From Bordetella sp. 02P26C-1 (GTDB lineage Bacteria > Pseudomonadota > Gammaproteobacteria > Burkholderiales > Burkholderiaceae_B), in contig NZ_WSJB01000022.1 in the NCBI RefSeq assembly GCF_009763255.1, forward strand, positions 248,001-312,000: a stretch of DNA of 64,000 bases, in the 5' to 3' direction. Shown here in pieces: positions 1 to 64,000 of this stretch. Below the pieces are notes generated by a model that did not search any database, was not told the DNA's origin, and saw only the letters and a program-made list of their open reading frames with translations. Position 1 is the first letter of the stretch. Every line of letters starts with the position of its first letter. The position numbers were made by a program, and so were the translations under genes.

Positions 1-486
1 CTGCATGTCGCGGACATTTTGGCCGACAACCCTGATTGCGAGGTGATCCTGGCCGGTGGCGTCGTGCGTTCGCGCGATCGCGGCATTGTCGGGGAAGCGA
101 CGATCGACTTTATCCGCCAATTCAAAGTCGACATCGGACTGATCGGTATTTCCGGCATCGAGACCGACGGCACCCTGCGCGATTACGATTTCCGCGAGGT
201 GCGCGTCGCGCGCTGCATCATCGAACAATCGCGCGAGGTCTGGCTGGCCGCCGACAGCAGCAAATTCGAGCGCCAGGCGATGGTGGAACTCGCGCATATC
301 TCGCAGATCAACCGCTTTTTTACCGACGCCCAGCCGCCGGCGCCCCTGGCACAAGCCTTGCAAGATGCAGGCGTGCGATGTGTGGTGGCCGAGCCCGCGG
401 TGACGCCGGATGCTGACGACACGAGGCTGGAACCGCAAGCTGCGCACCAATCCGCGGCGGAATTTAACCCTTTCTCGCGACCGTAA
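1..486 (+). CDS. glpR: DeoR/GlpR-family transcriptional regulator, C-terminal part (5' end outside window)
   Basis: The reading frame is open from base 1, so the N-terminal winged-helix DNA-binding domain lies upstream of the window. What remains is the sugar-phosphate-sensing DeoR C-terminal domain. It shows the typical IGISGI stretch, the GTLRDYD segment that in this family contacts the effector, and the LAADSSKF motif. DeoR-family GlpR proteins repress glycerol and glycerol-3-phosphate genes and release DNA when glycerol-3-phosphate binds. The next gene, 54 bases downstream on the same strand, is glpD, which supports the GlpR assignment over other DeoR paralogues. The last 30 or so residues are poorly conserved tail. 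Confidence 0.85.
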   Translation: MHVADILADNPDCEVILAGGVVRSRDRGIVGEATIDFIRQFKVDIGLIGISGIETDGTLRDYDFREVRVARCIIEQSREVWLAADSSKFERQAMVELAHISQINRFFTDAQPPAPLAQALQDAGVRCVVAEPAVTPDADDTRLEPQAAHQSAAEFNPFSRP

Positions 487-540
487 TCGGGCTGGAACGA
501 CTCTGCACCGATACGTCGAGGGATTTTTACCCCACTTGCC

Positions 541-2160
541 ATGACCTCAACTTCTACCGCCTCAGCGATCCCAACCCGCAGCGCGCTGCTCCACACGCTA
601 AACGACAACACGACCTGGGATGTGATCGTGATCGGTGGCGGTGCCACCGGCTTGGGAACGGCGGTAGATGCGGCCGCTCGCGGCTATCGTACGCTGCTTG
701 TGGAGGGCGAGGATTTCGCGAAAGGCACATCGAGTAAAGCCACCAAGCTCGTCCATGGTGGTGTGCGCTATCTGGCCCAAGGCAATATCAGTCTGGTGCG
801 CGAGGCCCTGCACGAGCGTGGTGTGCTCAATCGCAACGCCCCCCATCTGGTATGGCCGCTGGGGTTTGTGGTGCCGGCTTATGGCATGTTCGATCAGCCC
901 TTCTATGGCGTGGGTCTGAAGATGTATGACATGCTGGCCGGCAAGCTGAACTTGTCGCCCAGCCGCTGGCTGTCTAAACGTGAAACGCTGGCCGAGGCCA
1001 GCACCGTGGCACCGTCGGTCGGCGGACGCAATCTGCGTGGCGGGATCTTGTACTACGACGGCCAGTTCGACGATGCGCGGCTGGCGGTGGCCTTGATGCG
1101 CACTTTGTTCGACCTGGGTGGCACGGCGATCAACTACGCGCGCGTCACGGGCCTGCTGCGCGGCACCACCATGCACAATGGCAAAGACGCGATCGAAGGC
1201 GTGGTCATGCAGGACGTGCTGAGCGGCGCCGAAATCCCCGTGCGGGGTCGCTGCGTGGTCAATGCCACGGGGGTATGGGTCGACAGCGTACGACGCATGG
1301 AGGATGCGCAAGCACCCACCATGGTGGCGCCGAGTCAAGGCGTGCACCTGACCTTGCCACGCGAATTCCTGCCGGGCGACAAGGCCATCCTGATTCCAAA
1401 GACCGATGACGGACGCGTGCTGTTTGTCGTGCCATGGAATGGACATACCATCGTCGGCACCACCGACACACCGCGCGATGACCTCCCGATGGACCCACGC
1501 GCGGGCGACGCCGAAATCGACTTTATTCTGAAAACCGCTGGCCGTTATCTCAGCCGCAGACCGACGCGTGCCGATGTGACCAGCGTCTGGGCGGGGTTAC
1601 GCCCGCTCGTGAAAGCAACGGGCGCCGCGTCCACGAAATCGCTGTCGCGCGAGCATACGATTCTGGTGTCGCAACATGGCCTGGTTACGGTAACCGGCGG
1701 CAAGTGGACCACTTATCGCAAGATGGCTCAGGACGTGATCGACACGGCCATCCAGAACCAGCTACTGCCACAGGCGCATTGCCGCACGGCGGATCTGGCA
1801 TTGCATGGCGCACCCAAAGACGCTGCCAAAAGCGCGATCGCGCACGGCACGCCAGATAGTTACTACGGCACGGACCTGGAGACCTTGCGTGCCCTACCCG
1901 GCTTGGATCATGTGCTGGTCAAAGCCAGTTGCCTGACAGAAGCGCACGTGCGGTACGCTGCACGACATGAACTGGCCCACAGCGTCGAGGATGTGCTGGC
2001 ACGGCGTAATCGGGCGCTGTTTCTCGATAGCGAGGCGGCGATACTTGCTGCCCCGGAGGTAGCGCGCATCCTTGGGGAGGAACTTAGCCTCGGTGCGGAG
2101 TGGCAACGAGCCACGCTCGCTGATTTCGAGAAGACGGCTGCGCATTACCGGCTCGCCTGA
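541..2160 (+). CDS. glpD: Aerobic glycerol-3-phosphate dehydrogenase
   Basis: This is a 539-residue FAD-dependent, membrane-associated enzyme that oxidises sn-glycerol-3-phosphate to dihydroxyacetone phosphate and passes electrons to quinone. The N-terminal dinucleotide-binding motif (GGGATGLGTAVDAAARG) is near residue 33. It is followed by the family signature KGTSSKATKLVHGG and the RYLAQGN segment. The second FAD_Gly3P_dh signature GGKWTTYRKMA is near residue 390. Length matches the family (about 500-550). It lies 54 bases after the glpR-like gene and probably shares its transcript or is its target. The 3' end faces the convergent effector operon with only 11 bases between stops. Confidence 0.95.
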   Translation: MTSTSTASAIPTRSALLHTLNDNTTWDVIVIGGGATGLGTAVDAAARGYRTLLVEGEDFAKGTSSKATKLVHGGVRYLAQGNISLVREALHERGVLNRNAPHLVWPLGFVVPAYGMFDQPFYGVGLKMYDMLAGKLNLSPSRWLSKRETLAEASTVAPSVGGRNLRGGILYYDGQFDDARLAVALMRTLFDLGGTAINYARVTGLLRGTTMHNGKDAIEGVVMQDVLSGAEIPVRGRCVVNATGVWVDSVRRMEDAQAPTMVAPSQGVHLTLPREFLPGDKAILIPKTDDGRVLFVVPWNGHTIVGTTDTPRDDLPMDPRAGDAEIDFILKTAGRYLSRRPTRADVTSVWAGLRPLVKATGAASTKSLSREHTILVSQHGLVTVTGGKWTTYRKMAQDVIDTAIQNQLLPQAHCRTADLALHGAPKDAAKSAIAHGTPDSYYGTDLETLRALPGLDHVLVKASCLTEAHVRYAARHELAHSVEDVLARRNRALFLDSEAAILAAPEVARILGEELSLGAEWQRATLADFEKTAAHYRLA

Positions 2161-2171
2161 GTCCAGGGGCT

Positions 2172-3974
2172 TTAATTAGGACGAGGCGCGGCCTCGGCCT
2201 CGCGAGGAGCCGCGGCCGGGAGTTGGGCGAAAAATGCTTCGGGGTTCTCCAAGATCGTGGCGGCATAAGCGAAAAGCTGCTGATAGAACCCCTCGGGATC
2301 ACCCATCGCTTCCAGTCGCCCCTCCATTGCGCTATGCAAGCCTCGAAGTTGTACTTTATCGTCCAGCGAAAGACCCTCGTATAAAGAGGCATCCGCGAGT
2401 GCTGCGACACCGTACTGCGTGCGGATCATTTGGTTTTGCATTCTGCCTACTAACTCGCGACTTATGTTTTCGACGGTCTTCACGTCACGCGCACGGAGTA
2501 ATTCCGCTATCGTTATTTGATGTTGTACAAACGTTTGAGGGACCGAGCCGACAAAGGTGCTCCAGACTGTGGCCGGCGACTCGCTCGGTTTTTCTCGCAA
2601 GCCGTTCAAGTAGGCAACTGCGTTTTCCTTTACCCGCGTTTTTTGCGCTACCTCGACCCTTCGTCCATCGTTTTCATGTGCTTTGAAGGCTTCGCCGAGC
2701 TGCACCAATTTTTCCCCACCGACCTGACGCAACCGCTTAAGGCCCTTTTCGTCAGGCTGGTTGATATACTGCAACAGGTCGCTCAACGCCTCGAACTTCC
2801 CATTCTTAAAGCCAATTTTTTCACGAAAATTGGCCGCCGCCGTCCTTAGCGCGTCGATATCTTCATACGCCGAACGCACCGTCCTATCACCATCCGCGCC
2901 CCCGGCCTCTAAGCTGACAGTGCCGCGTACGATGGGTTTCGGGGCCTCGCTATGCAACGGAACCAAGAATTCTTCAGGGGCTTGAGCCGCCATCGCGGCG
3001 AACGCGATAAGTTGTTGGAAAGGCCCTTCGGGGTGGCTAATTTCGTCCAGCCGATTTACCAGCGCACTCTTCAAATCCCTGAGCGCCTGCACGTCACGCT
3101 GCGGCAGCCCCTTTGTATTAATCAGCTCCTTCAGCGCCTTCTCCCCTTCCCATATATCCTGGCATTGTTGGGTCATTGTTCTCATAAGTCGTTCACTCAC
3201 TAGTTCGACGTCGCCGCGATTCTCTGCTTGAAGCAATTCACTAGTGAGATTCGACATATTCTTCACGACGTCAGTTTTAGCCCTGCCATATGCCTTCATA
3301 ACAGCCGCGATATGCTCCTCGGCTTTCACGGCGTCATCGGTTTTTAGCAGTTTGTTCTGAAGAGACTTGAGCACGTCTTCCTTTATGTCGTTGCGTCCGA
3401 AAATACCCGCAAAACGCGCATAGTGCGGTCCTGCAGCTTCGCTCAATTCTCTTAACCCCTTGGGATCAGGGTTCGCCACGTGTTGTGCGATAGCTTCGAG
3501 CACCAGCGCCTTCTTGTTCCGAAAATCGACCTGGCCGCCAAATTGAGTTGCCGCTTCGTACAATTCGCCGATGTGCTCATACGACGACGCTCCCTTGAGA
3601 GTGCTGCTGATCACTGACAGCGGCTTCTGATGATGAAGGGGTTTGGCATGGAAGTCGGCACTGGCCATGATGTTACGCGCTCTGTACGCGGTCAACGGTT
3701 TGTCGTCGGGGGCCATCAATTGCTCCAACAGCTTGCGCATCCCATCGGTTTCCAGCACCCTTGCACCATAATGATTCCGCAGGGCATTGACAAACTCTTG
3801 CTTGACGGCCTTATGCTCAGCAAGCTGGTCGGAGCCCGTCAGCCACGAGACCACTTTCCCAAACAACGCTGACAAGGTCCCTTGTTTTTGGACCGTCGTA
3901 TTGTTGTTTTTGATTTGAAGAACGTTCGTGTCGTTAGTCGCGACGTTGCGGAAAGCTTCCAAACTGATAGCCAT
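2172..3974 (-). CDS. Putative type III secretion effector (paralogue 2), with two internal repeats
   Basis: This 600-residue protein has no enzymatic motif I recognise. It is clearly paralogous to the product at 4533-6326. Both share an N-terminal module of about 105 residues with the pattern (L/I)(F/G)G(K/R)(V/I)VSW, a His-AV, F..AL...YG and KPL..R. This is followed by two diverged repeats of about 210-230 residues. Each repeat starts with Y(E/K/P)D(I/L)..L..AA..F and ends with GPFQQLIAFAAM or GFYQQLFAYAAT. The protein is mostly helical in character, with no signal peptide and no membrane segment. It follows a CesT-like chaperone gene by 31 bases, the usual effector-chaperone arrangement. 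A GGGAG ribosome site lies 8 bases before the ATG. The effector role is inferred from context; activity is unknown. Confidence 0.6.
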   Translation of the reverse strand: MAISLEAFRNVATNDTNVLQIKNNNTTVQKQGTLSALFGKVVSWLTGSDQLAEHKAVKQEFVNALRNHYGARVLETDGMRKLLEQLMAPDDKPLTAYRARNIMASADFHAKPLHHQKPLSVISSTLKGASSYEHIGELYEAATQFGGQVDFRNKKALVLEAIAQHVANPDPKGLRELSEAAGPHYARFAGIFGRNDIKEDVLKSLQNKLLKTDDAVKAEEHIAAVMKAYGRAKTDVVKNMSNLTSELLQAENRGDVELVSERLMRTMTQQCQDIWEGEKALKELINTKGLPQRDVQALRDLKSALVNRLDEISHPEGPFQQLIAFAAMAAQAPEEFLVPLHSEAPKPIVRGTVSLEAGGADGDRTVRSAYEDIDALRTAAANFREKIGFKNGKFEALSDLLQYINQPDEKGLKRLRQVGGEKLVQLGEAFKAHENDGRRVEVAQKTRVKENAVAYLNGLREKPSESPATVWSTFVGSVPQTFVQHQITIAELLRARDVKTVENISRELVGRMQNQMIRTQYGVAALADASLYEGLSLDDKVQLRGLHSAMEGRLEAMGDPEGFYQQLFAYAATILENPEAFFAQLPAAAPREAEAAPRPN

Positions 3975-4005
3975 TTCGATGACTCCCTATACTGTATTGT
4001 TAATA

Positions 4006-4467
4006 TCAGAGAGACTTAATAAAGTCGGTGATCTTTTCCGCACCGCTAGACGCGGCATTATCGAAATGCTCCGCCGACAACCACGACACCAGCTTCTCGG
4101 TCCGATTAACGAATCGCGTCATCTCGCCGAGAAAGGCCTCGTCATCCAGATCATGCATTGAGATGCGATCGACATATCGAACGATGCGCTTGGTGATGTC
4201 CAGACCGATAGCGCCAATGCCCATCGACAGCGCGATGTAGTTCAGCGAAAGATATCCCGTCAGTACGGATACAGGCGCGTCAACAGGTACGGTCGCGATC
4301 TTTGATGAAATAATGAGGTGTTCGTTGTCTTCACTAATCGCGATGTCCACGACCAGATCGTCGAATCCTAGACAGCAATGGCCGTCCTCGTCGAAGGCGA
4401 TATCCGCAATACCAATGCTCTTGCCAAAGTTGGTCAATATGTCATTAGGGTTCGCAAGTGTCAGCAT
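4006..4467 (-). CDS. CesT/Tir-type type III secretion chaperone (paralogue 2)
   Basis: This is a 153-residue acidic protein of chaperone size. It shows the class I type III chaperone pattern: an N-terminal helix (NDILTNFGKSIGI), a DEDGHCCLGFDD strand-turn, then IISSKIATVP and LTGYLSLNY. It is about 35-40 percent identical by eye to the product at 6345-6812. Class I chaperones bind the N-terminal 50-150 residues of a cognate effector, keep it partly unfolded and deliver it to the injectisome. The gene sits directly upstream of a large effector-like gene, matching the BtcA-BteA style of pairing in Bordetella. A HrpL/BtrS-like box lies 36-64 bases upstream. An AAGGA ribosome site precedes the ATG. 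Confidence 0.7.
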   Translation of the reverse strand: MLTLANPNDILTNFGKSIGIADIAFDEDGHCCLGFDDLVVDIAISEDNEHLIISSKIATVPVDAPVSVLTGYLSLNYIALSMGIGAIGLDITKRIVRYVDRISMHDLDDEAFLGEMTRFVNRTEKLVSWLSAEHFDNAASSGAEKITDFIKSL

Positions 4468-4502
4468 GGTTAGTCCTTAGGATTAATGTCTCTCTCACGC
4501 AA

Positions 4503-4531
4503 TGAGTGACTACAGAAAAGATTTTTGTTCC
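4503..4531 (-). promoter_or_regulatory. Putative HrpL/BtrS-type ECF sigma promoter (box 2)
   Basis: Read on the minus strand, GGAAC at 4531-4527 is followed after 17 bases by TCACTCA at 4509-4503. The hrp-box consensus is GGAACC-N15/16-CCACNNA, so only the sixth base and the first C of the second block differ. It starts 2 bases after the stop codon of the upstream effector gene and 36 bases before the second chaperone start. The second module may therefore be transcribed on its own as well as by read-through. A closely similar box precedes the first chaperone gene. Confidence 0.5.
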
Positions 4532-4532
4532 A

Positions 4533-6326
4533 CTAAATTTCAGTGGTCTCTGTCGCAGCGGGGAGAGATGACAAATAGCCCGCCGGGTCCTGAGCGACCA
4601 TCGCCGCAAAGGCGATGAATTGCTGAAACGGCCCTTCGGGGTCTTTCATCTGCTCAAGCCGTTCCTCTAGCCCGCCCTTCAGCTCTGCCAGGATCGCGCG
4701 GTCCGCGTTGGATACCGCCGGCAGTCGGTTATCGGGCAACGCTTGATAGACACGCGGATTCGAAAGCACTTTGATGCCGTTTTCTATCGTTGCTATCTGC
4801 GCAGCGGCGACGCTGAGGATTTCGGCGCTCTTGCCCTGCGCGAATCCCGTATTTTGCGGATCGGCCGCGATCAGTTCGTCACAAAGCATTTTGAAACGGG
4901 TCGGGATTTGCACCGTAGCGGCCACCAGGGCGTTCTCAACCGCCGCGCCCATCGGGTCTATGCGCAATTTGATGCAGTTCGTCCTGACGGTGTCATTTAG
5001 CGCCGCCTGCGAGAAGCGCGGGTCGCTAAGACCGTCGTCGAACGCCTGCACGAAACGGCCTAGCGATGGCTCGCTCTCGCGCAAGCGGCTTAATAAGTCC
5101 GCATCCGGCCGGTTTATATAGTTGGTCATATCGGCGACAAGCGGCGCCTTTTTGCCTGCAAAATCGATAAAACGGCTGAATTTTCCAGCCGCCACTTTCA
5201 TCGAATCGAGGTCTGGATAAGAAGAAGAGATAACCAGCAGCTTGTTGTTTTCATTACCCGCGCGAGGCAACCGTATGGGGATGTTGCCGCCTGCCAGCGG
5301 ATTTAGCCTGGATCGGAACCTCGAGGGGTCCTGGACAGCCATGGCCGCAAAAGCAATGAGCTGCTGATAGGGCCCATCGGGGTTCCTCATCTGTAACAGA
5401 CGAGTCTCCAGATCCATTTTGAGCCCGCGCAACAGGGCAACATCCGATTGGGGAAGGCCCTCAAGTATTCCCGGCTTCGACAGCATTCGATACGCCTCGA
5501 ACATACCGTCCTGTCGGTCCCGGGTGTGCGCGATTGTATTCTTCGCAACGCTGGCGAGTTCGGCGGGCTTCGCCGAGAGCAACTGATCGCAGTGCTGCTT
5601 GAGTTCACTAAGCACCTGCGACGATGCAAACTGCGCGGCATCGCGAATCGTAGTGGGTGAATCGTTCGGCGCGTACTTGGCGCAGTTGGCTTGTAGTCGC
5701 TCGCTAGACGCAGCCTTGGCGACATCCTCGCCACCACCGGCGGACCTGAACGCGTCGACGAAATTTACATATGCCGTACCGTCTGCGCCCGCGAGCGTTT
5801 TTAATGGTTCAGAGTCAGGCTTATTGACAAAGTCCGCCATAGCGTTGATAAGTCGCGAACTTTTTCCTGCGGCGTCGATGTAGCGATTGAAGTTCGCTGC
5901 CGCCTGTTTGAGGGCGCGAAGGTCCTTGTACGGCGCGCTCACTTCTATCGACTCACCGCCTTTCCCAAGAGCCGCTAGCGCCAGATTTTGTTGTTTATAT
6001 CTACTCTTGCGTTCCGTATCGGCGAACTGCGTTACATCTCGAACGACGCGAGCAGCCAGCGGCTTACCGTCGGAGTTCGTACCGCCCAACATAGCTTGCA
6101 CTTGCGGATGGTCCATCACCTGCTCGCCGTATTCGCGTTTCAGCGCGGCGGCAAAATGGTCCCTCACGGCACGATGTTCTTCGGCACCGATGCCGCGGAA
6201 CCAGGATACGATCCTTCCTAGGAAGCCGGAGTATTGACTTTGGAGCCCGCTCTTGTCCTTGGTGAGTAAGATGTCTCCGGACGTCCCTCTGGCCGCGTCC
6301 CAAAAGGCCTGCACGGTAATTGTCAT
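4533..6326 (-). CDS. Putative type III secretion effector (paralogue 1), with two internal repeats
   Basis: This 597-residue protein has three visible parts. Residues 1-110 form a module shared with its paralogue (GRIVSWFRG near 37-45, then H-AV, YGEQV and GKPLAARVVRD). Repeats lie at about 132-340 and 369-590. Each repeat starts YKDLRALKQAA or YPDLDSMKVAA, contains a (N/R)YIDAAGK or RFIDFAGKK segment, and ends GPYQQLIAFAAM or GPFQQFIAFAAM followed by QDP. There is no signal peptide, no transmembrane segment and no known catalytic motif. It lies 18 bases after its chaperone gene, so the two are surely co-translated. A type III effector role is inferred from the chaperone partner and the ECF-type promoter; the biochemical function is unknown. 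Confidence 0.6.
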   Translation of the reverse strand: MTITVQAFWDAARGTSGDILLTKDKSGLQSQYSGFLGRIVSWFRGIGAEEHRAVRDHFAAALKREYGEQVMDHPQVQAMLGGTNSDGKPLAARVVRDVTQFADTERKSRYKQQNLALAALGKGGESIEVSAPYKDLRALKQAAANFNRYIDAAGKSSRLINAMADFVNKPDSEPLKTLAGADGTAYVNFVDAFRSAGGGEDVAKAASSERLQANCAKYAPNDSPTTIRDAAQFASSQVLSELKQHCDQLLSAKPAELASVAKNTIAHTRDRQDGMFEAYRMLSKPGILEGLPQSDVALLRGLKMDLETRLLQMRNPDGPYQQLIAFAAMAVQDPSRFRSRLNPLAGGNIPIRLPRAGNENNKLLVISSSYPDLDSMKVAAGKFSRFIDFAGKKAPLVADMTNYINRPDADLLSRLRESEPSLGRFVQAFDDGLSDPRFSQAALNDTVRTNCIKLRIDPMGAAVENALVAATVQIPTRFKMLCDELIAADPQNTGFAQGKSAEILSVAAAQIATIENGIKVLSNPRVYQALPDNRLPAVSNADRAILAELKGGLEERLEQMKDPEGPFQQFIAFAAMVAQDPAGYLSSLPAATETTEI

Positions 6327-6344
6327 GGCATGTTCCTAGCTTGA

Positions 6345-6812
6345 TTAAGCGTGTAGAGACAGCATGAAAGCGTTCATGCGTTCGTTTTCGCTGGATACCG
6401 CTGCTTCCGGGGGTTCCGTTGCGAGCCAGTGGGTCAGTTTTTCGACGCGGTTGACCATCATGGTCATTGCTTTGCTGAAGATGGTTTCATCGAGACCGCG
6501 CAGGGGAATGTGCTGCAGATAATGGACCGCGAGGGTGGAGGGATCTGCGCCGATCGCGCCGCTACCCATGACAAGGCCCAGGTAGTTCAACGCGTGATAA
6601 CGCGTCAACAGGAGTTCCCCGGCTTTCGGCGGTAGGGTTGCGATCTGAGAAGAGGCGGTAAAGCGCCCTGCTTCCTCGTGAAGCCTGATTTCAACCACCA
6701 TCTCATCAAAGCTGAGGTAGCAGTGGCCCTCGGCGTCAAGTGCGAGGTCGGTGAGACCGATGCCTTGACCGAATTTCCTTAGGACCGCACGCGGGTCCAC
6801 ATTAGTCAGCAT
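6345..6812 (-). CDS. CesT/Tir-type type III secretion chaperone (paralogue 1)
   Basis: This 155-residue protein is the first gene of the four-gene minus-strand cluster. It shares with its paralogue the pattern VLRKFGQGIGLTDL, LDAEGHCYLSFDEMVVEI, SSQIATLP and YHALNYLGLVMG. This is the profile of class I (CesT-like) chaperones, which act as cytoplasmic dimers that escort one effector. A strong AAAGGAG ribosome site stands 5 bases before the ATG. An AT-rich upstream region carries the HrpL/BtrS-like box at 6879-6852. The gene is followed after 18 bases by its presumed effector. No other secretion-system gene is visible here, so the injectisome must be encoded elsewhere. Confidence 0.7.
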   Translation of the reverse strand: MLTNVDPRAVLRKFGQGIGLTDLALDAEGHCYLSFDEMVVEIRLHEEAGRFTASSQIATLPPKAGELLLTRYHALNYLGLVMGSGAIGADPSTLAVHYLQHIPLRGLDETIFSKAMTMMVNRVEKLTHWLATEPPEAAVSSENERMNAFMLSLHA

Positions 6813-6851
6813 GCCAACTCCTTTAAAGAAAATGCGCTATTCAACCTCCAT

Positions 6852-6879
6852 TTTGTGACTTATAATTTCACTTAGTTCC
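6852..6879 (-). promoter_or_regulatory. Putative HrpL/BtrS-type ECF sigma promoter (box 1)
   Basis: On the minus strand, GGAAC at 6879-6875 is followed after 16 bases by TCACAAA at 6858-6852. This resembles the hrp box GGAACC-N15/16-CCACNNA recognised by HrpL-family ECF sigma factors. BtrS of Bordetella is a HrpL-related regulator of type III genes. The box ends 39 bases before the chaperone ATG, a sensible promoter distance. The surrounding 90 bases are much more AT-rich than the rest of the window. Confidence 0.5.
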
Positions 6880-7024
6880 TCTAAATCTCAATTATTTTGC
6901 AACGCGTGGAGGGTGCGCTCCTTCAGTCAGTGACGGCGTAAGATGCGGTTTATTTTTCGTTTGGCCGGCACTGAGCGTACTGAGGTGTAAGTAGCGACTC
7001 GCGGCAAGATGATTTGGATCACTT

Positions 7025-7795
7025 ATGTGTTTAGCTGTATTCGCTGTTCGTCATGTACCCGGTGTGCCGGTACTGATCGCCGCCAACCGGGACGAGTTTC
7101 ATGCGCGGCCCGCGCAGGCGGCCGGGGCTTGGCCAGGGCAGCCACGTCTTTACGCTGGACGCGATTTACGCGGCGGCGGCACGTGGATGGGCGTCAACGA
7201 ATTCGGGCGCTATGCGATTCTCACCAACGTCCGGGACCCGCGTCGCTTGCTGGTCGACGCCCCGTCCCGGGGCGCACTGGTCGAAACGTTTTTGCGCGGC
7301 GATCTGGATCCCATGGCGTATCTGGCCGACGTACACGCACGCGGCGCGCGCTACAACGGCTTTAACCTGATTGTGGGCGACCCGGAGCAGGCGGCTTACT
7401 ACAGTAATCACGAAGGCATTCCACGCCAGCTGCCGCCGGGCGTTTACGCGGTATCGAATCATTTACTGGACACCCCTTGGCCCAAACTGCGTCGAACCCG
7501 CTCGGCATTCGTGCGCCTGCTTGGGGGCACCGTTCAGCCGGATCTGACGGGCCTGTATGCCATGCTGGCCGACCGTACGCCTGCTATAGACTCGGAACTG
7601 CCATGTACCGGCATCCCGCTCGCGCGCGAACGCTTGCTGAGCAGTCCGTTCATCGTCAGCCCGGACTATGGCACCAGAGCATCTACCGTACTGGCGCTAC
7701 ATGCGGACGGACGCGGCGAGTTGCATGAGCGGCAATTCAACGCTGCCGGGGAGGCAGTCGGCGATAGTGATTTGACGTTTGCGTGGCGGGCGTGA
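7025..7795 (+). CDS. NRDE (TANGO2-like) family protein
   Basis: This 256-residue protein starts MCLAVFAV and carries the defining ANRDEF motif at about residues 20-25, with the N-terminal nucleophile-type Cys2 typical of this Ntn-hydrolase-like fold. TANGO2/NRDE proteins are widespread and poorly understood; eukaryotic members are linked to haem and lipid handling. The start is fixed because family members begin MC directly. It stands alone, divergent from the type III cluster and convergent with arfB, whose stop is 9 bases away. The biochemical role is not settled, so no symbol is given. Confidence 0.9.
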   Translation: MCLAVFAVRHVPGVPVLIAANRDEFHARPAQAAGAWPGQPRLYAGRDLRGGGTWMGVNEFGRYAILTNVRDPRRLLVDAPSRGALVETFLRGDLDPMAYLADVHARGARYNGFNLIVGDPEQAAYYSNHEGIPRQLPPGVYAVSNHLLDTPWPKLRRTRSAFVRLLGGTVQPDLTGLYAMLADRTPAIDSELPCTGIPLARERLLSSPFIVSPDYGTRASTVLALHADGRGELHERQFNAAGEAVGDSDLTFAWRA

Positions 7796-7804
7796 CGGCA
7801 CACC

Positions 7805-8221
7805 TTAGTCGGCGACTACCTTACCGCGCAGCCGTTTCGTGTCGCCCCGTTGAACTTTACCTTCGACCCGGCGCCGCTGCGACGCGCGCGTGGGGCGTGT
7901 TGGCCGTCTGGGTTTGACGGGTTTAGAGACGGAACGGATCAGTTCGGCCAGACGTTCCAGCGCCTCGGCGCGGTTTTTATCCTGGCTGCGGTAGGTCTGC
8001 GCCTTGATGACGATGATGCCGTCCTTGGACACGCGGCGATCGGACGCCTCGCATAGCGCAGTCTTGATGGCCTCCGGCAAGCTGGAGGCGTGCACGTCGA
8101 AGCGCAGATGCACGGCGCTGGACACTTTGTTGACGTTCTGGCCGCCCGCGCCTTGCGCCCGTATCATGCTGAATTCGACCTCCTGCTCGTCCAGGTAGAG
8201 GTCATTTTGGATATGGTACAT
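7805..8221 (-). CDS. arfB: Alternative ribosome-rescue factor ArfB (YaeJ), peptidyl-tRNA hydrolase
   Basis: This is a 138-residue release-factor-like protein. The catalytic GGQ motif is at residues 26-28, within QGAGGQNVNKVSSAVHLRFD. The C-terminal tail is long and basic (RPTRPTRASQRRR...KRLRGK), as expected for the part that enters the empty mRNA channel of a stalled ribosome. The protein lacks codon-recognition domains, so it hydrolyses peptidyl-tRNA on non-stop complexes without a stop codon. Length matches E. coli YaeJ (140). It is monocistronic and convergent with the NRDE gene. Confidence 0.93.
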   Translation of the reverse strand: MYHIQNDLYLDEQEVEFSMIRAQGAGGQNVNKVSSAVHLRFDVHASSLPEAIKTALCEASDRRVSKDGIIVIKAQTYRSQDKNRAEALERLAELIRSVSKPVKPRRPTRPTRASQRRRVEGKVQRGDTKRLRGKVVAD

Positions 8222-8415
8222 AGCTGCCGCGCCGTGACGGCGCCTTGTTGGTCACTGCATGGAGCAGGATACCTTATGCGGGCTGCGACACTGTGAAAAC
8301 ACCCCGCGCGCACCGATTCGGGGCTACATCCCGGTAAAATAGTCGATTCCCGTCAGGAACACCCCTGCCGGGGCACGCCGAATGGCGCAACGCCCCATGG
8401 CGCAACGCATTTTCC

Positions 8416-9048
8416 ATGACTTATTCCGCCAAAGAAATCTTCAAGACCCTGCAAGGCGAAGGCGCGCACGCTGGGCGCGCAGCTGTGTTCTGCCGTTTTG
8501 CCGGGTGCAACCTCTGGTCTGGTCGCGAGGCCGATCGCGCGAGTGCCGCCTGCACATTTTGCGACACCGATTTTGTCGGGGTCGACGGTATGGGCGGGGG
8601 CAAGTTCGCCACCGCCGACTTGCTGGCGGACACCATCGCCCAAACGTGGGGGGCCGACACGGCTAACCGTTACGTCGTCTTTACCGGCGGCGAGCCGTTG
8701 CTGCAGCTCGATGAAGCCTTGATCGAGGCCGTGCACGCGCATGGTTTTACCATTGCGATCGAGACCAATGGCACACTCAAGCCGCCCCCGGGTATCGATT
8801 GGATATGCGTCAGCCCCAAAGGAACCGCGCCTGTAGTGATCGAGCGCGGCAGCGAGCTTAAGCTCGTCTATCCCCAGACCAACGCGCTGCCCGAACGATT
8901 CGCGCATCTCGATTTCGAACACTTTTTCCTGCAGCCCATGGATGGACCAGCGCGCGCCGCCCATACCGAGCAAGCCGTGCAGTACTGCCTGCAGCATCCG
9001 CAATGGCGCTTGAGCCTGCAGACTCATAAATACATAGGCATTCCGTAA
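8416..9048 (+). CDS. queE: 7-carboxy-7-deazaguanine synthase (radical SAM)
   Basis: QueE converts 6-carboxytetrahydropterin to 7-carboxy-7-deazaguanine in queuosine biosynthesis, using a radical-SAM iron-sulfur cluster. The cluster cysteines follow the CX14CX2C spacing (GCNLW...CTFCD) known from Burkholderia QueE rather than the common CX3CX2C. The N-terminal KTLQGEGAHAGR stretch and the SAM-binding FTGGEPLLQLD motif are clear. At 210 residues the length is normal. The ATG at 8416 is chosen because MTYSAKEIF..LQGEG matches family N termini. Upstream there is a short direct repeat (ATGGCGCAACGCC twice around 8383-8408). queD follows 31 bases downstream, so the pair forms an operon. Confidence 0.95.
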   Translation: MTYSAKEIFKTLQGEGAHAGRAAVFCRFAGCNLWSGREADRASAACTFCDTDFVGVDGMGGGKFATADLLADTIAQTWGADTANRYVVFTGGEPLLQLDEALIEAVHAHGFTIAIETNGTLKPPPGIDWICVSPKGTAPVVIERGSELKLVYPQTNALPERFAHLDFEHFFLQPMDGPARAAHTEQAVQYCLQHPQWRLSLQTHKYIGIP

Positions 9049-9079
9049 TGATGACGTCCCACCCCTTGCGAGGCACGCG

Positions 9080-9523
9080 ATGATTTCCGTGACGCGCAAG
9101 CTGGAATTCGATGCCGGGCATCGCATCCCCGATCACCGCAGTCAGTGCCGCAATTTGCATGGGCACCGTTATGTCCTGGAAATCACATTAACGGGCGACG
9201 TCGTCGATGCGCCCGGTGAATCGGATAACGGCATGGTGATGGATTTCTCCGAAATCAAATCCATCGCCAAACAGCATATCGTCGATGTTTGGGATCATGC
9301 CTTTCTGGTGTATCGCGGCGATGAGACCGTGCGCGGTTTCCTGGAGACCTTGCCAGGACACAAGACCGTGGTGCTGGACTGCATCCCCACAGCCGAGAAC
9401 CTGGCCCAGGTGATCTACCGCAGCCTGGCGCCCCACTATCACGGGCATTACGGTGCCTCGCTGCGCCTGAGCCGGGTGCGCCTGTACGAAACGCCGAACT
9501 GCTGGGCGGATTTCGAGGGCTGA
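9080..9523 (+). CDS. queD: 6-carboxytetrahydropterin synthase
   Basis: This 147-residue protein makes 6-carboxy-5,6,7,8-tetrahydropterin from 7,8-dihydroneopterin triphosphate, the step before QueE. The zinc ligands are visible: His in FDAGHRIP and the pair in NLHGHRY. Catalytic Cys is in SQCRN, and the family segment MVMDFSEIK follows. A DHAFL stretch and a PTAEN motif near the C terminus complete the profile. The gene lies directly after queE, and the two genes supply consecutive steps of tRNA queuosine synthesis. queC and queF are not in the window. Confidence 0.95.
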   Translation: MISVTRKLEFDAGHRIPDHRSQCRNLHGHRYVLEITLTGDVVDAPGESDNGMVMDFSEIKSIAKQHIVDVWDHAFLVYRGDETVRGFLETLPGHKTVVLDCIPTAENLAQVIYRSLAPHYHGHYGASLRLSRVRLYETPNCWADFEG

Positions 9524-9560
9524 GGTCGCGCGTCGGCTGGCAGAAGGTTGCTACCGTGGC

Positions 9561-10265
9561 TCAATGGAGCGTTTCGCCCGAAGGCGGCGTTTGATTCAAG
9601 CCTAGCGCGGCTTCCCAGCTGCGCAAGGGCACGCAAGTCTGCAGCCGCTCGATCGCGCGTTGCACCAGCGCCGGGTGCAGTTCGTGGCCGACCTTGCTGG
9701 CCACATCGATGGTGCAATCGCCATGCAGGGAATCTAACCAAGCCTGTGCAGTTTGCGCGTAGCTCACGTTCATTACCGCATCATCGGCGCCATGCAACAG
9801 ATGAATCGTCGTGTAGTGCGGTGCGACCTTGGGCAGACGTGCATAACGGCCCGAAAAGGCCAGTACGCGCCCGGCCAGGCCATCGTGCGCCTGCACGGCT
9901 TCCAACGCCATGATGGCGCCTTGCGAAAAGCCCGCCAACGCGGTGTCGGACTGCAGCAACCCGAAGCGAGCTTGTGCCGCGCGCACGTATTCCACCAATG
10001 CAGGCATTGCCTGAGCGACACGCGCGGGGCGATTGTCCTCGTCGATGCCGCGCGCCGAAAACCACTGACGTCCCGAAGGCGCACTGTCATACGGCTCAAA
10101 GCCGGCTGGCACCAGAATGGCCGCTGCGGGAAACGCGGCTCGCAAGGCCTCTGCCAGGGGCACCAGATGCTGAGGTGTCCCGCCCACGCCATGCAACAGG
10201 ACAAACAACAGCTTGATGTCGGTGTCCGCCTCGGGCAGAAACTCCAGGCCTTCGGGCTCGCTCAT
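9561..10265 (-). CDS. ypfH: Alpha/beta-hydrolase, carboxylesterase/phospholipase family (YpfH-like)
   Basis: This 234-residue cytoplasmic esterase of the phospholipase/carboxylesterase family has the oxyanion-hole strand LLFVLLHGVGG at residues 20-30 and the nucleophile elbow GFSQG near residue 115. The catalytic Asp is in LLHGADDAVMNV, and the His is in VGHELHP near residue 210. Length and motif order match E. coli YpfH. The natural substrate is unknown; family members hydrolyse short-chain esters in vitro. It is divergent from imuABC, but the LexA box between them lies 126 bases from this start and close to imuA, so SOS control of this gene is unlikely. Confidence 0.85.
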   Translation of the reverse strand: MSEPEGLEFLPEADTDIKLLFVLLHGVGGTPQHLVPLAEALRAAFPAAAILVPAGFEPYDSAPSGRQWFSARGIDEDNRPARVAQAMPALVEYVRAAQARFGLLQSDTALAGFSQGAIMALEAVQAHDGLAGRVLAFSGRYARLPKVAPHYTTIHLLHGADDAVMNVSYAQTAQAWLDSLHGDCTIDVASKVGHELHPALVQRAIERLQTCVPLRSWEAALGLNQTPPSGETLH

Positions 10266-10390
10266 AAATATGCTCCAGCAATAGGTGATCTGTGACAGCC
10301 CCGTTAATGCCGGGGCTCAGAGCAAGCCTACTGCATTAATGACGAACGCGCTTTTTTCGAAGGGTTCTGCTCCTGCGGCAATTCCAAAAT

Positions 10391-10408
10391 ACTGTATATT
10401 TACACAGT
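10391..10408 (+). promoter_or_regulatory. LexA (SOS) box of imuABC
   Basis: Positions 10392-10407 read CTGT, eight bases, ACAG, an exact match to the LexA core CTGT-N8-ACAG with an AT-rich centre. The box ends 15 bases before the ATG at 10423. It therefore overlaps the likely promoter and decides the imuA start: the longer open frame from 10285 would run through the operator. imuABC cassettes are classic LexA targets. Confidence 0.92.
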
Positions 10409-10422
10409 CTTTTGGAATTACC

Positions 10423-11106
10423 ATGTTAGCGCCCGAGCACATCCACCCTTCCCTCTGGCGCGCCACGCAACTGGCGCGCAGCGCCACCCGTGGCGTGGCT
10501 ACCGGCTATGCGGCCCTGTCGGCCCAATTGCCCGGTGGCGGGTGGCCTGCGGGCGCGTTGATCGAATTGCTCCTGCCGCATGCGGGAATAGGCGAAATCC
10601 GTCTGCTGCAGCCTGCTTTGGCGCAATTAGACCGGGATCATCCTATCGCCCTGGTGCAGCCGCCGCATATGCCGCATGTGGCCTGCTGGCAGGGATGGCG
10701 CTTGAATCCTTCCCAGCTGTTGTGGGTGGCGCCCGAGCGGCCGATGGATGCGCTCTGGGCGGCCGAGCAGATCCTTAAACATGGCAGTTGCGGCGCGCTG
10801 CTGTGCTGGTTGCCACGCGTGCGGGTGGAGTCGCTGCGCCGCCTGCATCTGGCCGCGCAGGCGGCCGAGACCTTGTGCTTTGTCATGCGGCCGGCCACGG
10901 CGGCACAACAAGCCTCGCCCGCGCCTTTGCGCCTGGCGCTATCGCCCGCGCCGGGCGGTTTATCCGTGCAGATTCTGAAACGGCGTGGCCCCGCCGTGGC
11001 GCAACCGCTGCTTTTGGTTTTCGAGTCCTCTGATCATGCCTCTGTGGATCGCCACCCATCTACACAGCCTGCCCTTAGACGCGACGCGCCCTCACTGGTC
11101 TCTTGA
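10423..11106 (+). CDS. imuA: Translesion DNA synthesis accessory protein ImuA (RecA-like)
   Basis: This 227-residue protein is the first member of the SOS mutasome. ImuA is a RecA/SulA-like protein that works with ImuB and ImuC (DnaE2) in error-prone bypass. The typical N terminus is visible: an HPSLWRA stretch, then TGYAALSAQLPGGGWP and a GIGEIRLL segment. The canonical P-loop is degraded. The start at 10423 is preferred over an upstream in-frame start at 10285 because the LexA box lies at 10391-10408 and the family begins shortly before the xxLWR motif. The 3' end overlaps imuB by 71 bases, indicating tight translational coupling. Confidence 0.92.
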   Translation: MLAPEHIHPSLWRATQLARSATRGVATGYAALSAQLPGGGWPAGALIELLLPHAGIGEIRLLQPALAQLDRDHPIALVQPPHMPHVACWQGWRLNPSQLLWVAPERPMDALWAAEQILKHGSCGALLCWLPRVRVESLRRLHLAAQAAETLCFVMRPATAAQQASPAPLRLALSPAPGGLSVQILKRRGPAVAQPLLLVFESSDHASVDRHPSTQPALRRDAPSLVS

Positions 11107-12655
11107 TATGGCTTTCGCGGTCTTGGATCAGATGCGGGTGCTCGCACTGACGCCGGCGGCCGCGCAGGCCGGGATCCAAGCGGGCATGCGTCGCGCGGGT
11201 GCGGCGGCGATTGCGCCAGACGTACCGTTGCTGGCGCGTGATCCGGTCGCGGAGGAGCAACTGCTGCAGGAAGCCGCGCTCGCCTTGCTGCAATACACCC
11301 CCGAGATCGCCGTGGCCGAACCCGATACCTTGCTGCTAAAGGTGGATGCCAGTTTGACGTATTTCGGCGGACCGCGCCGGTTGCAACGGCGCGTTGCCGA
11401 GACGTTGCGCGGCATGAATCTGCATGCCCGACTCGGCATGGCGCCCACGGCTCAAGGCGCCTGGTTATTGGCACGGCAGCCGCGTGCCCGGGGGCCGCGT
11501 CGCGCGCTGCGCATCGCGACGCTCACGCGTCAGCTCGATGCCTTGCCTTGCGCGCTCTTGCCATCCGCCGCAGCGCGGCTGGAATGGCTGCACAGTATCG
11601 GATGCCGCACGTTAGGAGCGCTGCGCCGTTTGCCGCGCGCGGGGTTGCAGCGGCGTTGCGGGCCCGAGCTGATGCAGGCCATGGATACCGCCTACGGCGC
11701 CGTACCCGAATGCCATCTCTGGATCACGCCCCCCGCGCGTTTTCAGCAACGACTGGAGCTGCCCGACTACATCGAACATGCCGAGGCGATATTGTCCTGG
11801 GCACAAAGACTGATCGAGCCGCTCTGCGGCTGGCTCACGGCGCGACGCCTGGCGGTACAGCACATCACGCTGTCGATCGAACATGAACGCGGCCGCCACG
11901 CCCGGCCGCCCACCGCCTTGCTTATCCGGCTCGCTCAACCGGCATGGCAGGCGCATCACTTGTTGAACCTGCTGCGCGAACGATTGGGCCGGCTGCCTCT
12001 CGAGGCCCCCGCGATCGCGCTATGCCTGCAGGTCGACGAAACCGTGGAACAGCCCGAGGCCAGCACCAGCCTGTTTCCGGAACCCGGCGGTTCGCTGGCC
12101 GATCATGCGCGCCTGCTGGATTTGTTGAGCGCGCGCCTGGGGCGCGAGCGCGTACTGCAGCCACGCCCGGTCGCCGACCATCGGCCGGAGGTAGCGAATC
12201 GATGGGGGCCTGCGCAAGAAGCGGATGCCCCGGCTACGGCCTCGCGCCAGAAACGGGTATCCGCGAAGTCGGCGCGAGGAACCCCCGTACCGCCCGGCCG
12301 CTCGATAATCGGCGCGGGCGGCGTGTCCCGGGCTAGCAACCATCCTCTTGGCCACATCGATACCTGGGCCGCTCTGCCCACCGCGTCCCAACCCCGCTTT
12401 GATCTGATGGATCGACCGTTCTGGCTGTTAGAGCCCGCACTCGCGCTCCAGGTGCGTCATCATCGCCCCGTGTATGCCGGCCAGACTTTGCGTCTGGTGC
12501 GGGGTCCGGAACGCATCGAAAGCGGCTGGTGGGATGCGGCACTGACGCTGCGCGACTATTTCGTGGCCGAAGACGAGGCGGGTGCCAGATACTGGATTTA
12601 TCGCGAGCGCGATACGGAGAACGCGCGCTGGTTTTTGCATGGGCGCTATGGTTGA
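11036..12655 (+). CDS. imuB: Catalytically inactive Y-family polymerase homologue ImuB
   Basis: This 539-residue protein bridges the beta clamp and DnaE2 in the mutasome. It starts MPLWIATHLHSLPLDA, the usual ImuB N terminus, so 11036 is chosen over the in-frame 10985. The polymerase active-site residues are missing: the DMDAFYASVE motif of active Y-family enzymes is replaced by WIATHLHSLPLD, and the SxDE motif reads KVDASLTYFGG. The C-terminal region carries the WWDAALTLRDYFVAEDEAGARYWIYRE segment typical of ImuB. A low-complexity insertion lies at about residues 375-440. The stop overlaps the imuC start by 8 bases. Confidence 0.93.
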   Translation: MPLWIATHLHSLPLDATRPHWSLDMAFAVLDQMRVLALTPAAAQAGIQAGMRRAGAAAIAPDVPLLARDPVAEEQLLQEAALALLQYTPEIAVAEPDTLLLKVDASLTYFGGPRRLQRRVAETLRGMNLHARLGMAPTAQGAWLLARQPRARGPRRALRIATLTRQLDALPCALLPSAAARLEWLHSIGCRTLGALRRLPRAGLQRRCGPELMQAMDTAYGAVPECHLWITPPARFQQRLELPDYIEHAEAILSWAQRLIEPLCGWLTARRLAVQHITLSIEHERGRHARPPTALLIRLAQPAWQAHHLLNLLRERLGRLPLEAPAIALCLQVDETVEQPEASTSLFPEPGGSLADHARLLDLLSARLGRERVLQPRPVADHRPEVANRWGPAQEADAPATASRQKRVSAKSARGTPVPPGRSIIGAGGVSRASNHPLGHIDTWAALPTASQPRFDLMDRPFWLLEPALALQVRHHRPVYAGQTLRLVRGPERIESGWWDAALTLRDYFVAEDEAGARYWIYRERDTENARWFLHGRYG

Positions 12656-15600
12656 AGCCACGTATGGACTGCCCGCGTATGCGGAGCTGCAGTGCCTGTC
12701 GAATTTTTCCTTTTTGCAAGGCGCCTCGCACCCCGAGGAGCTGGTCACTCAGGCCGCACAATTGGGCTATTCGGCGATTGCGATCACGGACGAGTGCTCC
12801 GTGGCAGGCGTCGTGCGCGCATTGATAGAAGCCGAAAAACAAGAGATCCCGCTGATCGTTGGCAGCACGCTGCGCCTGCAAACCGGCACCTCGCCGCATG
12901 CTCCCACCCTGTCGCTGGTCTTGCTGGCGCAGACGCGCGAGGGCTATGGCAACCTGTCGGAGCTCATCACGCTGGGCCGCTCCCGCGCTGAAAAGGGCTC
13001 GTATCGATTGCTGCTGGACGATATCACCGCGCCGGGACCCGAGTATGCGCATTTACGCAATATGCCCGATTGCCTGGCCATCCTGGCGCCCGAGCATGGG
13101 ACGCCCGCCGAACGCATCGCACGGCATGCGCAATGGCTCGCTGAGGTTTTTCCGGGCCGCGCCTGGCTTGGCCTGACATTGCTGCATGAAGCCCGCGACG
13201 ATCTGCATCGTCAGGCGGTGCAGCAGGCATCCCAGCGCACCGGTTTGCCGGTCACAGCGCTGGGTCATGTGCATATGCATGTGCGTTCACGCAAACCTCT
13301 GCACGATACGCTGACCGCGATACGACTTAAACGCACGGTCGCACAATGCGGCTATGCCCTGCAGGCCAATGCCGAACAACATCTGCGCAGCCGCCTGCGA
13401 TTGGCCTCGCTTTATCCCGCCGAGATGCTGACCGAAACCGTGGCCATCGCGCGGCGCTGCACGTTTACGCTGCGCTCGCTGCGCTACGAGTATCCGAACG
13501 AGATCGTATCCGAGGGAGAAACGCCCACCAGCTATCTGCGTAAAGAGGTGTATGCGGGTGCCAAGCGTCGGTTCCCCAACGGTATCCCTATCGCCATCCG
13601 CGATCAGATCGAAAAAGAATTGTCCTTGATCGCCGAGATGCAGTATGAGCCCTATTTCCTGACCGTCTACGACATCGTACGGTATGCCCGCGATCATCAT
13701 ATTTTGTGTCAGGGGCGCGGCTCGGCTGCGAACTCCGCCGTGTGCTATTACCTGGGCATCACCGCGGTGGACCCGGAACGTAGCCAGACCTTGTTTGAAC
13801 GGTTCATCAGCAAAGAACGCAACGAGCCGCCCGACATCGACGTTGATTTCGAACATCAGCGCCGCGAAGAGGTGATCCAGTACATCTACCGCAAATACGG
13901 TCGGCGCCGCGCGGCGTTGACCGGCGTGGTTATTTCCTATCGACCGCGCAGCGTACTGCGTGATACCGGACGCGCGCTAGGAATCGACCCGGGTGTGATC
14001 GATGCTGTCGCGCGTGCACACCAATGGTGGGATAGCAAAAAAGGCTTGCTGCGCACGCTGGGCGGCTGTGGCCTGGATCCGGAATCGACGGTGGCCAAGC
14101 ACTGGGCCATCCTGGCCGAAACGCTGATCAACTTTCCTCGCCATTTGTCTCAGCATCCGGGCGGCTTTGTGATCGCGCGGGACAATCTGGCGCGGCTGGT
14201 ACCCATTGAAAACGCCGCCATGCCCGATCGCAGCGTGGTGCAATGGGACAAGGACGATCTGGATGCGCTGGGTTTGCTGAAGGTCGATGTGCTGGCCTTG
14301 GGCATGTTGTCCGTGCTGCGTCGCGCGCTCGATCTGGTGAGCCTGCGGCGCGGACAGACATGGACGCTGCCTGATATCCCCAAGGAAGACCCCGCTACCT
14401 ATGACATGATCTGCGCGGCCGATACCGTGGGCGTATTTCAGATCGAATCGCGTGCGCAGATGAGCATGCTGCCCAGACTCAGGCCACGCGAATACTACGA
14501 TCTGGTCGTTCAAGTCGCCATCGTGCGCCCGGGCCCCATTCAGGGGGGCATGGTGCATCCCTATCTGCGACGGCGCCAGAGTCTCGAGGCCGAGAGCTAT
14601 CCCAGCGAAGCCGTGCGCGAAGTGCTCAAGCGCACGATGGGCGTGCCTATTTTTCAAGAGCAAGTGATGCAGATCGCCATGGTGGCGGCCGATTTCACAC
14701 CGGGTGAAGCCGACGAACTGCGGCGTTCCATGGCGGCATGGCGCCGTAAAGGGGGCATCGACAAGTTCAATCAAAAGCTTATCAATGGCTTGCTGCGCAA
14801 TGGCTATACCGAGGAGTTCGCCGCCTCGATCATCCGACAGATCGAGGGCTTTGGCGAATACGGGTTTCCGGAAAGCCATGCCGCGAGCTTTGCCCTCCTG
14901 GCCTATGACAGCGCATGGCTGAAATGTCATGAGCCCGAGGCATTTCTGGCGGCATTGCTCAACTCTCAACCCATGGGGTTTTATGCCCCGGCACAACTGG
15001 TGCAAGACGCGCGCCGGCATGGGGTGCAAGTGTTGCCCGTCGATGTGATGGTGAGCGATTGGGAAGCTACGTTGGAATCGGCTCTACCTGGATCGCCTGC
15101 CGAGGGGATCGCTCCAACATCGGAACCCACGGCATCGCGCGACAGCCAGACCATGCCTCGCCCCGCCGTTCGTTTAGGATTCAATCAAATACAGGGCTTA
15201 TCCGAGGCGGCCGCCCGGCGTATCGTCCAGGCGCGGGCTATGGAGCCATTCGCGCATGCTCAGGACCTCGCGCGCCGGGCAAACCTCAATCGTCATGAAA
15301 TGGACGCCCTGGCGCATGGCGACGCGCTGCACACGCTGGTGGGTCCGCGCCGGCTGGCCAGCTGGGAGGCCAGCGCCAGCATCACCAGCCGCGATTTGCT
15401 GCGGCACGCCGACATCATCGAACCCGACACGCCAGCACTACCCGAACCCACCGACGGGCAATCCATCATCGATGACTATCGCAGCCTGCGCTTAAGCCTG
15501 CGCGGTCATCCGCTGGCGTTGCTGCGCCAACATCTGCAAAGCCTGCGCTTTGAGACCGCGGCAGTACTCAACACCTATCCCGATCGCCGATTGGCACGCG

Positions 15601-15869
15601 CCTGCGGGCTGGTGACCACGCGCCAGCGCCCCCAAACGGCGAAGGGCACGGTATTCGTGACACTGGAAGACGAGACCGGCCCGATCAACGTGGTGGTACG
15701 GGCCGAACTGATGGAGCGTCAACGCCGCGAATTGCTGGGCGCTACGCTGTTAGGGGTATATGGCACGTGGCAGAACGTGCAAGGCATCCGCCATCTCATC
15801 GCGCAAAGACTTGTGGATCTTTCGTCCTTACTCGGCGGATTGGCCGCGCGCAGCCGGGATTTTCATTGA
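12648..15869 (+). CDS. imuC: Error-prone DNA polymerase ImuC (DnaE2)
   Basis: This is a C-family DNA polymerase of 1073 residues, the catalytic part of the ImuABC mutasome responsible for damage-induced mutagenesis. It begins with a PHP domain (YAELQCLSNFSFLQGASHPEEL, with QLGYSAIAITDE). The polymerase core follows, with the GRGSAANSAVCYYLGI motif near residue 360, catalytic Asp pair in PPDIDVDF near 393, and LLKVDVLALGML near 535. A C-terminal OB-fold segment (GTVFVTLEDETGPINVVV) is also present. It lacks the epsilon-binding features of replicative DnaE, as usual. The ATG at 12648 overlaps the imuB stop; the open frame extends to 12582, but that would overlap imuB by 74 bases. Confidence 0.95.
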   Translation: MVEATYGLPAYAELQCLSNFSFLQGASHPEELVTQAAQLGYSAIAITDECSVAGVVRALIEAEKQEIPLIVGSTLRLQTGTSPHAPTLSLVLLAQTREGYGNLSELITLGRSRAEKGSYRLLLDDITAPGPEYAHLRNMPDCLAILAPEHGTPAERIARHAQWLAEVFPGRAWLGLTLLHEARDDLHRQAVQQASQRTGLPVTALGHVHMHVRSRKPLHDTLTAIRLKRTVAQCGYALQANAEQHLRSRLRLASLYPAEMLTETVAIARRCTFTLRSLRYEYPNEIVSEGETPTSYLRKEVYAGAKRRFPNGIPIAIRDQIEKELSLIAEMQYEPYFLTVYDIVRYARDHHILCQGRGSAANSAVCYYLGITAVDPERSQTLFERFISKERNEPPDIDVDFEHQRREEVIQYIYRKYGRRRAALTGVVISYRPRSVLRDTGRALGIDPGVIDAVARAHQWWDSKKGLLRTLGGCGLDPESTVAKHWAILAETLINFPRHLSQHPGGFVIARDNLARLVPIENAAMPDRSVVQWDKDDLDALGLLKVDVLALGMLSVLRRALDLVSLRRGQTWTLPDIPKEDPATYDMICAADTVGVFQIESRAQMSMLPRLRPREYYDLVVQVAIVRPGPIQGGMVHPYLRRRQSLEAESYPSEAVREVLKRTMGVPIFQEQVMQIAMVAADFTPGEADELRRSMAAWRRKGGIDKFNQKLINGLLRNGYTEEFAASIIRQIEGFGEYGFPESHAASFALLAYDSAWLKCHEPEAFLAALLNSQPMGFYAPAQLVQDARRHGVQVLPVDVMVSDWEATLESALPGSPAEGIAPTSEPTASRDSQTMPRPAVRLGFNQIQGLSEAAARRIVQARAMEPFAHAQDLARRANLNRHEMDALAHGDALHTLVGPRRLASWEASASITSRDLLRHADIIEPDTPALPEPTDGQSIIDDYRSLRLSLRGHPLALLRQHLQSLRFETAAVLNTYPDRRLARACGLVTTRQRPQTAKGTVFVTLEDETGPINVVVRAELMERQRRELLGATLLGVYGTWQNVQGIRHLIAQRLVDLSSLLGGLAARSRDFH

Positions 15870-15932
15870 GGACAGGTACGCGCGGCTCAAACGACCCACA
15901 TCATCCCGGCGATTCGCGGCACTACGGCCGCA

Positions 15933-17180
15933 TCAAGGCCTGAACGGCGTTGCGTCGATCGGCAACGGCAACCCGGACATCTGAGCCGTCAACAGTGCCG
16001 CACTACCACAGGCCAGCGTAAAGCCCAGCGCCCCCTGCCCCAGATTCAGCCACAGGTTATCCGCGACCCGACTTTCACCAATCAGCGGCTTGCCCGTCGG
16101 CGTGGCCGGACGCAGGCCCGCCCAAGGCTCGGCTTTTGACAAATCCAGCTGCGGGAAGGCTTCATTGACTTGTTGCTTCAGCAACGAGATACGCGCCGGG
16201 TCGATATCGGCGTTGGGGCTGCCAATGTCCACCATCGCCGCGATGCGCAGAATCTTGCCAATGCGCGCATACACGATACGACGCTCATAATCCGTGACGC
16301 TGATCTGAGGCGCGGTCTCGTCGCCCTCGGCCATCGGCACGCTCAGGCTATACCCTTTGAGCGGATACAAGGGCACATCCCCGCCCAGCGGCTTGATGAG
16401 TTCACGCGAACCCACACCCGCTGCCAGCACGACGGCATCGACCTTGATATCGCCTTTGGCGGTCTCCACGGCCACAATCTTGCGCCCCTGACGGCGTAAA
16501 CGCCGTACCGGGTTCGACATCTGCACCTCGACGTTGCCCAGGGCTTTCAGGCGCTGAAACAGGCCATCCGTAAATTGACGGCAATCGCCCGCCTCTTCGC
16601 TGGGTGTGTAGACCGCCCCCGCCAGATTGCTGCCCAGCCCGGCCAGCGCCGGCTCCAACGCGAGCGTTTCACTCGCGTCCAGCACGCGCTGCTCGGCACC
16701 CAACTCGGCCTGATAGGCCACCAGGCGACGGGCTTTTTCCAGCAGTTCCGGACTGCGATAAGCGATCAGTTTGCCATTAAGCACGTGACCGAACTCGATA
16801 GGCTCATCCGCCAGCAAGCGGTGCAGCACGTCCCGGCTCAAATACGACAGGGACTGCAGCTGTGCGGTCGAAGTCTGCGCTACCGACGCGCGGCAAGCCA
16901 GCGCGAACTCCAGGCACCAACGCCATTGATGCGGGTCCAGACGCGGGTGAAAACGCAGCGGCGAATCCGCGCGCAGCAGCCAACCCGGCACGCTCGGCAG
17001 CACACCGGGGCCGGCCAGAGGCGCCACATAGCTATAGCTCAGCTGCCCGCCATTGGCATAACTGGACACCATGGCCGGCTGCGCGCGGCTGTCGACCAGC
17101 ACGACATCATGACCCTGCCTTGCCAAAAAATAGGCCGACGTCACGCCAATCACACCGGCGCCAATCACGCATACTTTCAT
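15933..17180 (-). CDS. dadA: D-amino acid dehydrogenase small subunit
   Basis: This is a 415-residue FAD enzyme that deaminates D-amino acids, chiefly D-alanine, to 2-oxo acids and feeds electrons to the respiratory chain. The N-terminal Rossmann motif is VIGAGVIGVTSAYFLARQG. The DadA-type segments SYANGGQLSYSYVAPLA and PLYPLKGYSLSVP are present, and the C terminus carries PTGKPLIGES and NLWLNLGQGALGFTLACGS. Length matches E. coli DadA (432). No alanine racemase (dadX) is adjacent. The gene is convergent with imuC and divergent from the YqeY-like gene. Confidence 0.92.
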   Translation of the reverse strand: MKVCVIGAGVIGVTSAYFLARQGHDVVLVDSRAQPAMVSSYANGGQLSYSYVAPLAGPGVLPSVPGWLLRADSPLRFHPRLDPHQWRWCLEFALACRASVAQTSTAQLQSLSYLSRDVLHRLLADEPIEFGHVLNGKLIAYRSPELLEKARRLVAYQAELGAEQRVLDASETLALEPALAGLGSNLAGAVYTPSEEAGDCRQFTDGLFQRLKALGNVEVQMSNPVRRLRRQGRKIVAVETAKGDIKVDAVVLAAGVGSRELIKPLGGDVPLYPLKGYSLSVPMAEGDETAPQISVTDYERRIVYARIGKILRIAAMVDIGSPNADIDPARISLLKQQVNEAFPQLDLSKAEPWAGLRPATPTGKPLIGESRVADNLWLNLGQGALGFTLACGSAALLTAQMSGLPLPIDATPFRP

Positions 17181-17360
17181 GGACCTACCCTTATTACACA
17201 GCGATCGAAAGCTCTATTCTGAAACCGGAACCCTTTACCGACAAATATCAAGCTATCGGGCAACCATAACCTAAGGTTTATGCCTGGGCCAGACCGTCTG
17301 AGTCAAAACCGCAAGGTTTACACTTAAGGTTTGTTCCTGTACTCATACAAAGGTTTCAGC

Positions 17361-17825
17361 ATGAGCACTTCTACGCTCAAAACCCGCCTGTCCGACGCCG
17401 TCAAAGACGCCATGCGTGCGCGCGATACCGCCCGTCTGGCCACACTGCGATTCCTGGTCGCCGCCGTCAAGCAGAAAGAAGTCGACGAACGCAAAGAACT
17501 GAGCGATGCCGAGGTCACGGCCATCATCGAAAAACAGGTCAAGCAGCGCCGCGAATCGATCGCCGCATTTGAGCAGGCAGGTCGCCTCGAAACCGCCGCG
17601 CAGGAGATGGCCGAACTGGAAGTGCTGCGCGAGTTCCTGCCCCAGGCCGCCGCGCCCGAGGAAGTGGACGCCGCGATTGCCGCCGCGATTGCCGATGTGA
17701 CGGGGCAAGGTCTCTCTGGTGGCGCCGCGATGGGCAAGATCATGGCGATCCTCAAGCCTGCCTTGGCGGGCCGCGCCGACATGGCCGAAGTGTCCAAACA
17801 GGTCAAAGAGCGCCTGAACGGCTAA
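17361..17825 (+). CDS. GatB/YqeY-domain protein
   Basis: This 154-residue protein matches the stand-alone YqeY family, related to the C-terminal tRNA-binding domain of GatB. It shows STLKTRLSDAVKDAMRARD, TLRFLVAAVKQKEVDER and a C-terminal GGAAMGKIMAILKPALAGRADMAEVS segment. The ATG at 17361 starts the conserved part; an in-frame start at 17331 would add ten unrelated residues. The role of stand-alone YqeY proteins is not settled; a link to tRNA-dependent amidation has been proposed. In many proteobacteria the gene sits by rpsU-dnaG-rpoD, but none of those is here. Confidence 0.88.
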   Translation: MSTSTLKTRLSDAVKDAMRARDTARLATLRFLVAAVKQKEVDERKELSDAEVTAIIEKQVKQRRESIAAFEQAGRLETAAQEMAELEVLREFLPQAAAPEEVDAAIAAAIADVTGQGLSGGAAMGKIMAILKPALAGRADMAEVSKQVKERLNG

Positions 17826-17893
17826 ACCCCGTCATACCGACACGCCCCACGCATCGCGGCTGCCGGACGCGATGCGTGTCGCCACAACCGGCA

Positions 17894-18997
17894 TCAGCTC
17901 GACCCCGCCATCACCTCGTCATCGAACAGGTCCAGACTGGCTTGCCGGGCCTGTTCGGCGACGTCTTCGAAGTTGCTCATGCCTATGCCCGCCAGACGAT
18001 AAAGGGTCGATGCGGGCAGATCCACCCGGCTGCATAGTTGCCGGGCCACGATGGCAAGATCGCGCGCGGACGCAGGCATGCGCGCCAGCGTCAAGGTGCG
18101 CGTCAGGATGCGGAAGCCATCGGTTTTCAGTTTCAGCACCACGGTACGGCCGATCGCGCCCTTCTTCACGCCTTCGGCCCATACCTTATCGGCCAGCCGG
18201 TCCAGCACCTCGCCCATCTGATCCAGATGCTGGTCGACCATCAACGTCGTTTCGGCCGATATCTGCTGCCGGGGTGCATCCGGCTGCACCGGTCGTTCAT
18301 CGATCCCTTGCGATAATTCGTACAGCCGCACGCCATAGCGCCCGAAATGATGCTCCAGCTCGGCGGCGCTGAAACGCGTCAGGTCGCCCACGGTCTGCAC
18401 GCCGATCGACTCCAGCTTCGTCTGCATGACCTTGCCGACGCCAGGCACCTTGCGCACCGGCAATGGCTGCAAAAATGCCAGCACCTGGGATGGCTTGATC
18501 ACGAACTGCCCATTGGGCTTATTCCAATCGGAGGCGATCTTGGCGAGAAACTTGTTCGGCGCCACACCGGCTGAGGCGGTCAGCCGCGTTTGCTCGAAAA
18601 TCTCCCGGCGGATGGCCTGCGCCACCTCGGTGGCAGACGGGAACCCCAGCTTATTTTCCGTGACGTCCAGATAGGCTTCGTCAAGCGACAGAGGCTCCAC
18701 CAACTCCGTGTGACGCGCGAATATCTGCCGCACCTGGCGGGAGACTTCGCGATAACGATTGAAGTCGGGCGGCACGTAGACCGCATTCGGGCACAGCCGC
18801 TGCGCGCGCGCCACCGACATCGCGGAATGCACGCCAAATTTGCGCGCCTCGTAGGATGCCGCGCAGACCACCGAGCGCGGCCCGTTCCAGGCGACCACGA
18901 CCGGCAAACCCTTGAGCGAGGGATTGTCGCGCTGCTCGACCGACGCGTAAAACGCATCCATGTCGACGTGGACGATCTTGCGCGTAGGGGAAGACAT
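17894..18997 (-). CDS. dinB: DNA polymerase IV (Y-family)
   Basis: This 367-residue translesion polymerase has both catalytic carboxylate motifs: HVDMDAFYASVEQRDNP at residues 10-26 and the SLDEAYLDVT motif near 103-112. The steric-gate and fingers region (YEARKFGVHSAMSVARAQRLCP) and the helix-hairpin-helix part (VRKVPGVGKVMQTKLESIGV) follow. The little-finger domain ends at about residue 350. The protein ends SLDLFDDEVMAGSS, and the QASLDLFDD stretch resembles a beta-clamp-binding motif. No clear LexA box is visible in the 90 bases before the start, unlike imuA. Confidence 0.95.
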   Translation of the reverse strand: MSSPTRKIVHVDMDAFYASVEQRDNPSLKGLPVVVAWNGPRSVVCAASYEARKFGVHSAMSVARAQRLCPNAVYVPPDFNRYREVSRQVRQIFARHTELVEPLSLDEAYLDVTENKLGFPSATEVAQAIRREIFEQTRLTASAGVAPNKFLAKIASDWNKPNGQFVIKPSQVLAFLQPLPVRKVPGVGKVMQTKLESIGVQTVGDLTRFSAAELEHHFGRYGVRLYELSQGIDERPVQPDAPRQQISAETTLMVDQHLDQMGEVLDRLADKVWAEGVKKGAIGRTVVLKLKTDGFRILTRTLTLARMPASARDLAIVARQLCSRVDLPASTLYRLAGIGMSNFEDVAEQARQASLDLFDDEVMAGSS

Positions 18998-19092
18998 GAC
19001 AAAAGCGATAAAGCGGTCAGCAAACGGATATGCAAATCAGAATATCATGCACATGACCTGACGATGTCAGAGTAAATCCGTAACGAAGAACC

Positions 19093-19503
19093 ATGACTGC
19101 ACAGAAAACTGATTATTTTGGCTTTACGATCCCGCTGATGGAACTGATGGGGTTGATCCCCGAAACCATAGCGCCTGGTCATGCCCGTACCCGCCTGCCG
19201 ATGCGCCCGGAACTGACCAACAGCCGGGGCGTCGTGCACGGCGGCACCATGATGAGCGTGCTGGATTTCACGATGAGCGCGGCCGCGCGTGGGCATCAGC
19301 CGGACCTGGGCATGGCCACCATCGATATGACCACCAGTTTTCTCGCGCCCGGCGAAGGTGATCTCATCATCGAGGCCCGGGCGTTGCGCGTCGGTGCGTC
19401 GATTGCGTTCTGCGAGGGCGAAATTCGCAACACCGCGGGCGAATTGGTAGCCAAGGCTTCGGCTTCCTTCAAGGTGTTGAAAAGTCACCCGGGTGGGGAT
19501 TGA
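19093..19503 (+). CDS. PaaI-family hot-dog thioesterase
   Basis: This 136-residue single hot-dog-fold protein has the PaaI signature [23 protein letters not shown] at about residues 42-64, including the conserved HGG. The strand [22 protein letters not shown] and a final [10 protein letters not shown] also fit the family. Such enzymes hydrolyse acyl- or aryl-CoA thioesters; the substrate cannot be read from the sequence. It is divergent from dinB and shows no operon partner. Confidence 0.87.
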
Positions 19504-19572
19504 ACGTTCCCCACGACAGGCGCGGCCTCGCGGGGCCGCTGCCTGTGAATTGTCGCCTCCTAGAGCACCCGC

Positions 19573-20013
19573 CTAACGTTTCGAGCGTTCTTCGGGCACA
19601 GGGTCGCTCGGCATGTAAGTCGAGCACGACGGCACCTGATAGATCGCTGCGGCGCGCATGGCACGCACCGCGCCCGCATTCCAGATACCGCGCCCCCACA
19701 TCGCGATATCGACTCGCGTCTGACGGTCGCCCTCGCCCTTGATGTTCATCCGCGCGACATCGTCGCCCGTAAACGGCGCCTCGACGCGGACCAAGGCTGT
19801 GCGGCTCGCGTCGTCCACCGTGCCATGCACCGTATAGGCTTGCCCTTTACCCCGTAGACAACGCTCCGCCTGCTCGGTCACGGCCTGATACACCGAACGG
19901 TAGTCCGACTGCACCGTCACACTGTCGCTTGGCGTATTGCCCCCGGAAGAAAGCCCGGTCGAGCAAGCGGCAAGGGTCGCCACCGCCAATGCGGCTACTG
20001 CAAATCTCATCAT
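19573..20013 (-). CDS. Small putative lipoprotein of unknown function
   Basis: The protein is 146 residues, beginning MMRFAVAALAVATLAACSTG. It has a short hydrophobic signal and a lipobox LAAC with the lipidated Cys at residue 17. The mature part is about 130 residues, with a DYRSVYQAVTEQAERCLRG segment and further cysteines. No family function is known to me. The start at 20013 is preferred because GGGAG stands 7 bases upstream. The open frame continues to 20703, but that extension runs antisense through the peptidase gene at 20140 and is spurious. The mature protein is probably anchored to the outer or inner membrane facing the periplasm. Confidence 0.75.
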   Translation of the reverse strand: MMRFAVAALAVATLAACSTGLSSGGNTPSDSVTVQSDYRSVYQAVTEQAERCLRGKGQAYTVHGTVDDASRTALVRVEAPFTGDDVARMNIKGEGDRQTRVDIAMWGRGIWNAGAVRAMRAAAIYQVPSCSTYMPSDPVPEERSKR

Positions 20014-20139
20014 GATCGCTCCCATATCGTGGCTGCGATTATCCCGCAATCGCCCCATTCCCCGCCAGTTCGACGCCTGTGCCCGGCTATGGCATGATCG
20101 ATCAGTCCCGTTTAGGCCCAGGCGACCAGGAGATCCGAA

Positions 20140-22035
20140 TTGTCGAACACCCGCAAGCAAACCTTCAACGCGCAAGTCGAATCGGCCCCGCGCGTGCCGA
20201 AAAAGTATCCGTTGCAAGACTTTTTCCGCAACCCCGAACGCGGTTTTTTCCGCCTGGCTGACGACGGCAAAACCTTGGGATTCATGCAACCCGTGTCGCT
20301 GGATGGCCAGCCCGCGCGTATGAATATTTTCGTGCAGGCGCTGAACGATGCCGAGCCCATTGGCGAGGCACGCCGGCTGACCAGCGAGACCGCGCGGGAT
20401 ATCAGCAATTTTTTCTGGAAAGGCAACGACATCGTCCTCTATCAGAAGGACTTTGGCGGCGATGAAAATTTCCACGTCCTGGCCGTCAACGCTCGTACGG
20501 GCGTGGTGCGTGATCTGACCTTGTTTGATCATGTGCGCGCTGGCATCGAGGACGACCTGCCCGATGACCCGGACCACGTGTTGATCAGCCATAACCACCG
20601 CGATCCGCAGGTGTTCGATGTCTACCGCGTCAATGTCCACACCGGTGCGTCCGAATTGGTCGCGGAGAATCCCGGCAATGTCGTGGGCTGGCAAACCGAC
20701 CATGCAGGCAAGGTCCGCGCGGCCATTACCAGCGACGGATTGGAGACGACCCTGCTCTACCGCGACGAGGAATCGTCTGATTTTGTGCCTTTGATCACGA
20801 CCGACTATCGCACCAGCGTGAGCCCGGCATTGTTCACCTTCGATGATCGCAAGCTCTATGCGCTGAGCAATCGCGGTCGCGACAAGCTCGCGCTGGTGAC
20901 CATCGACCCGGCGCGGCCTGACGAGGAAACCGTGGTCTTTGCCACCGACGAGGTGGACCTGGACGCTGTGGGGTATTCACATAAACGCCGCGTGCTGACG
21001 GTCGCGGGCTACCAGACCGATAAGCCAAAACGCCACTATTTCGACGCCGAAACGGAAGCGCTGTACCGGCAACTGGAAGCGAAACTGCCCGGCTACGATG
21101 TGGCCATCCAGGGCATGAACCGCGAGGAAGACACCTTTATCGTGGCTGCCTACAACGACCGTACACCCGGCGCGCGCTATGTATTCCAGGCCACTACGGG
21201 CGCGCTGCATAAACTCGCTGAGATCAATCCGGCGATTCCCGAGGCGGATATGTCGCCGGTGCAGCCGGTGCGTTATGTCAGCCGAGACGGGCTGGAGATT
21301 AACGGTTATCTCACGCTGCCCGCGGGACGCGAACCCCGCAATCTGCCGTGCATCGTTAATCCGCACGGCGGCCCTTGGGCGCGCGACGGCTGGGGCTATA
21401 ACCCGGAGGTGCAGTTCCTGGCGAATCGCGGTTTTGCCGTGCTGCAGATGAATTTTCGCGGCTCCACCGGCTACGGCCGCAAATTCTGGGAAGCGAGCTT
21501 TGGCCAGTGGGGCCTGGCGATGCAGGACGACATCACCGATGGCGTGCGCTGGTTGATCGAGCAAGGCATTGCCGACCCGGCTCGCATCGGCATTTATGGC
21601 GGCAGCTACGGTGGTTACGCCACGCTGGCGGGGATTACGTTCACGCCCGATCTATATGCCGCAGCCGTGGACTACGTGGGCGTATCGAATCTGTTCACCT
21701 TCATGAATACGATTCCCCCCTACTGGAAGCCGCTGCTGGACAAAATGCACGATATGGTCGGGCACCCCGAACGCGATCGCGAGCGCCTGGAGGCGACCTC
21801 GCCCGCCCTGCATGTGGATCGGATCCGTACACCTTTGCTGATTGCGCAAGGCGCGCAAGACCCCCGTGTCAACAAAGCCGAGAGCGATCAGGTCGTGCAG
21901 GCGCTGCGAGATCGCGGTGTCGAAGTGCAGTATCTCGTTAAAGAAAACGAGGGCCATGGTTTCCATAACGACGAGAACAAGTTCGAGTTCTACGAAGCAA
22001 TGGAAGCATTCTTTGTCACACACCTCAGGCCCTGA
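20140..22035 (+). CDS. S9-family prolyl oligopeptidase/acylaminoacyl peptidase, cytoplasmic paralogue
   Basis: This 631-residue serine peptidase has an N-terminal beta-propeller (about 1-370) and a C-terminal alpha/beta-hydrolase domain. The nucleophile motif is GGSYGGYATLAG, the acid is in IAQGAQDPRVNKAESD, and the catalytic His is in ENEGHGF. The GGPW oxyanion region (NPHGGPWARDGWGY) and NFRGSTGYGRKFWEA are typical of the DPP/ACPH branch. There is no signal peptide. The start is TTG with AGGAG 7 bases upstream. The next gene is a close paralogue with an exported N terminus, and the two share near-identical DNA stretches, for example around the nucleophile motif. Confidence 0.9.
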   Translation: MSNTRKQTFNAQVESAPRVPKKYPLQDFFRNPERGFFRLADDGKTLGFMQPVSLDGQPARMNIFVQALNDAEPIGEARRLTSETARDISNFFWKGNDIVLYQKDFGGDENFHVLAVNARTGVVRDLTLFDHVRAGIEDDLPDDPDHVLISHNHRDPQVFDVYRVNVHTGASELVAENPGNVVGWQTDHAGKVRAAITSDGLETTLLYRDEESSDFVPLITTDYRTSVSPALFTFDDRKLYALSNRGRDKLALVTIDPARPDEETVVFATDEVDLDAVGYSHKRRVLTVAGYQTDKPKRHYFDAETEALYRQLEAKLPGYDVAIQGMNREEDTFIVAAYNDRTPGARYVFQATTGALHKLAEINPAIPEADMSPVQPVRYVSRDGLEINGYLTLPAGREPRNLPCIVNPHGGPWARDGWGYNPEVQFLANRGFAVLQMNFRGSTGYGRKFWEASFGQWGLAMQDDITDGVRWLIEQGIADPARIGIYGGSYGGYATLAGITFTPDLYAAAVDYVGVSNLFTFMNTIPPYWKPLLDKMHDMVGHPERDRERLEATSPALHVDRIRTPLLIAQGAQDPRVNKAESDQVVQALRDRGVEVQYLVKENEGHGFHNDENKFEFYEAMEAFFVTHLRP

Positions 22036-22068
22036 ACCGGCCTGACGGTTCCCACGGAATAAGCATCG

Positions 22069-24159
22069 ATGACCACGTCTCAGTATGTTAAATCCACGCC
22101 CAGGCGTGGCAGCGCTTCATGGATGGGTCGGCGCATTGCGGCCCGGATCGGGATGGGTGCTGTCCTTGTTTGCGCCAATGTAGCTACGCTACACGCGGCG
22201 GTGGACCCACGACCGGGCGAGCCTGGTCATGATGCCGCGCTCTACGAGGCGGGCAGCGCGCCTGTCCCCAAAATCTACCCGCTACAGGATTTTTTCCGCA
22301 ATCCCGAGCGCGACTTCTTCCAGCTGGCCGACGACGGCAAGACGCTGGGATACATGCAGCCCGTGTCACTGGATGGGCAGCCAGCGAGGATGAACATCTT
22401 CGTTCAGGCACTGGAAAACGCAAAACCGGTTGGCGAGGCTCGCCGGCTCACCAGCGAGACGGCGCGCGATATCAGCTTCTTTTTCTGGAAAGGCAACGAT
22501 ATAGTCCTTTATCAAAAGGACTTCGGCGGCGACGAAAACTTTCATGTAGTCGCGGTCAACGTGCGCAGTGGCGCGGTGCAGGACCTCACGCCGTATGACG
22601 GCGCCAGCGCAGTGATCATAGATGATCTGCCCGATCACCCTGACCATGTGTTGATCCAACATAATCATCGCGATCCGCAAGTTTTTGATGTCTACCGCGT
22701 GAACGTCCACACCGGTGCCTCTGACCTCGTGGCACAAAATCCCGGCGATGTCATCGGCTGGGTCACAGACCATGCGGGCAAGGTTCGCGCCGGAGTTTCC
22801 AGCGATGGTTTGAATACCACTTTGCTTTATCGAGAAGATGAAGCCACTGAGTTCACCCCTCTGATCACTACCGATTACCGCACCAGCATCCAACCCCACC
22901 TGTTCACCCCTGATAATCGCAAGCTCTATGCGCTTAGCAACCGCGGGCGCGACAAGCTTGCGCTGGTCATCATCGATCCCGCGCAGCCTGAGGAAGAAAC
23001 CATCGTCTTTGCCATCGACGAGGTCGACTTAGGTGGGGTGGGATATTCGCCCAAGCAGCGCAAGCTCACCCACGTTAGCTACCACACCGATAAACCACAT
23101 CGTCACTTTGTCGACCACGAGACCGAGTCGCAGTACCGGCAGCTAGAACAAAAATTGCCTGGCTACCATATCGCTCTGATCAGCGAGAACCGCGAAGAAG
23201 ATACTTATATCGTCGCCACCTATAACGACCGCACACCCGGCGCGCGCTATGTATTCCAGGCGACTACGGGCGCGCTGTACAAACTTGGTGACATCAATCC
23301 GGCCATCCGCGAGGTGGATATGGCGCCCGTTGCGCCAATACGTTATGTCAGCCGCGACGGCCTGGATATTCACGGCTACCTCACCTTGCCGGCGGGCCGC
23401 ACGCCGCGCAACCTGCCGTGTGTCATCCATCCGCATGGCGGCCCGTGGGAGCGTGACTACTGGGGCTATGACGCCGAAGTCCAGTTCCTCGCCAACCGTG
23501 GGCTCTGCGTGCTGCAGATGAATTTTCGCGGGTCCACCGGCTACGGCCGCAAATTCTGGGAAGCCAGTTTCGGCCAATGGGGCCGGGCGATGCAGGATGA
23601 CATCACCGATGGCGTGCGCTGGTTGATCGATCAAGGCATCGCCGACCCCGCTCGCATCGGTATTTATGGTGGCAGCTACGGCGGCTACGCCACGCTGGCG
23701 GGGATTACATTCACCCCCGATCTGTACGCCGCAGCCGTGGACTACGTAGGCGTATCCAATCTGTTCACCTTCATGAACACGATTCCTCCCTACTGGAAGC
23801 CGATGCTGGACAAAATGCACGTTATGGTCGGACACCCGGAACGTGATCGGGAACGTCTGGCGGCCACCTCGCCGGCGTTGCATGTGGACCGTATCCGCAC
23901 CCCATTGCTGATCGCGCAGGGCGCGAACGATCCTCGGGTAAACAAAGCCGAAAGCGATCAGGTGGTGCAAGCGCTAAACGCGCGAGGTGTCGAAGTGCAA
24001 TATCTGATCAAAGACAACGAGGGTCACGGCTTCCAAAACGAAGAGAACAGATTCGAGTTCTATGCGGCGATGGAGGCATTCTTGCGCATGCACCTCAAGC
24101 CAGACACCGAAAGCGTGCTTCACGCAGAAAGTGGGGACGCAGCCACGGACATACAATAG
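22069..24159 (+). CDS. S9-family peptidase, exported paralogue with PBP1A-like N terminus
   Basis: This 696-residue paralogue of the preceding gene is alike from PKIYPLQDFFRNPER onward, with the same propeller and the triad motifs GGSYGGYA, GANDPRVNKAE and DNEGHGF. It differs by about 70 extra N-terminal residues: a basic stretch (STPRRG...RRIAARI), a hydrophobic core and a likely cleavage site after TLHA, so it is probably periplasmic or membrane-anchored. Those first 30-40 residues resemble the N terminus of the PBP1A gene that follows (MTT....K.TPRRG.......RI.A.I..G). A short extra C-terminal tail is also present. It lies 33 bases after the first paralogue and probably shares its transcript. 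Confidence 0.88.
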   Translation: MTTSQYVKSTPRRGSASWMGRRIAARIGMGAVLVCANVATLHAAVDPRPGEPGHDAALYEAGSAPVPKIYPLQDFFRNPERDFFQLADDGKTLGYMQPVSLDGQPARMNIFVQALENAKPVGEARRLTSETARDISFFFWKGNDIVLYQKDFGGDENFHVVAVNVRSGAVQDLTPYDGASAVIIDDLPDHPDHVLIQHNHRDPQVFDVYRVNVHTGASDLVAQNPGDVIGWVTDHAGKVRAGVSSDGLNTTLLYREDEATEFTPLITTDYRTSIQPHLFTPDNRKLYALSNRGRDKLALVIIDPAQPEEETIVFAIDEVDLGGVGYSPKQRKLTHVSYHTDKPHRHFVDHETESQYRQLEQKLPGYHIALISENREEDTYIVATYNDRTPGARYVFQATTGALYKLGDINPAIREVDMAPVAPIRYVSRDGLDIHGYLTLPAGRTPRNLPCVIHPHGGPWERDYWGYDAEVQFLANRGLCVLQMNFRGSTGYGRKFWEASFGQWGRAMQDDITDGVRWLIDQGIADPARIGIYGGSYGGYATLAGITFTPDLYAAAVDYVGVSNLFTFMNTIPPYWKPMLDKMHVMVGHPERDRERLAATSPALHVDRIRTPLLIAQGANDPRVNKAESDQVVQALNARGVEVQYLIKDNEGHGFQNEENRFEFYAAMEAFLRMHLKPDTESVLHAESGDAATDIQ

Positions 24160-24269
24160 CTGAGCCAGGCCAGAGCGCCAGCGGGGCCTGACCGCCCTGC
24201 CACGTTTGGTTACGGAAACCAAACTGAGCAAGGACGTGTCTATAGGCTTCTGGCCTAGAATCAGCAGCA

Positions 24270-26903
24270 ATGACTACCCCTGAGAATTCCAAGCCCACGC
24301 CTCGGCGTGGCATCAAGCAATTTTTCCGCCAACGCATCGTGGCCCAGATCGCCGTGGGTTTGGCGGGTTTGTGCGTGTGCGGCGCGGTATTGATCGGTCT
24401 GGCTGTGGCCCTCACGTGGCCCAACCTGCCCGCGTTGCACGCGATGACGGATTACCGTCCTAGCGTGCCGCTGCGCATCTACACGGCCGACGGCGAGTTG
24501 ATCGGCGAATTCGGCCAAGAGCACCGTAATGTCGTGCCGTTCAACGAAATCCCTGACGTCATGAAGCACGCGCTTTTGGCGGCCGAAGACGACGATTTTT
24601 ACGAGCATGGCGGCATCGACTGGATGGGTATGGCGCGCGCCATGGTGACCAATTTGCTGCACATGTCCAAATCGCAGGGCGCCAGCACCATCACCATGCA
24701 GGCGGCGCGCAATTTTTATCTGTCTTCCGAAAAGACGTATTTGCGCAAGTTCTATGAACTGCTGCTGACTTTCAAGATTGAATCAGAGCTCACCAAGGAC
24801 CAGATCCTGGAGCTCTACATGAACCAGATCTACCTGGGGCATCGTTCGTACGGATTTGAGGCTGCTTCTCGCACTTACCTGGGCAAGCCGCTGGCCGAAG
24901 TAACGCCCGCGGAAGCCGCATTGTTGGCCGGCATCCCCAAGGCGCCTTCGCGCTCGAACCCGATTACGAACCTGGACCGCGCGGTGACCCGGCAACACTA
25001 TGTCCTGGGCCGCATGCAGGCGTTAGGCTATCTGACGCCCGAGCAAGCGCAGCAAGCGCGCGAGCAACCGCTGAAGATCCGTGGCAGTGAGGGCGCCGGG
25101 GACAACGAACTCAACGCGCGTGGCGAATATCCCGCTGAATTGGCCCGACAGATTATCTACGATCTGTTTCAAGACGGCGCCTATACCCGAGGCATCGACG
25201 TCTACACGACCATAGATTCCAAAGCCCAGCGCGCCGCCTATCAAGCTGTACGTGAGGGCGTGCTGGACTATACGCGTCGCGCGGCGTATCCCGGGCCCGA
25301 GGGGCAAGTCGAGCTGCCGCCCGGCATTGAAGAAGATGTGCAAGCATTCGAAGAGGTGCTCGACAATGTGCAGGACGAGCACCCCGACCGGGCCGATTTG
25401 CTCACCGGCGTCGTTCTGTCCGCCAGCCCCAGTGAGGTGGTCGTTGCGCGTAGCGCCAAAGACATCGTCAAGGTTTCCGACAAGAAATCCTTGGCCGTCA
25501 TCGCCCGCGCGCTTTCGCCGCGCGCCAAAGAGCAACTGCGGATTCAGCGTGGGTCCATCGTGCGTCTGCATCAGACGGGTGATCATTGGGAAATCCTCAA
25601 TACCCCCACGGTGCAGGCCGCACTGGTCTCGCTCGCTCCCCAAGACGGCGCCATCCGCGCCATGATCGGGGGGTTTGACTTCTATAGCGGATCGTTCAAC
25701 CGTGCCACGCAGGCGTTTCGTCAGCCGGGCTCCACGATCAAGCCGTTCGTCTATGCCGCTGCCCTGGAGCGGGGGCTGACGCCAGCGACGCAGATCTCCG
25801 ATCAGCCCTTTGTCCTGACGAACGGCTCGCGTACCTGGGCGCCCAAGAACGATGGCAACGACTATCAGCCCATGCAGACGCTGCGCCAAGCGCTGTATCG
25901 ATCCAAGAACATGGTGTCTATCCGTATCTTGCAGGCCATCACGCCGCAGTATGCGCAAGATTATCTGACCCGATTTGGATTCGAGAAAAATCGCTGGCCG
26001 GCCGTGTTGCCACTGGCACTGGGCGCGGGCGGGGCCACCCCGCTGCAGGTCGCTGATGCCTATGCGGTCTTCGCCAACGGGGGCTACCATGTGCCGCCCT
26101 ACCTGATCTCCAAAGTGACCGACCGTGCGGGCAATGTATTGATGCAGGCGCAACCCGTCACCGCGGGCGATGAAACCGCGCGCGCAATCGACCCACGCAC
26201 GGCCTGGGTGATGGACGATATGTTGCGCGGAGTGGCGAGCAAAGGCACCGGCGCGCGCGCGGGGCGCACGCTAAAACGCAGCGATCTAGGCGGCAAGACA
26301 GGCACCACCAACGACGCTGTGGACGTCTGGTTCGCCGGCTATACGCCCGAACTGGCGACCGCGGTGTGGATGGGATTCGACCAACCGAAGTCGCTAGGCA
26401 GCAACGCGTTCGGGAGCGGTCTGGCATTGTCGACATGGCTGGATTATTCCAAGCCCGTACTGAAAAACATGCCAGAGCAACCCCGCCGCGCCCGTCCAGA
26501 CGGACTACTGGTGGCAGATGGCGAATACTATTTCACCGAATTCCCTCCCGGACAGGCCGTTGCGGCTCTGGATCTGCCCACGGGCGATCAACTGACGGAT
26601 TTCCTGAACAACATGCGACCTGCCGACAATAGCCCCACCCAGGTTCGACCAATGGAAGGCGGAGAAAACGGTATGTCGCAGGTCGCTCCGCCCTCCGCTG
26701 GGAACCAAGTGCCGCTTGCCGGCACGGTGCCGCAGCCTCCATCGGCGCAAGTTCATCCCGCTGCGCCGGTCGCTGTGGCACCCGCGAGCCCCCCGGTCGC
26801 CCCCGCTGATAGCCAGCCAAGCCGCGAGAATCATCTTCCACCAGGGGTGCGGAACGAAGCCTTGGCGATCCCCATTCCGCAGGCACCTCCTCCGGCGCGA
26901 TGA
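24270..26903 (+). CDS. mrcA: Penicillin-binding protein 1A (bifunctional transglycosylase/transpeptidase)
   Basis: This is an 877-residue class A PBP that polymerises and cross-links peptidoglycan. It has a short cytoplasmic tail and one membrane anchor (about residues 25-50). The GT51 domain carries the catalytic Glu in LLAAEDDDFYEH and the GASTITMQAARN and ELYMNQIYLG motifs. An OB-like insert precedes the transpeptidase domain, where STIKPF, SKNMVS and GGKTGTTND are the three active-site motifs. The C-terminal 130 residues are Pro/Ala-rich and of low complexity. Its N terminus resembles that of the peptidase gene upstream. It is monocistronic or the last gene of that cluster. Confidence 0.95.
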   Translation: MTTPENSKPTPRRGIKQFFRQRIVAQIAVGLAGLCVCGAVLIGLAVALTWPNLPALHAMTDYRPSVPLRIYTADGELIGEFGQEHRNVVPFNEIPDVMKHALLAAEDDDFYEHGGIDWMGMARAMVTNLLHMSKSQGASTITMQAARNFYLSSEKTYLRKFYELLLTFKIESELTKDQILELYMNQIYLGHRSYGFEAASRTYLGKPLAEVTPAEAALLAGIPKAPSRSNPITNLDRAVTRQHYVLGRMQALGYLTPEQAQQAREQPLKIRGSEGAGDNELNARGEYPAELARQIIYDLFQDGAYTRGIDVYTTIDSKAQRAAYQAVREGVLDYTRRAAYPGPEGQVELPPGIEEDVQAFEEVLDNVQDEHPDRADLLTGVVLSASPSEVVVARSAKDIVKVSDKKSLAVIARALSPRAKEQLRIQRGSIVRLHQTGDHWEILNTPTVQAALVSLAPQDGAIRAMIGGFDFYSGSFNRATQAFRQPGSTIKPFVYAAALERGLTPATQISDQPFVLTNGSRTWAPKNDGNDYQPMQTLRQALYRSKNMVSIRILQAITPQYAQDYLTRFGFEKNRWPAVLPLALGAGGATPLQVADAYAVFANGGYHVPPYLISKVTDRAGNVLMQAQPVTAGDETARAIDPRTAWVMDDMLRGVASKGTGARAGRTLKRSDLGGKTGTTNDAVDVWFAGYTPELATAVWMGFDQPKSLGSNAFGSGLALSTWLDYSKPVLKNMPEQPRRARPDGLLVADGEYYFTEFPPGQAVAALDLPTGDQLTDFLNNMRPADNSPTQVRPMEGGENGMSQVAPPSAGNQVPLAGTVPQPPSAQVHPAAPVAVAPASPPVAPADSQPSRENHLPPGVRNEALAIPIPQAPPPAR

Positions 26904-26952
26904 ACTAGGCGGCGCTCCTGTGCATTCCGTTACCAACCCCTGACGGAGTCTT

Positions 26953-26971
26953 GATAAGAATAAGTATTATT
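26953..26971 (+). promoter_or_regulatory. Candidate Fur box before the PepSY gene
   Basis: The 19 bases match the classical Fur consensus at 14 of 19 positions by eye, with GATAA at the left and ATTAT near the right. The site lies 45 bases before the start of a PepSY membrane protein, a class often found with siderophore uptake genes. Only one imperfect site is visible. Confidence 0.45.
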
Positions 26972-27015
26972 CGTGCTATCTTTGCGTTTTTGGGTCTCTA
27001 CGAACCATAACGCGC

Positions 27016-28188
27016 ATGCCGGCCGCCGCCACGATCAAAACCTGGTACCTCATCCACAAATGGACCAGCCTCGTCTGCACGGTGTTCTTGCTGGTCATTT
27101 GTTTGACCGGCCTGCCGCTGATTTTCCATCACGAGATTGAGGATCTGTTCGACGATGGCAAGCCCGTTGCCGAGCTGCCTGCCGACACGCCACGCGCCAG
27201 TCTGGATAAGGTCGTCACAGCCGCCAGGGCGCTGTATCCCAAGGAATATGTGGATTACGTCTACCTGGACGACCACGAGCCGCAGGTTTGGGTGGGCTTT
27301 GTGCCCGAACTCGGGACCGCCGTGGAAAAGGGCCATGCCGTGCGCGTCGATGCCCGCACGGCCGAGGTGCTGCATGACGCCCCGCCCTATTCCGAGGATC
27401 GTTTCTCCTTTATGGGGATCATGCTCGCGCTGCATGTGGATTTATATGCGGGTCTGGCGGGCGAGCTGTTCCTGGGATTCATGGGCCTGCTCTTTGTGAT
27501 CGCGATCGTATCGGGCGTCGTGCTGTACGGTCCGTTCATGAAGAAGTTGGAATTCGGGACCGTCCGGGCTGCGCGATCCACCCGATTAAAGTGGCTGGAC
27601 CTGCATAATCTGCTCGGCATCGTCACGCTGGTGTGGGCGTTCGTGGTCGGGCTTACCGGGGTCATCAACGAACTGTCCACGCCGTTATTCCGCCTGTGGC
27701 AGTCGACAGAACTGCCGCGTATTCTTGCCCCCTATCAAGGCCGCAGCGTACCTACGGAAGTCGCATCGGTGCAAAGCGCTGCCGATACGGCATTAACCGC
27801 GCTGCCCGGTCGCGAAGTGTCCTTCATCGCTTATCCCGGTAATCTCTATGGCAGCCCGCATCATTACGTGGTTTGGCTCAAAGGCAACACGCCGCTGACA
27901 TCCAAACTCAACACCCCCGTGCTGGTCGATGGCGTCAATGGCGAACTCAGTGCGGTCGCGCGCATGCCTTGGTATCTGACCGCACTGGAGATATCACGCC
28001 CGCTGCACTTTGGCGACTATGGCGGCATGCCGCTAAAAATTCTGTGGGCGTTGCTCGATCTGATCACAATCGTCGTGCTCGGCAGCGGTCTTTACCTCTG
28101 GATCGCGCGTCGCAAGGCGAATAACGCCCGCGTCGCCGAACTGATCCGCCGTCATCAACTCACTGCCGCGCAGTCGTCCGCCACATGA
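27016..28188 (+). CDS. PepSY-associated transmembrane protein
   Basis: This 390-residue inner-membrane protein has four predicted membrane helices. They start at about residue 15 (WTSLVCTVFLLVICLTGLPLIF), 152 (LFLGFMGLLFVIAIVSGVVLYG), 197 (LLGIVTLVWAFVVGLTGVI) and 345 (ILWALLDLITIVVLGSGLYLWI). The conserved HKWTS, LDLHNLLG and RPLHFGDYGG segments are typical of the PepSY_TM family (PiuB-like), whose members are often iron-regulated and adjacent to TonB receptors. The exact function, possibly ferric-siderophore reduction, is not proven. The next small membrane gene overlaps by 4 bases. A Fur-box candidate is just upstream. Confidence 0.88.
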   Translation: MPAAATIKTWYLIHKWTSLVCTVFLLVICLTGLPLIFHHEIEDLFDDGKPVAELPADTPRASLDKVVTAARALYPKEYVDYVYLDDHEPQVWVGFVPELGTAVEKGHAVRVDARTAEVLHDAPPYSEDRFSFMGIMLALHVDLYAGLAGELFLGFMGLLFVIAIVSGVVLYGPFMKKLEFGTVRAARSTRLKWLDLHNLLGIVTLVWAFVVGLTGVINELSTPLFRLWQSTELPRILAPYQGRSVPTEVASVQSAADTALTALPGREVSFIAYPGNLYGSPHHYVVWLKGNTPLTSKLNTPVLVDGVNGELSAVARMPWYLTALEISRPLHFGDYGGMPLKILWALLDLITIVVLGSGLYLWIARRKANNARVAELIRRHQLTAAQSSAT

Positions 28189-28397
28189 GTACGCATCGTC
28201 GATTTTGGTTTGTGTGGGGATGGCCCATCGCGTTGGGGTTGCTCAGCATTTTTGGACTGCTTGCGGCTTTATTGGGAACAGGCCTCTGGCACTGGGCGTC
28301 TTGGCTATCCTTTAGCGCGCTACTTGCGTTGATTGTTCGCTATTGGTGGTTTCCGCCAGCAGAGCGATCGCACACGCGCATCAAGGCGCGAGTTTAA
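28185..28397 (+). CDS. Small two-helix membrane protein, partner of the PepSY protein
   Basis: This is a 70-residue hydrophobic protein whose ATG overlaps the stop of the PepSY gene (ATGA). It has two membrane segments, about residues 10-30 and 35-52, rich in Trp, and ends in a basic tail. Small proteins like this often follow PepSY_TM genes in Burkholderiales, but no function is known. Its 3' end overlaps the convergent zinc-ribbon gene by 17 bases. Confidence 0.72.
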   Translation: MSTHRRFWFVWGWPIALGLLSIFGLLAALLGTGLWHWASWLSFSALLALIVRYWWFPPAERSHTRIKARV

Positions 28398-28596
28398 ACC
28401 CCAGGTCCGTACCCCATTTATCGGTTTCCCGCAGCCATTTGGATTCACAGGCCAGGCAACGATAACGGTCTTCCCGACAGCCTTCACGCCCTCGCTGTGA
28501 AGAATAGATAAAGCCCTGATGCCCCAGATCGGCATGTGGTTTGATTCCGGACAGGCCCGGCATAATCGCCTGGCACGCTGGACACATAATGCTCAT
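28381..28596 (-). CDS. Small zinc-ribbon-like protein of unknown function
   Basis: This is a 71-residue protein with two cysteine pairs, CPAC near residues 5-8 and CLAC near 48-51, spaced as a zinc ribbon. Another Cys lies in REGCRED. An AGAGG ribosome site lies 5 bases before the ATG, supporting expression. The fold suggests nucleic-acid or protein binding, but I cannot name a family. The gene lies between the PepSY pair (convergent) and the epimerase gene. Confidence 0.6.
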   Translation of the reverse strand: MSIMCPACQAIMPGLSGIKPHADLGHQGFIYSSQRGREGCREDRYRCLACESKWLRETDKWGTDLGFKLAP

Positions 28597-28676
28597 ACCA
28601 ACCTCTTTACCGTAATTGGCAAAGTGTAAGCGATCCTCCCAATTATTGACAGGTTCCGTCGATTATTAGCCGGGCG

Positions 28677-29786
28677 TCATTGCGATTCGGGCAGCGCCGC
28701 ATAGCACGTCGCCAAGTGATAAGGCGTCGTGGCAGGCATATCGGCACGGACGAGTTGCCCCTCAGAGTCCAGGCATTCATGCCAGCCGCCGGCATGCAGG
28801 AAACGCTGTTGGAATTGGGTCAAGTGTATGGACAGCGCCGACCAATCACCCAGCACGGCCAGATAGCGCGCATATTCCGCCTGTGCCCAGATTCGTTGTG
28901 TTGGGTCGCTAATGCTTCCGTCTTCGCGCAGGGCCGCGCATACGCCCGAACTCTTAGGCATCACGCCCCGCTCGCGTGCCCAAATGCATCCACGCGGCAG
29001 TGTCACCGGCAACACGAGGTCGGCGAAGACTTCGGGTGCGTTCGCAAGAAGCGCATACCATTCGAACTGATGGCCGGGTTCGATAGCATTATCGACGGCT
29101 CGTGTTGGAGCTTCGGTAATGCATAAGGCCGAGGCATGCAGAAAGGTATCCGCCACCTCTTGCGCGGTTCTGCGCAGTTTCTGAGCAAACCAAGCCGGTT
29201 CGGCAACCCTTGCAGCAGCCAGATAGGCCTCGGTCAAGTGCATGATGGGATTCTGCGCCGGGCCGGCCATGACTTGTGTCCAATCCGCCGACATCGCCGC
29301 TTGATAAGTGCCATCGGCCGTGCGAAATTGGCCCTCGATCTGCTGCGCGGTCTGCAGCATGACTTGCCGCGCGTCGGCGCGGTGACAGCGGTCAAAATAC
29401 GCAGCGCAGGCAAATACGATGAACGCGTGTGTGTAGAGGTCTTGCCTCTCGTCCAAGGGACGTCCTTCGGCATCGACGCTATATCGCCAGCCGCCGTGCT
29501 TGACGTCGCGGAAATAATGCAAGAGTGCGTCGAAGAGTCTCGCCGCATGCGCGTGATAGTCCTCACCTCGCGCGGTGGCGTACACATAGAGCTGTCTGGC
29601 ACATGCCATCGCCCGATACCGTTGCACCGGCAACGGCTCACGCACATCGCCGCTGAGCGACTCGTAGGGCAGCCCCAGACTTGAATTGAAACCAGAGCCC
29701 GTCCACATAGGCAGAATCACGTCGTCGAAATGACGACGCAGCGAGGACATCGTACGGGAAAGCTCTGCGGATAAGGAATTGACCAT
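28677..29786 (-). CDS. AGE-family sugar epimerase/isomerase
   Basis: This 369-residue protein matches the N-acylglucosamine 2-epimerase family, an (alpha/alpha)6 barrel. The typical segments are QRYRAMACARQLYVYATARG, GGWRYSVDAEGRPLDERQDLYTHAFIVFACAAY, the MHLTEAYLAAARVAEP helix, EPGHQFEWYALLAN, and the final QAEYARYLAVLGDW. Histidines in DLYTHAF, MHLTEA and PGHQFEW fall where catalytic His residues lie in AGE and YihS enzymes. Substrate (GlcNAc, mannose or sulfoquinovose type) cannot be decided. It stands alone on the minus strand. Confidence 0.85.
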   Translation of the reverse strand: MVNSLSAELSRTMSSLRRHFDDVILPMWTGSGFNSSLGLPYESLSGDVREPLPVQRYRAMACARQLYVYATARGEDYHAHAARLFDALLHYFRDVKHGGWRYSVDAEGRPLDERQDLYTHAFIVFACAAYFDRCHRADARQVMLQTAQQIEGQFRTADGTYQAAMSADWTQVMAGPAQNPIMHLTEAYLAAARVAEPAWFAQKLRRTAQEVADTFLHASALCITEAPTRAVDNAIEPGHQFEWYALLANAPEVFADLVLPVTLPRGCIWARERGVMPKSSGVCAALREDGSISDPTQRIWAQAEYARYLAVLGDWSALSIHLTQFQQRFLHAGGWHECLDSEGQLVRADMPATTPYHLATCYAALPESQ

Positions 29787-29922
29787 CGGGCCAGGGGTGC
29801 GTGCTGCGCGCGCAATAAATCACAAAGTAGCAACGATAACTCAGATGCACACAAGTCAACGTTGTCAGACTCAAAGTCACTACTACTTATGCGTGCTAGC
29901 CGCCCCCTGCCGAATGCCTACA

Positions 29923-30225
29923 TTAACGAACCAGATTTTCTTCTAGCCAATCTTGGGCAAAAATCTCTGCGCGGTCTCGTGCTTCATGCAACGATGCGCA
30001 GTCGCCCAAATAGGAAAAGGCGGCATCCACTTCGGTGCCTCCCTCAGCCGTTACCGTCAGCAGTACTCCATATCCGCCGGTATCCATGGCTGCCGTGGAT
30101 ACGTCGATCAGGACTTCCTGGTCATGATGCTGCATGCTTCCTCCCAGTCGGTTATCCAAACGCGTGAATCCACGCGCGACTTCGGCGGGATCCAGGCATA
30201 CAAAAATTGGACTCGTCTTAGTCAC
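29923..30225 (-). CDS. Hypothetical protein
   Basis: This is a 100-residue acidic protein starting with GTG (MTKTSPIFVCLDPAEVARGF). There are no recognised motifs, signal peptide or membrane segment. It ends in a helix-like ARDRAEIFAQDWLEENLVR. The ribosome site is weak. It is reported because codon use and composition look protein-like and no competing frame is better, but the family is not known to me. Confidence 0.45.
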   Translation of the reverse strand: MTKTSPIFVCLDPAEVARGFTRLDNRLGGSMQHHDQEVLIDVSTAAMDTGGYGVLLTVTAEGGTEVDAAFSYLGDCASLHEARDRAEIFAQDWLEENLVR

Positions 30226-30457
30226 GCAAGTTCATCTTACCGGTTAAGTTGGTCATGACCGCGCTCAAACCATAAGGAATCGTGACGAAACCTGCTGGGA
30301 GATTCCCTAATGGCTTGCAACACTGCTGCGCTGGTATGTACTGGCAAGTCAGCGACGGGTGTGTGCTAAAGACAGAGCAATACCCGACAATCCCACCTGA
30401 ATCGAATCAGCGGTCATATCGGGGCATGGAACTAATAAAGACGGCGTTGTCCGCGAA

Positions 30458-30682
30458 CTAAGACAAATGAATTGCGTCAGGCCCCGCCATACGCAATGAG
30501 AGCCTGCCTTTTTCGGTGACCATCAGCCTGCCCTGTTCGCTTTCGGTCACACATGACAGGAGGATCAGGCCTTCCCGGACGTTGGACGGAACGGCATCCG
30601 GGGCCAGACCGGTGTCGCGCTCGGCGGCGATAAGCTGCAGCCAATGAGCGAGTTCGCCCTGCTTTACATTGATACGTGGCAT
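30458..30682 (-). CDS. Small hypothetical protein downstream of the ankyrin-like gene
   Basis: This 74-residue product starts MPRINVKQGELAHWLQLI and ends RMAGPDAIHLS. A longer in-frame version starts at a GTG at 30814 that overlaps the stop of the ankyrin-like gene (GTGA), which would give 118 residues and translational coupling. The shorter form has the more protein-like composition. No family is recognised. The 228 bases beyond its stop, up to the next gene, hold nothing I can identify. Confidence 0.45.
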   Translation of the reverse strand: MPRINVKQGELAHWLQLIAAERDTGLAPDAVPSNVREGLILLSCVTESEQGRLMVTEKGRLSLRMAGPDAIHLS

Positions 30683-30810
30683 AGCGACGTCGTTGAAGAA
30701 TGGTGACGCAGACCTATACGATAGCACGATCCTAGGGTTTTTACTTAGGGCGGCGCGCCATGCCCGCGTATCAAGCGTCTTAACATGAAGGCGGATCGCG
30801 GGTCGTCCAT

Positions 30811-33141
30811 TCACGCGTCAACGGGATAATGGTGCGCCCGCCGCAATACGCTGGCCGCCTCGCGCTGAGCCTCAGTTATAAAGGCTTGAGCAGCGCGCCG
30901 CTTTCTATGGGCGGTTGCATTCAAGACCAAGTGGGCCTCAGCCCCCGCAGCAATCAACACCGCAGCAGCCTGACGGTTGCGGGTGATCACCGCATCCATG
31001 AGCGCCATGACCGAATCCGCGCCTGCTTGGATTAAGGTCCGGGCTAGCCGCACGTCGCCGTCTTTTGCCACGTCGATGAGCGCGTCCACGGTATAGACCC
31101 CTCCCGCGATCAGGGAGGCCAAAACAGCGACGCCTTCTTCGTCTTTTGCGAGGCTCTCCAACACCGCACGCGTCGGCGCATTGCTAACCGGCGCGCTGGC
31201 AGTTGTACTAGTAGGCTTTGCGGCACCCGTGCCGCGTGTATCGGGAACCCGCGCACCCCCGCGCAGCGCGCCAAGTTTGGTCTGCCCGGTTTCCACAGCC
31301 TGCATAAGGGCTATCGACGGGTCGGCTCCGAGTAATATCAACGTCGCCGCGGAGGGACTGTCCGTGTTGATTGCATGCATCAATGCAGTATGCAGGTTGA
31401 CCCCAGCGTCGATTAACGCACGAGTCGTTGAGATTTCCGCGGCATCAATGGCGTACACCAACGCGCGGGAACGGTCAGCACCCGCGGCGAGCAGTGCGCT
31501 AAAGAGCGCCTTTTCTCCACGGACATACGCCATACATAACAGACTGCTGCCATCGCCCCCCCGGGGGATCAGTATCTTGAGGACATCAGCCAGTTCGTCT
31601 GGCTGCATCTCGCACAACACCTCGATTTCATCCAAGCGCCCCATGTCTACCAGGCGTCCCAGGAGCTCAAATTTGCCATTGAGAACCAGCATCCGAAACG
31701 CCTGAACCTTATCCATGCCAGCGCGAAGCAGCATTGCTGCCTGCGTCAAATCATCACGATTAAGCGCCGCCTGGAAATGCACCTCTGGACTCGCGCCGGC
31801 GGCCAGAATCAGCTCCAGCGCCGCACGGTCGTTCTGTTTCACCGCCATGGTCAACAGCATGCCCGCCGACTCGTCTCCGCGCGGTTTCTCAATCAACGTC
31901 TTGGCGTTGCACCAGTTTCGCGAGCTCAGACGCAACGTGAAGAGCTCAAAGAAATCGTTTGGAGCCGGCTGTCTGATTCTGAACATCATCCGACGGCAGG
32001 CGTCGGGGCCCAAACGCACCAGGCGATCGGCCACCTTGAACACGCTGGCAATGACGTCCTCGTCCGCTGCGTCGCCCAAACGCGACAGCAGCTCCACCGC
32101 CTCAAAGGTAGCTCGATCCAGATTTTGAGAAATCGCGCTGCCCTTCGTGGCCGTCATCCTGGTGCCAGTATCCGCCCCGGCTACAATCAACTGGATCATA
32201 TCCAGCCAACGTGCACTACCTGCGGCAGCGATGAGTTCCGTCTTTGCGTTCGCGCCCACTGCGATCAGCAACGCTAAAGCTGCATGATCCCGTGCCGACA
32301 GACAATCACATAGTACCGTTGACGTATCTGCGCCGGATTCGACCAAACATTTCACGGCACGCACGTCACGCGCACCGAGCAAACGCTGATACGCTGGCGT
32401 CGCGTTTGCTCCGGCAGCATGCAACACGCTGGCGGCCTTGACGTTGCCGCTGGCAGCCAGCGCAACGAATGCCTGAGTTGCCTTGGCCTGTGCACCAATC
32501 AACAGCTTCACGCGGGCGACATCACCCTGCTGTGCCAGCCGTTGCAACGCTGCCGTGACATCCATGCCCGCGTCGATCAAACATCGTGCCCCCGCTGCGT
32601 CATTATTCTGCAATACAGACATCATGACGGCCTCGCCATCTGCTCCCATTAGCAGCAGTGCGCGCGCCTGCACGGTGGCATCACTGGCCACTGCCGATGT
32701 GAGCGCGACAGAAAGATTAGCTCCAAGAAATACTAGCACCTTGATGGTATGAGAGTATGGCTCAGCAGTGTGGAGCTGGCGACTCACTTCGTCCAGCAGC
32801 GCGACAGAAGGATCTGCCCCCACCTTGATAAGCAGACCCGCCGGCTCAACGGCTTCGCGTTGTGCGAGTCCACAAAGCGCCGCGTTCAGATCCGCACCAG
32901 CTAGGACAAGCGCCCTCACGCACTCTACATCGCCCAGTAGCGCGGCTTCAATCAAGGCAGTCTCAAGGTCTCCTTTTGCCTCACGCAACAATCGCGCCAC
33001 ACGATCTGGGCAAGAGTCGGCTTCGGTAGCCTGCGTGCTGCCGGGGACTTTAGTGGATTGTGGGGTGAATGGGTCTGAGGCGGAATGCGCGTCTCGCGCC
33101 AAGGCAGCGGCCCAGGTACGGGACAAAAAATCGACGTTCAT
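30811..33141 (-). CDS. Large ankyrin-like repeat protein with degenerate repeats
   Basis: This 776-residue protein is built almost entirely of about 31-35-residue repeats. They have the pattern AL..A...GD...AR.LI.AGAD, for example EAALLGDVECVRALVLAGADL and VAKDGDVRLARTLIQAGADS. The repeat length and LI.AGAD ending are those of ankyrin repeats, but the usual TPLH signature is absent from every copy. The N-terminal 60 residues are non-repetitive. A region at about 325-400 breaks the repeat pattern. There is no signal peptide. Such scaffolds bind proteins, and in pathogens some are secreted effectors; that is only a possibility here, as no chaperone gene or ECF box is next to it. A Shine-Dalgarno site is not evident. 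Confidence 0.7.
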   Translation of the reverse strand: MNVDFLSRTWAAALARDAHSASDPFTPQSTKVPGSTQATEADSCPDRVARLLREAKGDLETALIEAALLGDVECVRALVLAGADLNAALCGLAQREAVEPAGLLIKVGADPSVALLDEVSRQLHTAEPYSHTIKVLVFLGANLSVALTSAVASDATVQARALLLMGADGEAVMMSVLQNNDAAGARCLIDAGMDVTAALQRLAQQGDVARVKLLIGAQAKATQAFVALAASGNVKAASVLHAAGANATPAYQRLLGARDVRAVKCLVESGADTSTVLCDCLSARDHAALALLIAVGANAKTELIAAAGSARWLDMIQLIVAGADTGTRMTATKGSAISQNLDRATFEAVELLSRLGDAADEDVIASVFKVADRLVRLGPDACRRMMFRIRQPAPNDFFELFTLRLSSRNWCNAKTLIEKPRGDESAGMLLTMAVKQNDRAALELILAAGASPEVHFQAALNRDDLTQAAMLLRAGMDKVQAFRMLVLNGKFELLGRLVDMGRLDEIEVLCEMQPDELADVLKILIPRGGDGSSLLCMAYVRGEKALFSALLAAGADRSRALVYAIDAAEISTTRALIDAGVNLHTALMHAINTDSPSAATLILLGADPSIALMQAVETGQTKLGALRGGARVPDTRGTGAAKPTSTTASAPVSNAPTRAVLESLAKDEEGVAVLASLIAGGVYTVDALIDVAKDGDVRLARTLIQAGADSVMALMDAVITRNRQAAAVLIAAGAEAHLVLNATAHRKRRAAQAFITEAQREAASVLRRAHHYPVDA

Positions 33142-33357
33142 ATCAGGTGAAACAAGACAGAGGAAAGGGAGATGCGTTCCTCAGGAAGGCATGTCCATCA
33201 GTCTGAACGACGATGGACAAGCAAGGAGAGTTAAAACACCCCGCAATGATGTCCTCTGTCCCAGAATAGTTTCGTCTTACAAAAAAAATAAGACGGAACT
33301 ACGGAACCTTTGCGCAATCTCGCCACCTGATGGCGAAGCCGAGGCACAAAAGAAAAA

Positions 33358-33389
33358 GGGCTTACAGAGAAGACTCTGTAAGCCCTTTT
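33358..33389 (-). terminator. Rho-independent terminator after tRNA-Pro
   Basis: A perfect 12-bp stem (33358-33369 with 33374-33385) has a four-base loop. On the minus strand it is followed by TTTTTCTTTT. It starts 13 bases after the 3' end of the tRNA. A shorter T run on the other strand could make it work both ways. Confidence 0.85.
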
Positions 33390-33397
33390 GGTATTGC

Positions 33398-33476
<79 letters not shown>

Positions 33477-33497
33477 GAGAAAAAGATTATAGCAGAG

Positions 33498-33533
33498 AAA
33501 AAAAGGCCTGCAGAGAATTGCAGGCCTTTTTTT
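33498..33533 (-). terminator. Bidirectional terminator after the merR/ihfA/pheST transcript
   Basis: An 8-bp GC-rich core stem (33505-33512 with 33519-33526) has a six-base loop and is flanked by seven A on the left and seven T on the right. It can end transcripts in either direction. It lies 56 bases beyond the merR stop and 24 bases before the tRNA 5' end. Confidence 0.85.
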
Positions 33534-33588
33534 ATAAAAACACGAAAATTTTTTGGCGCATAGTCAGACTGAGCCGAATCGACCCGCG

Positions 33589-34008
33589 TTAGCCGCGAGT
33601 CGCGTCGTTAGTTGCTACGTCAACGACCGGCTTTAACACCTCGCCCAACATGGCTGAGATATTCCCAAGCTCGCTACGCAAGGCCTGTAGTTCCGCGCCG
33701 CTCAACCGGACAGCCGCATCCTGATCGTGCGGCATATCGCGGTTGTCGCCCAAGCGGTTGCGAGCACCGCTGATCGTGAAGCCTTGCTCATACAGCAGCG
33801 ACCGGATGCGACGGATCAGCAAGACTTCGTGGTGCTGATAATAGCGACGGTTACCACGACGCTTTACCGGACTGAGCTGCGTGAACTCTTGTTCCCAATA
33901 CCGCAGCACATGAGGCTTGACGAGACACAGGTCGCTGACTTCACCGATGGTGAAGTAGCGTTTGGCGGGAATGGGCGGAAGCGCCACAGCAGGTTCAGGA
34001 CGAGTCAT
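33589..34008 (-). CDS. MerR-family transcriptional regulator (ihfA-linked)
   Basis: This 139-residue protein has a clear N-terminal MerR winged helix-turn-helix (KRYFTIGEVSDLCLVKPHVLRYWEQEF, then KRRGNRRYYQHHEV). A dimerisation helix follows, with no cysteine-based metal site. In many beta- and gammaproteobacteria a MerR-like gene of this type directly follows ihfA, as here. The regulon is unknown. It lies 57 bases after ihfA on the same strand and is the last gene before the terminator at 33498-33533. Confidence 0.87.
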   Translation of the reverse strand: MTRPEPAVALPPIPAKRYFTIGEVSDLCLVKPHVLRYWEQEFTQLSPVKRRGNRRYYQHHEVLLIRRIRSLLYEQGFTISGARNRLGDNRDMPHDQDAAVRLSGAELQALRSELGNISAMLGEVLKPVVDVATNDATRG

Positions 34009-34065
34009 GGGTAAATTTTAAGCCGTGATGATCGGGGTGCCGATGACAATTGCCGACAAAGCGTA

Positions 34066-34407
34066 TCACTCCTCGCTCTCGTCGAGGCCGTTGGGCTCGA
34101 CGTTCTCGACGATGCTCTTGAGCTTCTGGCTGGCATGAAACGTGACCACCCGCCTTGCGGCAATGGGAATCGTCTCGCCGGTCTTCGGATTGCGTCCAGG
34201 ACGCGGCGGCTTGTTACGCACCTGGAAATTCCCGAAGCCCGAGAGCTTCACCGCCTCGCCGCGAGCGAGGGCGTCGCGGATTTCTTCGAAAAACGTATCG
34301 ACGATATCCTTGGCCTCGCGCTTATTCAAGCCGACCCGCTCGAACAACATTTCGGCCAGCTCGGCTTTGGTTAAGGTACGCGGCTCGGCGAGCATAGCTA
34401 TCCCCAT
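34066..34407 (-). CDS. ihfA: Integration host factor subunit alpha
   Basis: IhfA is a 113-residue DNA-bending protein. It is a full match to the HU/IHF family, with [41 protein letters not shown] and [22 protein letters not shown]. It forms a heterodimer with IhfB and bends DNA by about 160 degrees. The ATG at 34407 matches family starts (MGxx[11 protein letters not shown]). A TTG at 34413 overlapping the pheT stop is also in frame. It is downstream of pheT in the conserved rplT-pheST-ihfA order. Confidence 0.96.
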
Positions 34408-34409
34408 GA

Positions 34410-36827
34410 TCAAGTACGCTGGCGCGCGCCATGGGCGCTAACCAGAGCTTGCGTAATTCGGGCCAGACAATCGGCCACGCGGGCTTCATCCAGTGTAACT
34501 TCCGTGTCCTGCAGCCAGAAGCGGAACGCCAGGCTCTTCTCCGTGACGGGCTTGCCGTCTTGAGCCTTATCGCGCCAGACGTCAAAGAGGCTGACGTCTT
34601 GCACAACCGACAATGTAGCATCCGCGGCGATGGCGGCCGCCACGGTGTCCAGCATCGCCTGCGCGGAAACTTGCAGATCGACCCAAAGCGCCAGGTCGCG
34701 TACCACGACCGGCTGGCGGGACAATTCGCGCACCTTCGGGAGCTGACCTTCGGACAAGGCTTCGACATCCAGCTCGAACACGACGGGTGCATGCGCCAGA
34801 TCGGATTGCTGCGCCCAGCGCGGGTGGAGTTCGCCGATCCAGCCGACAGCGCGGCCGTCTAGATCGATGCGCGCGCTGCGTCCCGGGTGCAGCGCAGGAT
34901 GCTGCGCCACGACGAATCGCAGCTGTTTGGCGCGCGCGCCGAATAGCGCCTCGACATCCATTTTGACATCGTAGAAATCGACCTGACGCGTGCTCACACC
35001 CCACTGTTCTTCGACGGCTGGGCCCCAGGCGGCCCCAGCCAGACGCAGAGGTTGATTCACACCGGCCACTGACAGCGGGCCATCTTGTTGCGCCTCATCG
35101 CGCAGGAATACGCGACCCAGTTCAAAGACGCGCACCCGCGATTGCTTGCGGTTGGCGTTGTAGCGGATGTTCGCCACGAGGCCGGCGATCAGGCTCGAAC
35201 GCATCACCGACAGATGGCTGGCGATGGGGTTGAGCAGACGCACCGGATTGTCGTTGCCGGCGTAATCGCGTTCCCAGTCGGCTTCCACAAAGCTGTAGTT
35301 GACGACTTCCTGGTAATCCTGAGCGGCCGCGAGACGGCGCAGCGTATGCGGGCCACGACGCACTTCAGGTTGCGAGAACATCTGCGCGCGCGCAACCGGC
35401 GGCACGTCGGGCAGACGCTCGAAACCGTAGATGCGGGCGACTTCCTCGATCAGGTCTTCCTCGATTTCGAGGTCGAAACGGTAGGAAGGCGGATCGACAA
35501 TGAAGTCCTCGCCGTCCAACTTGAAAGACAAACCCAGGTTCGTAAAGATCTGCGCGACATCGGCTTGCGACACCGCGACACCCAGCACGCGGTGGCAGCG
35601 CGACAGGCGCATGCGCACCGGCTTGCGCTCGGGCAGATTGACGACTTGATCGTCGATGGGGCCTGCCTGACCGCCGCAGATATCCAGGATCAGGCGCGAG
35701 ATGAATTCCAAGTGTTCGGGGATGCTCGCGTAATCCACGCCGCGCTCGAAGCGATGGCTGGCTTCGGAGCTGAACTTGTAGCGGCGGGCGCGGCCAGCGA
35801 TGGCTTCGGGCCACCAGAACGCGGCTTCCACGTAGATGTTGGTCGTGTCCAGCGTCACGGCGGTCGCTTCGCCGCCCATGATGCCGGCCAGGCTTTCCAC
35901 CTGATCGCCGGCTGCTACGACGCCAACCTTGGGATTGAGTTCTACCGTCTGTCCATTGAGCAACTCCAGGGTCTCGCCTTCGCATGCCCAGCGGACCTCG
36001 ACGTCGCCACCGATCTTATCCAGATCGAAAATGTGGGAGGGACGGCCGAGTTCCAGCATCACGTAGTTGGAGATATCGACCAGTGCGGAGATCGAGCGCT
36101 GCCCTGCCCGCTCCAGTCGCGTTTTCATCCACTCGGGTGTCGCTGCGCGCGCATTGACGCCACGAATGACGCGGCCCGCGAATCGGCCGCAAAGATCCGG
36201 CGCGGAGACCTTTACGGGTAAACGGTCTTGCAATGCGACCGGGACGGCGACGGCCGTCGGTACCGACAAAGGCGCGCCCGTAAGCGCAGCGACTTCGCGC
36301 GCCACACCCAGGATCGACAGACAATCGGCACGGTTAGGCGTGAGTTTGAGCGTGAACAGCGTGTCGTCCAGATCCAGCGCCTCGCGGATGGGCGTGCCGG
36401 GTTTGAGTTCGTTCGACAGTTCAAGCAGGCCGGCGTGGTCTTGCGACAGACCCAATTCGCGCGCCGAGCACAGCATGCCCGAGGACGCGACGCCGCGCAT
36501 TTTGGCCACGCCGATCTTGATGCCGCCAGGCAGTTCGGCGCCCACGCGAGCCAAGGGAATCGTCAGTCCTTTCGCGGCATTGGGTGCGCCGCAGACAATC
36601 TGCAGCGGCTCGCCCGAGCCATCATCGACCTGACACACACGCAGCTTGTCGGCGTCGGGGTGCGGCGCGATGTCGACGATATGCGCGACGACTACGCCCG
36701 AGAAAGGCGGTGCGGCGGGCGCGGTTTCTTCGACTTCGAGGCCGGCCATGGTGAGCCGATGCGCCAGTTCGTCAGTAGTGATCGTGGGATTGACCAGGGC
36801 ACGAAGCCAGGATTCAGGAAATTGCAT
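34410..36827 (-). CDS. pheT: Phenylalanyl-tRNA synthetase beta subunit
   Basis: This 805-residue beta subunit of the alpha2-beta2 enzyme attaches phenylalanine to tRNA-Phe. It shows the N-terminal tRNA-binding EMAP-like domain ([23 protein letters not shown]), B3/B4 editing domain, B5 domain, the catalytic-like core and a C-terminal anticodon-binding FDX-ACB domain ([18 protein letters not shown]). The ATG at 36827 gives the standard MQFPESWLR start; an in-frame start at 36875 would overlap nothing conserved. It follows pheS after 13 bases. Confidence 0.97.
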
Positions 36828-36840
36828 GATCAGCCGTCGG

Positions 36841-37863
36841 TTATTCGTTGAACTGGCGCAGGAAACGCAGGTCACCTTCGTAGAATTGGCGCAAATCGTT
36901 CACGCCATAGCGCAACATCGTCAGGCGCTCCAGGCCGGAGCCGAACGCAAAGCCGATGTAACGCTCGGGGTCGAGGCCGAAGTTGCGCACCACTTGAGGA
37001 TGCACTTGACCAGAACCGGAAATCTCCAGCCAGCGGCCACGGTTGGGGCCCGACGTAAACATCATGTCGATCTCGGCCGAGGGCTCGGTAAACGGGAAGA
37101 ACGACGGACGGAATCGCACGACCAGATCGTCGCTTTCAAAGAAGCGACGCAGAAAATCAGTGTAGACGCCCTTCAGATCGGCAAAGGAGATGTCCTCGGC
37201 GATCCACAAGCCTTCGACCTGATGGAACATCGGCGAGTGCGTCGCGTCGCTATCGACGCGGTAAGTGCGACCCGGGGCGATGACCTTGATGGGCGGCTTG
37301 TTCATGCGGGCGTAACGCACCTGCATGGGGCTGGTGTGAGTACGCAGCAAAAGCGGCAGGCCGTCGCCATCTTTTAGATCGACGTAAAACGTATCCTGCA
37401 TGGAGCGCGCCGGGTGATCCAGCGGATTGTTCAGCGCGGTGAAATTGGTCCAGTCGTTTTCGATCTCGGGGCCGTCGGCCACATCGAAACCGATAGAGCG
37501 GAAGATTTCCTCGACGCGTTCCCAGCTGCGGGCAACGGGGTGAATACCGCCCATCGCGCGGCCACGGCCGGGCAAGGTCACGTCAATTGTTTCGGCAGCC
37601 AGACGAGCATCGAGCTCGGCCTGAGCCAGTTCGGCGCGGCGTTGATTCAGCAAGACCTCGATCTGCTGTTTGGCCTGGTTGATGCGCCCGCCCATCTCGC
37701 GTTTTTGCTCGGGATCGAGTTTGCCCAAGCCTTTGAGCATCGCGGTCAATGCGCCGTCTTTACCCAGAAAGCGTGCCTTCGCATTCTCCAGCGCCGCGGC
37801 GTCGGTGGCCTCGGCGAATCGTTCTTTGGCCTGGGTGACCAGGTCTTCAGCCATTAAAGTCAT
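36841..37863 (-). CDS. pheS: Phenylalanyl-tRNA synthetase alpha subunit
   Basis: This 340-residue class II synthetase alpha subunit has motif 2 (near [14 protein letters not shown]) and motif 3 ([23 protein letters not shown]). The signature [18 protein letters not shown] and the C-terminal [18 protein letters not shown] of the Phe-binding pocket are present. The N-terminal coiled-coil (about 1-90) binds tRNA-Phe. The ATG at 37863 starts MTLMAEDL; the open frame continues to 37950 through a region with secondary structure that is more likely a leader. pheT follows directly. Confidence 0.97.
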
Positions 37864-38053
37864 GGAATCAGTGCCATAAAAAGTACCCCCACGCCGCACC
37901 AGTCGGGCTGCTGCCCGGCCCGTCCCCACCAGGGGCTCGGACCGGAGCAACCCCCTAGGGAAGTCTGCCTAGGGAGCTGTCGGGCCGAACCACAAGGTCG
38001 TCCCGACACGAATTCTGTCTTGGGTGTTCTACCAGGAACGGCCCCGAACAAAA
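37864..38053 (-). other. Structured leader of pheS, possible attenuator
   Basis: This 190-base stretch lies between the rplT terminator and pheS. It contains a 7-bp inverted repeat (TGTCGGG at 37978-37984 with CCCGACA at 38002-38008) and two CCTAGG-containing copies near 37955-37972. A GC-rich GGGCTGCTGCCCGG hairpin lies near 37907. E. coli pheST is attenuated through a Phe-rich leader peptide; no Phe-rich short frame is visible here. A 63-codon frame (38051-37860) ends in a TGA that overlaps the pheS ATG. Confidence 0.35.
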
Positions 38054-38083
38054 CGCAAACGGGGCCAAAAAGCCCCGTTTGCG
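38048..38083 (-). terminator. Terminator after rplT
   Basis: A perfect 12-bp stem (38054-38065 with 38072-38083) has a six-base loop. On the minus strand it is followed by TTTTGTT. It lies 27 bases beyond the rplT stop and separates rpmI-rplT from pheST, perhaps partially. Confidence 0.8.
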
Positions 38084-38109
38084 GTAATGCGCGATGCGAT
38101 CAGCGCACG

Positions 38110-38469
38110 TTAGGCAGCCAGTGCTGCCTTGGCCTGTTGCACGATGGCGGCAAAGCCAGCCTTGTCGCGCACGGCCAAATCGGACAGAACCTTGCGGTCG
38201 AGTTCGATCGAAGCCTTCTTCAGACCAGCGATGAACACGCTGTAGCTCATGCCATGCTCACGCACAGCTGCGTTGATACGCGTGATCCACAGAGCGCGGA
38301 AGGTGCGCTTTTTGTTGCGGCGGTCGCGGTAAGCATATTGACCAGCACGCATGACCGCCTGTTTGGCGATGCGGAATACATTACCGCGGCGGCCACGGTA
38401 ACCCTTGGCGGCGGCAATGACTTTTTTGTGACGAGCGCGGGCGGTAACGCCGCGTTTTACGCGAGGCAT
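38110..38469 (-). CDS. rplT: 50S ribosomal protein L20
   Basis: This is the 119-residue L20, nearly universal in sequence ([49 protein letters not shown]). L20 is needed early in large-subunit assembly and in E. coli also represses its own operon. It is 15 bases downstream of rpmI. Confidence 0.98.
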
Positions 38470-38484
38470 ATTAGATCTCCGTTA

Positions 38485-38682
38485 TCAAGCGAAAGGCATC
38501 ATGGCCTTGACGGAGGCCACGTTGGTTTCATGAACCGCCGCCGAACCGCGCAGCTGGCGCTTGTTCTTGGTGGTCTTCTTGGTCAGGATGTGGCGCTTGA
38601 AAGCCTGGCCACGCTTGATGGATCCGCTGCCGCGAACCTGAAAGCGCTTGGAAGCGCTTTTCTTGGTCTTCATCTTGGGCAT
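38485..38682 (-). CDS. rpmI: 50S ribosomal protein L35
   Basis: This 65-residue L35 starts [20 protein letters not shown]; the ATG at 38682 is preceded by AGGA. A longer open frame to 38808 is not part of the protein. L35 is a small basic component of the large subunit. The usual upstream neighbour infC is missing: the next gene upstream is comM, 285 bases away. Confidence 0.97.
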
Positions 38683-38823
38683 GATGATTCCTACATATGT
38701 TGATTTAATATGAATACACAGGTGCCTGTCGCACGGAAGAGCTACCGCCCTACCGCCACGGCAAGACTTGCCGGACCTGGATTCACTTCTGGTTTTTCCC
38801 TGGCGCAACCAGGAAAGCCTTTG

Positions 38824-38853
38824 ATTATATGGTGATTTTGGTCCGGTTGTCTA
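38824..38853 (-). promoter_or_regulatory. Candidate sigma-70 promoter of rpmI-rplT
   Basis: On the minus strand a TATAAT at 38829-38824 is preceded after 18 bases by TAGACA at 38853-38848. It would leave a leader of about 135 bases before rpmI with a small CCTGG/CCAGG hairpin. The rest of 38683-38967 holds no gene; in particular no infC is there. Confidence 0.4.
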
Positions 38854-38967
38854 ATTCGGTTGCCACTTCGTACAAGAGGATGGGTAATGGACACTGCGCG
38901 ACGCTGCTGTCCGACCCAATCCCTCGCTCGTCTTATCACCAACCGGGATAGCCCGTCCCCCGGTCGC

Positions 38968-40488
38968 TCATCCGAGCCGACATCGATACTGAAGGGCCTC
39001 GGCCACATGACGAGCCTGGATGCGCGGCTGGGCATCGAGATCCGCCACCGTACGCGCAACCCGTAGCACACGGTGCGTGACCCGGGCCGAACCGTGCAGG
39101 CGCTGGATCGCCTTGACCAGCAGTTGCTGTGCGTCCGTTTCCAGTTCACAGTGCGCATCGATAGCGGCGCCTTCTAGTCTGGCATTGACGCCCCCTTGCC
39201 TCTCTTGCTGCAATGCCCGGCAACGCGCGACGCGCTCTCGCACGGCCTCGGACGGCTCTCCCGGCGGCAGTTCCAGGCAATCTGTCCCGGTCGCCGGCAG
39301 CTCAATCAGCAAATCCAGCCGATCCAACAACGGCCCCGACAAGCGGCTGACATATCTCGCCACTTGGTCAGGCGTACAGGCACAGGGGCGTTTGGGGTGA
39401 CCGCGCCAGCCGCAGGGACAAGGGTTCATGGCCGAGATGAGCTGAAACCGTGCCGGATACTCGACGGCATGTCGGGCGCGCGCAATCGCTACCCTGCCCG
39501 TCTCGAGCGGTTCGCGTAATGATTCCAGCGATTTTCGAGTGAATTCCGGCAATTCGTCCAGAAACAGCACGCCATGATGGGCAAGACTGATTTCCCCCGG
39601 ACGGGGAACGGCGCCACCCCCAATCAACGCCACGGCGGAAGCCCCATGGTGCGGCGCGCGAAACGGAGGCTGACGATGCAAGGCCGTGGCCGGCTGACCG
39701 GTCAGGCTAGATATCGCGGCCGATTCCAGCGCTTGCACCCGCGTGAGCGGGGGCAGCAACCCGGGCAAACGTTGAGCGAGCATACTCTTGCCCGCGCCGG
39801 GCGGCCCGACCATTAACATGCTGTGCCCACCTGCGGCGGCTACCTCCAGCGCGCGCCGCGCCATGGGTTGTCCGCGCACATCGGACAGACACGGGGGAGC
39901 GTCCATCTGATTCCATGCCCGAGGCTCGCCCTTCGGTAGTCGGGCATTACCCATAAGGTGCGCGGCGACTTCCGCCAGTGTATTGGCCGCCAGCACATTC
40001 AAATCGGGCACCCATGCGGCCTCCGCGGCGTTCGCCGAGGGCAGAATCATGGTAGCGCCGGGCTGCTCTCGTGACACGGCCATTGCCAGCACTAAAGCCG
40101 CCCTCACCGGCACCAGGGCTCCTGTCAAGGAAAGCTCGCCGGCGAACACCATGTTCTGCAAAGCTAACGGGACGACCTCGCCCTTGCCATCGTCAATCGC
40201 GATCTGGCCCGATGCCAGTAGCACGCTCAGCGCAATGGGTAAATCGAAACGGGCCGAGGCTTTTGGCAAGTCAGCCGGCGACAGATTGACGGTAATGCGG
40301 CCGTTGGGGAACTCAAAGCCGCTATTGACGATCGCCGCGCGCACGCGCTCACGACTTTCACGCACCTCGGTATCTGGCAGGCCGACTACGGTAAAAGCAG
40401 GCAAGCCGACGCCCAGGTGAGTCTCGACTCGCACGGCGGGCGCATCGGCACCCGCCAGCGCTCGGCTGGCGAGAATTGCGAGCGTCAT
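38968..40488 (-). CDS. comM: YifB/ComM-family Mg-chelatase-like AAA+ ATPase
   Basis: This is a 506-residue member of the ComM family. ComM is a hexameric helicase that promotes branch migration in natural transformation. The N-terminal LonC-like domain (GLPAFTVVGLPDTEVRESRERVRAAI) precedes the AAA+ core with Walker A GPPGAGKSMLAQRLP, Walker B GVLFLDELPEF and the REPLETG segment. A cysteine-containing stretch (NPCPCGWRGHPKRPCAC) is typical. In P. aeruginosa and many relatives comM, ubiK (BMFP), glnK and amtB are neighbours. Here ubiK is 6.8 kb away. Confidence 0.93.
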   Translation of the reverse strand: MTLAILASRALAGADAPAVRVETHLGVGLPAFTVVGLPDTEVRESRERVRAAIVNSGFEFPNGRITVNLSPADLPKASARFDLPIALSVLLASGQIAIDDGKGEVVPLALQNMVFAGELSLTGALVPVRAALVLAMAVSREQPGATMILPSANAAEAAWVPDLNVLAANTLAEVAAHLMGNARLPKGEPRAWNQMDAPPCLSDVRGQPMARRALEVAAAGGHSMLMVGPPGAGKSMLAQRLPGLLPPLTRVQALESAAISSLTGQPATALHRQPPFRAPHHGASAVALIGGGAVPRPGEISLAHHGVLFLDELPEFTRKSLESLREPLETGRVAIARARHAVEYPARFQLISAMNPCPCGWRGHPKRPCACTPDQVARYVSRLSGPLLDRLDLLIELPATGTDCLELPPGEPSEAVRERVARCRALQQERQGGVNARLEGAAIDAHCELETDAQQLLVKAIQRLHGSARVTHRVLRVARTVADLDAQPRIQARHVAEALQYRCRLG

Positions 40489-40630
40489 ATCGCCCCCAAA
40501 TAGATAGGAGGCAATAGTATGAACAAAGACTCCACTCGCAATGGGTCAAAGCGTGACCATAATGTCACGCTCCACGACGGTCGATTAACGTACCCGCCCG
40601 TTGCGCGATATCCGGGTCAGGTCCGTTGGC

Positions 40631-41815
40631 CTACGACAGCGATTTCAATAACCCGCGGCTGATGATCAGCTTTTGCACTTCTGTGGCGCCCTCGTAAATG
40701 CGCAACGCCCGGATGTCCCGATAGAGTTGTTCCAGCGGATGATTGCGCTTGACCCCCAGCCCGCCAAACATTTGCTGCATACGATCGATCACACGTTGGG
40801 CACTTTCGGTGGCAGCCATTTTTGCCATCGCGGTTTCAATGGTCGGGGGACGTTTTTGAACGTCACGCACCCAGGCGGCGCGATAGGTCAATAAGGCGCT
40901 TTGGTCGATATCAGTCGCCGCGTCGCCCAGGGCGGCCTGGGTAAGCTGCATATCGGCGAGCGTGCCGCCAAACATGCGCCGGGATGCGGCGTGATGCAAA
41001 GCGGCATCCAATGCCTTGCGGGCAAAGCCCACGGCGGCGGCGGCGACGGAGGTGCGAAACACATCCAAGGTCTGCATCGCGAGCTTGAAGCCTTGATTCA
41101 ACCCACCTAGCATCTGGTTGGCCGGCACGCGGCAGTTGGTAAAGCGCAGCGTCGCCAAGGGGTGCGGGGAAATGACGTCGATCATCTCTGCGATTTCGAG
41201 GCCCGGCGTATCGGTGTCCACGATAAAAGCGGAAACGCCCCGTGCGCCAGCATCGGGGTCGGTGCGAACAAAGACGCAATAAAAATCCGCGATGCCTCCA
41301 TTGGATATCCAGGTTTTTTCACCATTCAGAACGTACTCGTCGCCCTCCTTTACCGCGGCGCAAGACAAGGCGGCGACATCCGATCCGGCCTCGGGCTCCG
41401 ACAGCGCGAACGCGGCGATTTTTTCTCCCCGCGCCACGGCCGGCAGGTAGGCGCGCTTTTGCGCGTCGCTGCCCGCGAGCGAGATTGCGCCACTGCCCAG
41501 ACCCTGCATGGCGAAAGCGAAATCGGCCAAGGCATGGTGGCCAGCCAGCGTCTCGCGCAAAATGCAAAGGCTGCGCGAATCCAATTCGTCCAACGCGCCG
41601 CCATAGGCCCCGTCTGGGCCGGCTGGCACGCTATAGCGCAGCCAGCCCGCCGCGCCTAACGCCGCGACCCATTCCCGGCAAGCTTGCTCCGGGGAAACGT
41701 CTTCGCTGGGAAGTTCACGCTCGCCGCACCAGTCGCGCAGCCGTATCGCCAGCTCGCGATGCGTGTGGTCCAGGAACGGCCATTCGAGCCAAGATAGGGA
41801 ATGGGTCGAACTCAT
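40631..41815 (-). CDS. Acyl-CoA dehydrogenase
   Basis: This 394-residue flavoenzyme has the acyl-CoA dehydrogenase signatures [14 protein letters not shown] (substrate and FAD contacts), [10 protein letters not shown], and [34 protein letters not shown]. The catalytic base is expected at the Glu of YEG. It introduces the 2,3 double bond of an acyl-CoA and passes electrons to ETF. The chain substrate cannot be told. It lies 6 bases after a Bug/TctC gene on the same strand, and the divergent genes encode an SDR, a cyclase and a CoA ligase, so it probably belongs to one catabolic pathway. Confidence 0.92.
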
Positions 41816-41821
41816 CCTTCA

Positions 41822-42781
41822 TTACTCCTTTGCCGCGTACTGTTCGAGCAAGGGGCGCCAGGTCGTCAACGTGTTCTTGAGATAGTCGCCGAATTCCTTG
41901 GAGCCCTTGAAATCCACTTTCAGACCGAACTGATCCGAGCAGTTCGCGAATTCGGGGGTCTTGGTGGCTTGTTCAAAGGCGTCTTGAAGCTTACTGACCA
42001 CTGCGGGGTCCATGCCCTTCGGCCCGGCAATACCGAGCAAGCTGGGTGCGACGAGGTCGTAGCCGAGTTCCTTTAGCGTAGGCGCATCGAACCCCTTCAT
42101 CCGCTCATCGGTGTAGACGGCCAACAGGCGCAGACGGCCGTCACGTACGTAGGGCACCCATTCCGCGGTCTGGGCCATGAAATCCACATCGCCACGCAGC
42201 AATGCCGTAATCGCCTCGGGGCCGCTCTTGTAGGGAATATGCGTCAAGCGCGTTTTGGTTTCCTGCGCCAGGCGCTCGGACGTCAGGTGTTGAGGCGTAC
42301 CAACGCCGGCCGTGCTGTAGCTCAACTCGCCCTTTTTCTGTGCCGCTTTCAATAGCTCCTCTACCGATTTGTAGGGCGAGTCGGCGCGCACCAGCAGACC
42401 GACCTGATACTGGGCCACCATGGCGACAGGCGTCAGGTCGGTGGTGACGTCATATTTGGTGCTGGGTGTGAGAACCTGATTCAGTAGTCCGCCAGTCGAC
42501 AGCGACGCGATGTTATAGCCGTCGGGGCGCTGACGGATGATATAGCTGACCGACAACGAAGAGCCTGCCCCCGGGCGGTTTTCCACCACGACCGTCTGAC
42601 CAAGGCGTTTGCCCACATCGACGGCGAGCGCGCGATTGCAGACGTCGGTGCCGCCGCCGGCACCGTAGCCCACGACCAGGGAAATGGGATTCTGAGGGTA
42701 GTCAGCAGCCTGCGCCACTGCGGTTGCACCAAGCGTCGCGCTCACCGCGAACGCCAGACGACATAGGGATGCCATTTTCAT
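41822..42781 (-). CDS. Bug/TctC-family tricarboxylate-type substrate-binding protein
   Basis: This 319-residue periplasmic protein has a cleavable signal peptide (cleavage after VAQA, near residue 26) and the Bug signatures YPQNPISLVVGYGAGGGTD and VVENRPGAGSSL. These proteins bind carboxylates and feed tripartite tricarboxylate transporters, and they are vastly expanded in Alcaligenaceae. No TctA or TctB gene is adjacent, which is common for orphan Bug genes. The ligand is probably the acid that the neighbouring CoA ligase activates, but this is inference. Confidence 0.92.
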   Translation of the reverse strand: MKMASLCRLAFAVSATLGATAVAQAADYPQNPISLVVGYGAGGGTDVCNRALAVDVGKRLGQTVVVENRPGAGSSLSVSYIIRQRPDGYNIASLSTGGLLNQVLTPSTKYDVTTDLTPVAMVAQYQVGLLVRADSPYKSVEELLKAAQKKGELSYSTAGVGTPQHLTSERLAQETKTRLTHIPYKSGPEAITALLRGDVDFMAQTAEWVPYVRDGRLRLLAVYTDERMKGFDAPTLKELGYDLVAPSLLGIAGPKGMDPAVVSKLQDAFEQATKTPEFANCSDQFGLKVDFKGSKEFGDYLKNTLTTWRPLLEQYAAKE

Positions 42782-42876
42782 ACGTGTCTCCTTGTAGTTT
42801 GCTTACGGCCTGACCGGCATTCACTCACCCGGCCGCCGTCCATTGGACGACCGTAATTTTGCACACCTAAACAGTC

Positions 42877-42890
42877 ACATATATAGATGT
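42877..42890. promoter_or_regulatory. Candidate operator in the divergent catabolic promoter
   Basis: ACAT at 42877-42880 and ATGT at 42887-42890 form an AT-rich imperfect palindrome in the 185-base gap between the Bug and SDR genes. The gap is the only divergent promoter region of the cassette, whose last gene is a GntR/UTRA regulator. Binding is a guess. Confidence 0.3.
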
Positions 42891-42966
42891 TTGTACTAAT
42901 AGATCTGGCTGGACACGATGCGCTACGCTGCAGCCCAAACTGAATCTGACCGCGAAGGAGACGACA

Positions 42967-43683
42967 TTGAGTACAAAGCGCGTGCTGGTCACGGGTGCCA
43001 GCAAAGGAATCGGCCGGGCGATATGCCAGCGCCTGCATGAGGATGGCTACTCGGTGGTGGGTGTCGCGCGGACGCGGCCCGCGGACCTGCCAGCCGACAT
43101 GGAATTCCATACGGTGGATTTGGCGGATTCCAAGGCGGTCGAGGCCTTTCTCGCGCTAGCCGTGCATCAGCCTTTTTACGGGCTGGTCAACAACGTGGGC
43201 CTCGTGCCCACGGACAATCTGGAAGACGTCCAGATCGAGGACCTCTATCGCGCGGTACAGCTCAATGTCGAAGTCGCGCTTCGCTTCACGAAACATCTGG
43301 CGCCCGGGATGAAGACGGCACGCCAAGGGCGCATTATCAATATCTCCTCGCGCGCCGCGCTCGGCAAACCGGGGCGCACGGTCTACAGCATGACCAAGGC
43401 CGGGTTGATCGGCATGACGCGCACCTGGGCGCTCGAACTCGCCCCCTACGGCGTGACGGTAAACGCCGTGGCGCCGGGGCCTATCGCCACCGAATTCTTT
43501 GCTGGCGTGAACGATCCCGACGACGCCCGCACCCAGTCACTGCTGTCAGGCATCCCCGTCGGCCGCATGGGCCGGCCTGAGGAAGTTGCGCACGCGATCG
43601 CGTATTTCCTCGACGAGCGATGCAGCTTTGTGACCGGGCAAACCCATCTGGTCTGCGGTGGTGTGTCCATCGGCGCGGCCTGA
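42967..43683 (+). CDS. Short-chain dehydrogenase/reductase (FabG-like)
   Basis: This 238-residue SDR has the cofactor motif TGASKGIGRAIC at residues 9-20, NNVG near residue 77, catalytic Ser in INISSRA and the YSMTK active-site Tyr/Lys. The last part (VTGQTHLVCGGVSIGA) is typical. It is NAD(P)H-dependent; the cofactor Arg at VARTR suggests NADP. The start is TTG with AAGGAG 6 bases upstream. It is the first gene of the plus-strand half of the cassette and probably oxidises or reduces a 3-hydroxyacyl or ring alcohol intermediate. Confidence 0.92.
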   Translation: MSTKRVLVTGASKGIGRAICQRLHEDGYSVVGVARTRPADLPADMEFHTVDLADSKAVEAFLALAVHQPFYGLVNNVGLVPTDNLEDVQIEDLYRAVQLNVEVALRFTKHLAPGMKTARQGRIINISSRAALGKPGRTVYSMTKAGLIGMTRTWALELAPYGVTVNAVAPGPIATEFFAGVNDPDDARTQSLLSGIPVGRMGRPEEVAHAIAYFLDERCSFVTGQTHLVCGGVSIGAA

Positions 43684-43770
43684 CTCAACGTACAAACCAT
43701 TCCCTAGACGAATACGGCAGACATCAAGCCCTGCCTCTTCAACATTCCATCAATTAAAAAGAGACACGAT

Positions 43771-44814
43771 ATGAAGCGTTGGACGAAACGACCCGAAGGT
43801 TCGACTTGGGGCGACTTTGGCGAGGACGATCAACTCGGGCGCGTTAACCTGCTGGGCCCCGAGCAGATCCTGAAAGGCGTGAGCGAGGTACGCGAAGGAC
43901 GCGCATTCTGCCTGTCGCTGCCGTTGGATCTGCCGGGCGGCATGGCGTTGAACCCGCGTCGTAAACCGCCGCGCCTGTCGGGCACCGAACGCGATGGCGT
44001 ACCCTACATGAATTTCCCCATGGAAAACCTGGATGCGTCGTCCATCGACGTGCTGAGCGACGATCAGGTGTTGATGTCGTTGCAGTATTCGACGCAATGG
44101 GATGCACTGGCCCATGTCGGCGCGCAGTTTGATGCCGATGGCAACGGTACGCTTCGCAAGGTCTATTACAACGGTTATGCAGCAGGCAAGGATATTCTCG
44201 ACGCCCCGCATGGCGAGGATCATGGCGATTGCTGCGGCAGCGGCACGCACGCGATGGGCGCGCAAAAGCTGGGAATCGAAAATTTTGCGGTAAAGGGAAT
44301 GCAAGGCCGCGGCGTGCTGGTGGATTTCACACGCCACTATGGCCGCAACCGTCAATTGATCGGCTATCGGGAACTGATGTCGGTCATGGAAAAAGACGGT
44401 GTGATCGTCGAACGCGGCGACATGCTGGTGCTGCGTACCGGCTTTGCCGAACTCATCATGGAAATGGCTGGCGAGCCCGATTCCGAAGTCCTGCACGGCG
44501 CCTGCAGTGTGCTGGATGGTGCGGATGAGCAGCTACAGCAATGGATCACCGATAGCGGCATTGTCGCGATCTGCGCTGATAACTACGCCGTAGAAGCCTA
44601 TCCGGCGCGCGATCGCGAAGGCAAGAAATCGCTGCTGCCACTGCACCACCATTGCTTATTTAAGCTGGGCCTGCCGCTGGCCGAGTTGTGGTATCTGAAA
44701 GACCTGGCAGAAGCACTGCATGCAGCCAAGCGCAACCGGTTCTTGTTGACCGCTCCGCCGCTGCGCCTGCCGGGCGCGGTGGGATCACCGGTGACGCCTA
44801 TCGCCACGATCTAA
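43771..44814 (+). CDS. Cyclase-family metal-dependent hydrolase (kynurenine formamidase-like fold)
   Basis: This 347-residue protein belongs to the cyclase family that includes bacterial kynurenine formamidase and isatin hydrolase. Visible elements are WGDFGEDDQLGRVNLL at the N terminus, QWDALAHVGAQFD (metal-site region; the usual HxGTH is changed to HVGAQ), GRGVLVDFTRHYG and RGDMLVLRTGF. The HxGTH to HVGAQ change replaces a ligand found in many members, although this longer subfamily often looks this way. It probably cleaves an amide, ester or ring in a catabolic route. An 86-base gap separates it from the SDR; the CoA ligase follows after 10 bases. Confidence 0.87.
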   Translation: MKRWTKRPEGSTWGDFGEDDQLGRVNLLGPEQILKGVSEVREGRAFCLSLPLDLPGGMALNPRRKPPRLSGTERDGVPYMNFPMENLDASSIDVLSDDQVLMSLQYSTQWDALAHVGAQFDADGNGTLRKVYYNGYAAGKDILDAPHGEDHGDCCGSGTHAMGAQKLGIENFAVKGMQGRGVLVDFTRHYGRNRQLIGYRELMSVMEKDGVIVERGDMLVLRTGFAELIMEMAGEPDSEVLHGACSVLDGADEQLQQWITDSGIVAICADNYAVEAYPARDREGKKSLLPLHHHCLFKLGLPLAELWYLKDLAEALHAAKRNRFLLTAPPLRLPGAVGSPVTPIATI

Positions 44815-44824
44815 GGAGCGGCAC

Positions 44825-46417
44825 ATGGATTTTTACTCGCTGCTGACTCAGCATGCCCGCAGCGCGCCGCAGCGCATCGCCTTTCAGGATAAGGACCGGG
44901 CAGTCGACTACGCTAACCTGCTGGCCGAGGTGGATCGCCTGGCGGCGCTATTGCAATCACGCGGTGCGCGTCGCGGCGACCGGCTCGCCCTGTGGATGCC
45001 GAACTGCGTCGAGTGGTTGACGACGTTTTTGGCCTGCGCACGGCTCGGCATGACGGTCATCGCGGTCAACACGCGGTTTAAAGAGCACGAAGTCGGCCAG
45101 CTGTTGGAACGCGGGCGCTGCAAATGGCTGGCCTGCTGGCCAGGGTTCAAGGGCTTGCCCTTCATCGATATCTTGAACCGCGTGCAGCCGGCCATACTTG
45201 GCCAGCTACGCGGCGTGTTGGTCGTAGCGGGCGATGCGTCGGTCAATGAACAGCTGCGTCATGTCGTGTCCGGCGCCGACCTCATCGCCTATGGCGACGC
45301 AGCGAGCGTGTCAGACGAAATCGCCGAACCCGGCGAGCAAGACGATGGCGCGCTGGTCTACACCACGTCTGGCACCACGTCGGCGCCCAAGCTGGTACTG
45401 CATCGTCAAAAAGGCTTGACCATGCACGGCGCCATCGCGGCGCGTGCCTATGGCGTTGACGAGCACAGCGTGGTGCTGATTGCCGCGCCGCTTTGCGGAG
45501 CATTTGGCTTTTCGACCATGTTAAGCGGCCTGGTGCCGGGCGCCACGCTGGTGTCATTGGCGGTGTTCGATGCGAAAACCACCTGTCGGCAAATCATTGA
45601 GCACGGCGTGACGCACACGCATGCCAACAACGAATGGCTGGACCTGGTGCTGAAAGAAGCACCCTCCCAGACAAATCCGTTTCCCAGCCTGCGCTATGTA
45701 GGGTTTGCAAGCTTCGCCCCATCGCTGGATGATTTGCCTGAGCGGGCGCGCGCTGCGGGGGTCCCTATCGCCGGGTTATACGGATCCAGCGAGTTGCAGG
45801 CGCTGGTCGCGGGACACCGATTAGACGCGGAATGGCAGCATCGTCGCATCGCGGGTGGGACACTGGCCTCGCCAGATGGCCGGGTGCGTGCCGTCGATCC
45901 GGACACAGGCAAAATTCTGCCACACGGCGCCATCGGGCAGATCGAAATCAAAGCGCCCAGCCTGATGTCGGAATACCTGGACAATCCGGAAGCCACGCTC
46001 AAAGCGGTGCGCCCCGATGGATATTTCTGCACGGGCGATCTGGGCTATACGCTGGACGAGCACAGCTTCATCTTCCAAGGTAGAGATGGCGAGCACCTGC
46101 GCTTAGCCGGCTTTCTGGTCAACCCGATGGAGATCGAGTCATTCATCCGCGGTCTGGAAGGCGTACAAGCCGTTCAGATCGTGGGCGCGGAACAGGCCGG
46201 CAAAACGGTGCCCGTGGCATTCGTCATCCGCGCGCAGGATGGCGACGTGACCGAGCAAGCCATCATCGCCGCATGTGCAAGCTCGATGGCAAAGTTCAAG
46301 GTACCGGTACGCGTGGTGTTCGTAGACGAGTTCCCGACGGTTCAAAGCGCCAACTCGAACAAAGTGCAAAAGCACGAACTTCGACGCGCCGCTCAGGAAC
46401 TGTTGGACGGACTTTAA
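44825..46417 (+). CDS. AMP-forming acyl/aryl-CoA ligase
   Basis: This 530-residue adenylate-forming enzyme has the P-loop-like motif TTSGTTSAPKLVLH near residue 180, YGSSEL (A5) near 320, FCTGDLGYTLDE (A7) and QGRDGEHLRLAGFLVNPMEIE (A8), with a late Lys in SNKVQKHELRR. It converts a carboxylate, CoA and ATP to acyl-CoA. The substrate class cannot be read reliably; neighbouring genes suggest an acid released by the cyclase-family hydrolase. It directly follows that gene. Confidence 0.92.
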   Translation: MDFYSLLTQHARSAPQRIAFQDKDRAVDYANLLAEVDRLAALLQSRGARRGDRLALWMPNCVEWLTTFLACARLGMTVIAVNTRFKEHEVGQLLERGRCKWLACWPGFKGLPFIDILNRVQPAILGQLRGVLVVAGDASVNEQLRHVVSGADLIAYGDAASVSDEIAEPGEQDDGALVYTTSGTTSAPKLVLHRQKGLTMHGAIAARAYGVDEHSVVLIAAPLCGAFGFSTMLSGLVPGATLVSLAVFDAKTTCRQIIEHGVTHTHANNEWLDLVLKEAPSQTNPFPSLRYVGFASFAPSLDDLPERARAAGVPIAGLYGSSELQALVAGHRLDAEWQHRRIAGGTLASPDGRVRAVDPDTGKILPHGAIGQIEIKAPSLMSEYLDNPEATLKAVRPDGYFCTGDLGYTLDEHSFIFQGRDGEHLRLAGFLVNPMEIESFIRGLEGVQAVQIVGAEQAGKTVPVAFVIRAQDGDVTEQAIIAACASSMAKFKVPVRVVFVDEFPTVQSANSNKVQKHELRRAAQELLDGL

Positions 46418-46442
46418 ACCGACGATCGTAGAATACGCGCCT

Positions 46443-47216
46443 ATGCCACGACGCCCTAGCCTCCCTACCCTGTCCAAAATGCACGCTTCCGAGGTGCTCT
46501 CGCGCAGTAAACAACCGATTTATCTGCAACTGGCCTCGGAGTTCCGTCGCAATATCGCGCAGGGGGTGTGGGCGCCGGGCGCGCAGATACCCTCGCTGGA
46601 AGAGCTCATGGCGCAGTATCGCGTGGCGCGCATGACGCTGCGCAACGCGATTGGCATTCTCGAGGACGAGGGCTATATCCGTCGCGGCCGCGGGATCGGC
46701 ACCTTTGTCGAAGCGAAAATTCCCAGCGTGACGGAATTGCAGATCCCGTCGAACTGGGAAGAGACCGTAGCGTTAAGCGATGTGCTCGGCACGGAAAGCA
46801 TCGTGGACCGCGAGGACGCGGTCGAACAGTTGCCGGACCTGGGGATGCACTACGAGGGGGCGTACGCTCCCGCGTATCGCTATTTATGCCGCCTGCATGT
46901 CAAGGACAACGTGCCTTACTGCTTTAGTGAAGTCTATATTGACGATGAACTATTCAGCGCGCATCGCGGCGAATTCTTAAACTCTGCCGCTGCATCGGTG
47001 ATCGCCCGTATCCCCGACCTGACACTGCACGAGGCACGTCAGAAAATCACCATCGCGGGCGCGGGGATTCAGTCCGCCCGCGCGCTGAATTTGAATGTCG
47101 GTGAGAGCGTGGCGGAGGTGCGCCGCTATGCCTGCGACGCACATTGGCTGATTTACTTCGCGCGCCTCGAATTCCCAACGAAGTTTGTCAAGCTGGAATT
47201 CGATTTGCTTCGATAA
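46443..47216 (+). CDS. GntR/HutC-family regulator with UTRA domain
   Basis: This 257-residue protein has an N-terminal winged helix (QPIYLQLASEFRRNIAQGVWAPG, IPSLEELMAQYRVARMTLRNAIGILEDEGYIRRGRGIGTFV) and a C-terminal UTRA ligand-binding domain ending in VKLEFDLLR. UTRA domains sense small metabolites, such as urocanate in HutC. It is 25 bases after the CoA ligase and is likely the local regulator of the cassette, acting at the divergent promoter before 42967. Confidence 0.9.
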   Translation: MPRRPSLPTLSKMHASEVLSRSKQPIYLQLASEFRRNIAQGVWAPGAQIPSLEELMAQYRVARMTLRNAIGILEDEGYIRRGRGIGTFVEAKIPSVTELQIPSNWEETVALSDVLGTESIVDREDAVEQLPDLGMHYEGAYAPAYRYLCRLHVKDNVPYCFSEVYIDDELFSAHRGEFLNSAAASVIARIPDLTLHEARQKITIAGAGIQSARALNLNVGESVAEVRRYACDAHWLIYFARLEFPTKFVKLEFDLLR

Positions 47217-47328
47217 GCCTCGACCCGTCTCGCGTGGCGATGGAAAGTGGCGGAGAGCCATAAATTGACAGCGCGCCAGTTGCCGCGCGCCCGGCATCAA
47301 GCAAGGTGCCGGGCACATCGGAGCAGGC

Positions 47329-47670
47329 TTATAGCTGCTCAGGCGTCGGGCCTGGAGTGGGGGTTGAACTTGGCGTCTGTACGGCGCCTTGCGTCGATGT
47401 TGTACTTTGCCCCTGCGCGGACTTGCTTTCAAGCGCCACGATGCGGGTCTCCAGCAGTTGCACTTGTGCAGCCAACTGGTCGACGCGCTCGCGCGCACGG
47501 GCCAGCAGATCGGTCTGGACGTCGAACTCCTCGCGCGTAATCAAATCCATGCGCGTGAACGCCTGGCTCATCACGGCCTTGACGTTGCGTTCAAGATCGG
47601 CCGCCGGGCTGCGCGCAATTAAGTCCGACACATTCTTCTGTAGATCTTCAATCCACTGATTGCGGTTCAT
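47329..47670 (-). CDS. ubiK: Ubiquinone-biosynthesis accessory factor UbiK (BMFP/YqiC)
   Basis: This 113-residue protein of the BMFP family starts MNRNQWIEDLQKNVSDLI and has a coiled-coil C-terminal half (REEFDVQTDLLARARERVDQLAAQVQLLETRI). UbiK helps aerobic ubiquinone synthesis with UbiJ in E. coli and Salmonella. The tail after residue 90 is Gln/Thr/Pro-rich. GAGGA lies 5 bases before the ATG at 47670. Its usual neighbours are glnK-amtB on one side and comM on the other; here both junctions are interrupted. Confidence 0.88.
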   Translation of the reverse strand: MNRNQWIEDLQKNVSDLIARSPAADLERNVKAVMSQAFTRMDLITREEFDVQTDLLARARERVDQLAAQVQLLETRIVALESKSAQGQSTTSTQGAVQTPSSTPTPGPTPEQL

Positions 47671-47870
47671 ACGTCCTCGCATGGTGATTCTCGATATGCA
47701 CAGTGTAGACCGTTACCGCGCAAATAAAAAACGTCGGCCTGCGATTTCTGATGAAGCTCGATGTGAATTAAAAGGCATTTATGGACAGCCAGTTACGAGC
47801 TCGATGGGATTGCGTTTTTCGGAGGTAACACTCGCCATCAGAACTAGCATAAGTGCATTGACGATGCCAA

Positions 47871-48878
47871 TTAAGGAACATGGAAGCAAGACGTCTCCGG
47901 CCGCTCCTGCCAAAGCGGGTGATTTTCCCAACCTGGAGTAAACCCCATATCAGCCACCGACAAGCCGGACACCGCCGGGAAGTCATCGAGCAATCGCCGC
48001 AACCGCGCAGGCCACGTCGAATTCGGGCTGACGACGCGCATCAGGTGCAGCAAAATGCACAGCATCACGAACAAGCGTGAGGCGACGGCCGGCTGGCCGA
48101 TCACGAGGTCGAAGGCCGGCATCACCCCCGCACGCGGCAACTTCGGCTGATCCACCAGATTCTTGTTCCACAAACGGCTGTGGTGAGCCGCAACATTGCG
48201 CACGAAATTCAATGCTCTGAGCCAGCTTTGCAAAAGCTGGCCGTCGGGTAAGCCGTAGCGCTCGGCGATCGCATCTCGATCATCCACCCGCATGCCTTGG
48301 TAAAAGGTGGCCAACATGCCGAAGTCCCATAGTTCAACGCTTACCCAGACGGGAAATGGCTCGCCGTACTTTTGCTTATAGTGCCTGACGAAATCCTCCC
48401 GTGAGCGCGCCACCATCTGTTGGTGCTTATCCAACCAATTTTGATGGGCTGTGCGACCCGTTGCCGGATGTACTTTCTTGGCGAAGTTCCCATGCAGCAT
48501 GGCAGGGTTCATATGTGCGAAGGGGTCACGTTCACCCAGACGGTAAGACACATCCACTCGCAAGGCCACCTCGATGCGCTCGATAGCATCAAGGACTAGC
48601 AGGCGAAGTCGTTTATCGAAGACATAAAGGGCCAGGACCTGCTCGAAGCTACTGCCTGGGCGGAACGCGTCAGCCCGCTGCACGGCAACCTTCGGCGACC
48701 CAGCAGTTTGCAACAGCACAGTCTGGCGCAGCGGATACCAATACGCACTCAGCCGGTAGTAGCCAATGCGGCGCAAGCACGCTAGCGCTGCGGCCTCGTC
48801 GGTAACGTCCAAACCACAGTCCTTCAGTAGGGACAGCTGCTGCTCGCAGGTGAGGTAGGGCTTGTTGTACGTAGACAT
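47871..48878 (-). CDS. Abi_2 (AbiD/AbiF-type) HEPN-family abortive-infection protein
   Basis: This 335-residue protein matches the Abi_2 family. Visible segments are YNKPYLTCEQQLSLLKDCGL, LRRIGYYRLSAYWYPLR, LYVFDKRLRLLVLDAIERIEVALR and LRALNFVRNVAAHHSRLWNK. The RNVAAH at residues 227-232 is an R-x4-6-H HEPN ribonuclease motif. Family members cleave RNA and block phage growth or cause dormancy. The gene has no Shine-Dalgarno site before the ATG; instead a terminator-like hairpin ends 10-18 bases upstream. It is inserted between ubiK and glnK, genes that are normally adjacent. A GTG at 48887 is an alternative start. The 200 bases between this gene and ubiK are AT-rich and hold no gene. Confidence 0.85.
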   Translation of the reverse strand: MSTYNKPYLTCEQQLSLLKDCGLDVTDEAAALACLRRIGYYRLSAYWYPLRQTVLLQTAGSPKVAVQRADAFRPGSSFEQVLALYVFDKRLRLLVLDAIERIEVALRVDVSYRLGERDPFAHMNPAMLHGNFAKKVHPATGRTAHQNWLDKHQQMVARSREDFVRHYKQKYGEPFPVWVSVELWDFGMLATFYQGMRVDDRDAIAERYGLPDGQLLQSWLRALNFVRNVAAHHSRLWNKNLVDQPKLPRAGVMPAFDLVIGQPAVASRLFVMLCILLHLMRVVSPNSTWPARLRRLLDDFPAVSGLSVADMGFTPGWENHPLWQERPETSCFHVP

Positions 48879-48887
48879 GGTCGGCAC

Positions 48888-48938
48888 AAAAGAAAACCCA
48901 CCCGTACATCTTTCGACGCAGAGGGGTGGGCCGTGTTG
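48888..48938 (-). ncRNA. Putative structured RNA upstream of the abi gene (AbiF/RAGATH-18-like candidate)
   Basis: Read on the minus strand, a transcript from about 48938 would contain an outer stem CCCACCC (48930-48924) with GGGTGGG (48903-48897), perfect over 7 bp. Inside it is a smaller stem CGTC/GATG closing a GAAA tetraloop (48918-48907). The outer stem is followed by TTTTCTTTT (48896-48888), a terminator-like end, and the Abi ATG comes 10 bases later. A short RNA that terminates just before an Abi_2 gene is the arrangement reported for AbiF-linked RNAs. Family membership is inferred from structure and position. Confidence 0.55.
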
Positions 48939-48944
48939 AGATCG

Positions 48945-48973
48945 ATTTTAACGGGTCTGGATATAGACCTCAA
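48945..48973 (-). promoter_or_regulatory. Sigma-70-like promoter of the abi RNA/gene
   Basis: TTGAGG at 48973-48968 and TAAAAT at 48950-48945 are separated by exactly 17 bases. The start of transcription would be near 48938, 8 bases before the outer stem of the RNA. A 7-bp inverted repeat (48951-48957 with 48989-48995) brackets the -35 region. Confidence 0.55.
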
Positions 48974-49378
48974 GGGCAATGGCCATCGGACCCGTCTGGG
49001 ATTCCAGGATGTTCGCCGTTATGACCCGCTTCGCGCTTCGATACCAGGTGGAATGATGGCCACCGCGGCGAATGAATCGTGGTGGCCTCCGGTAGCCAAC
49101 AAAAAAATGGGCGGGCCGAAACGGCACCGCCTCAAAGCACAGGAGAAATAGAAACGCGCCCGTTGCCTAGCAACACGGCCCTCTCGCGAGCGCCTATCGT
49201 TTTGCATCCGGGCGTAGTCATTCTCTCTGACGCCTAAGGAACTGAACAGGCACGTCATGTAAACCGTAGTTTCATAGTATTTGACGGAATGCTGAGACGC
49301 GACGAAAGAGTCGCATCAATTCGATACAAGACAGCCCTTTCGCACATATTTAGTTTCAGAAGCGCCGCGCTGGTGCGT
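48974..49378. other. Gene-free stretch between abi and the glnK control region
   Basis: No convincing gene is present; a 72-codon plus-strand frame at 48933-49151 overlaps the abi promoter and has no family look. Small hairpins are visible, for example GCGAC/GTCGC with a GAAAGA loop near 49297-49312. The junction between inserted and original DNA probably lies in this stretch, but no flanking duplication was found. Confidence 0.6.
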
Positions 49379-49395
49379 TGCACCACTTTGGGGCA
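49379..49395 (+). promoter_or_regulatory. NtrC-binding site 1 upstream of glnK
   Basis: TGCACCA, three bases, TGGGGCA: one mismatch to the NtrC consensus TGCACCA-N3-TGGTGCA. It is one of a pair whose centres are 34 bp apart, about three helical turns, as in typical NtrC enhancers. Confidence 0.82.
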
Positions 49396-49412
49396 GATCG
49401 ATTTCGGTGCGT

Positions 49413-49429
49413 TGCACCACATTGGGGCC
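49413..49429 (+). promoter_or_regulatory. NtrC-binding site 2 upstream of glnK
   Basis: TGCACCA, three bases, TGGGGCC: two mismatches to the NtrC consensus. It lies about 85 bases before the -24 element of the sigma-54 promoter. Site 1 and site 2 together form the visible direct repeat of GGTGCGTTGCACCAC. Confidence 0.8.
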
Positions 49430-49512
49430 GAAGCCTCAATGCACGTTCGCTGCCAGACGCCGCAAACCCATTGCTACGGGGAAAAACTCGAGTTCCCCAG
49501 CATGCCTAAAAG

Positions 49513-49529
49513 TTGGCACACCTATTGCT
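49513..49529 (+). promoter_or_regulatory. Sigma-54 (-24/-12) promoter of glnK-amtB
   Basis: TTGGCAC at 49513-49519 and TTGCT at 49525-49529 place GG and GC with the required 10 bases between them, a near-perfect RpoN promoter. Transcription would start near 49540, 30 bases before the glnK ATG. Confidence 0.88.
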
Positions 49530-49536
49530 TAAGTGA

Positions 49537-49908
<372 letters not shown>

Positions 49909-49946
49909 ACACACAACGACAAAATGCATGCATGGGAGCATGAATA

Positions 49947-51185
49947 ATGGATAAAGCGGATATTTCCTGGCTACTTGTCTCTACCCTGTTGGTCCTGATG
50001 ATGGCAGTGCCGGGTCTGGCCCTGTTCTACGGCGGCATGGTTCGCAGTAAGAACGTGCTGTCGGTGTTGATGCAGGTGCTTTGCACATTTGCCCTGGGCT
50101 TGGTGCTGTGGTTCATCTACGGTTACTCGCTCGCATTCACGGAAGGCAACGCATTTTTCGGCGGTTTCTCCCGCACGTTCTTCTCTGGCATGTTCACCCC
50201 GGCCGACGGTGAATACGCTATGTCCGGATCGATCACGGAACTGCTGTTTGCCTCGTTCCAAGCGACTTTCGCGGGGATCACCTGCGCACTGATCGTGGGC
50301 AGCTTCGCTGAACGTGTTCGTTTCTCGGCGGTGTTGGTCTTTACTGCCATCTGGTTCACGTTTGCGTATCTGCCGATCGCCCATATGGTCTGGTTCGCGT
50401 CCGATGTCGCCCCTGGCTTCCTGAATGCTCGCGGCGCGCTGGACTTCGCTGGTGGTACCGTCGTGCACATCAACGCCGGTGTGGCCGGTCTGGTCGGTGC
50501 TTATGTTGTGGGCAAGCGTGTCGGCTGGGGCCGTGAAGCCATGCAACCGCACAACCTGCCGATGACCTTTATCGGTGCTGCCTTGCTGTGGGTGGGTTGG
50601 TTCGGCTTTAACGCGGGTTCCGCACTGGCTGCTAACGGCGATGCAACCCTGGCTTTCTTCAACACCATGATTGCAACCGCCGGTGCTGTGTTGGCGTGGA
50701 TGATCACCGAATGGGCCGTCAAGGGTAAGCCGTCGATGCTGGGTGCCGCATCGGGTGCAGTGGCGGGTCTGGTGGGTATCACCCCGGCCGCTGGTCTGGT
50801 CGGCCCCGTCGGCGCCTTCATCATCGGTATCGCTGCAGGCTGCATCTGCGTGTGGGGTGTGAATGGTCTCAAGCGTATGCTGCGTGCTGACGATTCGCTC
50901 GACGTATTCGGCGTGCACGGTGTGGGCGGTATTGTGGGTGCCCTGCTGACCGGTGTGTTCAATGCACAAGCGCTCGGCGGCCCCGGCCTCGACAGCACGG
51001 GTTTGATCCTGGGCCAAGTGTGGGTGCAGCTTGAAGGCGTGTTGATCACGATCGTCTGGTCTGGCGTGGTGGCCTGGATCGCCTACAAGATTGCCAACAT
51101 GCTCTGCGGCCTGCGTGTACCGGAAGATCAGGAACGCGAAGGTCTGGACGTCACGACGCACGGCGAATCGGCGTACCACAGCTAA
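49947..51185 (+). CDS. amtB: Ammonium transporter
   Basis: This is a 412-residue Amt-family channel with 11 membrane helices. It starts directly with the first helix (WLLVSTLLVLMMAVPGLALFYGGMVRSKN), with no cleavable signal. The family signature DFAGGTVVHINAGVAGLVGA contains the first pore His; the second pore His is in DDSLDVFGVHGVGGIVG. Family segments AERVRFSAVLVF and GWFGFNAGSALAANG are present. The cytoplasmic C-terminal tail ends AYHS and is where GlnK binds. It is co-transcribed with glnK and ends at a strong terminator. Confidence 0.97.
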   Translation: MDKADISWLLVSTLLVLMMAVPGLALFYGGMVRSKNVLSVLMQVLCTFALGLVLWFIYGYSLAFTEGNAFFGGFSRTFFSGMFTPADGEYAMSGSITELLFASFQATFAGITCALIVGSFAERVRFSAVLVFTAIWFTFAYLPIAHMVWFASDVAPGFLNARGALDFAGGTVVHINAGVAGLVGAYVVGKRVGWGREAMQPHNLPMTFIGAALLWVGWFGFNAGSALAANGDATLAFFNTMIATAGAVLAWMITEWAVKGKPSMLGAASGAVAGLVGITPAAGLVGPVGAFIIGIAAGCICVWGVNGLKRMLRADDSLDVFGVHGVGGIVGALLTGVFNAQALGGPGLDSTGLILGQVWVQLEGVLITIVWSGVVAWIAYKIANMLCGLRVPEDQEREGLDVTTHGESAYHS

Positions 51186-51248
51186 AAACGAAAGGGGCTG
51201 CCACCGCGGTGTCTCATCGCGGAATGAGCAAACTACCCCAAGGGGAAG

Positions 51249-51279
51249 CCACCGATGCGCAAGCATCGGTGGTTTTTTA
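51249..51279 (+). terminator. Rho-independent terminator of glnK-amtB
   Basis: A perfect 10-bp stem (51249-51258 with 51263-51272) has a GCAA tetraloop and is followed by six T. It ends 8 bases before the stop codon of the convergent autotransporter gene. Confidence 0.92.
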
Positions 51280-51286
51280 TTGGCGC

Positions 51287-54200
51287 CTAGTATCGATACT
51301 GCACAGCCAGGTTGCCACCCGTTTCGTGATATCCCCCGCTGCCCTTCTGATGAAAGAACGCGGCGCTCAGGGAAAGACGCGGATTAAGGGCGCCATCAAT
51401 ACCGAGCTTTAATTGGCCGACGCTGCGGCCGCTGTTAGCGTGGACGGTTTTATCGTCCACGCGCGCGGCATAACCCCGGCTGGCATGGACCCAGTTCGCT
51501 TCGATATACGGGTTTAGCGTGGAGCTGACACCAGTGGGAATGCGCAAGGCCGCGCGCAGGCCCAGCAGGGATTGCGTACGCGCATGATTTTGCAATGCAA
51601 TCTGCGTGTCGTGCGCATGATGCCCGCTCGGCGATCGAACGTTTTGGTAAATCACTTGAGCATGCGGCTGCAGAACGAACTGGCCATGGCCGACTTGTCC
51701 GAGGGGGGCGTCATAGCCAAGCTCAACGGCCGCTGTGATGCCCTTTGAATCATATTTATCGGAGCCGAAGTTTGGGCCACTGACACGGTTCTTAAAGTGA
51801 TTCCATAGGAACCAGCTATCCGCGTACAGCCCGTTTTGTGATCCGCGGCTTTGCCCGTATGTGCCATAGATACCGACGCCATGGCCGTCGACCCTGCCGA
51901 TGCTCGTGTTAGCCGCCATCCGAGCCCGAGTATGGCCGGTGAAGTGACCATATCCCCACATGACCCCCAGCGCCACCTTTTCGTCAAGGCGATTCACATG
52001 GCTGACCAGATCAACACCCATGATGACCACGTTCTTGTCGCCGCGTGTACGTAATTGCCCCGCAGCGGCATTCAGATGCAACTTCGATCCGTTGTAGTGA
52101 ATCCACGCTGTAGGCGAATCTGCTATCCCCTCATTCATGACATAGCTATTGCCCCGGTCGCTATGCGTCAACTGAAACATCGTATTCGCCGCATGGGCGT
52201 TCGCCAGGTATGAGCCGATCGCGGGCCGAATCGCGGTTCTCGCATGCAGGAGCTCTGGCAGGCGATGCTCGATGAGCGAGGGTTCCTCCTGGATGGTCTC
52301 AGTTTCGGATTCGTGCTGCTGTGTGCTAGTGGCTCCTTGGCTGTCATCCTCATCATCGGTATTTTGCTCGAGCGGCTCTTCGTTCGGCGAAGTGCCCGCT
52401 GTCTGCTCGTCCGACACAGGAACAGTTAAGGGTTTCGGCTCTGGTTTTACTTCGAGGTTCGCCCCAGGGTCAGAATTTGGACCCGCTTCGGGATCTGAGC
52501 CCGCCCCGGGATCTGACCCGGGATCTGGATCTGAATCATCGTTGAGATGATCATCGGCGGTCACGGCCGATTGAGATTCCGATGCTGCATCACCATTGGA
52601 AGCATGCGATTCTTCGCCATCCGCTGGAGGAATAAGGCTCGGCGATGGAGGGACGCGCGTGTTCGGTGACGGCGATACAGGCTGGCTTTGTAATGTCGTT
52701 ACGGAGGCGCCGGGTGACGTCGATGCGGATACGCTAGGCGACCTCGATACGGATAGGCTGTCCGACCCCGATGGGGACACGCTTGACGACGGCTGAGCCG
52801 GAACGGTAGATGACGTCGACACAGGGATGCTCAGAGCCTCATTTGGTGCATTCGATGAGGGACGCTGCGAATGCGACACGTGTGACGGGCTTTGCGTTTT
52901 GGCGACCACCGCCTCTGACTTCAACTTTACGGGCGTTGTTTCCCACGGGAGCAATGGCGTTCGCGTTGGTACTATTGTGCGGCTAGCCGCGGACTCATTG
53001 TTCTGGCCGCTCGTCGTGATCGTCACCTCCTCGGCCGCGACAGTTTGCGATTTTCCCTGTGGCGTCGATGAATGCGAAGGGCTATTGGAATCCGCGGACG
53101 TCGGGGACGTCGTAGGATTGCGCGGGGGGAGCGGTGCGGAACTCGAAAAAGACACCGGCGACTCGACCGGCGGCGAAGGCGGAGGCGTTGGCGATGGTGT
53201 TGGCGGGACGCCGTGCTTCGGTGGTGTATTCTTGTCGATCGACGAGGGCGAGACGAACTGCCTGATCTCGATGGTCGTGTTGAGCGGGGCCGGTTTGATG
53301 TCATTGCCCGGCGGGGAAGGCTGCGAGATTGAGATCGGTGTCCCGGCCGAGAGATACTCGGTTATCTCTTCAATTTCTGGTTTTAGTTCCAGTACGTGGG
53401 CATCGTTCTTTTCTTCGAGTATGGACGAAGCACCACCCGACTTCGGCAGCGAGACCAAGTACCAATTCTTTACGGCGTCCTTGTCGACAAAACTCTCATT
53501 GCCCTGCACCAGGAAGTAGTCAAAACCGCCTAACGAAGTGTCCCCGACGAGGGTAAGTTTCGCATCCGAAGCACCGGCCACTTCGATAAGTTTGAGTGGC
53601 GACCCGGTATAGGGAAGTGGCGCTCCCTCCCCCACCAGGCGTATGGAGACAGTGGCCGATCCGACGAGGTCTCCCTCGACCTTGACGCTATCCGCGATGG
53701 AGCCACCCGTGTTATCCGAGACGGGGTTAATCACGGCAGATAGATGTAGCGCGCTGTCTACACCGGCACGGTAATCGCGCAATACGTATAGCGTGTTGCC
53801 GCTAATGCCCTTGCGGCGTACACGCACAGTTCCCTCGCTGATCAGATCTCCCGGCACGACGAACACGCTGGGCAGGTAATGGGGATAAGAGCGCGGCGTG
53901 CCAAGTGCCAACGTGCCTCGCGGTTCGATCTGGATATGCGTGTGACGGCCAGGTTTAACCGACAGGTCAGGCGCATCGCGCGTGTGACCGATCAGAGTCG
54001 CTCCGCTTTTGACGGTGAATTGTTTTGCCTCGTTCCACTGTGGACCATCAAGGTCATGGATCCGAAACGAGCCCTCTTCGACGACAACACTGCCCTTGAA
54101 ATCCGGTTGTGGCCTGGAGATCAGTAGCGGAGCGTCGCCCCGCTTGATAAGCTGACCCCCGGCATCGGCACGTAAACGCACTTCAGTCACCAAGAAATGA

Positions 54201-54517
54201 TCCGCGGTACGCATACCGGGCGTAGCGATGGCCGGCCGACCCGACTCTGACAGGTGTGTCTCGACGATCACGCTCGAATTGCCGAAGTCGATCATCGGCT
54301 GCCCTGATCGCCCGTCTTGCTTTGTGTTCAGCGTGTAAATAGGTTTTCCGTTTTCTCGGGGGGGTGTGGGCGCCTGTCCCATCGCGGCGGCGTGCATCAA
54401 GACACCCGCGCACACGCTACCCACCATCCGCCCCGCACCACCGCGGCGCCCGCGCGGCCTAAAGCTCATCCGGGCATTCCGTTGGCCACGCCATCCTACC
54501 TTGCTTGATCTTTTCAT
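51287..54517 (-). CDS. Pertactin-like autotransporter (type Va)
   Basis: This 1076-residue outer-membrane protein has an extended N-terminal signal region (MKRSSKVGWRGQRNARMSF..., then GSVCAGVLMHAAAMGQA). A short beta-helical passenger at about residues 60-390 contains the pertactin-type end FVDKDAVKNWYLVSLPKSG. A very long Pro/Ser/Asp/Glu-rich segment spans about 395-740. The C-terminal autotransporter barrel covers about the last 290 residues (from NTMFQLTHSDRG, through NGLYADSWFLWN, to the final NLAVQYRY with terminal aromatic). GGAG stands 9 bases before the ATG at 54517; the longer frame is not used. It is probably an adhesin; no protease motif is seen. The 280-base upstream gap to putA holds nothing recognisable beyond its leader. 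Confidence 0.9.
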   Translation of the reverse strand: MKRSSKVGWRGQRNARMSFRPRGRRGGAGRMVGSVCAGVLMHAAAMGQAPTPPRENGKPIYTLNTKQDGRSGQPMIDFGNSSVIVETHLSESGRPAIATPGMRTADHFLVTEVRLRADAGGQLIKRGDAPLLISRPQPDFKGSVVVEEGSFRIHDLDGPQWNEAKQFTVKSGATLIGHTRDAPDLSVKPGRHTHIQIEPRGTLALGTPRSYPHYLPSVFVVPGDLISEGTVRVRRKGISGNTLYVLRDYRAGVDSALHLSAVINPVSDNTGGSIADSVKVEGDLVGSATVSIRLVGEGAPLPYTGSPLKLIEVAGASDAKLTLVGDTSLGGFDYFLVQGNESFVDKDAVKNWYLVSLPKSGGASSILEEKNDAHVLELKPEIEEITEYLSAGTPISISQPSPPGNDIKPAPLNTTIEIRQFVSPSSIDKNTPPKHGVPPTPSPTPPPSPPVESPVSFSSSAPLPPRNPTTSPTSADSNSPSHSSTPQGKSQTVAAEEVTITTSGQNNESAASRTIVPTRTPLLPWETTPVKLKSEAVVAKTQSPSHVSHSQRPSSNAPNEALSIPVSTSSTVPAQPSSSVSPSGSDSLSVSRSPSVSASTSPGASVTTLQSQPVSPSPNTRVPPSPSLIPPADGEESHASNGDAASESQSAVTADDHLNDDSDPDPGSDPGAGSDPEAGPNSDPGANLEVKPEPKPLTVPVSDEQTAGTSPNEEPLEQNTDDEDDSQGATSTQQHESETETIQEEPSLIEHRLPELLHARTAIRPAIGSYLANAHAANTMFQLTHSDRGNSYVMNEGIADSPTAWIHYNGSKLHLNAAAGQLRTRGDKNVVIMGVDLVSHVNRLDEKVALGVMWGYGHFTGHTRARMAANTSIGRVDGHGVGIYGTYGQSRGSQNGLYADSWFLWNHFKNRVSGPNFGSDKYDSKGITAAVELGYDAPLGQVGHGQFVLQPHAQVIYQNVRSPSGHHAHDTQIALQNHARTQSLLGLRAALRIPTGVSSTLNPYIEANWVHASRGYAARVDDKTVHANSGRSVGQLKLGIDGALNPRLSLSAAFFHQKGSGGYHETGGNLAVQYRY

Positions 54518-54797
54518 TACTTCGTTCTCCAACCATAAGGAAAGCGGCCGGCTGTCGGGCTTCGTAGGGCCGCCAACAGGGCACGGAGGCCCCGGCATGG
54601 CGGTTGTTATCAAAGCCGAGCTTGACCGCGAATCGAGGTTTTCGAGACGCAAAGGAGGGAGAACAAGACGTGTCTGACGCGCCCGGAGGCGCAGCGGCGC
54701 TCGCGAGAATAGGGATCACCTGCCCAGGTGGCCGCGATGACCGGCCGGGGAAGGCGCAGTCATGAGGGTTACCCAAATCGAAAGTTATCGCCCTCGC

Positions 54798-57700
54798 TTA
54801 AGCAATCGTCATCAAACTGGCGTTACCTCCGGCTGCCGCCGTATTCACGCTGACCGAGCGTTCCGCCAGCAGTAACTCGGGCGCATACGTGGCACCGGTT
54901 GCTATGGCATCGGGTGTGAGGCCCTGCACGATCACTATCGGGCCATCGCGCGAGGCAATGCGTTCGTTCCACGCGCGCAGATCATCGCCATCGCCTTCGA
55001 AAAGCACGCCGTCAAAGACCGCAGTGTCGATATCTTCGTTACCAAGAACGGTCAGGTCGGCCCCGACGCTCTCGCGCCATTCGCGTACTGCCGGGCCGTC
55101 CAGAAACAAGGGCTTATTACCCGTAGACTTCGCGACCTCATATTGTGCGCGTGCACCGGCGGCCGTGGCAGCCACGCAGAGCAACGCGCCACGTGGACGG
55201 AGGAGGTATGTGTTTTGCTCACCGGTAGGCCCGGGCAGGATCAGGACGCCAGGGACGGTCGCGCCTTCGACACCGGGGGGCAAGCCGGGCGGGCGCATAG
55301 CAAGCAGTCGGTACAGATAAAGCGGCCCGCCCGCTTTTGGCCCCGTGCCGGAAAGACCCTCGCCGCCAAATGGCTGCACGCCGACCACCGCGCCGACGAT
55401 GTTGCGGTTGACGTACATATTGCCCGCATGCACGCGGTCCGTGACATAGCGTATGGTTTCATCAATACGGCTATGCACACCGAAAGTGAGGCCATAGCCG
55501 GTCGCATTGATCTGTTCAATGAGTTTATCCAGATCGTCGCGCCGGTAGCGTACGACATGCAGCACGGGCCCGAACACCTCGCGCGTCAAAGCACCGATGT
55601 CGTCAATTTCGATGAGCGTGGGCGAAACATAGGTGCCGTATAGACACTCTTGCCGTAGATCCACTTGATGAACACGGTGACCGGCTTCACGCATTGCATC
55701 GATATGAAGCGTGATGTTGTCGCGGGCTTCGACATCGATGACCGGGCCGACATTGGTGGCCAGGTGATCAGGCTTCCCGACGCGCAATTCGCGCATTGCG
55801 CCACGTAGCATATGCAGGATGTGGTCCGCATTGTCCTCCTGCAAACAAAGGACGCGCAAAGCGGAACAACGCTGACCGGCGGAGTCGTAAGCCGAGTTCA
55901 GGACGTCCGCGACGACCTGTTCGGCCAGGGCGGAGGAATCGACGATCATGGCGTTCTGACCGCCCGTTTCCGCGATCAAGGGAATGCTATGGCCATGGCG
56001 ATCCAAGCGCCTCGCTAGCGTGCGCGCGATCAAGCGTGCCACATCCGTCGATCCCGTGAACATCACACCGTCGATGGACGCATCCCGGACCAATTGCGCA
56101 CCCACCGTTTCACCTCGCCCGGGCACAAGCTGCGCGGCACCGGCCGGCACGCCGGCATTGCGCAGGATCTGTATGGCTTGCGCGGCGATCAGGCATGTCT
56201 GTTCAGCGGGCTTGGCGATGACGCTATTGCCAGTGACCAGCGCGGCGGCGACTTGCCCCATGAATATCGCGAGCGGAAAGTTCCACGGACTGATGCATAG
56301 CACCGTACCCAATGGGCGGTGAGTGTCGTTGTTGAATTCTCGCTCAGCTTGATCGGCGTAATAGCGCAAAAAGTCCACCGCTTCGCGCACCTCCGCGATG
56401 GCGTTGGGCAAAGATTTGCCCGCTTCGCGCACGATCAATCCCAACAGCGGCTGCATGCCTTCTTCTAACATCTGGGCCGCGCGGCGCAGGCAGTGCGCGC
56501 GCTCGGCAACCGGGGTGGATTGCCAGATGGGGGCGGCGTTCTTTGCCACGCGTATGGCGTGCTCGACGTCGTCGGTCTGCGCTTCGAGCAATTGCCCGAC
56601 GACATCGCGGTGATCGGCGGGATTGCGCACATCAATGGCTCGCGCCGGATCCCACGGCCGCTCCGCTTCCCCCAGCATCGGCATGGCACGCCACGGCGTG
56701 GCGGCGGTATTGAGCAGCGCAGCGGCAAGTGAGCCCAGTCGGTGCTCGTTGCTCAGATCCAGACCAGCAGAGTTCAGTCGCGCGCCCTTGAACGGCGAAC
56801 CGTATAGCTCTCTGGGCAAGGGGATCTGTTCGTGCGGCGCGCCCAGCGGCGCAATGCGCATCGCGACATCGACAGGATCGGCGACCAAGGTCTCGATGGA
56901 GACGCTCTTATCGCCGATTAAATTCACGAATGAGGTATTCGCCCCATTTTCCAGCAGGCGGCGCACCAGATAAGCCAACAAGGTTTCATGGGTACCAACC
57001 GGCGCATAGATCCGACAGGGACGGTTTAACTTGCCCTGCGAAACAGAACCAACGACCTCTTCGTACAAGGGCTCGCCCATGCCGTGCAAGCATTGGAATT
57101 CGTATTGACCCGGATAATAGTTCTGCCCGGCCAAATGATAGACGGCCGCGAGCGTGTAGGCATTGTGGGTCGCGAATTGCGGATATACGGCATCCGGCGC
57201 GGCGAGCAGCTTGCGCGCACACGCGAGGTACGATACATCGGTGTAGACCTTGCGCGTATAGACCGGATAGCCTTCCAGGCCATCGACCTGCGCGCGCTTG
57301 ATCTCGGTGTCCCAATAGGCGCCTTTGACCAGCCGTACCATGATGCGATGCTGCGTTCGGCGGGCCAGATCAACGATGTAATCGAGAACAAAGGGCGCGC
57401 GTTTTTGATATGCCTGCACGACAAAACCGATGCCATTCCAGCCATCGAGTTCAGGCGTCACGCAAAGCGACTCAAGCAGATCCAGCGAAATCTCGAGACG
57501 ATCGGCTTCCTCGGCATCGATATTCAGACCAATGTCGTATTGTCGGGCCAAGATAGTCAATGCTCGGACGCGAGGCAGCAATTCCTGCATGACGCGTTCG
57601 CGCTGCGCGCGCGAGTAGGTCGGATGCAGCGCCGACAGCTTGATCGAAATGCCAGGGCCCTCGTAGATTCCGGCACCTTGAGCCGCCTTGCCAATCGCAT

Positions 57701-58598
57701 GAATAGCCTGCTCGTAAGAGGCGTAATACCGCTCGGCATCCTCGCTGGTGGTCGCCGCCTCGCCCAGCATATCGTAGGAATAACGAAAGCCCTTGGCCTC
57801 CAATTTCCGGTTATTCGCGAGCGCCTCGGAGATCGTTTGGCCCGACACGAACTGCTCACCCATCATGCGCATCGCCATGTTGACGCCCCTGCGCACCAGG
57901 GGCTCGCCACCTTTGCCAATCAGACGGGTCAATGCCTTGGATAAGGACTGTTCGCTATTGACGGCCACGAGTTTGCCCGTAAGCATCAGGCCCCACGTCG
58001 CGGCGTTCACAAACAGGGATTGTGATCCGCCCAAATGTGCGCGCCAATCGCCACGGGAAATTTTGTCGCGGATCAATGCGTCGCGCGTGGCACGGTCCGG
58101 GATGCGCAACAACGCCTCGGCCAGACACATCAGCGCCACGCCTTCTTGGCTGGACAGCGAAAACTCCTGGATCAGGGCTTCGACGCCGCCACCGCCCCGC
58201 TTGTCCCGCAAGGCTTGCACCAGCCGCGTGGCCAGGTCTTGGATCTTGTCTCGATGCGGCATGCGAGCTTGCCCCAACAACAATGGCACGCACTCGGGTT
58301 CGGGACGGCGATAGGCCGCCGTGATTGCCGCCCGCAGGACCGATTGAGGCTGCACTTCCTGGCCGAATTCAAAAAACGGCGGTACGAACGGAGATGCCGA
58401 GGATTCGGATGCAATGGCTTCATCGCCCGCGAGATGAACGATCTCAGCAGGCAATTGGCCGCGCTCAATGCGTTCGAGGTAAGCCAGTAGCGCCTGCTTG
58501 TGCAGCCAGTGCGGCGTGCAATTGAGTTTCTGAGCGGCCGCCTTTAGCCGGTCGCGCAGCGCGTTGTCTACTTTGACGCCCAGTGTGGTGGTGCTCAT
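54798..58598 (-). CDS. putA: Trifunctional proline utilisation protein PutA
   Basis: This 1266-residue protein oxidises proline to glutamate and represses its own genes. The N-terminal ribbon-helix-helix DNA-binding domain is visible (STTTLGVKVDNALRDRLKAAAQKLNCTPHWLHKQALLAYLERIE). The proline dehydrogenase barrel carries RLVKGAYWDTEIKRAQ and FATHNAYTLAAVYHLA. The P5C dehydrogenase domain has FTGSTDVARLIARTL, LIAETGGQNAMIVDSSAL (catalytic Glu) and SAYDSAGQRCSALRVL (catalytic Cys). A C-terminal extension of about 150 residues follows. The ATG at 58598 matches the RHH start. No putP is adjacent. Confidence 0.97.
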   Translation of the reverse strand: MSTTTLGVKVDNALRDRLKAAAQKLNCTPHWLHKQALLAYLERIERGQLPAEIVHLAGDEAIASESSASPFVPPFFEFGQEVQPQSVLRAAITAAYRRPEPECVPLLLGQARMPHRDKIQDLATRLVQALRDKRGGGGVEALIQEFSLSSQEGVALMCLAEALLRIPDRATRDALIRDKISRGDWRAHLGGSQSLFVNAATWGLMLTGKLVAVNSEQSLSKALTRLIGKGGEPLVRRGVNMAMRMMGEQFVSGQTISEALANNRKLEAKGFRYSYDMLGEAATTSEDAERYYASYEQAIHAIGKAAQGAGIYEGPGISIKLSALHPTYSRAQRERVMQELLPRVRALTILARQYDIGLNIDAEEADRLEISLDLLESLCVTPELDGWNGIGFVVQAYQKRAPFVLDYIVDLARRTQHRIMVRLVKGAYWDTEIKRAQVDGLEGYPVYTRKVYTDVSYLACARKLLAAPDAVYPQFATHNAYTLAAVYHLAGQNYYPGQYEFQCLHGMGEPLYEEVVGSVSQGKLNRPCRIYAPVGTHETLLAYLVRRLLENGANTSFVNLIGDKSVSIETLVADPVDVAMRIAPLGAPHEQIPLPRELYGSPFKGARLNSAGLDLSNEHRLGSLAAALLNTAATPWRAMPMLGEAERPWDPARAIDVRNPADHRDVVGQLLEAQTDDVEHAIRVAKNAAPIWQSTPVAERAHCLRRAAQMLEEGMQPLLGLIVREAGKSLPNAIAEVREAVDFLRYYADQAEREFNNDTHRPLGTVLCISPWNFPLAIFMGQVAAALVTGNSVIAKPAEQTCLIAAQAIQILRNAGVPAGAAQLVPGRGETVGAQLVRDASIDGVMFTGSTDVARLIARTLARRLDRHGHSIPLIAETGGQNAMIVDSSALAEQVVADVLNSAYDSAGQRCSALRVLCLQEDNADHILHMLRGAMRELRVGKPDHLATNVGPVIDVEARDNITLHIDAMREAGHRVHQVDLRQECLYGTYVSPTLIEIDDIGALTREVFGPVLHVVRYRRDDLDKLIEQINATGYGLTFGVHSRIDETIRYVTDRVHAGNMYVNRNIVGAVVGVQPFGGEGLSGTGPKAGGPLYLYRLLAMRPPGLPPGVEGATVPGVLILPGPTGEQNTYLLRPRGALLCVAATAAGARAQYEVAKSTGNKPLFLDGPAVREWRESVGADLTVLGNEDIDTAVFDGVLFEGDGDDLRAWNERIASRDGPIVIVQGLTPDAIATGATYAPELLLAERSVSVNTAAAGGNASLMTIA

Positions 58599-58695
58599 GG
58601 TGGGGCAATTCCTATTCGGCAGGCGCACGACCGCGAACGGGATGGCCGCGATCAATCACCGCGAATACTAAGGAAGTTGCACCAACATTGAAACT

Positions 58696-58721
58696 AGGGT
58701 TAACTTTTAGGGGTTAACCCT
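58696..58721. repeat. Inverted/direct GGGTTAAC repeat upstream of putA
   Basis: AGGGTTAA at 58696-58703 pairs with TTAACCCT at 58714-58721, and GGGTTAAC also occurs twice as a direct repeat 14 bp apart. It sits in the 150-base gap between pqiC and putA, about 100 bases before the putA ATG. It may be an operator for the PutA ribbon-helix-helix domain or a LysR/Lrp-type activator; E. coli PutA uses a different core (GTTGCA). Confidence 0.35.
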
Positions 58722-58748
58722 CAGTACTCGTCACTTCAGCCGCGTTGA

Positions 58749-59402
58749 TCACGCGCAGCCTAGGAGCCGGACGTCGGCGGAAGCTGGCAGCGCTCGTGCC
58801 CCACCACTCTCGATTGCAGAGGCGATGGTCTGCCCAAGTAGCGCCACGGCTTGTTGCTGTGCCTCGACCAGAGAACCCACCACGGCATTGCCCTGCGCCG
58901 GCAATTCGATCACCGTTCTGCATAACAAGGGAGCGGCTCCGCTCACCTTGATGGGGCGCACGCGCCAAGTCGCATCCAATCGAACCGGGCCGCCCACGAT
59001 CATGTCGAATCGTTGTACGTTGGCTTGGACGCGCCATACGGGCACATCTCTCGCCGGTGCGAGCGAGTTCACATCTAGCGCCCCCAGTTTCGCGGTGAGC
59101 GTGTCAGCCAGCGCGCTGCGGATCTCGTTGCCCAGCGGCGCGCTCCAACGATCTGAATACATGGGCATTAGCTCGCCCTCGCCCGGCCCATCGCGCAGCA
59201 TCAGCTGCGGCTGATCGGCTTGTTCGGGCACGGAGACTGGCGCTACTTCGATCTGGTATTCGATACGCGCGGGCGCTGCGGGTATCGCTTGCGAACTGGA
59301 CTGCAAGGTGTAATACCGAGCGTTGGGTGAACCCCCGCAGCCCGTCAGCAAGACCGCCATGGCCAGCGCGGGAAGAATCAGTTTGCGTGACACGACACTC
59401 AT
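58749..59402 (-). CDS. pqiC: PqiC/YmbA-family outer-membrane lipoprotein
   Basis: This 217-residue lipoprotein has the lipobox LTGC (Cys at residue 22) after a short signal, then the SPNARYYTLQ start typical of ABC_trans_aux (YmbA/PqiC) proteins. The ELPAQGNAVVGSLVEAQQQAVALLGQTIASAI helix is at the end. PqiC anchors the PqiB needle to the outer membrane. It follows pqiB with 3 bases between and completes pqiABC. Confidence 0.9.
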   Translation of the reverse strand: MSVVSRKLILPALAMAVLLTGCGGSPNARYYTLQSSSQAIPAAPARIEYQIEVAPVSVPEQADQPQLMLRDGPGEGELMPMYSDRWSAPLGNEIRSALADTLTAKLGALDVNSLAPARDVPVWRVQANVQRFDMIVGGPVRLDATWRVRPIKVSGAAPLLCRTVIELPAQGNAVVGSLVEAQQQAVALLGQTIASAIESGGARALPASADVRLLGCA

Positions 59403-59405
59403 AGC

Positions 59406-61058
59406 TTATTTCCTGAGTTGGCCCGGAATCGGGTCATCCCCTCGGCCGCGAATCAGGGCTTCGGGATGGACTTGCAGGTAATCGGCCAGACTGCGCAGCG
59501 ACCGCGCCGCGCGTCCCAGCTCGGTCAGCGCGAGATCGGCATTGGCCGGCAACGAGCCGTCTCGAGCCAGTAGTTCATTGATGTTATCCAACGATTTACG
59601 CGCCGCTTGCAACGTCTTGCTGACTTCCGGCGCCACGCTCTTGTCGAGGTTCTTCAAGAGACGCGAGGTCGAGGATAAGGTTTCGCGCAAGTCTTTGCCA
59701 ATCTGGTCGAACGGGATCTTGTCGATCTTATCGACGATATTGGTGATCTGCTGCTGAAGCTGTTCCAGGTTGCCCTGCACGGTGGGGATCATCACCGGCT
59801 CGGAGGGCTCCAAATCGACCGGCTTGGCTTTGGGGAAGTTCTCCAGAACGATATAAAGTTGTCCTGTCAGCAGGTTCGAGGTGCGCAGTTGCGCCCTGAG
59901 GCCGTACCGGATCATCGTGGCGATCAAACGGCCGCCAGTGTTGTCGCGCTCGGCCTCGGCACGCGCCCGCATCCTGTCGTACACGGGGCCCAGGCGCTCC
60001 GGATACAGCACGGCGTCCACCAACGCAAAGAAGCGTTTGTTCTCGTTGTCGAAGTCGATACTGATCTTCGTGACCTCGCCCAACGTAATACCTTGGAAAT
60101 CGACCGTCGCGCCTACCGCCAAGCCACGGATCGATTGATCAAAGCGCATACGGATATGGAACGGATCGCCATCGGGGTTCGCCTTTGCGTCGCTCTCGCT
60201 GCGATACAGCTCGAATGTAGCGCCCGCTTTGGCTTCCTGCGTCAGGCCGGGGTTCACGTGGGCAAATGCGACGCCGCCGATCGCCAGGGACACCAGCGAC
60301 TGGGTATGGACTTTCAGGCCATTGGTATCGACCTGGACGTCAATGCCGCTGGCGTTCCAGAAGCGCGTGCCCTCCGTCACGAATCGATCATTGGGAGCGT
60401 CAACGAAAACTTCGACGTTGACCGCATCCCCACTTTCATCGAGCGCGTAGCTGATCACGCGGCCCACGTTGATGCGTCGATAATAAACCGGCGAACCGAT
60501 GTCCAAAGAGCCCAAGTCATGCGCCTTGAGCATATAACGCTTGCCCGCGCGATCGTGCGTGACGGCTGGCGGAGTCTCGAGGCCGACAAACTCGAACTGG
60601 GTGGCCTTGGTCTCTGCTCCCGCGCCATCCGGCGCATCCACATCGATATAGGCGCCGGATAACAAGGTCCCTAGACCCGACACGCCGTTCAGGCCCAGAC
60701 GCGGGCGCACGACCCAGAAGTTTGTCCCAGGCGCGGCTAATCCGGCCGCATCTCGCGACAGCCGCACGTCCACGATCACCTTGGAACGGTCTTCATTGAA
60801 GTGGATGTCATCAACCAGGCCAACAACCACGTCTTTATAGCGAACCTGGGTCTTTTTCACCTCCAAGCCTTCAGCGGTGTCGAAGACGATGGAGACTTCT
60901 GGCCCTTGCAGGAGCCACGTGCGTAAGACGAGCGATGCCGCAACGACCGCCGCGAGCACCGGCACCAGCCAGATCCAGCTGATGCGGCGCTCCTTTTTTC
61001 GTACCACCGCCGGGGCGTTGATGCTGTCGTCGCGGGATGAAATGTTTTCTTCGGCCAT
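59406..61058 (-). CDS. pqiB: Intermembrane transport protein PqiB (MCE/MlaD domains)
   Basis: This 550-residue protein has an N-terminal membrane anchor (WIWLVPVLAAVVAASLVLRTWLL at about 29-51) and three consecutive MCE domains. They begin at about EVSIVFDTAEGLEVKKTQVRYK, SLDIGSPVYYRRINVGRV and RMRFDQSIRGLAVGATVDFQG. A C-terminal helical needle region (IDKIPFDQIGKDLRETL...) follows. It spans the periplasm as a hexamer for lipid transport. The ATG at 61058 (MAEENISSRDD) is preferred; the frame to 61196 overlaps pqiA. Confidence 0.93.
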   Translation of the reverse strand: MAEENISSRDDSINAPAVVRKKERRISWIWLVPVLAAVVAASLVLRTWLLQGPEVSIVFDTAEGLEVKKTQVRYKDVVVGLVDDIHFNEDRSKVIVDVRLSRDAAGLAAPGTNFWVVRPRLGLNGVSGLGTLLSGAYIDVDAPDGAGAETKATQFEFVGLETPPAVTHDRAGKRYMLKAHDLGSLDIGSPVYYRRINVGRVISYALDESGDAVNVEVFVDAPNDRFVTEGTRFWNASGIDVQVDTNGLKVHTQSLVSLAIGGVAFAHVNPGLTQEAKAGATFELYRSESDAKANPDGDPFHIRMRFDQSIRGLAVGATVDFQGITLGEVTKISIDFDNENKRFFALVDAVLYPERLGPVYDRMRARAEAERDNTGGRLIATMIRYGLRAQLRTSNLLTGQLYIVLENFPKAKPVDLEPSEPVMIPTVQGNLEQLQQQITNIVDKIDKIPFDQIGKDLRETLSSTSRLLKNLDKSVAPEVSKTLQAARKSLDNINELLARDGSLPANADLALTELGRAARSLRSLADYLQVHPEALIRGRGDDPIPGQLRK

Positions 61059-61086
61059 GTTCGAGGGTAAGCGCGTAGGGTCTTTG

Positions 61087-62489
61087 CTATGCGGAGTCTT
61101 GCACGGAGTTCGTCGAAACTGCGACAGAGCCCCCATCGCGTGATTCGTCTGGCGCAGGTTGTCGCAAGCGACGGGCCTGCGGCTCGGGCGAGACATTACC
61201 AGATTCTCGGCTCAGCTCTTTATCCCACGCGATGCGGGGATCGAAACTCATGGCCGATAGCATGGTGAGGATGACGACCATCCCGAAAGAGCCTGCCGCC
61301 GGCCCCGCGGAAATTTGCAGAAAACCTTCGAATTGTGCCAATGCGGCCAACAGAATCACGACAAAGACGTCCAGCATCGACCACTGGCCGATGAACTCAA
61401 TCATCTCGTACATGCGAGTACGTTGGCGCAGCGTGAACTGGCTGCCGCTTTGCAGACTGGTGGCCAGCACGGCCAGCGCCAACATCTTGGTCAGGGGCAC
61501 CACGATACTCGCGACAAACACGATCACGGCGATGTCCCAGGATCCGGTCTGCCATAACTCCACGACGCCGCCCAAAATCGTATGCCCGCTATCACCGAAG
61601 ATCACCGAGCGGATATTCATGATCGGCAACACATTGGCGGGCACGTACAGCGCGGCGGCGGCGATCAGCAGCGCCCAAGTCCGTGTCAGGCTAGCAGGCT
61701 TGCGTTCATGCAGGACCGCATCGCAACGTACACAGTGGGGCGTGTCGTCCAGCAGTTCGTCGATTTCTTCTTCGATATTGCCTGGCGTTGCGCGGTTGGG
61801 ACGCACCGCCTGCACCTGGCCGCACACATGGCAGCCGGTTAACGCCCGTCCCGGCACATGTTTGGGTACATGCACGGGAACAATCGCGGAATGCTCCGCG
61901 AATCTCCACAATGCATGCGGCGACAGACGGTCAAGCATGGTGATAAGAACCGTCAGCGCACCAAACGCGAAAAGGCCTGGCTCTGGACTGACGGATGCCA
62001 TGCCCGCCAGCTTCACCACCGCGACGAGCACGCCCAATAGAAAGACTGACACCATGCTCCACGGACGCAGTAGTCCGTAGGCGCGAACCACACCTGCGAA
62101 CCCTGGTGGCGCGCGGCCAAAGGTGAGCGGGCCCAGCACCCACAACAGCAGCAGCAACTGCACGAGCGGCACGCCGAATCCCGACAACCCGGTCATCAAC
62201 GCGGTGGCGTAATAGCCCTGATCCCACGTCATCCCAACCGCATCGAGCATCGATGCCTGTCGGGTCATCCCCCCGACCGACATACTCACGACGGGATAAA
62301 TGTTAGCGACGGTGAAGCATATCAACGCTGCCAGACAGAGCGCCAGCCAGCCTGACAACGTGATGCCGGAATAGCGCCACAGCGTGGTGCCACAGCGGTC
62401 GCATAGCGCCCGCTCACCACGCTGCAGCATGTGTCGTCGGAAGATCGCGCCGCAGTGCTCACACGCAATTAACGGCTCGGGCGGGATGC

Positions 62490-62493
<4 letters not shown>
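61087..62493 (-). CDS. pqiA: Intermembrane transport protein PqiA
   Basis: This 468-residue inner-membrane protein is built of two PqiA halves. Each has a zinc-ribbon (CEHCG...CDRCG at 11-34; CHVCG...CVRCD near 220-265) followed by four membrane helices. It is the membrane partner of the PqiB needle. The start is TTG and overlaps the clpA stop by 4 bases (TTGA), so pqiABC is coupled to clpA. In E. coli pqiABC is paraquat-inducible through SoxRS. Confidence 0.92.

Positions 62494-64000
<1,507 letters not shown>

Follow-up and report, generated by a model that had tools for sequence, protein, structure and literature searches.

The stretch of the Bordetella sp. 02P26C-1 genome analyzed here (64,000 nt; the window) carries an Abi_2 (AbiD/F) HEPN gene directly behind a small structured RNA, and the locus is very probably a two-part, type III-like toxin–antitoxin (abortive infection) module in which the RNA antitoxin also attenuates the toxin gene. 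The RNA itself appears to be a divergent member of the abiF type, moving together with its clade of toxins. Two results support action of the RNA in trans: a sister group of toxins whose RNAs form separate convergent units, and copies of the RNA in phages with no toxin gene nearby.

Organization of the locus

The promoter-like site, the RNA, and the Abi_2 gene all lie on the same strand (Table 1). The first-pass annotation had described a promoter with a 17-nt spacer, a ~50-nt RNA ending in a terminator-like structure ahead of the start codon, and a gene with no Shine–Dalgarno site; all of these features were recovered. The promoter-like site is at chance level when taken alone (1 found against 1.2 expected in a 2-kb, two-strand scan). 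Its −10 box ends 7 nt short of the AAC conserved in the RNA, and a gap of 6–7 nt recurs in 12 of the 19 leaders carrying RNAs of the window's type (hereafter window-class), with a mean of 8.5 promoter matches as compared with 7.0 in shuffled sequences. No Shine–Dalgarno match of at least 4 nt precedes the window gene; such matches precede 2/17 window-class genes, 14/18 genes of the convergent group described below, and 26/102 others. An in-frame GTG at 48887 lies three codons 5′ of the ATG, making the exact start codon uncertain.

Table 1. Features of the window locus, with the loci and phages recovered by related searches
Feature	Position or members	Strand	Basis
Sigma-70-type promoter-like site, TTGAGG-17-TAAAAT	48945..48973	minus	sequence scan
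Small structured RNA, ~50 nt	about 48888..48937	minus	fold, covariation, model R1 (76.2 bits)
P1 outer stem	48932–48924 with 48903–48895	minus	7-bp perfect helix, extended outward by two G-U pairs
CUC bulge	48923–48921	minus	fold
P2 inner stem, GAAA cap	48920–48915 with 48910–48905	minus	fold
Single C	48904	minus	fold
Abi_2 (AbiD/F) HEPN gene, 335 aa	47871..48878 (ATG 48878, stop ends 47871)	minus	Pfam, PADLOC, 8VZ6
Extra stretch with RNA and gene	47712..49099, ends approximate		BLAST against other genomes of the genus
Convergent-RNA loci (RNA downstream of gene, opposite strand)	L085, L086, L087, L112–L115, L119–L125, L138, L140–L142, L144		R1
Phages matched	Aeromonas phages PZL-Ah8, vB_AhaP_PT2, T7-Ah, PZL-Ah152; Salicola phage CGphi29 (two records)		53-nt DNA query

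The nearest homologue found (L083, from another genus, 84% protein identity) is similar at the DNA level starting from 48974, one base ahead of the −35 box, so that promoter, RNA, and gene have the appearance of a single unit. The gene is the sole Abi_2 match in its own genome. A search with R1, a covariance-type model built from the window-class RNAs (the window RNA included in the training set), gives one match and thus no second RNA copy in the window; elsewhere in the same genome it finds four weaker places of 22.7 bits or less (L148 and L150 without the core).

In each of eight further genomes from the genus, ubiK and glnK lie side by side, separated by about 598–691 nt; the corresponding spacer in the window measures 1887 nt, and the extra DNA carries the RNA and the gene. 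BLAST similarity to these relatives stops at about 47711 and restarts at about 49100. A comparison of 47681–47790 with 49031–49120 for target-site repeats returned no common word of 7 nt or longer.

Two further elements were observed in this spacer region. A ~49-nt hairpin with a U-run on the minus strand of the ubiK–glnK spacer (49100–49148) is 92%–96% identical in 8/8 other genomes of the genus, while its flanks diverge across them; it is possibly an unnamed small RNA or a terminator. Upstream of glnK, at 49372–49420, the element GTGGTGCAACGCACC occurs in two copies, which we take to resemble NtrC sites.

RNA structure and covariation

The fold of the window RNA (−23 kcal/mol, z = −4.66) was equaled by none of 200 shuffled sequences. 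It consists of the predicted 7-bp perfect outer stem, extended by two G-U pairs, and a GAAA-capped inner stem, with a U-rich run 3′ of P1. Leaders of related genes were read by eye, and those of the window class were then anchored for alignment; the resulting alignment A1 comprises 19 leaders (P1 with nine pairs, P2 with five), with one outlier (L145) left out. Covariation in homologous leaders, which the first-pass annotation had set beforehand as a test, is strong: standard pairs occupy 95.9% of the 266 cells, with both sides changed in 32 cells, and 0/500 shuffles match A1 in pairing, in double-changed cells, or in covariation score. Changes on both sides affect 7 of the 14 pairs (1/500 shuffles gets as many); the number of further pair types is reached by 74/500 shuffles. 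Shifting the structure by 1–3 columns lowers pairing to 30%–55%, an excess that is partly expected because the structure was derived from the same A1 sequences.

P1 is paired in all 19 sequences, and the P2 pair 24–47 fails in 8/19. The unpaired positions C20, C22, and C39 are invariant in A1, and T21 is at least 90% conserved; conserved unpaired positions beside the stems indicate that selection acts on more than termination. For one locus (L064), neither reading by eye nor R1 recovered a leader RNA.

The Abi_2 protein

The window protein matches Pfam Abi_2 with an E-value of 1.4e-57 (195.4 bits, against a cut-off of 25.6) and PADLOC AbiD with an E-value of 4.7e-64. The RNVAAH motif, noted at first pass, occupies residues 227–232. 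Its conservation among homologues, likewise proposed as a check, holds throughout: R227, N228, A231, and H232 are invariant in 137/137 aligned rows, which represent the usable proteins from 145 loci (window included, some rows near-identical) after removal of six short or broken proteins and two for which no start was found.

An AlphaFold2 model built with 48 homologues has a mean pLDDT of 95.4. Foldseek comparison with the PDB returned one match below an E-value of 0.001, the PbAbiF dimer bound to its noncoding RNA (8VZ6; E = 5.3e-19, 32% identical in the fold alignment), which is also matched by sequence using phmmer (E = 1.9e-47). The Pfam score above cut-off, the R-N-x-x-A-H motif, and the AbiF fold place the protein within the Abi_2/AbiD-F family. 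At a separate locus (L088, 1179–1965), a full window-class RNA accompanies a toxin gene that matches as two pieces with internal stops.

Relation to the abiF RNA family

The RNA had been attributed at first pass to RAGATH-18. This identity was rejected: RAGATH-18 is described as the RNA of IS607 TnpB rather than as an Abi-associated RNA (PMC11061315), and the appropriate comparison is the abiF motif RF03085, named as the Abi-associated RNA motif in PMC12373285. No TnpB was seen by eye among the ORFs of 42–55 kb, and an Rfam scan of 47500–49500 gave nothing beyond a 15.2-bit hit, at chance level, to a different family.

The suggestion that the RNA is a new variant fared better, as the RF03085 model does not score it: no match was obtained up to an E-value of 10 in 47500–49500, nor in the window's own genome (150 of 2080 candidates scored). 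At the gathering score, RF03085 matched 0/20 loci in one batch and 3/20 in another (40 of the then 111 loci), and it matched none of five window-class loci. The public abiF model thus missed the window-class RNAs that were tested. Models of abiF RNA by Zilberzwige-Tal et al. also exist according to PMC12804078, and these may already include the window class.

Several features are shared with RF03085: the RNA lies beside (and, in the window, 5′ of) an Abi_2 gene; a G+C-rich outer stem is followed by a U-run; CCUCU adjoins the outer stem at the inner end of its 5′ strand; and the start is AACA-like. However, the RF03085 consensus consists of an outer stem, one A, a 3-bp AGC/GCU inner stem, and an 11-nt loop, from which the window RNA departs in its outer stem of 7–9 pairs, its lack of the 3-bp stem, its CUC bulge, its larger hairpin of 5–6 bp, and the single C on the 3′ side.

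Searches with R1 gave 26 matches at E ≤ 1 in one set of Abi_2 loci (81 sources) and 38 in the other (64 sources). Compared by eye, 63 of these 64 matches sit at the end of an Abi_2 gene (the exception is L071:6290), although 19 of them make up the training set itself and one (L117) repeats another (L005). Canonical abiF leaders were reached weakly by R1, at the right place, in L071, L026, L028, L047, L105, L133, and L106. Conversely, a model built from 23 canonical abiF leaders (R2; L046 left out) weakly matches 11 convergent-group RNAs at their place, yet it returned no hit to the window RNA at E ≤ 10 and gave 10.7 bits (E = 0.09) in a full scan of 1.6 kb. Because R2 misses the window RNA, common descent with RF03085 rests on anatomy, gene linkage, and the weak but well-placed cross-matches.

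A sister group with convergent RNAs

Nineteen homologues, 42%–49% identical, start with a K-x-W motif (KPW in most). No upstream RNA was seen in those sister-group leaders that were read; unlike RF03085 RNAs, the RNA of this group is downstream and convergent. R1 places it directly 3′ of the toxin gene, on the opposite strand, in 19/19 loci, with scores from 49.8 bits (L121) to 15.1 bits (L138, E = 0.065), the weak ones resting on position. In 17 of the 19, no more than 24 nt separate the 3′ end of the RNA from the stop codon of the toxin; in the exceptions, the frame runs 145 nt beyond the RNA end (L113) or is broken (L086). The RNA also appears to have a promoter of its own: the −10 of the best promoter-like pair ends 6–7 nt before AAC in 19/19 loci (17 at 7, two at 6), and these pairs average 9.8 of 12 matches as compared with 7.0 in shuffles.

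Pairing is retained. In an alignment of 12 sister RNAs alone (A2), for which the structure was the RNAalifold prediction on that same alignment minus one pair, 95.3% of cells are paired and eight pairs are double-changed (0/500 shuffles). An alignment of the other seven sister RNAs with eight upstream-class RNAs (A3) has 92.4% of cells paired (0/500 shuffles). A quick tree of 119 proteins puts all 18 full-length convergent proteins on one side of a branch with SH-aLRT support of 98; this side adjoins the window's nine-member group (99), with support of 85 for the pair.

That the RNA has switched its position, strand, and promoter while its pairing persisted is most readily understood if it acts in trans, and judging by the convergent arrangement, this RNA does not seem to have to be a leader. 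By annotation and inspection by eye, several convergent loci lie in or beside operons with restriction or other defence-like genes.

Toxin-less copies in phages and bacteria

The window-class pattern was found in eight stretches of viral contigs, two of them with a toxin gene. The other six, representing three distinct sequences, showed no Abi_2 match to 10 queries in the DNA examined, and their RNAs score 54.5–67.5 bits with R1. In L174, the RNA directly follows an ORF that itself follows the major head protein gene (phrog_9953, E = 1.3e-37). In L173 and L180 it directly follows an 85-aa ORF, L173 covering only about 100 nt downstream and L180 much more. In L175, L178, and L179 the promoter-like stretch is kept, and the toxin frame stops after six codons if GTG is the start.

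The canonical abiF pattern is more frequent, with 72 viral stretches, and tblastn with 21 Abi_2 queries finds the toxin in three. The 69 without it represent 52 distinct contexts; 36 have at least 1.5 kb on both sides, whereas in the rest a toxin may lie beyond the DNA covered, and a very divergent toxin could escape tblastn. At least four of the 69 (L182, L195, L203, L223) retain a short Abi_2-like start. Upstream ORFs, which were not found for 20 of the 72, are gp32-like by eye in about a dozen cases (L184, tested: phrog_224, E = 1.3e-107) and elsewhere encode GroEL (L246 tested), endolysin, or a tail-like protein. The gp32, GroEL, and head genes are strongly expressed. A scrambled pattern gave zero matches. 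Among 121 bacterial genomes of the family, the canonical pattern turned up at two places, both beside Abi_2 genes.

A single 53-nt query matched 6 of 50,697 phage records (Table 1). The RNA lies between connector and capsid-assembly genes in the three Aeromonas phages inspected and between hypothetical genes in the Salicola phage. T7-like Aeromonas phages are lytic. Rfam RF03085 confirms the RNA in 4/4 inspected named phages and 7/7 canonical viral contigs tested. A tblastn search of the phage collection with the window protein returned no Aeromonas or Salicola phage among 71 records, and a DNA search of the collection with a window-class RNA found nothing.

Bacterial copies were also recovered. 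R1 at E ≤ 1e-4 identified 12 genome places besides the window: four are known loci; three are high-scoring orphans (L161, L168, L171) with no Abi_2 match within ~1.5 kb on each side; two (L164, L170) keep an Abi_2 fragment; and three (L163, L165, L172) look, by eye, like plain hairpins without the core. The L161 RNA adjoins an ORF that is transposase-like by eye.

Earlier work reported that cyanophage S-CREM1 carries an abiF sRNA and that Rfam includes three phage members (PMC9964418); neither the passages of that paper on these RNAs nor the open-licence literature searched proposes a counter-defence decoy role for phage abiF RNA. We hold the chances to be even for a composite reading in which the standing toxin-less RNAs are phage anti-AbiF decoys, positioned so as to be produced together with transcripts that should be abundant (3′ of the gp32 single-strand binding protein gene and GroEL, and in head-gene operons), the window class represents one specificity group among several in an arms race, and the sister clade has detached its RNA as a convergent unit, allowing the toxin to be carried within other defence operons. 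A plainer alternative to the decoy is that phages merely use the RNA motif as a terminator. We judge the convergent group and the putative phage decoys to be the parts of this work least likely to be known already.

Proposed mechanism and alternatives

In the module that we propose, a single promoter would make the ~50-nt RNA, presumably in abundance, and the anatomy of the outer stem and U-run suggests a terminator at which most transcripts would end before the gene. Rare read-through would yield an mRNA lacking a Shine–Dalgarno site and, from it, a HEPN RNase; the HEPN fold and motif are computed, and by analogy with PbAbiF and AbiFCd the protein would be an active homodimer. The free RNA would bind the toxin and block it in trans, as RCd22 and the RNA of PbAbiF suggest. 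If the supply of RNA dropped, as might happen once an infecting phage shuts down host transcription, unbound toxin would be expected to cut RNA and growth to stop.

The strongest competitor, which we nonetheless regard as improbable, is that the RNA is a cis attenuator only, its terminator limiting toxin mRNA until a phage factor opens it, as for the lactococcal abiD1 5′ UTR, on which a phage protein acts (cited in PMC12373285). The position of the RNA 5′ of the gene, the terminator-like element formed by its own stem, and the scarcity of Shine–Dalgarno sites among window-class genes are all consistent with this. However, a function restricted to leaders would not explain a separate convergent RNA in 19/19 sister loci, the invariant C20, C22, and C39 and the conserved T21 are unneeded for termination, and toxin-less copies occur in phage contigs. 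Much less probable still is a guide RNA that steers the HEPN nuclease to targets in the manner of Cas13: the HEPN domains of AbiD/F group with those of Cas13an (PMC12165695), but the locus has one RNA copy and no spacer-like variable stretch, the ~50 nt being conserved or internally paired besides the hairpin, and the reading was rejected for absence of the variable part. That the structure is a chance hairpin or ordinary intergenic terminator with no RNA gene, as the chance-level score of the isolated promoter would allow, is barely credible, being already contradicted by the covariation in 19 leaders, the fold z-score, the conserved promoter-to-RNA spacing, and the placement of R1 matches at Abi_2 genes.

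Comparison with known systems

Among the systems closest to the toxin–antitoxin module proposed here is RCd22–AbiFCd of Clostridioides difficile phi027, in which an Abi_2 HEPN toxin also lies behind its own RNA, with one promoter and a terminator between RNA and gene (PMC12373285). For that distant homologue, toxicity and premature termination are reported as experimentally shown, and RCd22 as neutralizing AbiFCd in cis and in trans via direct binding (PMC12373285). RCd22 is described there as carrying a pair of abiF motifs plus a terminator hairpin distinct from them, along with a ribosome binding site, whereas the window locus has one motif, its own stem as the terminator-like element, and no Shine–Dalgarno site. 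The PbAbiF–AbiFr complex (PDB 8VZ6; Zilberzwige-Tal et al., Cell 2025) is alike in protein fold and HEPN family. Cas13 is reported to descend from AbiF (PMC12737573, PMC12373285), and the evolution of the AbiF antitoxin RNA is relevant to the origin of guide RNAs.

The antitoxins of classic type III systems are repeats, unlike the single RNA copy of the window locus. In ToxIN, an RNA antitoxin is likewise bound by an RNase toxin, and an RNA of phage PhiTE mimics that antitoxin (PMC3475682), although toxin and antitoxin are of other structure and the antitoxin is a repeat (PMC12373285). PhiTE escape is described as having arisen in rare mutants (PMC3475682), whereas the phage copies identified here are present as found, and they make the question of what counters AbiF directly testable with isolated phages.
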